Shown one piece after another: positions 1-64,000 of a DNA stretch of 64,000 nucleotides. Both the position numbers and the translations under genes were made by a program. The notes under the pieces are model-generated. The model was not told the origin of the DNA, searched no databases, and saw nothing but the letters and a program-made list of their open reading frames with translations. The DNA comes from Tubiluchus corallicola. Lineage: Eukaryota; Priapulida; Priapulimorpha; Priapulimorphida; Tubiluchidae. The DNA is taken from assembly GCA_030141605.1 (NCBI GenBank), contig JAQGDQ010000487.1:62001-126000 (forward strand), given 5' to 3'. Position 1 is the stretch's first letter, and every line of letters begins with the position of its first letter.

Positions 1-1085
1 AAAAGCACCTACCTGCCAAGTGATGTGCGAATTGTAACCTCAGTCTGCTAGTTTATCATGAATAGTAAAGACATTAAATGTTCAGAACTCTCGAACCAAA
101 CATTAATCTTTCACATAAGCTTTTATAGAAAAACATAATGGCAGAAATCTTGCAGTATGGGATAGCTTAGTGTTGTAAACACTTATGTATAGCGTCATTA
201 TATGAATCCGTTAGGTTGATCTAGTAGTACTTAATGAACAATAATTTCATGCTGTTTTAAATGAGTCAGATGCAATGCAAAAAATAACATTTAGGCCCAT
301 GTCGCACACAGCTAAACCTCGAGGCATCGTAAGCCGTAAGGAGACAAACCTGTCTCTTGAAAAATGAACACATGTTAAGCAATGGTCCCTGTCACACAGA
401 TAATCCATTTGCCGTGTTCCGCCAACTGCGATTTGCCTACCGTAATCCATCAACTATATACCGTGGTAGGCTCACAAGCCACTTTGAACAGTTCATAAGA
501 TGCCTTATTGTGAAATGAATTTGGAAATTAATTTCATTTGCCCTAAGGCATTTTTGGTAATTGCTAATGCGGTGATTAGCGTATTTGTGTTTTCTGTAGT
601 GTACTATTCCATTATATCGTAAGAATTCATAGCACCAATCTACTATAAACATTAAAAACACTTATTTATGATTGCCATATTATTACAATGCACATAAGAA
701 AAGTATACTACATGCAGGAAACAGCATAGTTGTCAATCATATTATACATTGTATGAGACTGACAATCTCTTACTGCGTAATGAAGAAAATAATTGTTTAT
801 GGCAAAATATCTTGTCATTTACACAGAGCAAGGCGCATACCTCGGATTATGACTTTCCCTTTTATGGCGGTCAGAAGGCGCCTTATGGCTTACGGATTGT
901 GGTTTGCCTCTTATGCCTTTCTCTGTGTGACACAAATGGGCCTTATAGTGTAATCACAAATAATGGAAACGTGGAAGATTGGAAGTCATTTAGTGTAAAT
1001 ATGAATACTATCGAAGGTGTCACTCAAAATCTTACAGTTATAGTGAACAAACATGACAGCTTTATATTAAATTGTGTATTTTTAG

Positions 1086-1287
1086 GAGCGAAGAAAAGAT
1101 ATACAAATCAGTGTTCAGTGGGACAGATCTTGTTGATTGGTTGATTGATTTAGGCCTAGTCCATGATCGTTCGGAAGCTGTCAAGTATGGGCGCCAGCTA
1201 GTCGAGGGTAGAGTAATACGTCATTATGCGAATCTGCATACATTCTATGATCAACCGTATTTCTACAAGTTTGTAGAACCATCCTAA
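1086..1287 (+). CDS. GPR155: GPR155/LYCHOS-like protein, last coding exon (DEP domain C-terminus)
   Basis: Terminal exon of a gene that starts left of the window. It follows a TATTTTTAG acceptor, and its first base completes a codon begun in the previous exon. It encodes about 66 residues ending in TAA at 1285-1287. The peptide is a DEP domain: an F-x-G-x-D-L-V-x-W-L-I core, then D-R-x-E-A-V-x-Y-G, the L-V-x-G-x-V-I-x-H strand, and the closing F-x-D-x-x-x-F-Y-x-F. From family knowledge, the closest pattern I recall is the C-terminal DEP domain of GPR155, a lysosomal cholesterol sensor with a transporter-like N-terminus. Other DEP proteins (DEPDC5, DEPTOR, PREX) fit less well. No upstream exon could be found in bases 1-1085, so the transporter part is not seen here and the gene name rests on this domain alone. 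Confidence 0.6.
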
Positions 1288-3642
1288 TCTGTGAAAACAT
1301 CTCCGTACTACAACCTGTAAATTTTAAAAATCTGTTTTTGTGAAAGTACAAGTCTAAATCGGAGAATTAGCTTTAAAGAAAATGCAATAAGGAATCGTTA
1401 ATCTGTTGAATGTCAACGTGCATTGCTGATGTTTACTGGAGAACAGCATAGCAGTGTTTTGAATAGCCAGCCACCATGTTACAATTATCTTCATAATTTC
1501 TTGGTAAATGTTATTAAATGTTGCTGGAGTTTCTATAAATGTTATAATTTATTGCCTTAAAAGAATTGTGTTTATAGAAACTTTTTACCTACAGTCTAGA
1601 AAGTTTATTCAAGTGCTATGAAAAAATCGTAGTCTGAAAGTGTACTTTGCTGTGCAAGTGTTATGTTTATTTAGTTCTGCTGGTAAAACTGCAGCAACTC
1701 CATGAAATTGTTAGCGATTTCTGATTTTAAATCGTTTATTTATATTGCCAAGTTTTATTTGCACAATGAGTTATAAAAACTCATTATGAATATTGGTAAG
1801 TTTATTTTGGACCTGTAGGTAATAACCGACAGGTAAAAGATACCTGTGAACGTGATGTTCACAGAATTTAACTTTTTATAGTACTAGGTGCTAAAGCACA
1901 GTACTTTTTAAATGATGAAGTGTGTTGTCATAATTTTGCAGCATTTCCAAAGGCTTTGATATGCTAAATTTGTCATCATGTAACCATGTTGGTTTAATTT
2001 CAAGAATTTGTTTGTTAGTTATGTCTTATGTATGCCCAGTGTCATTCACTTCGAACTGAGAAAGCTCAAGTGTGATCGAGGAGATAATCATAGATTTATT
2101 TATATTTTTGAATGGTGATTGTGTGAGTGCTATTATTAAGTTTTATTTTGTTTATTTTTGTTACATGTATGACTTAATTAGTGTGTACATGTGCATTTAT
2201 TTTTTTATGTTAAATTTTGCATCTTAATTTATAAAAGCATTTTGTTTTTTCACAATAATTAGATCATATTTTACTAGGGATGCATTATTATCTCCAGCTG
2301 TACTTGATTACAAATTTTAGCATCACTTGAAGTAATGAATTTTAGAAATTTAATGCAAGAACTATAAATTGTGCCATTGTTAATGAGATTTTTTTCAACC
2401 TTACCTGTTTGTATCTTCAATCATATGTTTTTTACTAGGGTCCATGAACTTACAATAGTGGTTATATATCCAGTGCACAATATATTCTACAGCTTCATGG
2501 CTTGTCATTATTTTTATATGGATTTGTCTGAAAAATCTAAATTTGCTTTTTAATAAGTCAGCACATGCAGGCACCTTTGTGTTAATTCTTTGCAAGACTA
2601 TTGCATTAATTGTTGTTCACTACATGCATTCTGTTTTGCACCCGTAACTGTAAAAAGGTTGTCATGGTTGTGATGCATTTGCAATGAGCAATAGGGGTGG
2701 ACAGCAAACGTTTGAATCGAATTGGAATGAGTTTTTTTAATTTGAATTCAAAATTACGGATTTGAATAATTCACCACTAAACTATGTTCTTTGTCATTAA
2801 AAGGTGTGAAACACTTGCAAACAAGACAATTTAGCGCAATTTCTGTGCAAGTATTTGCATTTTTCTTGCGGAACAAAATCGAGCAATTTGTGTGATCTTT
2901 GAGAGACTGCTTTTTATTTGTGATTCGAAAATATTTAAAATTGCATTCGAATTCGACACGGATTCGGATCTTGAAATTTGGTTTTGTTGGAGTTCGATTC
3001 GAATGCATTTTCAGCTAAAAAATGCTCACAAATGCAAAATTAATGAGTACACCTATGTTAATTTTTTTAATTCTGTTAACTCAGGCTTATATGTGAAACT
3101 GCAGCAAAAATTTTTGTTTTAGCATTTTTTGTAGTGATGTCAGTTCTCTAGAAAGTGCAACAATTGTAGTATTTTGCAGTGTCATTATAAAACCAATTAT
3201 GTGTAAATTGCGACACATACATTTGGAGTGACTGTCGGTGCTGCCATCTATTGACAGTAAACACAGTTGTAACCAATTTGAAATTGCTTGTATGTTAATT
3301 GTCATGATGATAATAGTCATATATGTGGTTCCAAAACAAAGTGAAATTTGTGATAATCGTTTCTCTTTTCAACATATCATGAACGAAATTTCTTAGCAAA
3401 TTATTTTATTTTTCTACTTAGCAATTATTATTATCAAGTCTTACATTAGCAAACAATTTTGCTGTCTTGAAGGATTTTTAAAATGGCAGTGAGTTGTATG
3501 GTTCTGCTTATAGATTTTCTCACATATTCTTGGCCACGCAAAATTATTCTGTCAAGTAGTTTAAGCTACTAATCGATGTTTTCTAGATTGTATTTTTCTG
3601 TGTGTTAGAAAAAAGTTAATGAATCTAGTTGTTCTGATGAAA
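1288..3642 (+). other. 3' untranslated region or 3' flank of the GPR155-like gene
   Basis: T-rich non-coding sequence with no ORF of coding quality. An ATTAAA-type signal occurs near 1512 and a canonical AATAAA at 3643. Which one ends the transcript cannot be decided from sequence alone. A MITE-like insertion lies at 2692-3020. Confidence 0.4.
2692..3020 (+). mobile_element. MITE-like repeat rich in ATTCGAATC motifs (family B, copy 1)
   Basis: The segment is bounded by sequences rich in TTCGAATC/GATTCGAA. Its reverse complement matches 60785-61045 over the whole length, including a shared AAAAGCAGTCT core and a GATTTTGTTC block. Two diverged copies in opposite orientation show that it is a dispersed repeat. 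The pattern resembles non-autonomous hAT elements, but I could not fix the target-site duplication, so superfamily and ends are inferred. Confidence 0.55.
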
Positions 3643-3648
3643 AATAAA
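3643..3648 (+). terminator. Candidate polyadenylation signal AATAAA
   Basis: A canonical AATAAA is followed within about 20 bases by a GT/T-rich stretch (GTTGTGACAACATTTGTTT). It would give the GPR155-like transcript a 3' UTR of about 2.35 kb. An earlier ATTAAA near 1512 is a shorter alternative. Confidence 0.35.
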
Positions 3649-4825
3649 ACGTTGTGACAACATTTGTTTATGTCTACCGTAATTTGCCTTATAATTTACC
3701 TTACATAGCTATAGGGACTAGAATTGAACTCTGTTGCGGTCCTTCCTCAAAGATGCAATTGATTGATAGTGCATCTACGGTTGCCCACGCTGGCATGGGT
3801 TAATAACACGGGAAGCAATAAAAATGTGAACGGATATTAGTTCGAGAATAAGGAACAAACAGTTTCGTGTGATGTCCACCGAGAGATCGGTTGAGAAAAG
3901 AAATAATCTTCCACCAGAACGGTTAACACACTGGAGATTTTGTAACAGTGTATACAGTTTCGCAACGATGTTCGAGGAGTGTTACAGTTCACTCGATCAT
4001 AACTTAAACCATAAACGTAACTTTTGCTATCTGCGTCTGACCATAGATTATGTAATATCTGTTATCTAGCCGAAATACAGGGACCGTTATGTAGAGCATC
4101 CTGTTAGTTGAGGTTAGAATGTGCGTGCGGCTTTAAATTAAACAACATCCATTGAGTCTGCCCCAAAAATGTGTTTTCTGAATAACGTAATTATGTTAGT
4201 GATTGTTGTTCTCTGATACCTTTGCTGTAATTATAATGAAGGATAACTCACTTGCTCTATAAAGAAGGATAAAGCATTCGCTGGTGTTTATGATTGCGGG
4301 TGTTCACCAAACCGGTGGGTATATTACCTGCAGAATTTTGCGACACGCGAATTTTCAAAAAATTGTAAAAAATCAAATCTGTGTCAATTGACTGTAAAAT
4401 TTATAGGCTCCAAGCTTGAACATTGACCTACCATTGTGCGAGGTATCAAAATTTGCTACGTGTTGATAGTTTTTATGTGCAAATTTTTAAAAAATTCAAT
4501 CTGCAATGACTGATCCAAAAATATAGTAGACTTTAAGCTTGAATGTTACTCTCTGTGCGAGGTATCAATTTCTTACATTATTCCAGGGTTTAGAAAAGTG
4601 GTGATATATGGAAACAACCGACAATTCATTCTATTGTTTACCACTTACAGAGGCAATAGTAACTATTAAACCTTTGTGAAAAACACATATAATCGATCAA
4701 AATGTACAGACAGAACTCAAAAGACACACCACGCTAGTAGTGATAGCCTAGTTTAGAAATATGATTATAGAATATATAGAAACAATAAGAAAAAATTACA
4801 GTTAATATTAATGATTTGATATTAT
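3649..4825. other. Intergenic, no feature recognised
   Basis: No ORF here has coding character, and no tandem array or transposon end is clear. Two similar stretches, near 4395-4460 and 4510-4575, both read 'TTRAAGCTTGAAYRTT ... TGTGCGAGGTATCAA'. They suggest an old, short duplication. Confidence 0.4.
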
Positions 4826-5251
4826 TATTATTATTATGAGTTTATTTCGTATAAAATATACAGTTTACAAAGATAAAGATGTTAGTAAAACAGGTAATGC
4901 GATGTTAGTAAAGTAACATATCTACAGACATTAAACTTTATAATAACCACACATTGTAGTTCCCTTGTAATATACTGAAAATTATATTACAGTATACAGT
5001 GTTGTAAGGAGCTATAATAGATATCTTAAAACATAATCTTTAAATGAGTTCTTAACCTTTAATTTTACATTTTCGTTTAGATTTACAGTACAACCATATT
5101 TAAATCTTAAATTTACTGGACTGTTATTTACATAGTAGCATAGCTTTGGAATTCTCAATGTGCAAGAGTTTACAATTTTTCTCACAAAGTTTAATTTTCG
5201 ACTATCTATTAAATAATTCGCAGGCATTGTGCCACAAAAATACATTAACAA
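4826..5251 (-). mobile_element. LINE 3'-end fragment (minus strand) with (TAA)n tail
   Basis: On the minus strand a 79-codon ORF (5251 down to 5012) reads like the extreme C-terminus of a non-LTR reverse transcriptase of the CR1/L2/jockey kind, with the pattern L-P/M-P-A-x-Y-L-I-D-x-R-x-L-x-F. It is followed by about 180 bases of 3' UTR and a (TAA)n microsatellite at 4826-4840, which is how such elements end. It is truncated at the 5' end. The family assignment is from pattern memory only. Confidence 0.5.
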
Positions 5252-5462
5252 TTTGACGCTTTCATTTTGTCTAAAATCGAATATTTTCTATAAGCAGTGT
5301 TCCATTTTACCCTAATGGCATTAACTTCATTGTTACAGCATGCGTACAATTAATGACAAGAACCAGAAGTAAAAACTTGTTATGTACTTGCGTCATTATA
5401 GGCATGTCCAGTGACTGCAAAAAGTACTTACTGTAATTTGCGAAACGAACTGGAACTGCGAA

Positions 5463-5582
5463 ATGTAGAGAGAGATACAGAATAGAGGCAGAAAGAGCGT
5501 GGAAAAGCGAGAAATCGAGCGCGAGGGAGCAAAAGAGAGTGTGTGTAAGTGAGAGAAAAAGAGGGAGCGGGGGAGAGAAAGT
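5463..5582. repeat. Purine-rich (GA) simple tract
   Basis: Impure GAGA/GGGAG low-complexity sequence on the + strand. It produces spurious open frames on the other strand. Confidence 0.75.
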
Positions 5583-6037
5583 GAATATCACTCTTAGGCA
5601 GTTACTTTTACAATGATTCTGAATTATTTTTTGGTGTTTAAAGAAGATGTGCATGCATGTGAATGTGACATCTCTGACAGTTCAATGTTTTATCTCAGAT
5701 GCTTATCTTTATAATGAACTAAGGTCTTGCGAATTGGATTAGTATTCTAATCTAGGAGAGCGAAGGTTCGTAATTTACTGGGCATGCGTTGACCTCAAGA
5801 TATTCACAAATCTGTATAGTTCGCAAAACTTTGGTGTTTTCATTTTTATAATTGTTATTTATTTAGCATTATTTCAAATCAAGTTGCAAAACAAAATATT
5901 TTGCCAAAACGAAATACAAAAGAAGATTGACTCTTTAAACAGTGCGTCATTTTAAATTATTCTGATTTCTGATATAATCAGTATATCAAATATATAGTCA
6001 GTAATCAAAGCGCTGTAAATAACAAAAGAAGAGCGGA

Positions 6038-6238
6038 ACGAAAATAAACGAATAGAGTGGAGGACGGAAAGAGAAAGAAAGAGTGAGGGGCACAAGGAAG
6101 AGAGGGGGATTAATAAGGAGAAAGGGGTATAGAAAACAAAGGGGGTAAGTGAGAGGGACTGAGGGAAAGAGACAAAAACAAGGGAAAGACAGAGAGAAAG
6201 AAGAAGAAGACGAGGAAGAGAGAGACGGTTAGAGTGGG
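6038..6238. repeat. Purine-rich (GA/GGAA) simple tract
   Basis: About 200 bases of GGAAAGAGAAAG-type low-complexity sequence. It directly precedes the A/C-rich array at 6240. Confidence 0.75.
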
Positions 6239-6239
6239 A

Positions 6240-9200
6240 GAACTTATACTAGAACTATACCTATACTAATATACTAGAACTTAAAGAAGAAATCCGCATA
6301 TGCACGCCACCCAGTGTCTCCATTTTAGGTAAAATGCCATGAAAACGAGCAAGTAATAATCTGTCATCTTTATCTGCCGAATCAAATGAACTAAATAACT
6401 CTACCAACTCCCGATGACGTTGAAACCCCAGAATCACGATCCCCTCCCGACCTCAGAGCCTTCAGCAGCCCAGCCAACAACTCCTCTGACGATCCCATCC
6501 CTAATAAAAGAGCAAATTCATCATCACAATAATGTAACAACATATAGAAGTACCTCACGATTTCTTTAACTACAAATCATACAAACAATCACTTCGGAAA
6601 GAAACCCGCGCTTACATAAAAGTTTTGTTTAAACAACAAAATAAACCGTGTCAAATAATAATCATTACACACACAAAAGCATGCACTATAATGCACAGAC
6701 ACACAAAATACACGCACACAAATGTGTAAGCACAAACAGACAATAGCCAAATATGAAGTATAAAAATCACGTTATTATAACAATACATACAAACTTTCGT
6801 TTATACTTATATAAATATTATACACCTGCAACACCTACAGACATGATATAATAACTATATAGCAACCCTTAAACACTAACTATAGTCGTATAGAACAATA
6901 TGAATAGGTAACAACACAAATATCATACCTCAAGAAAATAGAAAACACTTGCCGACGACGAAGACAGAAAACGGATTACAACCCCTATAAAGACACCGAA
7001 GAACAAAGCACCCCTACCCTAAAACAAAATAAAATATACATTAATCAACATAAACAACCCAACCGACAACAAACACGTTCGGTATTGACTGAAAAAACAC
7101 AAACACAACAAAGAACTCACTAGGACCAGGACCGACACCAACATAAATTAGTTAACTACAAACCAACATAGAAGATAATGCACTACAAAACGAAAACATA
7201 TTTATACAATATATTGTCACCCAATTTTTACCATCTTTAAAATTTTAGGCTCACTTCAGAAATCTTGTACCAAGACAATCTTATAGCATGAACACCTCCG
7301 CCAATACATACACCTTCAAACAATAATCATATACTTTGATCTTACTATAAACGAAACCAATTTTTGCAACAATTTTAACTTAATTATATATAAAACCATC
7401 TTGGCAGCAACTTTTAAACAACAAAATAATCAAACATGATCCTAAAAAACACACAGACAGAAAAGGGCGTGCGCGCGCATGCACCCACACTCGCACATGA
7501 TTACTCACCAAAAAGACAAATACATAAACAATACAATCATAACTATAAAAAGCAACACACACTCACACAAATAACACTTTAACAACTCCCAACTAAAACT
7601 CAAATCAAGCAAATTAAAATAGACAATAAAATGAAAAACCTTATTTCAAAGAATCAAGCTTGATAACAACTGCTGACAACAAAGACACAAAACAAGATGA
7701 CAACTCCACTGAAACAAAAAATAAAGCTTACATTACATAACACTAGCTACCTAACCAATAACAAACACATGAAAAAGTACTTTGAAAACTTAACCACATT
7801 TGAAAACTCACCAGAGCAAGCACCAACAAAAACAATCCTAACACACTAACAATCACAATCTCAGACTGCTAACTATATAGATACTCTCTGATAACTATAC
7901 CAATATCAAGTAATAGCTTTCAAACATACAAGCATACATAAAACACACACACGCACACACTCACACAAGAACAAATGCATACACTTGAACGATCAACAAA
8001 TAATTAGAATACAAAAATAACAAAGTCATAACTATGCATGAAAGCAGTCACCCATTTTAGCATTACATGTTTGTAACAAAACTCTGCTCTAAAACACCAA
8101 AAGGCAATACAGACACACAAATAACCTCTGAACAATCATCAACTACACCATAATTCCAGCCATACAAAATTACGAAAACAATAACATAAAATAACTTACC
8201 TCAAAGAACTAACTCAATCACAAGTGTTTACACCACAAGTAGGAACAAAGTGGCACCTCTGCTAAAACAGATTTTAAACTAGTAAAACCGCCAACCAATA
8301 ACAAACATACGCAATGGTACATAAAAAACTTAGCCACAACAGGAACTTACTAGAACAGGCACCAGCAAAACAACTGTTATCATTCCAACAACAACAACAG
8401 CTGTTTACATCACATAGCTAGCCTCTTGAATTTAAATCTTATCAGCTTCAATCACTCATATAAAACCTATGATACAGCAATCTCACTAACACGAGCACAC
8501 ACAACAATATTAAGCAACCCTACATTTCTTTACACATAGAAACCGCTATACACATTACTAGCTCTCTCAATCATATACAGTAATTTAACAACAATCAGTC
8601 AACTAAAGATATATTCGTAAAATGCACCCATACACACACAAAAACACACGCACACATGTACGCAATCGTACTATACTAATGTTACTATACATACAAACGC
8701 TCTGACATTTATTGAACGCCACACTAATAGTAACGTAGTCTCCTAAAACTTGTAAGCACAGCAGTCTTTCAAAACAACTAGCTTTCATTAATTTTCATAT
8801 ATAAACTACAAAAACCCAAACCTCAAAAGCAAGAAATTATAATCAGACAATCTCAAACACCTCTTACATGCAAACAGGAACTCTCACTTAAATATAATCT
8901 CCTAACAGCAAAACAAACCACCTGCAAAAAATATATAAAATCACAGCCCACAAACAAATAAACAAACACGCACACACACACACGCACATACAAGCATGCG
9001 CGCGCGCGCACACACACACGCACATACAAGCATGCACACACGAATGCTCACCAAATAAATAGAATATAAAAATAACACAACACATGAGAATTTCTACTCA
9101 TACCACTTCAGCATTAAATATTATAACAATTCTCTGTACTAAAATATCTAAATATAACACAAACACATAAATAACCTTTTAGCAACCATCAACTGCAATT

Positions 9201-10140
9201 ATAACTCAAAACAAATGTAATTCAACCTAACTATAACATAAAATAATTCACTTCAAAGAACTGACTTGGTTACAACTGTTTGCTCCACAAAAAAGACAAA
9301 ATGGCACCTCTGATAAAAACAGATATTAGCACACATGGCATGAGCAACCAGTCGATTACAAGCATATGCAATGATGCATAAAAAACATGACCACAGCAGA
9401 AACTCATTAAGGCAGGGAGCAACTGCTACGCACCAGGAACCACAGCAGCTTATTCACAAAAGTCATCCACAACCTGCTAACTCTATTAATTACAGCATTA
9501 TAACAGCCTCATATCCAACCACCCTATGATACAAACAGTCTCACTAACACAAGCACACACAAAAATAATAAACAAATTAAAAAAAATTATATATAAAAGC
9601 TGCTAAATGCATCACTAGCACTCACACTTACATACAGCCCATGAACAACAAATTAGTCAGCCACAAAACATAAATAATCATGACATACAAGCACACACAC
9701 ATACACACGCACGCACACACTAACTCAAACATTTAACAAGCATACTCAACAAAAAAAAATTGAATAACACAACTAGCACCATACATACAAACACCCACTC
9801 GCAAGCTTCTGAACATTTTGCCAACATTAATCTACATTCCCACAACATCTAAACACAAAACAATTACAAAAACAACCTCCTAGCTATTTCTGACCATAAA
9901 TACGACATTTCAACAATATAGACTCTTCAACACAAATTTGCACTTCAAACATAAATCAAAATGGCGCTTTGAAAATTATATAAAACAAAACAGACATTAC
10001 ATGATTCAAACAATTCCAATTTACACAAAAACATACACCACCACACAGAAAACGCAACCATTACAGTAATTCTCAACACAGAGTACAGCAGTACAGAGTA
10101 CAGCAACACACAATCATCAGCAGGCACACTATAGCAGAAG
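6240..10140. repeat. 3.9 kb A/C-rich, G-poor degenerate tandem array
   Basis: The + strand is dominated by A and C over nearly 4 kb and has very little G. Several paragraphs recur in the same order. 'CTAACCAATAACAAACACAT...CACCAGAGCAAGCACCA' near 7755 returns in diverged form near 7040, 8295 and 9345. An 'AAAGAAYTRACT...ACAACTGTT' block recurs near 7645, 8205 and 9260. A 'CACTCATTT...AGCATTA' block recurs near 8050 and 9105. Spacings of about 525 and 1,050 bp suggest a diverged tandem unit of about 0.5 kb with (CA)n microsatellites inside. No ORF of coding quality is present. Confidence 0.6.
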
Positions 10141-10297
10141 CATGCTCGAAGATATGAACCTATGTATGGAAAGCTAGCACGTTTTTAAAAATATTACTTC
10201 CAACCAGTAATGTTGGCTAACATCGGATAAAAAAGACTGCTATAAACAGGCTTTATTAAATTTAAAGCCTCTACAGCTATTAATGTAATATAAATAA

Positions 10298-10369
10298 ATA
10301 ACTATATATATATAGTTATATATATATATATATATATAACTATATATATATATATATATATATATAAGT
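10298..10369. repeat. (TA)n palindromic microsatellite
   Basis: Runs of AT dinucleotides separated by AACTATAT/ATATAGTT. The block is self-complementary and could extrude as a cruciform. Confidence 0.85.
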
Positions 10370-11026
10370 TATTTTAGCTCAACTCTCCCTAATAGGTCAA
10401 TCCTAAGATTTGGAGGGAAACTAACAAAGGAAGCAGAAAATGCTGGCAATCTCTGAACATCTGATATTTGTAAGTAATTGTTTTATAACTTCAATTGTGC
10501 ACTGCATTTCGAACTCTATAAGTCGAAAGCAGCCGAAACTCAACTCTCAAGTTCCTCCTGACAACTGCAAAAAACCTGTATTTGCATTTGTTTTTTTTTG
10601 TCTTCCTTATTCCTTTCATAACATATTCCTTGGAAAATATTATAACTATACGTATACAAAATTTCTCTCCATTAATACAAACTATTTTATGATTATAATT
10701 ACGCTCCTGCAAAAATGAGAATATAATTACCTCTCAAATAACTAAAACTATAATATATAAACCTACTCCCATGACCTTCTTTCTCCAAACTGTTTTTTCG
10801 CGCTATCCTGTTCTTACTGACCTACCTTAATTTTCCCTTTTCACATTTATTACATAATTCTTTTCTCTCTAGTACAAACTACATATACTAACAAATGCCA
10901 GGTGCCACTTAGCTGGTCGGCCGCTACTTTGCGATATACTTCAGTGTAACCTAAAGACATGTGCTCGCACCTAGCATAACCTCTTTGGTAATCGCATTTC
11001 TAGGACCAATTTTTACAAACAAGAAA

Positions 11027-11150
11027 ATAGGAGAGAGAGACAGTTAGAGCAGGAGAGAAAAAGACGGGGAGAGAGAGAGAGAGAGAGAGAATGAGAGTGT
11101 GTGAGTGAGAGCGGGAGAGTAAGAGGCAGAAAGAAAAAGAGCAAAAGGGT
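11027..11150. repeat. Purine-rich (GA)n tract
   Basis: An impure GAGAGA run with a pure (GA) core near 11070-11090. Confidence 0.8.
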
Positions 11151-12043
11151 TTAAAAAACGTTTTAATTTACTCTTGATTACTTTTAGTATAGTGATCATT
11201 TCTGTATAGTATACCACTGTATCAAATTTTGTTTATTCAGATAGCATCGAACTTCGAAGAATTGAAATTGCTACTTCCGTTGTTAATAACCAGACGTAAA
11301 TTGTGCTTTCATATGAATACTAAAGTAACATAATAATCCTTTTGTTTAAACGTGTAAATGCTGTTAAACAGTAAAAAATTTGGAGAAACGAAAAGGATAA
11401 TGGTTTTCAGCAATTACTAATATGAAGATTTTCTTGTTCTTCTGGTTTCTGCTTGTTCTGTTGCTGCTTTTTATTCCGATTATGTACTAGTAAATCACAA
11501 TTAATTACAGTAGCCATAATTAATCCGTAAACAAGTTGGCAGAGTAACAGTATGTATGTGTGTTTGTGTTAGCCTTAAATTGCAGTTTAAAGCACTATAT
11601 TTAAAGACTATCGAACACGAATGATGTTTGGTCATTTCCCTAAAACCGCTAGTTGAATGTGTAAAAAACTTACTTCAAATGTGCGATACGGGTTTTCAAA
11701 TTTATATTTTACCAATCGTGATGGTGACTAACGTTTCTAAACGTGCAGCGTCAGTCGAAATAAAGGGAAAAATGGCTAAGACAGCTCACACAGAGATACG
11801 ACAATTTTACATTTTTCTGGTGCAATCACTGCTAAAGTTAAGTTTCTTTTAATGAATTTGTGCTGGCGCTAGTCTGGAAATGAAAATATGTTAAAATTTG
11901 CGGCTCATATCTTCAATTTTCGCAACAATCCTCAGAGGTGTTTCAGGGTTTTTGTAATATGTTTCAAGTCGATAACAGAAAAGTTTAATTTTCTGCGTAA
12001 ACTTGGCAAACTTACAATCTAGTAAAATCGCAGGCAGCGAGTC
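11151..12043. other. 5' flank of the FkbM-type gene
   Basis: AT-rich, with no gene recognised. An in-frame TAA lies six codons before the ATG at 12044, so the coding frame does not extend upstream without splicing. No convincing TATA or initiator could be picked out. Confidence 0.4.
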
Positions 12044-13012
12044 ATGTCTCGTATGACAGACTGTGCTAACTTTACCTTTATAGGACTTACTGTAACCATA
12101 GGTTTCATCAACTTTCTGTCATGGAAGACTTCAGTTGGTAATGGAAAGAGTTCCAAAGGTAGATTTACTAGTTGTTGCTGTAGTGTGTGGCAAGGAAATA
12201 ATAATATCACAATTGGGAACGATATCTTACGAACGGAATTGGGTAATGCGACAGATGATGATAAACTCCTCATAACTCAGATCAGACATCATTGGCTCAT
12301 CGGGCCACCGCGTACTCCTTCAACTGGACATGTAAAAGATTCCTCCCAACTTCGACAATCAACAGTGGTTGACGAGTTATTAGGAGAGAAAAGAAATGGA
12401 TTCTATGTGGAAAGTGGCGCGGCGGATGGTACCATCTCAAACTCGTTGTTCTTCGAGAGAAATCGTGAGTGGAAGGGACTTTTGGTCGAGCCAAATCCGG
12501 AATTATTTAGGAAGTTGTTAAAAACAAAACGTAACGCGTGCTTTATTAACAGCTGCCTGAGTCCTAACAAGACTTCCAGCAGAGAAGAATTTACAATGGG
12601 AGGTTTATTGGGCGGCTTGGTACAAACAACTGATCCGGATCATGCTAAAAGAGTAAGAAATAGGAAAAATGGTGCAGTAGAAACTAAGACAGTTCAGTGC
12701 TTCCCATTATATTCTATAATGTTAGCCATGGGACGTACACATATTGATTATCTTTCACTGGACATGGAAGGCGCTGAGCTGAGTGTATTGAAAACCATTC
12801 CTTTTCAGAAACTCACAATAAATGTGATGACGATAGAATACCGGAGCAGTAACGGTACGCACATTAACAAACAACGGACGGTGGAGCGCCTCAATAGTAT
12901 CCGGACATTATTGCGCGATATCGGATTGTACGAGGAAGTGACTCGTCTACCTGCTGGGAAACCACAGAGTGGCATAGATGTGGTGTTCATGCGAAAAAAC
13001 AGTGTTACGTGA
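12044..13012 (+). CDS. FkbM-family (Methyltransf_21) methyltransferase, single exon, type II membrane-anchored
   Basis: A 322-residue uninterrupted ORF. Residues about 9-27 form a hydrophobic segment near the N-terminus that looks like a signal anchor (Golgi/ER type II topology, inferred). Residues 119-260 carry the FkbM fold. The SAM-binding motif I is VESGAADG at 122-129, VEPNP follows at 148-152, the conserved strand LSLDMEGAE is at 237-245, and TIEYRS is at 264-269. The core has no insertion or stop. From family knowledge, bacterial FkbM methylates a macrolide hydroxyl, while animal members such as Drosophila Star and many invertebrate paralogues are membrane proteins of mostly unknown substrate. 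The start is fixed by an in-frame TAA six codons upstream. A polyadenylation signal follows 130 bases after the TGA, and the gene converges on the SLC7 gene. Substrate cannot be stated. Confidence 0.85.
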   Translation: MSRMTDCANFTFIGLTVTIGFINFLSWKTSVGNGKSSKGRFTSCCCSVWQGNNNITIGNDILRTELGNATDDDKLLITQIRHHWLIGPPRTPSTGHVKDSSQLRQSTVVDELLGEKRNGFYVESGAADGTISNSLFFERNREWKGLLVEPNPELFRKLLKTKRNACFINSCLSPNKTSSREEFTMGGLLGGLVQTTDPDHAKRVRNRKNGAVETKTVQCFPLYSIMLAMGRTHIDYLSLDMEGAELSVLKTIPFQKLTINVMTIEYRSSNGTHINKQRTVERLNSIRTLLRDIGLYEEVTRLPAGKPQSGIDVVFMRKNSVT

Positions 13013-13141
13013 ACACGATCCAATGGCTCAACAGGGACTTTCGAAAAAAGACATCAAAAGCTTTTCGTTATCTTAGTCAACTATAACTCAACGTGTAAAT
13101 TAAATTTATATTCAATTAAGTGACTATTAATAACAAACCAT

Positions 13142-13147
13142 AATAAA
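13142..13147 (+). terminator. Polyadenylation signal AATAAA of the FkbM-type gene
   Basis: A canonical hexamer 130 bases after the TGA, followed by a T-rich stretch (TTTTTAACTTTTTC). Spacing and strand fit the FkbM-type gene. Confidence 0.6.
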
Positions 13148-14503
13148 TTTTTAACTTTTTCACTCGTTAGAATATTAATGCTGTTGTGTGTATCCTAACG
13201 TCTGAGCTTTTAAGGACAAGTTTTTGAGGACAAGAATAGCAATTCAACATCACAGTATACACGTATACATACATATGCAGTAGTACCATCGAAAACAGCA
13301 GCACGCATAGCTAATTATGCCAAAATGTTAATGAGTTAAAACCAAGTAACGTGGCTAATGTAAAGCATACATGTCAAAAACTTGTTACGTGTCGTAATAT
13401 TAACTTTGTTACAACACACAACGCAACACTTACATTACATGTATATTATGTTATGTTACGTACAGCAGTATGGTTTCACTAGCGTGCCAGGGCCCTGCCT
13501 GCTGGCCCATAATAGAGAACCGAAAAGAGAATAATATAAATAATCATTAAAAACAAGTTAAAATGAACTACATGAATTAATATGTGAACCAGAATACAAA
13601 GTAATAATTATTACAACGCGAAACAAGAATCGTATAAAAACTTTTCAAGTACTGTGCATTTCATTAGGCAAAAAACATTCAGTCTTAAGTTTTATCTTAT
13701 ACACACAGGGATTACTACTTGCTAAACATAAATCTTTGGACTTTTATCGTGTGCAATTGACATCGTTTGACTTTATCATTACAAGCAACATAAGGTGACA
13801 CGACTGATGTAAACTAAGCATATATACATGTATATTTACAACAAGCTCAAAACTTAGCTATGACATAATATTAAATTTGTTACAATATGTAATAAAATTA
13901 TTATTGCATGTAGTAGCCATGGTTCACGAGAATAAAGTGAAGATTAGTGGATGTGCATGGCATCTGCAGATAATGGCAAATCACAATTGTTGTCCATTAA
14001 CAAATAAACCAAATTAAACCAAACATTTCTTTTGCTATTTCAAATGTGCCTCCTTAATTGATTTAATTGCACTTTTCTGTCACTGAGGAGCATAAATATA
14101 ATCATTTTTGTTTGGGCGCGTCAACGTTTTATTTTCTTGGAATGTTTTGCACAACAATGTAAGAAACACGTTGTATTAGAATTGACACGAATTCAAGGCA
14201 GCCAGCGATGAGATTCATTATTTTGACCAAATAAGTTCTCAAATCGTCTTCTACAATAGCCGAAGTTTTTGTTACAGATGTGAAGATATAATGCAACGGG
14301 TAGGTATAGCAATACTAACGTTAGGTAAAAAAAGCAATCAAAGGCAACAGAAACCATTCTACTCGTGAACGTTAATGTTACCAAGCAAGTTTTTCTTGTT
14401 CGCATTGAGCTTTTGTCATTGCTGACTGCATACAGGTGCTGCACAAAGTAACACAGTCTCAGCCTCAACTGATGCAGGACACAGTACTTAGGCTTCAGCA
14501 TCA
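13148..14503. other. Convergent intergenic region between FkbM-type and SLC7 genes
   Basis: AT-rich, with scattered TACATGTA/ACGTAC palindromes. No conserved coding sequence recognised. Confidence 0.45.
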
Positions 14504-14509
14504 TTTATT
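14504..14509 (-). terminator. Candidate polyadenylation signal of the SLC7 gene (minus strand)
   Basis: TTTATT on the + strand reads AATAAA on the minus strand. It lies about 220 bases past the transporter stop codon, with no better candidate nearer. Confidence 0.4.
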
Positions 14510-14727
14510 TCCTTCATCGCTTATCGTGGGTGTTTTGCACTCATTGGGAGGTTCTTCTGGTTTATCAAAAGCTGAATCGGGTGGTGCAACCTCTAAGAGT
14601 AATTGTAAACACAGGGTAACACGTCCTAAACGAAAATCACGAAATTTGTTGTTAATGACACAAGTGTATGGATAGTACGTACGTAACATTAGTTGTGAAT
14701 TTTTGACATTCTGTCATGTAGATTAAA

Positions 14728-15072
14728 TTATAATAAGACAATAATGTAGATTTTGTCTGTGGAAACTACCACAAGGTGATCGTGTTTGTTATTCATTAAG
14801 TCAGATGTGCAAGAAATAAAATGATAAGGTTCACAGTCTTCTGCTAAACTAGAAACAACCGAGGCCATGCTTACTTTAACTGTACAATGAATTAAATGCT
14901 TACTCATAAATGACGTTGTCTTGGCATAGTAAACTAAAGGTACATAAAGAATCAACAAGACGACTATAAACATGAGTGCAGTGACATAAAGCCAGTCTGG
15001 ATCAGCTAATATAGGTGCAACAACCAGATATAGGGACACCAACGTCATAAACACTGGTATGAGAAGAGGTAC
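14728..15072 (-). CDS. SLC7 exon 8 (residues 410-523) and stop
   Basis: Begins VPLLIPVFM after a TTGTTACAG acceptor. It encodes TM11-TM12 and a C-terminal tail of about 60 residues that I do not recognise from vertebrate members. Confidence 0.9.
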   Translation of the reverse strand, partial: VPLLIPVFMTLVSLYLVVAPILADPDWLYVTALMFIVVLLILYVPLVYYAKTTSFMSKHLIHCTVKVSMASVVSSLAEDCEPYHFISCTSDLMNNKHDHLVVVSTDKIYIIVLL

Positions 15073-18000
15073 CTGTAACAATGACAAAAATATGAATGTA
15101 GAATATGAATGTTAAAAGAAAGTAAAAACAAAAATTTTATAAAAAAAACATCGCATTAAGTGGCAGTCTACACTTTGTGACTTTGTAGAAAGTAAACTCT
15201 ATTTCAAGTAAGTGAAGTAACAAACATATAAAAAACAGACAACGTTTGCTGTTATTACTCGTAACAAGACATAAGATTATTATAGGGATTTATTATACCT
15301 TTATGGGTCGCTCAATGTCAGGCCTGGTATGCCTCATCACAAGTAATGCCACAATTGCCGATCCATAGACCATCCAAATTAAGAAGCTATTAAAATCGAT
15401 TAGGCTATAAATATCGGCTAGAAGAATCGTAATCAAGCCAACAAACGCCTGAAAAAATAATTAAATTACATTAAATTGAGTGCGGGGGTTGTACCAGTGG
15501 TTGGCACAGTAAAATGTGTAACTTTAGTAGTCAGTATGTTCATAGTCACGAAGTGAAGTTGGGCATCCTTCTTGAAAAATGTTCTTTATCACCTATCTAT
15601 GTGCCTGCCTGTGTATCTGTCTGTTCGTTCATTTATCCATCCACTAATCCATGTAATGTTTGCCTATCAATAATAGTGAACTGCAATTTCTGGTTCTCAG
15701 TATCGTGTCAATCCATTTCTGATCCTGCTCAAGGTAGTAATACTCTGTAACTTCTTGCCCAGCTCTCAATAATGAGTCTGTAGTTTGTGGGTGTTTCTCA
15801 GTAGAGTTGTTTTGCATCAATTGTTTTGTGTAGCACTCAGTATAGGATTAGATTAGATAGTTTATTACACAACACATCACTTAAATTCAATATATAAAAT
15901 ATGTTAATTCATAATATTCAAAAGCAAAGAATTCTGTGAGGAGAAGGGAGGAGCCTAGCTTTCGAGCCCTTCACCCAAGTGTGGAACTACAAGTATCATT
16001 AATAACATTAACACAATTAAAAGATTATATATAAAAGCTTATATAACTACACGAAGCATACAAGTAGCAAAAGCAATTATTCACTTTAAAATTATTTCTA
16101 AAACTCAAGAAGCTTCATGATTCTATTTTCTAGTCCTGCTTTTAGTCTCTGGTCTATCTAGATACTTATTAATTATTTTTATTTAAACAGTCGAGTTTCG
16201 CCTGAAAGTAAATGCTACATGGAAATGTAAAACACTTGCTGCATTGCACATGTTGTACCTAAAGAAGATCCTACATGTAAATTAGTGGTTAGTGTGTGGA
16301 TTGTAATTAATGTATAAAGCACGTAATTATTTTGTTTACGAAAGTACTGTATTGATACACACGGCGCTTCTTCACTTACAGTGTTCTTTATTATCAGTAA
16401 CCTACAAAAACGATTTCACCAAAATGATTGCAAGTGTTTTTGTGCTTGATGTAACTTTTTTCCTCTCGTTACTAAAGCAAGCTCTATTCTAGCGTCGCGT
16501 TCAAACTAAAGTAAATTCGCCAAGTAACTTGCAAGCGTATTCAAACTAGGAGGAAAACGTGCTGTGAGTTACACTCCTAGGACCACGATTCGCTGTCAGA
16601 AATTTCCCGAGGCGTTCACACTAGACTGTAAATCAAATCGCATCAATTACAATTTATACCGTTGCCATGACGCCTGGTGAGGGTGTATATCTTGTCACAT
16701 GCACGTAGGAGAGAAATCTTGGGAAAAGGCTATCCCTGCCTGCTACGTTTGCAATCCGTGCAGCGCTGAAGCACAATCCATTGGCAGAACCAAACGTTGA
16801 GAAACATACAGATACTGGTATTATCCATGACATTACACCCAGCATCTCATCGGCCCAAGTCTAAAATTAGAAAAAATGGCAAACGATAAATTTTGACATT
16901 AAACTGACAAAATTAATGAAACCATGTCAAAACGCCCAGACATCAATGACAAACTGGGATTATTATCTGCCATTGCAAAAGTGTGACAGCACTGGCCACA
17001 ACAAAATGGGTACATAGTACTCGGACAAATACCGCTTGCGAATCTTATTGTTGCAGTGGTACAATGAATAATGACGTTTCCAAAAAGGTCTTTTTTGCGT
17101 TGGCGGTCACTCCTATGTTCAAATTTTTCACCAGTATGGGAGTTTGGGAAGTGAATTAAGGATTGTTCAAAAAGTGGGCGCATTTAAGTTATGTGGAATT
17201 GGTCAAAATGTCAAAATTTGGGCAAATAAAGGACGAAAGTCAACAAACAAGTTTTTCTTCCGTTATTACGCAGTAGAAATTACAGTGCTCAGTCTTTCAT
17301 TCATGTTCAAGTTGCATTGTGATTACTGTTCATGCTACAGTTCAAATTATCTTTCAGAATTTTCAATTTATGATTGTGTGTTTTAATTTTAGTGTTAATG
17401 AGACAAAGAAACAGAGAAATAGACACACACGAACACAGAGAGGGTGCGAGTGTGAAAGAGAGAAAAAGAGAGAAAGAGAAGACAGAGAGTAAGAGAAAAA
17501 AGAGAGAATGCTAGGCATAGCCATTAATTACTGTTGTAATCTAAAAATAGGTACCACGGCGACAGCGTCAGAAGCCAACAATTGTTCTGGTGACATCACT
17601 GTGAAATATGACACATTGGTAAATACATAAAGAAAGGTAACCATTGGTACGCCAATGACGAGTGCCTTTATCAGGTTCCTGTGAACACATCAAGTCAAAT
17701 GATATACATTAGCAAATCATTCAGCTACGGCTGCTTCGAGTTCCCATGTTCTGTCATAACAAAAAAATATAAAACGTACTGAAATAAGCACTTACAACAA
17801 TTTCGCTGACTTTCTTCAGGGTATGCGTATAATCGAGTGATCACGATTCCCGCTTAACGACCAAATTTAATAAATACTGAGGCTGCTCAGTGAATGGACG
17901 GATAATAACCGGTCCAATCTCGTTCTAGGCGGTTTCACTTGCTGTACAGTCCATATCAACAATGGACATTCATCTGGTAAAAGGAGAATGTGCTGACATG

Positions 18001-20139
18001 AGCCTAAGACATCTCTGCCGAGTCAGTGTCTATATTATAGAGCACAATCCGTACAAATAAATGAAGTTTTGACAATAAATTTTCAGTTTTAAGATTCTGG
18101 TCCTGCCACAATCATTCAGAAGTATGCCGTGCCACTGAGTGCTGGAGTCTGCTGTGTTGTGAATAGTATAAAACGTTATTTCTGTGTGAATAACAGTCTA
18201 ATGGGCTGAATGAATGTCATTAGGGAAACTACTTATTATTACTGTAATTACTTATTGCCGGTAGCTATAAAAGTTGCTTCAATATTGCTGCCAGTTTGGT
18301 ATATATGAGAAGAACGCTCGTGCATACATGCTTTATATATGTCAGCAATTAGGACTGGCCATAGGTTTAAATTCAGCGTGTGCTCTTTGTAGTGAGTAAG
18401 TTTGCGTGAAAACTGGAAAATAACTAAAATGTCACCTTTTGTGCTGCTTATAAATTTGCAAATACGGCAAAAAGTAAATTAACAATGTCAATATCTTTTC
18501 ACAGGTTAATGCAACTTGTATTTTCATTTACATATTTACTTATAGTTATATAAATATCCTTATAGTAGTACGAATCACATGATCACAAACTTTAATGCCC
18601 TAAGAAAAAACTACATTACCATCACGCCAAACAGTGGTCCAAACAGTTTCTTCCATTTAATTTCACTTAGTGTAAATAGGATGACATAAAATTTGTTATT
18701 TGTCTTGCCAGCATACAAACAGTTTTTGGAAATACCTAGCTACCTAGCTGAGTTATTTTGAGCTAGTTTAAAGCAGCATTCGTAGCCAATTTTGAATTTA
18801 AATCTCCATAACTTTTTTTCGCCAACGTGGATTCCAACGAATGTTGAATACGTTATTCTGTACGACTTTCTGAGTGTCTGTGCAAAAATTCAACTTTACA
18901 CTATTTTTGTCAGGGTAAAAAGTTTTTTTGGGTGGTCAATTTGACTGGACCATACGTGACACTATGGGACTGAAACAAATGCAAATATTTGACGCAAACA
19001 CAAAAGGGCTTACCGCTGCTAACCGCAGGTATAGCAAATGCCGCGACATCTTTTAGCGAAATTTCAAAAGGTTGTTTTTATCCCACGGTTAATTAAGAAC
19101 ATCTAAAAAAAATCACCATTCGCTGCCTGAAACGAAAATACGCTTACAGAAATTCTTACCCTTTATTCTTTAACTCTTCTGTGACGTAATTGGTGTTGTT
19201 CCAGCCGTCGTAGGCTGCCAAGCTGCTGTAGAAGCTTAGTGCGATGTTTGAAATTGACGTGCTCACTTCCGGATCAAATTGATCAAATCCGTTCACAAAG
19301 TGTTGCGTTTTTCCTGAAAAAAGGATCCCTTCGTTGATAACTTAAGACTCGGAAAATTATGGCATAGTCATTTTCTGCGATTTGACCTTATGCACATTCA
19401 ATACAAGGAATAAATAAGTACCCAGATAAGGGACGTTTTTATAACAGAAACATTACAGTGATGCTAAATAAAGTCACAAATCAAGTTCCTCTACCTTCCA
19501 CACTTATGCCGGGCGCCACAATCCATTAATTCAACAAGACTGTAAATTTCAATTATAGTATAAACTCACCTAAAAATAAGTTGACTGCGCCTCCACCTAT
19601 AATTATGAGAAGAGCCAACACCTTGACGAACATAAAAACGTTTTGAAGTCTTGCTGACCATTTGACACCTTGACAGTTAACTCCAGCTATGAGCACTACG
19701 AAGGAAACGGCCATTCAATGTTAAAATTAGCTGTAACAATTAACAACAACAACAACCACAACAACAACAACAACAACAGCAGCAGCAACTATATTAAAAG
19801 TACGTATCAGCTACTGAGACTGGAATTCACAACAAAGATAATGGTGAAAATTGTTACTGCAAAACCAAGCTGGATCTTACGAAATAGCTAAATAACAAGA
19901 ATATTTTTTATTTAGTGGCATAACAAAATAATTCACAAGTTCGTGCCAGATTATTATGAATTAAGCGTCATCCGCAAATGAGACCACAAAAACACCGTTA
20001 AGTCGCATCATATTAGGAGGAGCCATGATAAAAAACAGCTCCGAAAATGAACGACAGAAAAAAGTCACAGAATAAAAGAGGAAGACAGAAATATGACAGA
20101 GAAAGAAAGAGAGAGAGAGAGGGAGAGACAGTGAGAGAA

Positions 20140-20231
<92 letters not shown>

Positions 20232-21727
20232 CAATGAATAGCACTCTGCGTGGACTTAAGAAAACTGACTACACTCACTAGTTTGTCATAATGCAGTAGT
20301 ATGGAAAAATTAGCTTACAATAGAGGGTATGACATGGTTAAGCTGGAGTAAATAATGGACTAGCGGTAAATAGTTCGCACTTATTTGCAGTTGTTTACGA
20401 GTTTTGTTAAATGTACAGACTCGATTTAGTATATGAACTTGAATCTTATTTTTGTCACATTATTAGCAAAACATGTATATGACCGGTTGCGCATATATTA
20501 AACATATTCTATTTTAATAGAGTACGTTTGGATATCTCTAACATTCTATTTTGCATTTCTAATGCACAGCTCGAAGTAGAATAAGCAACTAAAATGATAA
20601 CATTTTTACCTACATAGTAAAATAATAGCTGTCATTTTCAACAAGTAGTTCGGTACAGGGCAATCACCATATATAAATGACAGTCCATAAGTCGCTGTGA
20701 TTTGTGTGAGGGTTGCATAGCTGGTAGCTCTAAGAAGAAAACCCATTATCCATGCCACAAGAAAAGCTGGAATTTTGCCAAGAAATCTGTGCTTTGCACT
20801 TCGCCCAAATGCTTCCATTACGTAACTGTATTCACCGCCCGATAAGGGAATCATGCTTCCAAGTTCAGCATAACAGAGCGCACCTACAGATAATAATAAC
20901 AATACCTTGTGACCAGCAACCGTAGACCTATAGTTAAGGATATCTGCATCGACACTTACAGAGGTTTTCAACTTCTTAAAAGTTATTTTCTCCTCGTTAT
21001 CCACTGAATATTTTTAAAATAGTGTTTGAATATTTTGTGTAGATCAAAACAGGTGATCACATATAACTTTTCATGAATAAAGTAGTTCCAGTAATACAAT
21101 GATATGACGATTATCATTATCATCAAAGAAAAACCTGTAACTGGCAAAATATATCAATAGGCAGGTGCTTCTTGTTGCTAGAACTACTTTGCTATCCTTT
21201 GTTGTTGGCAAGACGCAGCAGTTAATAACATAACTTTGTTTTTAGCCTGCTGGGGAACCATATTGATGTGAGGCTTGCTTGTTTCGTGTGGGATTCTGTT
21301 TTGTTTCAGGTTGGCCCGGTGAACAGTGATGTTGTTAAGGCGTTTTTATCAGCTACATTGCTGGAAGTTATAAACGTAAGAATGCTTTCTTGTTGAAAGA
21401 CAGCAAAGCTTCACCCACAATTGACAACGTTCAAGGATCAACTTTCTCTCTCACTCTCTCTCCTCTGCAAAGACTGCAATAATGATAATTCTCACACATT
21501 ACATGTGAATTCAAACGTTACTCACCAAGCATTGCCAGGACTCCTCCTAACGCCCAAATAACTAAGCACAGTCCAACAGATCCCGTCCTTTGAAGCACAC
21601 TTTTAGGCGTGACAAATATGCCACCTCCAACCATAGTTCCAACAATAAACGCCACTGAGGAGTGCAGACCCAACGTCTTTTTTAATTCGAATCGTTCTGT
21701 TTCTTCGCATGCTTTCTTTTTGCTCAT
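14728..21727 (-). CDS. SLC7 (LAT/CD98 light-chain type) amino-acid transporter, complete, eight exons
   Basis: Spliced on the minus strand from exons 21727-21526, 20883-20614, 19695-19570, 19313-19160, 17678-17555, 16860-16660, 15448-15299 and 15072-14728. All junctions are GT-AG and in phase. The product has 523 residues, normal for the 12-helix heteromeric transporters (LAT1/LAT2, y+LAT, b0,+AT, xCT). TM1 carries the substrate loop as GGGIF (34-38; usually GSGIF). [15 protein letters not shown] follows at 72-86. Cys142 in the DCPVP loop sits where family members form the disulfide to the heavy chain (4F2hc or rBAT). [20 protein letters not shown]-like and RPIKVPL blocks complete the match. 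An in-frame TGA just upstream fixes the ATG. Expected role: exchange of neutral and/or cationic amino acids at the plasma membrane. The exact subtype cannot be settled by eye. Confidence 0.93.
15299..15448 (-). CDS. SLC7 exon 7 (residues 360-409)
   Basis: TM9-TM10 and the conserved R-P-D-I-E-R-P-I-K end, exactly 50 codons. The donor is GTATAA, weak but supported by the protein match across the junction. Confidence 0.92.
15847..16010 (-). mobile_element. LINE 3'-UTR remnant in SLC7 intron 6
   Basis: On the minus strand it ends in AATAAACTATCTAATCTAATCC. This parallels the AATAAACTAATCTAAATT end of the LINE at 40527-41010, and both are preceded by a related AT-rich stretch. A strong hairpin (GGGCTCGAAAGC.AGGCTCC) lies at 15950-15970. 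It has no coding part. Confidence 0.45.
16660..16860 (-). CDS. SLC7 exon 6 (residues 293-359)
   Basis: TM8 with [20 protein letters not shown] and the [16 protein letters not shown] loop, ending before TM9. Both ends are phase 0. Confidence 0.93.
17400..17512. repeat. Purine-rich (GA) tract in SLC7 intron 5
   Basis: An AGAGAAAGAGAGAAAGAG-type low-complexity run about 40 bases from the exon 5 donor. Confidence 0.75.
17555..17678 (-). CDS. SLC7 exon 5 (residues 251-292)
   Basis: Encodes [21 protein letters not shown]7, and the [14 protein letters not shown] block. It joins exon 6 in phase 0. Confidence 0.93.
19160..19313 (-). CDS. SLC7 exon 4 (residues 200-251)
   Basis: TM6 region with the hallmark [16 protein letters not shown], then VTEEL. 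Acceptor CCTTTTTTCAG, donor GTAAGA. Confidence 0.93.
19570..19695 (-). CDS. SLC7 exon 3 (residues 158-200)
   Basis: TM4 end, the [14 protein letters not shown] cytosolic loop typical of the family (VNC-x-SVKWATRVQ), and TM5. Acceptor TTTCCTTCGTAG, donor GTGAGT. Confidence 0.92.
19739..19792. repeat. (CAA)n/(CAG)n trinucleotide repeat, SLC7 intron 2
   Basis: About 17 CAA-type triplets followed by three CAG triplets, in the intron directly upstream (in gene sense) of exon 3. Confidence 0.9.
20107..20229. repeat. (GA)n microsatellite, SLC7 intron 2
   Basis: A pure GA run of about 90 bases with an impure leader. It produces Glu/Arg and Leu/Ser shadow ORFs. Confidence 0.95.
20614..20883 (-). CDS. 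SLC7 exon 2 (residues 68-158)
   Basis: End of TM2, the YAELG...PLSGGEY signature, TM3, and the exofacial loop with Cys142 (DCPVP). The donor GTAGGT was chosen over a second GT five bases on because only it joins exon 3 in frame (IILL|LLIAGVNC). Confidence 0.92.
21526..21727 (-). CDS. SLC7 exon 1 (residues 1-68)
   Basis: Cytosolic N-terminus, TM1 with the unwound GGGIF substrate loop, and most of TM2. The donor is GTGAGT, and the exon ends after the first base of Gly68. An in-frame TGA precedes the ATG. Confidence 0.93.
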
Positions 21728-24258
21728 GTTGGATAACGACGTTCACACTCTTCGTCAGTAGTGCTGCGGTCAGGGCGTACACAGCTGTGCCCAAAAAAAG
21801 AAAAACTCGAACCTCGAAGCAGGTTCACAATTTAAAACTCACGCGCGCGCATTTAACCTTATTATTCAAGTATTAATCCTATGCACCTATGCTTTTATGA
21901 TATTCGTAACGTGAATGTCACGAAATTAATTATACCCAGATATTATCACATGTACTCTGCGGGTTAAATAGATCACAATCATCACGCTATCAGATAGAGC
22001 TTTACACAAGGAACATTATTCGAGCAATATGACGCCATCACAGAACGGGCAGCAGAAAGTTTAGCAACACATATTTTGCTAAAGTCATTTGCAGGGGCCT
22101 TGGTACAAGTAACCAGACACGTAAGTGAACTTCGAACTAAAATAAGCTTCATGACTTAGTACTGTACTGCAGCACCACCATCATAAAGTCAATGTTTAGC
22201 TTATAATAAATTATAATGGGCGCCTCAAAGTAATGTAATGTCACATTATGGTTTACATCATTTTTTAACAAACGAAACAAACACTTTAAAATAGGTACTG
22301 ACGACTAAAACTTTTGAAAATCACATTTGTGGAGAGAAGTGAACTTTTTCTAAAAGCACAATAAGGTCTGTGTTTTCCTCATTTGCATAACCTTAATTTT
22401 TTCAAAGCAGCAGCAGTTTAGATTCGAGTACTTAATTAATTACGATTTTAACGTCCCCGTCATGATGATTTTTAAAAATTAAAAAGATCAAAGCAATTAA
22501 GTGAGCATCCCTGTTTCCCTCCTCTCTTTTTCTCCTCGGTCCTACATCAGTGTCTCCCTTCCACCCACTAATTTGCTCACTTACACCATTCCTCTCTTTC
22601 TGCACCTCCTTCTTTTGCTCATTTTTCCTTACGTCAAATGTGATGAAAATCTATAAAGAATTACACAGTACTTCACAGTCTTCATTGGTAGACTTTTTAT
22701 AGTAACTTTTTACATGAGAATCACCTTCAGCAATGCTAATGATGAAGGAGTATTGACCTTATTGTATAAACTTTTCTCTTGGTGTAGCTGATAAAACATT
22801 CACATGCTGCCTAATCTGTCAAATCGTTTCCTGAAAATATCCGTCTTTCTTGCGGCAAAATGAGTTCAGTACTTACTAATAACTGTGAAGAAAATCACAC
22901 CACAGATACATTAGAGTATAATAATAAGAATAATTCACATTAATGTGCCATCACAATCAAAAACTTTATTTTACTCCAGAAAGTTTGACAGAATAATATA
23001 TTAAAAAGGCTAAATCTTACGAAAATTTTTTCTCATCTACGAAAAAGCAATACACCAAAATAAATTCATAAGACAAGAAAACCAACAATGTTACACAGAA
23101 GGCATGACGTCATCATAACAATAAACGATTAGAAAATGAATATTGTATATTATAATTTAAAGAAACCTATAATTTTTTAGCATCGTTGGCAGGCAGAAAA
23201 TTTTTGTGAGCATAACCCTACACAAGGAATTATCCTGGGTAGTTTCACAATTACACTACTTGCGGGCATATATCCACGGAGTTAACATAGCTAGAATACA
23301 TAATATCCATTGTCTTAATACAGCATAGTTAGCATATGACCAATGAGAGTGAATAAGTCTCAAATAGCAAGTATCTTGAGCAGTTAAGACTAAATATGCT
23401 GCTTCCTGCTCTTGACATTCACAAAAAAGTTGTGGGATGTAGTACAAGCTGTTAAACAGTTAAAGAGCTAATCTAAACTTTTTCACTGCTGCCTCACACT
23501 GTACACGTGAACAGTATAATGAGTATAAGAAAAGATTACATAAAATGTCTATAATTTCTTCATAAAAAACAACCCCTGAGTTTACCTTTCTGAAAAAATG
23601 AGCAAATACAAATTTAATCTACATACAAGAAAAATGACAACAAAGTCCTGTAGTTTGAACTAAAGTGTGTCTATACCTGTATTATGGGTTGCATTTTCTC
23701 ACATTTAGGTTACTGCAAAATTCTATCTGCAATACAACATACTTTTATGATTATATGAGATCTGCATGGTAATTATAATTATATAATTATTATTATAACT
23801 ATTTGTTATAACTGTTAAATCTAATTGTACATAAATATTACTTGTATAACAACTATTAGGCAAGACAAAGTACCAAGATATAAATGATTAATATTAACTC
23901 ATCTGCATTAAGACATTTCCCATGATGTAATGCTTTAAAGTCATTAGTAGTTAAAAGTGAAAACATATAAATTTAAATTTGCAGATCAAAAACGTTTCAG
24001 TTCAGAAGAGATTAATGAGCTGTACCTAATTAAGTAATTAATACACATTTCCATGATACACAATCTGCTAATCTATTCTTGTTAACTTGTGCAATCCGTC
24101 ACAGTCCTAATCTCAATAACAACCATTGCCCAGAAAAATCACCGGTTTTGATCAAGTGCCATAAGTTAACAATTAAAGACGCAGCTCTACTGCGCTATAT
24201 TCAACACACTAACAAATCAATGCTAAACTCTTCTTAGATTGTTAGACTATATGCCAGA
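21728..24258. other. Intergenic region between the SLC7 start and urease stop
   Basis: Contains the SLC7 5' flank, a pyrimidine-rich patch at 22508-22625, and the urease 3' flank with many AT-rich stretches. No conserved coding sequence recognised. Minus-strand AATAAA-type hexamers occur near 22965, with ATTAAA near 23612. Neither can be assigned as the urease poly(A) site with confidence. Confidence 0.4.
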
Positions 24259-26841
24259 TTAGAACATAAAGTAACGCTGAGACAGAGACAGCCTGTTAGC
24301 AGGTGGGCAATCAAGTAGTAACTCCCGCATATGCTCTCTTTCGTCCTCCTCATAAACAAAAACTTTGTAAGACTGAGGATCTACTTTCATTTCTGGACAA
24401 TAATCGTTGAGCACCATATGAGCTTTCTGCAATCCTCTGCACTTACGCACTGATTCCATCTTCTTTTTTATCCCATAGGTTCTCGCTGCTCCGGACTCGG
24501 CGCACACTTGTGAAACGAAGACAACAGAATTATGAGCGACAGATCGGCCGTAAGCTCCGAACTGTTTCCGCTGCTTCACTGGCTCTGGTGTCGGAATTGA
24601 AGCATTCGGCATGCCCATTTGAGCCCAGGCAATCTGACCGCCTTTGATTATGATTTCTGGTTTTGCCCCAAAGTGGTCAGGTCTCCATAAAACGAGATCA
24701 GCCATTTTATCGACTTCGATAGATCCTATTACGTGAGACATGCCATGAGCAATTGCAGGATTTATCGTGTACTTTGCAATATAACGTCGCACTCTCATGT
24801 TATCATTTTCACCTTTTTCATGCTTCAGACGGCCTCGGAATAATTTCATTTTGTCTGCAGTTTGCCAGGTTCTGGTAATTACTTCACCAATTCTTCCCAT
24901 AGCTTGAGAGTCTGAAGATATCATGCTAATAGCTCCCATATCATGAAGAATATCTTCGGCTGCGATGGTCTCGGCACGGATACGTGACTCAGCAAATGCA
25001 ACATCTTCCTTCAAATTCTTGTCTAGATGGTGACAAACCATCAGCATATCTAGATGCTCATCAATAGTGTTCTTTGTGTAGGGTCGAGTTGGGTTAGTAG
25101 AACTTGGGAGCACATTTGGTTCTCCGCACACCCGAATGATGTCAGGTGCGTGGCCGCCACCAGCTCCTTCTGAGTGGTAAGTGTGTATAGTGCGACCTTG
25201 AAAAGCTCTGATAGTATCTTCAACACAAGCAGATTCATTCAGTGTGTCCGTGTGAATCATTACAGGGCAGTCAAATTTTTCAGCCACATTTAAACAGGTG
25301 TCAATGGCTTTGGGAGTAGATCCCCAGTCTTCGTGAAGCTTAAAACCAATGGCACCTGCTCTTAACTGTTCTTCAAGCTCTTCTGCCACTCCACGAGTTC
25401 TAGATGTGTTACCTTTTCCAGTAAATCCAAAATTAAGTGGAAAGGCATCAGTGCTCATAATCATATGTTTGATATGGTTTGGACCAGGAGTGCAAGTAGT
25501 TGCATTTGTACCTGTAGCAGGGCCAGTGCCACCGCCAAACATGGTTGTTATTCCTGAAGCAATGGCGTCTCTCGCTAACTGTGGACAGATAAAATGAACA
25601 TGGCAATCTAAGGCACCTGCTGTTAGTATCAGTCCTTCACCAGCAATTGCTTCAGTGCCGACACCTACGACCATATGCGGCATAACTCCGGCCATTACAT
25701 CAGGATTCCCAGCTTTACCTATACCAGCAATTTTACCATTCTTTATTCCAACATCTGCCTTTACAATTCCCAGTACTGCATCAATAACAAGTGCATTAGT
25801 AATAACAGTATCCAGTGCGATGTAGTTGCTTACCTTTGCTGACTGTCCCATGCCTTCTCTTAGCACTTTCCCACCTCCAAATTTACATTCATCTCCATAC
25901 ACGGTAAAATCCCTTTCTACTTCAATAAGAAGGCTAGTATCCCCTAAGCGTATTTTGTCACGGACAGTTGGACCGTATGTTCTGGCGTACAACTGTTTGG
26001 GCATTGTGCAATGGTAATCAACAGCAGCTTCTTCTGTGCCTTCTTCTGCCTGATGTTCAAACCCAAGTTCTCTAACTTTTTCCATAATTGCTATTATGTT
26101 ATCTGGCTCAACTTGCCCATCACATAAACCATTTCCACCACGGATAATCTTGTCCCCATCAATTTCACACAAAGGCACAGTTTTTGTCTCTCCTGGTTCA
26201 AATCTAATGGCTGTACCAGCAGGGATATTCAACCGGAAACCGTAAGCGTTATGCCGATCAAAGCGAAGAAATCTATTGGTTTCAATAAAGTGGTAGTGAC
26301 TTCCTACTTGTATCGGACGATCGCACATACTCGTGACAGTCAGCATTTTCTTTACCCTACCGTAATTCATCTCGATGCTTCCTTCAGGGCAAATAATTTC
26401 TCCAGGTACAACATCCACAGGTGCATCAACCGATTCTCCCACCGCAGTCTCAGAAGAGCTCGTACTGGTACCAAACACAGCTACATCAGGAACAGGTAGA
26501 AAGCTTCCATAAAGTGCCTGTTCTAGGTTACCGTTTTCCCTGCAGATTGGATTGTGCACCGTAACAAGTTTAGTTCCATCTGCAAACGTTGCTTCCACTT
26601 GCACTTCACGAATCATATCCGATACATTTGGCATTACCTGTCGGTATCCCAATAATTCTCGTCCCTTACTCATTAGATCTGCAACACTGTGTCCATCTCT
26701 GACGTATTCCTGAATTTGGGATGCAATGAGCGCAACAGCTTCAGGGTAGTTCAACTTTAGTCCTCTTGCAAGCCGCTTCTGAGCCAAAAATCCTGCCTGG
26801 TGCACCAAGAGACTTTCCAATTCTCTAGGACTCAACTTCAT
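24259..26841 (-). CDS. URE: Urease, fused gamma-beta-alpha chain, intronless, complete active site
   Basis: An 860-residue single-exon ORF. Urease hydrolyses urea to ammonia and carbamate with a di-nickel centre. Domains run in the plant/fungal fused order: UreA-like about 1-100, a short Ser/Val-rich linker (about 125-147), UreB-like about 148-260, and UreC-like about 283-860. Nickel ligands fall at His414, His416, carbamylated Lys501, His530, His556 and Asp644. The last four intervals equal those of Klebsiella UreC (K217, H246, H272, D360). The interval from the HxH pair to the Lys is four residues longer, because of a small insertion near 490-494. The mobile-flap Cys603-His604 pair is intact, and the chain ends in the usual LSQRYF-x-F. 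An in-frame TAA four codons upstream fixes the start. No accessory protein (D/E/F/G) is encoded in the window. Neighbours are spliced animal genes. Confidence 0.96.
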
Positions 26842-26858
26842 CTTGAGAAGTTATTTAA
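26842..26858 (-). promoter_or_regulatory. Splice acceptor and 5'-UTR start just upstream of the urease ATG
   Basis: In gene sense the sequence reads TATTTTTTCCAG followed by 17 untranslated bases and the ATG. The pyrimidine tract and CAG suggest that the untranslated leader is spliced, although the coding part has no intron. A matching donor is proposed near 30082. This is inference without transcript data. Confidence 0.45.
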
Positions 26859-27999
26859 CTGGAAAAAATATAGAAAGAATCATGTGAAATGGTTGTGGTG
26901 AAATTGAAGCTTGGATCATTATCAAGGTAATAGCTCCTAGACAGACAGATACAAAGTAAACCGGCAGAGGTATCTTAACCATTCCAAGTACAGAACCAGG
27001 TGACGACCCATCTAGTCACAGATAACTTCACCATCATTCTTGGCTTGGTTGCCACTCATCTCATGACCACTTGACTATTTATTGCCTCAAAACGTTATCT
27101 ATGTTTATAGTCATAAGGTGTATAGCGGGTGTCACTTTATGCACACACATATCTATTCTGTAATGATATTCTCATCAATTACTTCTAAGTAGTAAACACG
27201 TAGCAGAGCACAGTCAGCTACATGTGTAGCAAGGCAGCATCAAATGAAGAAGTAGTAAAGTGTGTTTTGCTTTTCTGATAATTTTTTAATTTAAAAAATT
27301 TCAATGCTAAGCTATGAGTTATAGAACCTATTAATTGAAACTTTCAATGCCAAGAAATAAAAATCTGATCGGTGTACTTTGCTGTTTTGGCTACACCAAC
27401 ATAGCTACTATTGTCTAGAGTCTACTTGTAACTTGCATTTATCAAAGACAGTTCTACAGTTCTCTTTTTTTATACATTTCAACACTCTGCACATTTAAAT
27501 TGTAATAGTTAACCGCTGTCTTAGATGGGTTTTAATGGGAACAGAACTTTGCTCATTATGAATGATAATCATCCAATGATGAGATACTGAATCCATGAAG
27601 ACAAAGATAACTTAACCATGATCTAATGGGTATACAATGTCCCTCAATGAGGAAATAAGATTAGCATGTGGTAGAACCGTAGAGTAGCAGATGAAACAAC
27701 TCAGATAAAACAATTACTCTTTTGGGTGGCCTATGCATTAAGCGGTGGTGTTTTCACCTTGTACAGGTCTCCCAGGTCAATTTATTGAGTTGCATCCTTT
27801 TACTGATGTGTCAATTTGTTATGTCTAAAATAATAAATATCAGAAGCTTTCTTCTTGGCAATCACCTATCTATTTACTAACTGTTGTAATTGTTTAACTG
27901 CTACGTGCTTTATTGTCTTCATTATTATTTACAGGCAGATTCACTATAAATATGTATGCAACTGAAGAAATGTGTGGCTCAACTGGCAATTAGAAATTA
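26859..27999. other. Urease 5' flank or leader intron, no gene recognised
   Basis: AT-rich, without coding ORFs or recognisable transposon ends. It leads into the 1,041 bp tandem duplication. Confidence 0.35.
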
Positions 28000-29040
28000 C
28001 TCACATAGCCAGGCATTCAGACAATAGTAAATTTAAATAAACTGTGCTGTGACCAACTGTTTTAAAATGTCCGTAACAGGCTCGAGGGATTTCACAAAAT
28101 ACGTTTTATCATATACCATGTAAAAGTATACTGAATAATGTGCAATGATGAGTTATACCAGAAAGCATTTAGTTACCTAACTGTCGATGGCATAGTAAAG
28201 AAATAGTAAGGAAGCTTCGTCAAACATTCCTACAAAATTATGAAAGGTGTTCCAACCAAGTGGAGTAGGAGAAAGCAAACATTTGCAAAGTGATTAGTTG
28301 ATAGGCGAAAAAAGCTAACTGATAAAGTAGTTTAATCCTCCAGTCCTGCCCACTTAGTCTTATCGTGACAGACACAGGAAACGCAATCTAGAAAAATATG
28401 TTGACCCTCGACTGCCTCACAATGGCAATAGGAAGTCTTGTGCAACAATTCATTATCTCAGCACTAGTGGAAAAACATGTTTTACATCTAATTAAAATGC
28501 ACATGAATGAGTAATGAACAAACTATTACGCTTAACCTTCATTCTTCAATAGTAATGGCAACCAAAAATAATGCGCCAGTATACAGTAAATGGTAATGGG
28601 GTGAATTTTTTCACGTAGACTTGGAAGCGAAAAACAATTTCATTGATTTTTTAAATTACCTGGAGAAATTGTTATGATTTAAATTTTTTCAAAAGCCATC
28701 ATATTGCTAGATTCAGTCAACCATTTTTTCACTTACTGCTTAAAAGTGCAAGTTAGATACCTAGAATAACTTTGCATAGGTTTTCAACCCCAAACCAGTT
28801 TTTTTCAATGGTGGCTACAGTGCTGCACAAGATTCACCAATTTTTTTCCTAATCACACCTAGCTGTCTGATCTACCTGAACCTGATCTAGTCTCGACTGA
28901 CTATAAAAATGATTCCTGGCTAAAATGAACCTGGCAGTTTGTGATATTACACTATTACTTGTTTCAGTTTGTCATTTTGTGTTAATTTTTATTTAGGATT
29001 AATTTTGCCATTAAACTTGTAACTGTAATTATTTAACTTA
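28000..29040. repeat. 1,041 bp tandem duplication, copy 1
   Basis: From CTCACATAGCCAGGC to ...TTATTTAACTTA. It is repeated immediately at 29041-30081 with the same length and about eleven single-base differences seen by eye (about 1 percent). No ORF above 60 codons and no terminal inverted repeats are present, so it looks like a recent segmental tandem duplication rather than a transposon. Confidence 0.95.
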
Positions 29041-30081
29041 CTCACATAGCCAGGCATTCAGACAATAGTAAATTTAAATAAACTCTGCTGTGGCCAACTG
29101 TTTTAAAATGTCTGTAACAGGCTCGAGGGATTTCACAAAATAAGTTTTATCATTTACCATGTCAAAGTATACTGAATAATGTGCAATGATGAGTTATACC
29201 AGAAAGCATTTAGTTACCTAACTGTCGATGGCATAGTAAAGAAATAGTAAGGAAGCTTCGTCAAACATTCCTACAAAATTATGAAAGGTGTTCCAACCAA
29301 GTGGAGTAGGAGAAAGCAAACATTTGCAAAGTGATTAGTTGATAGGCGAAAAAAGCTAACTGATAAAGTAGTTTAATCCTCCAGTCCTGCCCACTTAGTC
29401 TTATCGTGACAGACACAGGAAACGCAATCTAGAAAAATATGTTGACCCTCGACTGCCTCACAATGGCAATAGGAAGTCTTGTGCAACAATTCATTATCTC
29501 AGCACTAGTGGAAAAACATGTTTTACATCTAATTAAAATGCACATGAATGAGTAATGAACAAACTATTACGCTTAACCTTCATTCTTCAATAGTAATGGC
29601 AACCAAAAATAATGCGCCAGTATACAGTAAATGGTAATGGGGTGAATTTTTTCAAGTAGACTTGGAAGCGAAAAACAATTTCATTGATTTTTTAAATTAC
29701 CTGGAGAAATTGTTATGATTTAAATTTTTTCAAAAGCCATCATATTGCTAGATTCAGTCAACCATTTTTTCACTTGCTGCTTAAAAGTGCAAGTTAGATA
29801 CCTAGAATAACTTTGCATAGGTTTTCAACCCCAAACCAGTTTTTTTCAATGGTGGCTACAGTGCTGCACAAGATTCACCAATTTTTTTCCTAATCACACC
29901 TAGCTGTCTGATCTACCTGAACCTGATCTAGTCTCGACTGACTATAAAAATGATTCCTGCCTAAAATGAACCTGGCAGTTTATGATATTACACTATTACT
30001 TGTTTCAGTTTGTCATTTTGTGTTAATTTTTATTTAGGATTCATTTTGCCATTAAACTTGTAACTGTAATTATTTAACTTA
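29041..30081. repeat. 1,041 bp tandem duplication, copy 2
   Basis: Head-to-tail second copy. Its right boundary (AACTTA) falls within the candidate GTAAGT donor read on the minus strand at 30082. Confidence 0.95.
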
Positions 30082-30082
30082 C

Positions 30083-30240
30083 CGATACCAAACAATGCTA
30101 GTTGGTGAGTCGACTTTCCACGGCAAGGAATTCAATTTAGAATGACCGGTATTGTCCACTAATCACTACGGAACAATACTCGAGTTAAATTTACAAATCA
30201 AGTTATAGTATAAGGATGGGTTTAAAAGACTGCAAAACGC
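30083..30240 (-). promoter_or_regulatory. Candidate non-coding first exon / promoter region of urease
   Basis: On the minus strand GGTATCG|GTAAGTT makes a strong donor with its last exonic base at 30083. Splicing to the acceptor at 26859 would remove 3.2 kb, including both duplicated copies. The exon's upstream limit is unknown and the end given is arbitrary. It could also be unrelated to urease. Confidence 0.25.
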
Positions 30241-30359
30241 TTGCAGCAAAGAATTAGTATAATGATACGTTTTGAGAAGTTAGTAACTAGTACTCTGCCT
30301 ACCAATACCGGTTTAATACAGTTGCAACGAAGCTTGCTGCGGCCTTTGCCAGGGAAATG

Positions 30360-30479
30360 TAAAAACCGTAGATATTTATATTACTACGTAATCCCTAGAT
30401 AGGACACACCATTTAAACAACTAGCGGTGGTAGTCTAGACTAGAGATCATCTAAGTAATATTATTATCTACGGTAAAAA
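30360..30479. mobile_element. 108 bp MITE with TIRs and 6 bp target-site duplication
   Basis: The element at 30366-30473 begins CCGTAGATA and ends TATCTACGG, with imperfect inverted repeats over about 35 bases per side. It is flanked on both sides by TAAAAA (30360-30365 and 30474-30479). It has no coding capacity. The superfamily is not determined. Confidence 0.75.
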
Positions 30480-32687
30480 CTCAAGGCTAAGAAGAAATCA
30501 AAACAAACTTCGACCAGGCAGGTTTGATGCGATTTCGACAATTTCTAACGACTCACGGCAATAACGTCAAATCACTCTCGTTGACTGCCAAATCAGCGTG
30601 TAAGGTTTTTCACACCCCTGCAGAGCTTAATTAGCGCAATACTTTCGGGATATTTAGCTGCAGCTGCATATTGCCGAACATCATACTGTTATGAAAAATA
30701 CCCCACTTTTCATTAGTTACAAGGAGAAACATTGGCCTGGTTCTATATTTTATTATTGTCGATTGAAATTTTAAGTGTAAATACATAGGCTAGTTTTGTT
30801 TATTGCAGGAAGAAATGCACAATGCTTATGTCTACGAGTCGCTGGTTAATCCGTTTTGCTATCAAGAAAATAATGCAGTTATGACTTTGCAAGTTAGGTA
30901 AAAAAACAACAACAATATGATTAACTTTGAAGAAGGACAAATTAACCTGACGAGGTTATGCCGATCATATAACGCTGCTTTCACATTCGCAAACATCAAA
31001 TGGCGTATCTGAACAAAGTTGAGAAGAAATTTATAACTTCAGATTATTGAAGCCCGTGTGAGCAGGTATAAAATTTAATGATTCAAAGTTAACCAGCATG
31101 TAAAAAGTGCATCCTGAACATCTCTAAGTCGGTTTGCACAAGTTGTACTGAATATGTACCCTAGTCAGCCTTGGTCAGCAATAGATCAGACCAAACTGCA
31201 AACTTGAACTCATCCAGGAATCTGTGACAACTGTGATTATGAGTAAGTGAGCACCCTTGTAAATATCCCATATTTAGGCATAATGTTTTCAGTAGTTTTC
31301 AGGCAAAATGTTTCCTTTTGTGGCCGGCCTTTGTAATCTTTGCTGACATCTTCATGGTCTAAATTAATTCAAACGTGGTCAAAATTTATATTATATATCA
31401 ACATAATATCAGTTAATTTTGCGGTATTGTTCTGATTATAATCATAGTTAAAATATGCCATTGGGATTTGTGTAACTCGGACAGTTGATATAAAGGTCGT
31501 CTATGGAACGGAACAATCAAATTTATTCCATTTCATCAGCTTAGCAAACGAAAAAATGCAAAAACTGGATAAACCTTGCAAGCAAACACATGATCAATGA
31601 TCAGTCAAATATAGAAAAAATATGTTGCTGGCATGTTATGTTTAAAGGCAAGAGGGAATTAAAATTTTTGTTGCTCATTTATTTTAAAGCTAGGCTAACT
31701 GGCATGTGTTCTTTATTATAATACTTATTCCTCTGCAATTTCTAGTGCTTTGAAACTTCGTCTCTACATTCTGCCTAATTTGAAGAGACATTTTTTGGCT
31801 TCTTGGTGTGTTAATTTTGTATAAAAATAATTGCTGCTCTGCAAATTTGTGTATATGGAAAAGCACAGTCGGTTTATTGCTGATTAGATATTAAATTAAT
31901 TGTCATGTCGTTTACTAAACAACAGTAACTGTTGTTATCCGGCATAACTGTTGTCCCGAATGCCGCTAGGCATGCTCATGTCACAGTGGGGTGGAGCGAT
32001 AGAACAATATGCTTGACATCAATTATTAGAAAGTGGCAGGAAAAATTCTCTAAATTAGTCTGTTAGATTGTGACACACTTTCTGTATATTACTAAACAGA
32101 CAAACAGCTGTGAATTTAAATTTCATTAATACCTTTATCATCCATTCTGTAAATATCTAAAATCTGTTGTTAAAACAGATCAAATTGGCAGCTAGAAAAA
32201 AGTCAAGAACAATGATAATGCCATTGTTCTCCGTAATTGTGTAATAGACGTTAGATTTAATCGACTCAAAAAATATGTCTGTGGGCAACCAATTTCACCT
32301 GTAAAAGGTGTACATAGTGTTTAATGTAAAGCTATAATCAGTGTAGATATCGAATTCTATGGTTGGGTGCCTCTTTTTTTGTAATCTCTATTTCACCAAT
32401 ACTAGTTGCAATTCACAGAATATCATCAGCATATTGCATAGGTAACAAACTTGACGAAGGAGACCCAAAAATTGCATAATTATATATTCTTGCTAAAGAG
32501 GTTGCATGCACAGATTGAATGTGGATCTACAATTTTATAATTTATTATCTGAAAAGAGTAAACTGTTCAAATGTTTCGAGAACTGAGCTAACATTTTGCC
32601 AAAAACCGTCTACATTTTTGATTCAACAATCATTTTTTTATTTTCCAACTTTATTAATTTTATTTGTAACTGCATTAATTATGTGGG
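30480..32687. other. Intergenic, no feature recognised
   Basis: AT-rich DNA with no ORF of coding quality, tandem array or identifiable transposon end. Confidence 0.4.
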
Positions 32688-32857
32688 AGTGGGAGTGTGA
32701 GTGGGTGTCGTAGTGGGAGGGAGTCTGAGAGTGGGTGTGGGAATGGGAGTGGGAGGGACTGTGGTACTGGGAGGGAGTGTGAGAGTGGGTGTGGAAGTGT
32801 GAGTGGGGAGAGCGAGTGGGAGTGGGATGGAATGGTAGTGAGGGAGGGGGTGGAGTG
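32688..32857. repeat. G-rich (GAGTGG/GTGGGA)n minisatellite
   Basis: Degenerate hexamer repeat with many GGG runs on the + strand (TGGGAGTGGGAGTG and variants). It could form G-quadruplexes. The open frames on both strands here are by-products. Confidence 0.85.
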
Positions 32858-33019
32858 GGGAACATCAAAACTGCACAGATTTAAGCAAAATAAACAATTT
32901 TATTAAAAACAGTAAAGAAGTTTCATAGCAACAGACTCAACAGCTTAAGATGGTAATGTTACAGCTGGCTTACAACAGGGAAGTCCAGACTGGGCGGAGG
33001 TTAACAGTTAAGTAGTTAA

Positions 33020-33190
33020 GTAGTAAGTGACAGAGGGGAGTGTTGGCACAATTGAATCCATAGTGCCCTTATAGAGGGCAAGAGAGCAAGGGAGTGAGTC
33101 CGGGAGAGGGAGGAAAGGCTCGATTGAGGGAGAGAGAGGAATGGGTCAAATGTTTGAGTGTGTGAGTCACAGGGATGAGAGGGATGCACT
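33020..33190. repeat. Purine-rich low-complexity tract
   Basis: GGGAGAGGGAGG/GAGAGAGG-rich sequence 160 bases past the G-rich minisatellite. Confidence 0.6.
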
Positions 33191-33744
33191 TTGCAGTAAT
33201 ACACACACATTCTTTATGCATTTTTCGGTGCAATTATCGTTTGAGCTGATGTTTAGCTAATCTCGTGTTTTTTTTCATTTTCAGTTTAAAGTCTATTTTT
33301 GTAAGACTTGCAAATAAACTAATTTGTATTTAAACAAATCAGTTAGTTATTGTCACAGATTGTTTAAACTTAATGGATAATATAATATAATTACGGAATA
33401 AACGAACTTATAAACAATTTTCAAGCAGTTTTGGAGAACAGGTAATTAATTATTGTACTTAGTAGTACTAGTAATTGGTAAGTCTTTATATACAGTTTCG
33501 TTGTGCGCATGCGCATTGCTGCAGGCCAAAGGTTAAGCAACAATCCACGTAATATCGTACAAAGTGACGTACATAACTATACTACATTTGTTGTATATCT
33601 GCTTCAACATAAAGCCGCAGGCTCGAGTCCTGTATCAAGATATTATCTGCTTTGTTTTTACTCTTTTTTCGTATCGGAACACATCAGATGAAAGACTTAA
33701 CTTTAATGACGTTCATTTGTTGGCGTTTTGCTAGGACATTTGCA

Positions 33745-34375
33745 CTCTGGCCTTACAGGACAAGAACAGGGATACCTAAGGTGGGTTTCAGAAAAATCGC
33801 CTTTAAAAATAATGCTACTTTACTGAAATTTTATGCGTATATCATACTTGTGCTAAAGGAAATTTTTATTTGTTTTCATTTTAAATCTCCTGCTGTTTCC
33901 AAGTCGCCATTACATGACGTCACCTACGCAAAACATAAATCAGGGGAAGAAAAGGCAATGTTAAACTATGCCCCAAAAAGCTTTCCTTGCAAATTTATGT
34001 TACTAGTATTTCACTAGCCTTAACCAGTGTTTTATTTAAAATGTTTTCACAAATTGGTAAAATGTCGTTGACTCACCTCCAGGGTGCGCCAATCACTAAC
34101 CAAAAACATATTTTTAATCTTATTGACAAGATACAGTAATTTAAGATTTTACTTAGTCAGTGACGTGTGCGCTACGAATGCTCTGATTATTTTTTCAAAC
34201 TTTACACAATGTTATCTAAACTTGTTTCAAATGACCTACCATCAAAATGGCGTTACTGCCGACGGAAGTGATGTGGCAGTACAGTACGTAAGTGGTACAA
34301 AATTTCAAGACCATTTTTAAGCTTTATGTAAGTGGAGGGTAATTTTTGTGCTTTATGTAGTGGTATCGACTTGCA
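33745..34375 (+). mobile_element. Dispersed repeat of family A (copy 1)
   Basis: Begins ACAGGACAAGAACAG... then GGTTTCAGAAAAATCGC. Its inner parts match, in reverse, 63465-63900 and 44215-44405. Its second half matches 59925-60255 directly (for example TGATTATTTTTTCAAA followed by ACCTACC.TCAAAATG). It contains TGACGTCA near 33915. The right terminus is not resolved. Confidence 0.6.
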
Positions 34376-35060
34376 AAAACTGACTCACAGCAGCACATAA
34401 CAGTATTTCAATATAAACAAAGTTAATCGACGACAAGTATATAATTTATTTAAAGACAGTTTTTAATTGTAAAATGTTGCAATTCCCAAAACTAATACAA
34501 TTGTTTGTAAACTTGGTGCACTAAAAATAATCATTTTTTCTTCATTAACAGACTTGTTTCGAGAATTTGCGGAATCAGATTTCAGCTGAAAGAAATAAGT
34601 TAAAAACGTTAGTTATTACAATTTCAGAATGAAGATTATTATTAACGATTTTATAAACTCACACTTAATTTAACTTTTACACCAAACTTGGAAGACAGGA
34701 AAATTTCTTCTAAGATATGAAGCCTAGGTTTGAACCAAGTGTCATGTATTGATAGTACTGCATATGAATACCATAGTAGTGCGAGTGGTTAAATTTTGTT
34801 TGGTTTAAGACCGCGAGGCATGATGGATTAAACTCGTTTCATATTAGGTAGATTGAACTAGATAGATAGAAAAATATATAGCTTTTTTACAGAGTCGAGT
34901 AGTAATGGACTCCACAATTATTAAAAGATAGCTTATTGGTCTTGAATCTCCATGGTTTTACCAAAATAATTTTTTTATTTTCAATTTCTGAACATTTCGC
35001 AACGTGCTGGGCGCAAGAAAAACGTTCGACAGTTAACGTTCGTAACTAAGACAACGTAGT
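34376..35060. other. Intergenic with one tRNA-like B box
   Basis: A minus-strand GGTTCAAACC B-box sequence near 34729 sits about 50 bases after a weak A-box-like stretch, possibly an eroded SINE. Nothing else is recognised. Confidence 0.3.
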
Positions 35061-35830
35061 GTTGCCATGCCAGAAGTCGCCTAAAACTCACAAGATTCAT
35101 AAATTATACCAATGATAAAAACTCAATAGAGGAGAAACTGAGCAGAATGGATCTCGTTGTAAACAAAAATAAAGCTAAAGAGTTTCACATAACACGCCGT
35201 GGTGATGAATCATGGCAAAGGTGCAAGTATCTCGGTAGTCTACTGGCAACAGAACACGACGTATCAAGACGGAAGATAATGGCATTATCAGCTTACTCAA
35301 AACTCACAAAAGTTTTTGAGAATAGGAAAACTTCTTTGGAAACAAAAATTAGAATATTCTCAGCCTTAGTTGAAACTGTATTTCTGTATAACTCAGAGCT
35401 CTGGACATTAAAAGCAAATCATAAAGCTGAAATCGATGCGTTTCAAAGGCAAAATTACAGAAACATTTTGGGTATTAGATGGCCAAAGAAAATTTCAAAC
35501 AAAGATCTATATGAAAAAATAAAAGAAGAACCTTGGACAAGAAAAATAAAAAGACGCTGTTTCAGATGGATTGGGCATATGCTTAGACTACCTGATAATA
35601 TTCCAGTGAAGATAGCTCTTCAACAAGCCATAGAACCAGCTAAAAACCCGCAGGAGGACAGATGTTAACATATCTAGATTTTGCACAGAAAGATTTAAAC
35701 ACTTCAGCATTGATCCTTAGAAATAAATGCACTTGGGGCACTGCGGCGAGCAGGGAGTCCTGGCATAGGGAGGTGAGCAGAATCATGTCACTGGACGTGT
35801 GATTCATTGGATGATGACGTTGATGATGAC
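35061..35830 (+). mobile_element. Non-LTR retrotransposon (RTE-like) reverse transcriptase 3' fragment, disrupted
   Basis: An ORF from 35147 to 35668 (173 codons) encodes the end of a LINE reverse transcriptase and its C-terminal extension: YLGSLLATEHDVSRR, the LYNSELWTL-type strand, ILGIRWPKKISNKDLY, and RRCFRWIGHMLRLPDN. The frame then breaks. The expected end (W-G-T-A-A-x-R-E-S-W-H-R-E-V-x-R) reappears near 35728-35803 in another frame. A GATGATGAC-type tail at about 35811-35830 closes the copy. It is 5'-truncated and dead. RTE/BovB-like is my best family guess from the tail and motifs. Confidence 0.8.
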
Positions 35831-38121
35831 AAGATTTAAATTCTGGTTGTGCGCAGAACTGCATTGTACAGTACCGAGTGCTTACCTACTGTACCAGCTA
35901 AAATTATAACTCCCTGCAATTGTTTAAATTTTCTACTGTTTCTTCGCACTTTAGTTTTCAGCATTCTTGCCACTGAATTCTCATAAAAACGTACATACGT
36001 TCTGTGTCAGTTTCGTGAATTGAAAACCTGCTCGTTCTAATTTTTTTGCGTGCTTGTCAAGTTCTCCGAGATTTTTTTGTTAGATAAATAGGTATGCAAG
36101 TTTAGTTAGAAACTTACAGGCTTAAAGGCCTTTATTCTCAGCAATGATCTTAGATTTACACATTTTATAATTTTACGCAAATATATTATCTTATTAGTGT
36201 AGTTTAAATTGTAAGTATTGTAAACCGCTTTAGAGCTTGCAAACAGGTAGCACGCCATAGAAAAGTAAATAAACTTAAACTTGATCAACACGTACGCAAA
36301 AATGTCAAGCGATTGTGAGAAATAATCTCTCTGCCCGATGCTATTCTGATTAGCTGCAGCAAAACTACTGAGTACGTGAATCAGAGGTTATCACTTTCTG
36401 GTTGATCCGCGGCCGAAAAATCCGCAAGTGTACAATCGGCATATTCAAAATCCGCAACCGACGTCCTCAAATATACATATCCGCATCTGCAATCGCAATT
36501 CTTCAAGCGTACATATTTGCATCCACAAGTATCCGCATCCGCAACACGCGGATTGAATGAAATTTACATATCCTTGCGCACTTATTTAAGCAAGAATCAG
36601 AATTTAAGGAAGAAAACTATTTACATTTTAGTTGAGGATTTGTGCCATCAAGATAAACAAAAAATAATCAGTAATTAGCAAGGTATGTCGCTTATCAATA
36701 TCATTGTAGACAGGAGAACAAGTAGGAAGGATGAAATTTGTCCCTTAACTAAATTGTAAACAATGGAGACCGGGTTCCAATAGTTTTTATTAGAACAGCC
36801 ATCAACTTGCATGAAATTTGTGGGATGATTAGTGAGCTGTGTTACTGAACTAAAAAAGAGTAGCTACGCGAATACAGTTCTTTCTAGCTGCAAACATAAA
36901 TTATTTATCCCATTTTATAATTATGTTAATTAAGTTTATCACAACAGGGGACAACCTTCTTGCTAAATTTAGTTCCATAAATTTTTGTTCAGTTCGACTT
37001 AACAGATTCAGGTAAGAAAGCTCCTATGAACAAACTATTTTAAGCTATAATAGCTGTTTAAACTCACTATCAGATGATCTAACATAGCTATCAATTTTTC
37101 TTAAAAATCTTCGCTCTCAACAAACCAACTGGCATTGCAGGCATAATAAAGTTCTGCATGAGCAATTAAAAAAGTAATTTTATAAACTTCTTGACAGAAT
37201 TTTCTTAGCTATAAGGATTATCCCGGTCGTAAAAAGGCGTGAAGATTTTTAGTAAAAGGGTTTATTCAAAAAGAGGTTTCAGGAGATCTGCCTTACAATT
37301 TTATACTACTGCAGATGAGAATATGAGAAATATTTCATATATTCTACGTCAGAATAATTAACATCAACGAAGCAGTAAAAAGCCAGGCGAACTTCCACTG
37401 TCCTAGCAGCCATCCTCAGCATTTTTATGTTTGTTTTTTTGAAAGTTTTGATGTGCAGAAGACGGCTGGTAGTGCTAGGACTGGCAAAACGTCCTCAGTA
37501 TGCTGTTAGGAAGTGCGGGGCCAAATTAGAAAACTGTTAGTGGTGCCATCTACCCTACAAAAGCTGAAGATTCATGTTTTTGGTTCGTGTAGTACACCAC
37601 TCCCAGCCAAAAAGCTAACGAGGGCTCTACCATTAGCCACAATAATATGTACTGACAATTGAAAACCTGTATCAAATATTTAATATTTTGTTACAAGTCA
37701 GGATAATTATTGACATACTGTTTGTGCGTGTACCTTCTAAAAACAGATGATAAATTGAAACTTCAAAACAAATAAACAAACGATCAGTAAAAAACATTAA
37801 AACATAGATATACGATATCAGACTGAATGGTTTCACTACGTTCATAGTGTATCAAGAAACTTCGTGCACACTGGACGTTCATTAATTTATCATAGAGTCC
37901 TCAGCTCGAGTGTGTGTGCGGGGTCTCTCTTGGCACAGGGCCCGATTTGGAAGAATCTGTCAAATTGGTTTAAAACCGGCCGTGTATTTTACGCCATGTT
38001 TACTGCTTCGTTTGTGTTATTATCAAAGGATCAACTAACGTTTTCTATACCTGTATTTACCCGATATCTTTGATGTTGATCAAGTTATTCATCTTTATCG
38101 TTTTGAGGTGTTTCAGTCTAC
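35831..38121. other. Intergenic; contains a CCGCATCCGC-rich repeat
   Basis: No gene recognised. A stretch at about 36405-36560 has repeated ATCCGCA/TCCGCAACC motifs ending in ACGCGGATTG. It resembles the ends of hAT-type MITEs but has no clear boundaries. Confidence 0.35.
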
Positions 38122-38315
38122 TTAAAACACTTGCCAGTACATCCAATTTTCTTCAAAACTTTCCTTGGTTGCTCCTCTGTTCCGTGATCTAGGCAGCTTC
38201 TGCGCGGTACGACGACCAGCTCCTTTACGACGAGACCCCTGGCGGCTTCGAGTGGATCGACGTCGTCTACCTTGTTGCCGACGACTGCGACCCCTCCTAC
38301 TGCGAGATCGTGACC
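38122..38315 (-). CDS. Candidate terminal exon, Arg/Ser-rich basic protein
   Basis: An island of GC-rich DNA in AT-rich surroundings. On the minus strand a very good acceptor (TTATTTTACCTTTCAG) leads into a 63-codon open stretch ending in TAA. The first 47 residues hold 20 Arg plus many Ser/Gly (RSRSRRGRSRR...), and the end is ...ENWMYWQVF. Codon use matches the AT-leaning genes nearby. The + strand of the same DNA (38193-38322) also makes a plausible internal exon: acceptor GATCTAG, donor AAAG|GTAAAA, with a balanced peptide containing GGFEWIDVVYLVADDC and very high GC3. Only one can be real. I lean slightly to the minus strand. No family is recognised for either. Confidence 0.3.
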
Positions 38316-39096
38316 CTGAAAGGTAAAATAAGTAGGTAGTCCTTTAAGTCAATACAGGCGTGTTTTAACGTGTAAATATAACGTCTTCTTTGGATTGTGG
38401 TCTCGAGGCTTCTCCTCACTAGGGCCTAAACGCCTACAGTTTGTTCGCAAAACTCTGCTGCTTCTTGTAGTCTTACCCTAGAGATTCATAAATGTAGAAC
38501 AGCTATCGATACATACAGTTTTCTTCCGGGCTTCTTAAATTTGGAATTGTGTAGCAAGAACGTGCTTCCTTGAACGATTTGCCTCACTCAAGAATATTAA
38601 CAGATGAGTTCTATAACCAGCAGATTAGTAGTATGAATCTTATTTCTCTGGGCATGTGGGCTTAAATCATATCTCACTTTCTTACTGTAACTTTTTCTTT
38701 GGGTGGCCATTGGCGTTGTTTGGGGCGTTTTTTTATAAAAATGTACATCTTTTAAAAAGACTTTGGCGTTTTGGGTGTGGGCCGGTGGAGGACCTGTACC
38801 ACTGTGGAGGTGGGTGCTTAAAATGCGACTTTCTAATGAGTGCAGTGAAAATTGAAAGCACGAAAAGTGACAGGAACTCTGTGTAGCTGAGTAACTAATT
38901 GTTCAAATCGGGGTCTATTACACGCCCTTTGTTTTTCTGGTATTCAATAATGACATTGTTATGAATATTAATAGTAGCTTTTAACACTTCATTGATTGAC
39001 TGATTGATCATTTACATGTAGTTTCGCAAAATTCGGCAAAGTAATTAAATTTTCATCGTAATGAACCCAAAGCGTATTACTCTCTATAAAAGGGAA

Positions 39097-39616
39097 GGTC
39101 AAGCATTCTGGAAAGTTAGGCTTATTTCAATGCTCACGAAAAATGTTAGCAGGATTTAGTACTAAAACTGCAATAAGCGCCTCGTGTAACTAGTAAAATC
39201 ACTTTAAAGTTTGGGATCACTTCATGCTTGGGCGCTCCCATTTTCAATGCCCATTCTTCTTCGAATGACGTCATTCGCATTGAAGAAAAGTAGCGCACTG
39301 TCAGTCTTCGTCAAAAGTATAACAAAATTTTGCAAAAACATTAGATGGCTAATTTTGTAACATTTTTGCATGACATTAGGTAAGCTGCAGAAGTTTGAAT
39401 TAGTTTAAGCAGCACGCACTTACGGAAAGCCACGATGCGCTTACGAAAACTCAAAAAGTCTCCCAGTTACATCATAATTTTCAAATGGCGGCAACCACCA
39501 CGCCTGAAAATTTCTATTGAGAGGTAGTACATTTTATATTATGCTCTATAGAAATTTTTTTGCATATTTCTTTGTTGCTTTCTTCTAAGTTTAAGTGATA
39601 ACAGTAAATAAACTTA
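39097..39616 (+). repeat. Dispersed repeat family D, copy 1
   Basis: Shares an ordered series of blocks with 42885-43323 in the same orientation. Examples are CATTCTGGAAAGTTAGGCTTA, GCCACGATGCGCTTACGAAAA, and the end TAAGTTTAAGTGATAACAGTA. It is non-coding, about 0.45-0.5 kb per copy, and well diverged. Confidence 0.65.
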
Positions 39617-40526
39617 ACATACTGAATGACTTGTTCAATCCTTTAACTTCATTCAGTTCAATAAAGACTCGTAAAAAACTATAAAAAAGAGATCGCAAAA
39701 ACAATTTTGCATTTCAACAATTGACTTGGCGAAAATAAAAGTATTTAAAGAGAACTGCAACGAAATTTTTCAACTGCTGCAAAAAACTTCGAAAAATAAA
39801 GTTAGATCAGCTAGAGGCACTACCACCTGTTTAAAATGCTGTCTCCTATGAATATGGCCATTTTATTTAGATATTTAAATAATTTACACCACGTACCAAT
39901 TAAGAAGCTATGTGGCGTATCTCTAATTTTAAGGCCCTCGCTATGACGCCATGACAACATGCATTACTAGCTAAAGAAACCAATGGACCTTAGGGCCTAA
40001 TATTAAGCCAAGTCATCAAGCAATGCAGATCTAATCCATCGTCATTAGGCGATAATTATTTTTGCGTAGTTTCTTTTTAGCTTGTTTTAATGACAGCAGT
40101 CAGTAAATTGTAAAATAAACAGAATTTACTTCAATTTCGTAACGAACGACGTTAAAATAATTTCTCCTGCAATTTTAATACAACTAGTGGTAAACCGCAA
40201 TTGTAAAATATAATCATTATTTAAAAAAATATATGGTTGCTTACTGTTCACACGCCCACGCTGAGGGGCCGCCATTACGGCCTACGGCAATTCATCCATC
40301 AGACGGAAACGGAGACTTAGGCTTACTTTTTAGAAAAACCCAGTAGAAATTATAGTTTCTATAGTTACAGGCTCTTTGCTGACGTCAACCATTTGTGTGC
40401 ATCTTTTGTCAAACTAAAAAAACTGTTTAAGAATTTTTCTGCTTTTGCTGTTTTTATTTCTGGAACATTTCGAAAAAATCGGCTGGGTTGATTTGGTTAG
40501 CCATGCGTCTCCTACGAAATATTTTA

Positions 40527-41010
40527 ATTTAGATTAGTTTATTACACACCAAACAAAAAATATTAAAATATATACATACACAACATGCACACCAATACGT
40601 CATATAAAAGCATATAATCCACATTAAAATATGTACATATGAAAAACAACATAATAATGAGGGGGTATGGAAGACACGTAAAGAGCAGACGTTTCTTAAA
40701 TGTGTCTGTTAAATACTAAGAACATATTTTAGCTTTTCATAATTTAATCGTCGTTTAAAAAGTTTGCATTTCGAGAATTTACCAATGGTGAATCATTTCG
40801 AATTTCTGGTAAACTGTTCCAAATCGGAACAAGCCTATTAGAAACAATATAACTTGTCCAACTAGACGTAGCTAATGTAACAAATTTGTCTCTGTCTATT
40901 TCTATTATCTCTATGTATGATTTGATGTCACAGTTATATACTAAGCAACCTTCTTTCCTTAAATGACTAAAGATTTCAACAGTTCTAGCGTGACACGATA
41001 TGACGCATAA
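40527..41010 (-). mobile_element. LINE 3'-end fragment (minus strand)
   Basis: Minus-strand translation gives the classic LINE C-terminus S-N-R-L-V-P-I-W-N-S-L-P-E-I, then a stop. It is followed by an AT-rich 3' UTR of about 250 bases and an AATAAACTAATCTAAATT tail. The element is truncated at 5'. Its 3' UTR resembles 15847-16010, so both probably belong to one family. Confidence 0.65.
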
Positions 41011-41429
41011 GGGGACTGTTAAACGGTACCATTTTTATTATTCCCGGTTCGTTTTCGTTTATGTTTTTGGTTTGCTGTACGATACGCTATTTTCCATTCG
41101 CATGCGTTATCCGTGCCCGTGTCCAAAGGTAAAGTGAACGAATACCAAATCCTGGCCATGTTCCATCTGATGACTCCTGTGGTTGTGTTTGTGATGTGGT
41201 CTGTGCAGTATGGCCCGTGTGTTACTGGTCTGTAGCTGTCTCGATTAGGTTTAATAATTTAGTTGTCTGTAGGCCCATAACTTGCGCCAGTAGATCGTGA
41301 TAGCGTTTCCTGACAAATATTTTATAATGATTTAAAGAAGACGCGTTGTCATCTGTCATAGTTCAAGTCTAAGTGTAAAAATAATTTTGCTGGTGCCATG
41401 TTGCACAGTCACGTTGTATTGGCTAATAA

Positions 41430-42310
41430 GGTAACTTAGAATGCAGGTAAAACTGGTACAAATGAAAAAGTATGTAAAAATGACACAGGAAAAAATGGCA
41501 CAAATGGAAGAGTATGGAAAAATGGCACAGGAAAAAATGGCACACTTAGTAAAATATGTGTTTAGGGTTGGGTTACTGTGGGGGACAATTATTTTAGCTA
41601 TTTTTACCTCTGACAAGGAAGTTATGCTTCAACACAGTTTGTTTGTTTGTTTTTTTTGTCTGTTATGGTGGTAAGCCTATTACGCAAAAACTGTCTAACA
41701 GATTTCCAAGAAACTTTGTGAAGAAAGGTGGACATAGAGTGCCAAAATGGGAATCTCTTCAACTGTTCTTTTTCACAAAACTTAACTAAGCACCACGTAC
41801 AAAAACGTTTGTGAAGAACTTCATTGAGGTCTCAGAGGGAGTGCTTACTAGTTCTTTTTATTATCTTCACCAGGACGCACAACTGCGAGTTAGTTCCAGG
41901 TTCCATTTCGAGAAAATCTCGCTTGTAAAACTGTGTCTATAACCTTTCTTATTAATGCGCAGAGCCTTATAAGTATATATTTGTCAGTCTATTACCACTG
42001 CCAAAATTAATATAGTTTTATTATAAAAATCCGTTTCATCAAAGTAACATATGTGCCATTTTTACTTGTACTGTTTTTACCTGTGCAATTTTTTCTTGTG
42101 GCATTTTTACATGTGGCATTTTTACGTGTGCCATTTTTTCCTGTGCTATTTTTACCTGTGCTGTTTTTACCTGTGCCACTTTTACCTAGGGCAATTTTAC
42201 CTATGGCATTTTTTCATGTGACATTTTTACATGTGCCATTATTTCTTGTGCCATTTTCATTTGTGGCATTTTTACCTGCGCCATTTTTATACCGCGCATA
42301 GATAACTTGC
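41430..42310. mobile_element. Fold-back-like element with arms of an inverted 15 bp minisatellite
   Basis: The left arm (about 41440-41555) repeats AAATGGCACAGGAAA-type 15-mers. The right arm (about 42050-42290, roughly 16 units) is the reverse complement, TTTTACCTGTGCCAT. Arm ends also match in inverted orientation (GCAGGTAAAA...ACAAATGAAAA). About 500 bases of unrelated sequence lie between. Long inverted repeats built of short tandem units are typical of Foldback (FB) elements, though an inverted minisatellite duplication is also possible. Confidence 0.5.
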
Positions 42311-42884
42311 GTTCATTCGCCACGCCTTCAACCTACAGCTAAATTACATTGATAATTGAATGATACTGTGCTACCTTCTGCGCCTTGCTCTATTAGCATT
42401 AGATCATACTAATTTTAGTTACAGTTAACAAGCGTGAAATTTTCGAATGCTAATTCTAAAAAAAGATAAAGATGATGCTATTTTGTATTGCAGTAATAGT
42501 ATGTAACAATGTAAAATGTAACAAGACCATCTATCAAGAACCAGGCACATTTCAAAATTTAATCATTTGCGTTTTTAATTTGTATTAATTTTTTCTGTTC
42601 GTTAGCTACAGCGTACAATAATAATCACAATGCAACTTTCATAATGTGTGCAGTTGAATTTCAACTTCAAATTCAACCAAATTTTAAACTGCTGATAATA
42701 ATACCTTATAATAATATAAGCCTACAATAGCTTGAAAACATATTCATATATTTATTAGAAGTTAATAGAAGCTTGAACATATCTATTAGTCAACATTCTA
42801 AAACTAAGATTGCTGACTTTTAACTTCCGTTATACAAAATAGTAATCTTTCCAGCTTGGGCACCGTGTTTGTCAACTTGTTTAA

Positions 42885-43323
42885 AAGCTAAGCCTTCTGG
42901 AATGTTAGGCTTAGTTTAATGATCGCAAAATATATTAAAAATATTTAGTAATAAAAGTGTGATATGTAAGAGCCTCGTATAATTAGTAAAACAGCGCACT
43001 GCCAATTTCAATCAAAAGCATAATAACAAGTTTTAACAAAGAGTCGGTAGCTAATTTTTGTGTTATTTTCATGAATATTAGCTAAGCTACAGCAGTTTGT
43101 ATTGGTTTAAGCAGCGCGCGCTGACGGAAAGCCACGATGCGTTTACGAAAAGTCACGAAGTCCACGACTTACGCATAATATTGAAGTCAATGGCGGCTAT
43201 CACTGCACCTAAAAATCACTATACAGGAGGAAGTATAATATAACTTACTGACTTATAGGCTTTTTGCTAATTTCGTTGTCACATAAATTTTTCTAAGCTT
43301 AAGTGACAGCAGTAAAATAAACT
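42885..43323 (+). repeat. Dispersed repeat family D, copy 2
   Basis: Second copy of the 39097-39616 repeat, direct orientation. It has the same order of blocks and a shared TCAATGGCGGC/TCAAATGGCGGC core. Confidence 0.65.
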
Positions 43324-43807
43324 CTTTCTTTGACGTTTTCAGAAATGTGAGAAATATAGTTTTAGCTTCCTTACTCAAAAACTATCACATTTGCCGACTT
43401 TATTCCTTCTCTTTTGAGGTATTAATAATTCTTTTATAAAATAGGTAACATTAATAACAATAACAATAAAATACTGTCAATCTGTATTCAGAATTGCACC
43501 TCATAATATATATATATATATATGTCAAGTACAGAAAATGATACAGAAAAAAATCTATGCACGAATAATTGCAATCACCATAAACTGCAAACGTAATTAT
43601 TGTGTTAAGTATGTACTGTATTAAAACTGAGCATTTCTAAACTCAAAAATTCTAATACTGGGTCTTTATAATAAAAACAGTATGGTAACTGCAAGACAAA
43701 TCATAACTTTGCAAGTATTTTCAACTCGCTCATATTTTAATAAGTTAAACTGCTGTTGGATTAGTACCATTTATAATGCAAGGCATCAGGAAACAATAGC
43801 CTCGTGT

Positions 43808-44405
43808 ACTTAAAGGACGAGGAAACGGCAGTGTAAAGTAAGTCTCAGAAAACTTGTATTAAAAACTCACAGATGGTATGCTATTAGTATTTCTTCGCCG
43901 GCAGCTGATGAGTCAGTAGTCTTTAATAATAATTTGTAACTCCAACCCACCAACCAAATGACTAGACAATCAGAAGATGGATGAAAGTTACTCGTGAAAT
44001 TTCAGGAAGTCTGTACAACAATCACACGCAATCTGTGTGTGTGCGTGCGACGTCCCGCAATGTACACCCCGCGCCCGTGTGTGTCACGTCACGCAATGTA
44101 CACCCTGTGTGTGTGTGACGTCACGCAATGTACACCACGCGTCCACGCCATCAACAAGTTCACACTCATAAAGAGTCTTTAAACTCAGATTCGCTGGCAA
44201 CGTGTGCAAGAGTTGAAATATTTACGTCGTGTGTGTGACGTCACGTAATGGCGCAGTCGGAACAGGAGATTTAAAGTGAAAGAAAACGGGAATTTCTTTT
44301 AATGTGAGTACGACATATGCTTAAGATTATTACAAGGTAATATAATTTGTAAGTCGATTTTTCTGAAACCTACCTTACAGACTACTTCTCTTGTCCTTTA
44401 CAAGT
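43808..44405. mobile_element. Family A element with terminal inverted repeats
   Basis: The left end (ACTTAAAGGACGAGGAAA...GTAAGTCTCAGAAAA) and the right end, reversed (ACTTGTAAAGGACAAGAGAA...GTAGGTTTCAGAAAA), form imperfect TIRs of about 50 bases. This gives a 0.6 kb non-autonomous DNA transposon. Parts of it recur at 33745, 50940, 59925 and 63465. It has no transposase. Target-site duplications are unclear. Confidence 0.65.
44040..44140. repeat. Short tandem repeat with CRE-like TGACGTCA cores
   Basis: Three units of about 31-36 bp share CGTCACGCAATGTACACC. One has a full TGACGTCA, and another TGACGTCA lies at about 44236. Each lies within the family A element, where single-copy relatives also carry ACGTCA. 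Confidence 0.75.
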
Positions 44406-46087
44406 TATCAGAAACACATATAAACCTACTTTTTAACATTTTAATAGTTTCAATATTATTAGTTAATGGTGTTTTTTAAATTCATTCGAATTCTTATTCT
44501 TGTCAGAAATCAAGAATCAACGACGTTTTTCAAGAAATGAGCACTGTTCACTTTAAGAAACCAACCCGAATCAAATCGGAATCGAACCCTTGACCACTTA
44601 CGGCCTCAGAAATGTGAATAGCGACAGTAGAACTTAAATAAGTGTTCGTCACACAACATTATATGGTCTTTTTCGTGGGTTTGTCAGTTTTCATCCTTTC
44701 GGTTTCTTCAGCAATGGGGGTGGGGGTTGTTTGGCTATCATTTCCTAACACCCCTTATATGCACACCAATACATGTATGAAACCCTGAGAAACATAATAA
44801 CATCTTAGTGGATTCTGTTAATCAAAACACATAAACTGCTTCGTCACTGTGACAAATATTTGCACATCAAAGTGACTTCTGAAGCCGTTTTACTATATCC
44901 TATTCAATGAGGATGTGAACAGTTGCAATGATGGCGAAGGTCACATTACATTATACAACATTTGCCGTTGCCATTGCTCATCAATATTTTGCTCAAGACT
45001 AATGCCAGTTGCATCGTAGTAGCAACACATCTTAACTATACCTGTCATGTGGGTAAAGCAAAGCCGAGTGCTGCATCAGTTCACTAAGTTGTTGTTTTAC
45101 GTGAACTTTACTTAATTATGTATTAGTCTGCGCATATAGTGATTTACTAACAGGATCTTGCTTGGGAACAAGAAAAAATGAACTAGGTAAGGTTCTAGCC
45201 TATTACAGTAAGTTCCGCTGCGAGGCGTTGTCACGTGTATGTAAATGCGTTTTCTGGTATACTTAACCTTTGACCTTTTCACGATAATCGTCAATCTCTG
45301 GAACTGTGAAAAGGTGTATAATCTGTTTTTCTTACAACAAATGCCAGACGATGCCAAGCATGTGATAACTTGTCAAGAGTGATTCAAATGACATGAAAAA
45401 CAGAAACGGCAACAAAACCTCTCGCAGAAGTCCAGCAATTCGCATAGTTAAGTTACTGATGTTATTAGTACATATAATGTTAAATATCATAGTTTAAATT
45501 TGTACAAACATGTAACCTTAACAAATTAACACACTTCCTTCATAACAACAAATACTGCATGTTCATTATCAGTGTAACAACAGTGATATGATTCATGTTC
45601 AAACACGTAAGTGTGAACATCATAAATCTTTCTTATAAATATAAAATAAACCCTTGTAATATTCAATAGACAATGATCTATCTTATGTAACAATGAGTTT
45701 CTATTATCGCATAAATTTGGTGTTACTCAAATCTAAAAACAGCTTCGATTAGCTTGCTGTTACAACTTGGTGTAATTTTAAAATACTGGGCTAAATCAGA
45801 GGACGGACATAATTTACAAGAATGCCACCGGTGTTAATCTTAGTGAATACTATAATCTGCAACAAAATAATCACATCTAAGTAGCATAACTGCTTATAAA
45901 TAAACTAACTAAATCTTCATGGAGATGCTGCCACAATTGTTTGGCAAACGGTAACAAGCATTGATTTGATACACAAGTTTTACATAGTTTAACATTCTGA
46001 AAAAATAAGGCAAATTAACAGCAACAATGCCATGCCACCAAGGCCACCAAAAATTGAAATTACTTCAATACGAGGAGTAAAAGATGC
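44406..46087. other. 3' flank of RUFY gene; tRNA-like relic
   Basis: No gene recognised. A minus-strand GGTTCGATTCC B box near 44582-44592, in a tRNA-like arm context, suggests a SINE or tRNA relic. Its A box is poor, so it is not called as a tRNA gene. Confidence 0.35.
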
Positions 46088-46695
46088 GAAAGAGTTGATT
46101 GTGGATTCTGTGCACGAGAGTTGATTGTGGATTCTGAGCAGGAAAGAGTTAATTGTGGATTCTGTGCAGGAAAGAGTTGATTGTGGATTCTGTGCACTAG
46201 AGTTGATTGTGGATTCTGTGCACGAGAGTTGATTGTGGATTCTGTGCAGGAAACAGTTGATTGTGGATTCTGAGCAGGAAAGAGTTGATTGTGGATTCTG
46301 TGCAGGAAATAGTTGATTGTGGATTCTGAGCAGGAAAGAGTTGATTGTGGATTCTGTGCACGAAAGAATTGATTGTGGATTCTGTGCACGAGAATTGATT
46401 TTGGATTCTGAGCAGGAAAGAGTTGATTGTGGATTCTGTGCAGGAAAGAGTTCATTGTGGATTCTGTGCAGGAAAGAGTTCATTGTGGATTCTGAGCAGG
46501 AAAGAGTTGATTGTGGATTCTGTGCAGGAAAGAGTTGATTGTGGATTCTGTGCAGGAAAGAGTTCATTGTGGATTCTGAGCAGGAAAGAGTTGATTGTGG
46601 ATTCTGTGCACGAGAGTTGATTGTGGATTCTGAGCAGAAAAGAGTTGATTGTGGATTCTGAGCAGGAAAGAGCTGATTGTGGATTCTGTGCAGGA
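46088..46695. repeat. 26/28 bp minisatellite, 22 units, downstream of RUFY
   Basis: Units of GTTGATTGTGGATTCTG(T/A)GC followed by AGGAAAGA (28 bp) or ACGAGA (26 bp), 22 copies counted. Two binary variants (TGTGC/TGAGC and 28/26 bp) mix along the array, with a T-T-A three-unit motif repeated at units 13-18. It starts about 200 bases past the RUFY stop codon, so it may lie in the 3' UTR. Confidence 0.95.
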
Positions 46696-46900
46696 GTTGG
46701 AAATGCTTTCAAAACTAAGTTCATTTAAAACAAATCGAATTCAAAAATGTAGTGTATTGTATCATTTCGATGGGAAAATGTATCTATTATACTGATACCA
46801 AATCGCACAACTAGTACCGATTAACTACACTACGACGACCGTAGAACTTTGGAATGTTCAAACTAGATATCAAACTGGATTATGGTTTTACAAAGCAGTG

Positions 46901-63170
<16,270 letters not shown>

Positions 63171-63464
63171 CTGTAAAAGAAATATTGGAACAGTCGAATA
63201 TCAAACTTAGTCTAATATCCCAGATTAAAGCACAAGAAAACCCTTCACTTACATAAAGCTTAAAAAATTAGTCTTAAAATTTTATACCACTTACATACTG
63301 CCTTTTTGCATACAGGGGTTGCATCAGCAGTAACACTGTACAAAAATGTAAATTAAAACTCCCACGATGACCATCAGACACAGTTGTTTAGATGATAAGT
63401 CGTTTGAAACAAGTTTAGATAACATTGAGAAAAGTTTGAAAAATTAATCAAAGCATTCATAGTG

Positions 63465-63900
63465 CACACGTTACTAAGTAAAATTTTAAATTACTCTATC
63501 TTGTCAATAGGATTAAAAATACGTTTTTTGATTAGTGAGTGGTGCACCCTGGAGGGGAGTCCACGACATATTACCAATTGGTGAAAACATTTTAAATAAT
63601 TAATTATTTTCTAGTTACATAACTCTTTCAAGCAGATTAGCAAAATGCCAAGTAACGTAAAGTTTTTTGGAAAATAATTTAATATTTTCTTTTCTTCCCC
63701 TGATTTACGTTGTGTGTATATAACGTCATGTAATGCGGTGGTCGAAACACTATTGTGGAATATTTAAAATGAAAACAAACAAATAATCCTTTCAAAGCGA
63801 CTACGATATATTCATAAAATTGCTATAACCCAATATAATTTTTATAAAGCGATTTTTCTGAAACCTGCTTCAGGTACCCCTTTTCTTATCCTTTAAAGTT
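63465..63900 (-). mobile_element. Family A repeat, inverted copy
   Basis: Reverse complement relative of 33745-34165. It shares the GCGATTTTTCTGAAACCTGC end, AACGTCATGTAATG and GTGGTGCACCCTGGAGGGG blocks. Confidence 0.6.
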
Positions 63901-64000
63901 AAGGTACAACACCGGGTATGCGTAGTGCGTGATGCATAATCCGTGATGCATGTTAATTCGAAAATGTCCGCTTCGTATGAAGTTGTATCACACAACAATA

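Follow-up and report, generated by a model that had tools for sequence, protein, structure and literature searches.

The urease gene

The window, that is, the whole 64,000-nucleotide stretch of DNA analyzed here, covers positions 62001-126000 of contig C2178 in a 343.5-Mb assembly of 2344 contigs. On its minus strand, at 24259..26841, lies an intact urease coding sequence of 860 codons, taken from the list of open reading frames and running from ATG to stop; at the local base composition, the chance of 860 codons free of stops is approximately 1.6e-24. The preliminary description of this DNA had recognized the uninterrupted 860-codon frame without assigning it a strand, and had stated that all nickel ligands, the carbamylated lysine and the flap Cys-His pair are kept; both statements are borne out by the domain and residue comparisons.

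Four Pfam domains occur in order along the protein, all above cut-off: the gamma domain PF00547 (26545..26841, minus strand; residues 1-99; 4.9e-44), the beta domain PF00699 (26113..26406, minus; residues 146-243; 1.9e-39), the alpha N-terminal domain PF00449 (25645..26007, minus; residues 279-399; 1.1e-52) and the amidohydrolase catalytic domain PF01979 (24637..25629, minus; residues 405-735; 1.9e-72), which encloses the nickel ligands and the flap. Among NCBIfam models, 20 families were matched, with urease subunit alpha at the top (8.1e-284), and in phmmer the alignment to pigeon pea urease (4g7e) covers residues 1-859 and that to jack bean urease (3la4) residues 1-828. The three urease domains are thus carried by one 860-amino-acid frame, which is the eukaryotic single-chain arrangement. 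In the active-site numbering of jack bean urease, all 13 active-site positions, mapped via an 83-sequence alignment, are identical in the animal protein; they include the nickel ligands H414, H416, K501, H530, H556 and D644 and the flap pair C603-H604. Across 80 prokaryotic rows, the flap cysteine is the sole mapped position that varies (77 Cys, 3 Thr). A profile search of the 343.5-Mb assembly for urease alpha returned a single match, the gene in the window.

Genomic setting and codon use

Downstream of the urease gene and on the same strand lie pieces of an SLC7-type amino-acid transporter (14728..21742, minus). Four of the five transporter pieces tested matched PF13520, two of them above the cut-off (20609-21013 at 6.8e-9 and 16657-16860 at 2.1e-7) and two below it (21521-21742 at 7.3e-4 and 19159-19341 at 3.4e-4). 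Further along, an open reading frame on the plus strand at 12029-13009 was assigned by Pfam match to the FkbM methyltransferase family. In all, ten pieces of the window were compared with Pfam, and none of its families matched the fifth transporter piece, 14731-15111, or 61423-61554, 35063-35665, 38193-38324 or 6397-6525. The earlier picture of a urease set between genes of eight exons each was not confirmed: transporter pieces were found downstream, and no multi-exon gene was established upstream. Elsewhere in the window, a coiled-coil-like exon (61423-61554, minus) presumably resembles a RUFY-type protein, and an open frame at 35063-35665 (plus) looks like the C-terminal region of a reverse transcriptase of LINE type, both lacking a Pfam match. 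Two tandem arrays, at 46088-46695 and 47622-49151, are built from units of 28 bp and 34 bp in 22 and 45 copies, respectively.

The preliminary description had also judged codon use to be neighbor-like, and the little data that these frames provide support it. The RSCU correlation of the urease gene with the pooled FkbM frame and transporter pieces is 0.62 (0.33 and 0.47 singly, with the neighbors correlating at 0.20 with each other), whereas that with four bacterial alpha genes ranges from -0.45 to -0.57. Third-position GC follows the same division, being 0.36 in the urease gene, 0.40-0.42 in the neighbors and 0.80-0.86 in the bacterial alpha genes.

Accessory genes in the same genome

The preliminary description had pointed to ureD, ureF and ureG as genes to be sought in the genome, and all three were found, on contigs other than that of the urease; a host-encoded set of UreD, UreF and UreG therefore accompanies the enzyme, as in a eukaryotic urease system. 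UreF is represented by one match, a single coding exon of 237 amino acids on contig C2281. At 4260-4412 of locus L085 (minus), the exon with UreF starts after an acceptor-like site and holds another open stretch of 46 codons, the TGA of which lies 14 nt before the UreF ATG (ACCATGG context); UreF may be co-transcribed with a gene upstream of it, or its 5' leader may be long. For UreD, one match above the cut-off was obtained, on contig C1472, and a three-sequence bacterial UreD profile recovered the same piece and two more, ordered and on one strand (E values 3.2e-12, 5.3e-6 and 1.3e-10), so that UreD comprises three pieces or more. UreG gave four matches on contig C2030, each alone below the family cut-off, and a two-sequence bacterial UreG profile identified six pieces there, in order and on one strand. 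Joining these pieces across five junctions, four of them GT-AG and the other an inferred GC-AG site picked by hand to preserve the conserved EDxEFL, yields one open frame that contains the P-loop, CPH and a His-rich N-terminus. The UreG gene (locus L090, C2030:383000-392900, minus) accordingly displays one apparent GC-AG intron boundary (CAAG before the boundary, GCAAGT after it) among GT-AG ones.

A search of the assembly for UreE_N (PF02814) gave no match, although a gene split into short exons could escape such a search; to our knowledge, plants have no UreE. The NicO nickel transporter was likewise unmatched in the assembly. By the integrity of its frame, its residues, its copy number and its companion genes, the animal urease is an intact gene of the host. 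That it is host-encoded is well supported by its single copy, the transporter pieces beside it, the several pieces of UreG and UreD, its host-like codon use and its grouping with plant ureases (see below).

Exon structure and the question of a retrocopy

The coding sequence of the urease gene consists of one exon. Immediately upstream, the order on the coding strand is TTCTTTCTATATTTTTTCCAG, then 17 nt, then the ATG. The first of these elements comprises a predicted 3' splice acceptor, with a pyrimidine tract (16/18 pyrimidines) and CAG, at 26859..26879 (minus), which would end a 5'-UTR intron; the 17 nt between the acceptor AG and the ATG (26842..26858, minus) would then form the 5' leader of the coding exon. 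A comparable acceptor lies at most 30 nt upstream in 3 of the 2434 ATGs on both strands of the window. Because a strong acceptor stands 17 nt before the ATG, a non-coding first exon and a 5'-UTR intron are probable for this gene. Four donor-like matches, at three sites between 3.2 and 9.0 kb upstream, are candidate donors, and none stands out. The term "intronless", applied to the gene at first, therefore holds for the coding sequence but probably not for the gene as a whole, given the predicted acceptor in its 5' UTR.

Several features bear on whether the gene arose by retroposition. Within 2.5 kb downstream of the stop there is no A-run of at least 7, and polyadenylation-like signals occur there at +640 and +1288. 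The urease-alpha search of the assembly, with its single match, revealed no parent copy. Short repeats of 14-30 nt flank the gene, none prominent as a target-site duplication, and old duplications would have decayed. The gene thus departs from a processed retrocopy, which would be expected to have no introns at all, the remnant of an A-tail and a parent gene elsewhere. A recent retrocopy was considered and is disfavored by the lack of a parent, the lack of an A-run and the probable 5'-UTR intron.

An old retrocopy is a stronger candidate, albeit still an unlikely one. In such a history, a spliced urease mRNA would have been reverse-transcribed and inserted next to the SLC7 gene; the copy would then have acquired a 5' exon and taken the place of its intron-bearing parent. 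The single coding exon of the urease is compatible with these events, in a genome in which UreG and, by its pieces, UreD are split, and so is the absence of a second urease copy. However, the failure to find a parent in the assembly, the absence of an A-run downstream and the probable 5'-UTR intron weigh against an old event as well, and UreF is likewise a single coding exon, which may mean that a low intron number is common in part of the system.

Bacterial relatives and their gene fusions

Prokaryotic relatives were sought in a scan that confirmed 593 loci, of which the best 80 were used, with further sampling of two phyla. The six highest identities to the animal protein in this set of 80, 65.1-67.5%, all belong to loci in which a fused gamma-beta gene adjoins alpha: L001, L037, L052, L056, L064 and L076, comprising four Verrucomicrobiota, one Planctomycetota and one locus without a phylum assignment. 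Five further bacterial rows among these 80 (three of them partial) reach 63.3-64.8%, also above the 62.8 and 62.7% of the plant ureases, and in the two-phylum samples the identity to bacterial alpha subunits rises to 72%. A gamma-beta linker of 17 protein letters precedes the beta domain of the animal urease and has similar counterparts in the two plant ureases and in the six loci. Its motif GSFLPVP is common to the animal, pigeon pea and all six loci, with GSLLPVP in jack bean, whereas six outer Verrucomicrobiota loci have GSGL without LPVP. The linker stretch is absent from L008 and L049, which are also gamma-beta fusions.

Accessory genes lie close to these ureases. Pfam and NCBIfam models identified UreD beside L001, L052 and L056, UreF beside L001, L037 and L056, and UreG beside L037 and L064; BLAST with the animal proteins located UreD in all six loci and UreF in five. 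UreE_N is absent from five of the six genomes, and the other (G003) has two matches, on other contigs. In even samples of the two phyla, any urease match was found in 45/288 Verrucomicrobiota genomes (37 of them matching alpha with an E value of 1e-100 or lower) and in 45/294 Planctomycetota genomes (22 with such a match). A single match spanning gamma and beta to about residue 250 or beyond occurs in 7/37 and 16/22 of these, respectively; the phylum counts were taken by hand from tables, with G105, which has one match over 1-244, excluded. Open reading frames were inspected for six fused Verrucomicrobiota loci besides L001 and for all 12 Planctomycetota loci fetched, one of the loci (L119) having a stop inside alpha.

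None of the prokaryotic loci examined as open reading frames (80, some of them partial, as the best of 593; then 15, 12 and 4) encodes a three-domain fusion. Such a fusion had been suspected in four genomes with an open frame above 800, and separate alpha frames were present in all four. Fusions of beta to alpha, in contrast, are found in 8 of the best 80 of 593 loci (L002, L009, L011, L024, L045, L054, L061 and L071), and an added locus, L099, also has a single frame over beta and alpha. The beta-alpha fusion has thus arisen outside eukaryotes too, in bacteria of several groups, and a shared fusion is therefore not strong proof of one event. In two Planctomycetota loci, L108 and L109, alpha follows the fused gamma-beta gene in the same reading frame, separated from it by a single stop; in L109, a TGA and one codon separate the fused gene from the alpha ATG. 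This arrangement is possibly a step toward the eukaryotic single chain.

Phylogeny of the urease

Urease trees were computed from 38 of the 83 rows and then from 24, 24, 35, 37 and 28 rows chosen for spread; L024, L045, L070, L074 and L075 were dropped or unused as partial, and the 28-row tree excludes L112, L114, L119 and others. Eukaryotes are represented by three ureases, those of the animal and two plants, and the accessory proteins by one eukaryote. In the 38-row tree, the plants and the animal group together (SH-aLRT 96) as sister to the six loci, with joint support of 100. A careful 24-row tree unites animal and plants at 99/95, and the AU test gave p 0.0274 for the animal with the six loci without the plants and p 0.045 for the plants with the six loci without the animal; trees of alpha alone and of gamma-beta alone show the same grouping, at 92 and 85. 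With six more Verrucomicrobiota loci (35 rows), the eukaryotes (99/96) lie inside the fused clade (9 rows, 99/98; 15 rows, 100/99), and placing the animal with all 12 fused bacteria without the plants gave AU p 0.0066.

Planctomycetota were added in the 37-row tree, in which the eukaryotes group at 81/68 and the fused clade with the eukaryotes at 100/98 (AU p 0.0098). In the 28-row tree, with fewer outgroups, the corresponding values are 75/60 for the eukaryotes and 97/96 for the inner set with the eukaryotes. A clade of the 21 gamma-beta-fused bacteria without the eukaryotes was rejected by the AU test in this tree (p 0.0235), whereas three other arrangements were not. These join the animal to the inner bacteria to the exclusion of the plants (p 0.109), join the plants to the inner bacteria to the exclusion of the animal (p 0.138), or group the animal with L109 and L116 (p 0.224). 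Animal and plants are together in every urease tree, with the reservation that their support declines from 99/95 and 99/96 with sparse bacteria to 81/68 and 75/60 with dense bacteria. Within the sample, the nesting of the eukaryotic ureases inside the gamma-beta-fused Planctomycetota/Verrucomicrobiota clade is firm, and a single entry of urease into eukaryotes appears likely from these trees. As the sampling consisted of the best 80 of 593 loci and two phyla, closer prokaryotic relatives may have been missed.

Kinship of the accessory proteins

For the UreG and UreF trees, sequences were filtered by length and near-copies (Pseudomonas, Bradyrhizobium) were then thinned, reducing UreG from 52 to 50 rows and UreF from 44 to 42. 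The animal UreG groups with those of L037 and L064 at 100/99, in a tree that carried a long-branch warning and in which the bootstrap had not settled; UreG lies within the flank in only these two of the six group loci. In BLAST these two UreG proteins score 278 and 257 bits, a small lead over the next sequence at 237 bits, and both have a His-rich N-terminus. The animal UreF, a long row of odd composition, groups with all five UreF-holding group loci at 100/98, and its BLAST scores are 115-132 bits for these loci versus at most 72.8 elsewhere. The six best matches to the UreD pieces are the six group loci (57.8-77.4 bits; next 34.3). By sequence comparison, then, the closest relatives of UreD, UreF and UreG among the prokaryotes sampled belong to the same group of loci as those of the urease.

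Origin and function of the system

Since the enzyme and its three chaperones share the same nearest prokaryotic kin, one ancient operon is suggested as their source. We put a probability of about 0.55 on the reading that the eukaryotic urease system in its entirety (the enzyme, UreD, UreF and a His-rich UreG, without UreE) derives from one operon of Planctomycetota/Verrucomicrobiota type, the gamma-beta fusion and its linker being inherited and the beta-alpha fusion being eukaryotic. The source operon would have been of the type ureD, fused ureAB, ureC, ureF and ureG; it would have entered early eukaryotes as a set, from a Planctomycetota/Verrucomicrobiota-type bacterium, and beta would then have been fused to alpha. 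For an old bacterial acquisition, entry early in eukaryotes is more likely than entry into this animal, a judgment that depends on the monophyly of animal and plant ureases, for which support is weak when bacteria are densely sampled. Of the three origins first offered for the gene, namely a retained gene that lost introns, a retrocopy and an old transfer, the retrocopy loses ground in its recent form, and the old bacterial origin gains it, for the whole system and probably at an early eukaryotic stage. The kinship of all four proteins with one operon type provides a concrete, checkable source for a eukaryotic nickel enzyme system.

A doubtful alternative is that such an operon passed from Planctomycetota/Verrucomicrobiota-like bacteria to animals and, in a separate event, to plants, with an independent beta-alpha fusion in each. 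The 75/60 obtained where the fused clade is most densely sampled and outgroups are few, and the three arrangements that survived the AU test, leave room for such parallel histories, bacterial beta-alpha fusion is recurrent (the eight of the best 80 of 593 loci, and L099), and an intron-free coding sequence would fit an acquired gene. Against this, the animal and two plant ureases come together in all urease trees, their three-domain fusion is the same, and a fused single gene is described as the general eukaryotic form in an excerpt of PMC3073912.

As judged from the plant enzyme family, the single-chain gamma-beta-alpha protein would assemble like jack bean urease, with two nickel ions bridged by carbamylated K501, and would convert urea to ammonia and carbamate. 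Nickel would be loaded by the host UreD, UreF and GTPase UreG, and the His-rich first piece of UreG may take over the nickel delivery that is performed elsewhere by UreE. The gene is very probably a host-owned, functional urease of eukaryotic type, its function being predicted from sequence. With the enzyme and three chaperones in the genome, nitrogen recycling or pH control by the host itself, apart from microbes, becomes testable; the possible physiological uses include urea-nitrogen recycling and pH or carbonate chemistry.

There is little to recommend the view that the protein is decayed or repurposed and non-ureolytic: the Aplysia and sea urchin ureases are characterized in an excerpt of PMC2667541 as orphans without nickel transporters, their nickel use being left open, and NicO is unmatched in the present assembly as well, but the 13 mapped active-site residues are all retained, UreD, UreF and UreG are present, and active ureases are reported from Riftia host tissue in part of PMC8789280. 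Contamination of the assembly or a recent bacterial transfer into it, for which the single-exon coding sequence and the identity of up to 72% to bacterial alpha subunits might be cited, can be practically dismissed in view of the lack of a three-domain fusion in the prokaryotic loci examined as frames (80 best of 593, some partial; 15; 12; 4), a codon use opposite to that of the bacterial relatives, the intron-split companion genes on other contigs and the predicted splice acceptor ahead of the ATG. Placement of the protein within bacteria, which the preliminary description had proposed as a sign of contamination, is inapplicable in that form, as plant ureases fall in the same bacterial clade and the companion genes are intron-split. 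A viral contig set contained no urease match.

Comparison with known urease systems

Helicobacter urease (chains 1e9y and 6qsu, matched by phmmer) is a gamma-beta fusion. In this respect it is like the animal chain, but it lies outside the trees computed, so a common fusion event is not implied. The jack bean (3la4) and pigeon pea (4g7e) enzymes resemble the animal urease in their single chain, domain order and 13 active-site residues; jack bean urease is 62.8% identical to it across 810 aligned positions, and pigeon pea urease 62.7% across 832. In the animal protein, by comparison, the linker between gamma and beta is longer, and there are two inserts, one of 4 residues near residue 480 and one of 9 residues close to the C-terminus. 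The Planctomycetota/Verrucomicrobiota operons, the nearest prokaryotic relatives sampled, share the GSFLPVP linker in the six named loci, but have two genes (ureAB and ureC) where the animal has one.

Ureases of animals have been published before. They are recorded for Aplysia and Strongylocentrotus in an excerpt of PMC2667541, which also describes vertebrates and insects as being without urease, and for Nematostella, Branchiostoma and Ixodes in an excerpt of PMC3073912; for Acropora, genes for urease and accessory proteins are listed in part of PMC3750612. These earlier cases are likened to the present gene by description, as a urease sequence in an animal (in Acropora with an accessory protein also), rather than by exon structure or orthology. 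The lack of a NicO match in the present assembly is in line with the description of the Aplysia and sea urchin ureases as orphans (PMC2667541, in excerpt). For plant ureases, a prokaryotic transfer into unicellular algae was suggested earlier (excerpt of PMC5599630, citing Ligabue-Braun 2013), and the portions of the open-licence literature searched do not name Planctomycetota or Verrucomicrobiota as the source of a urease system. The animal urease as such was already known in print, and the less expected part is the kinship of the full system with one type of bacterial operon.
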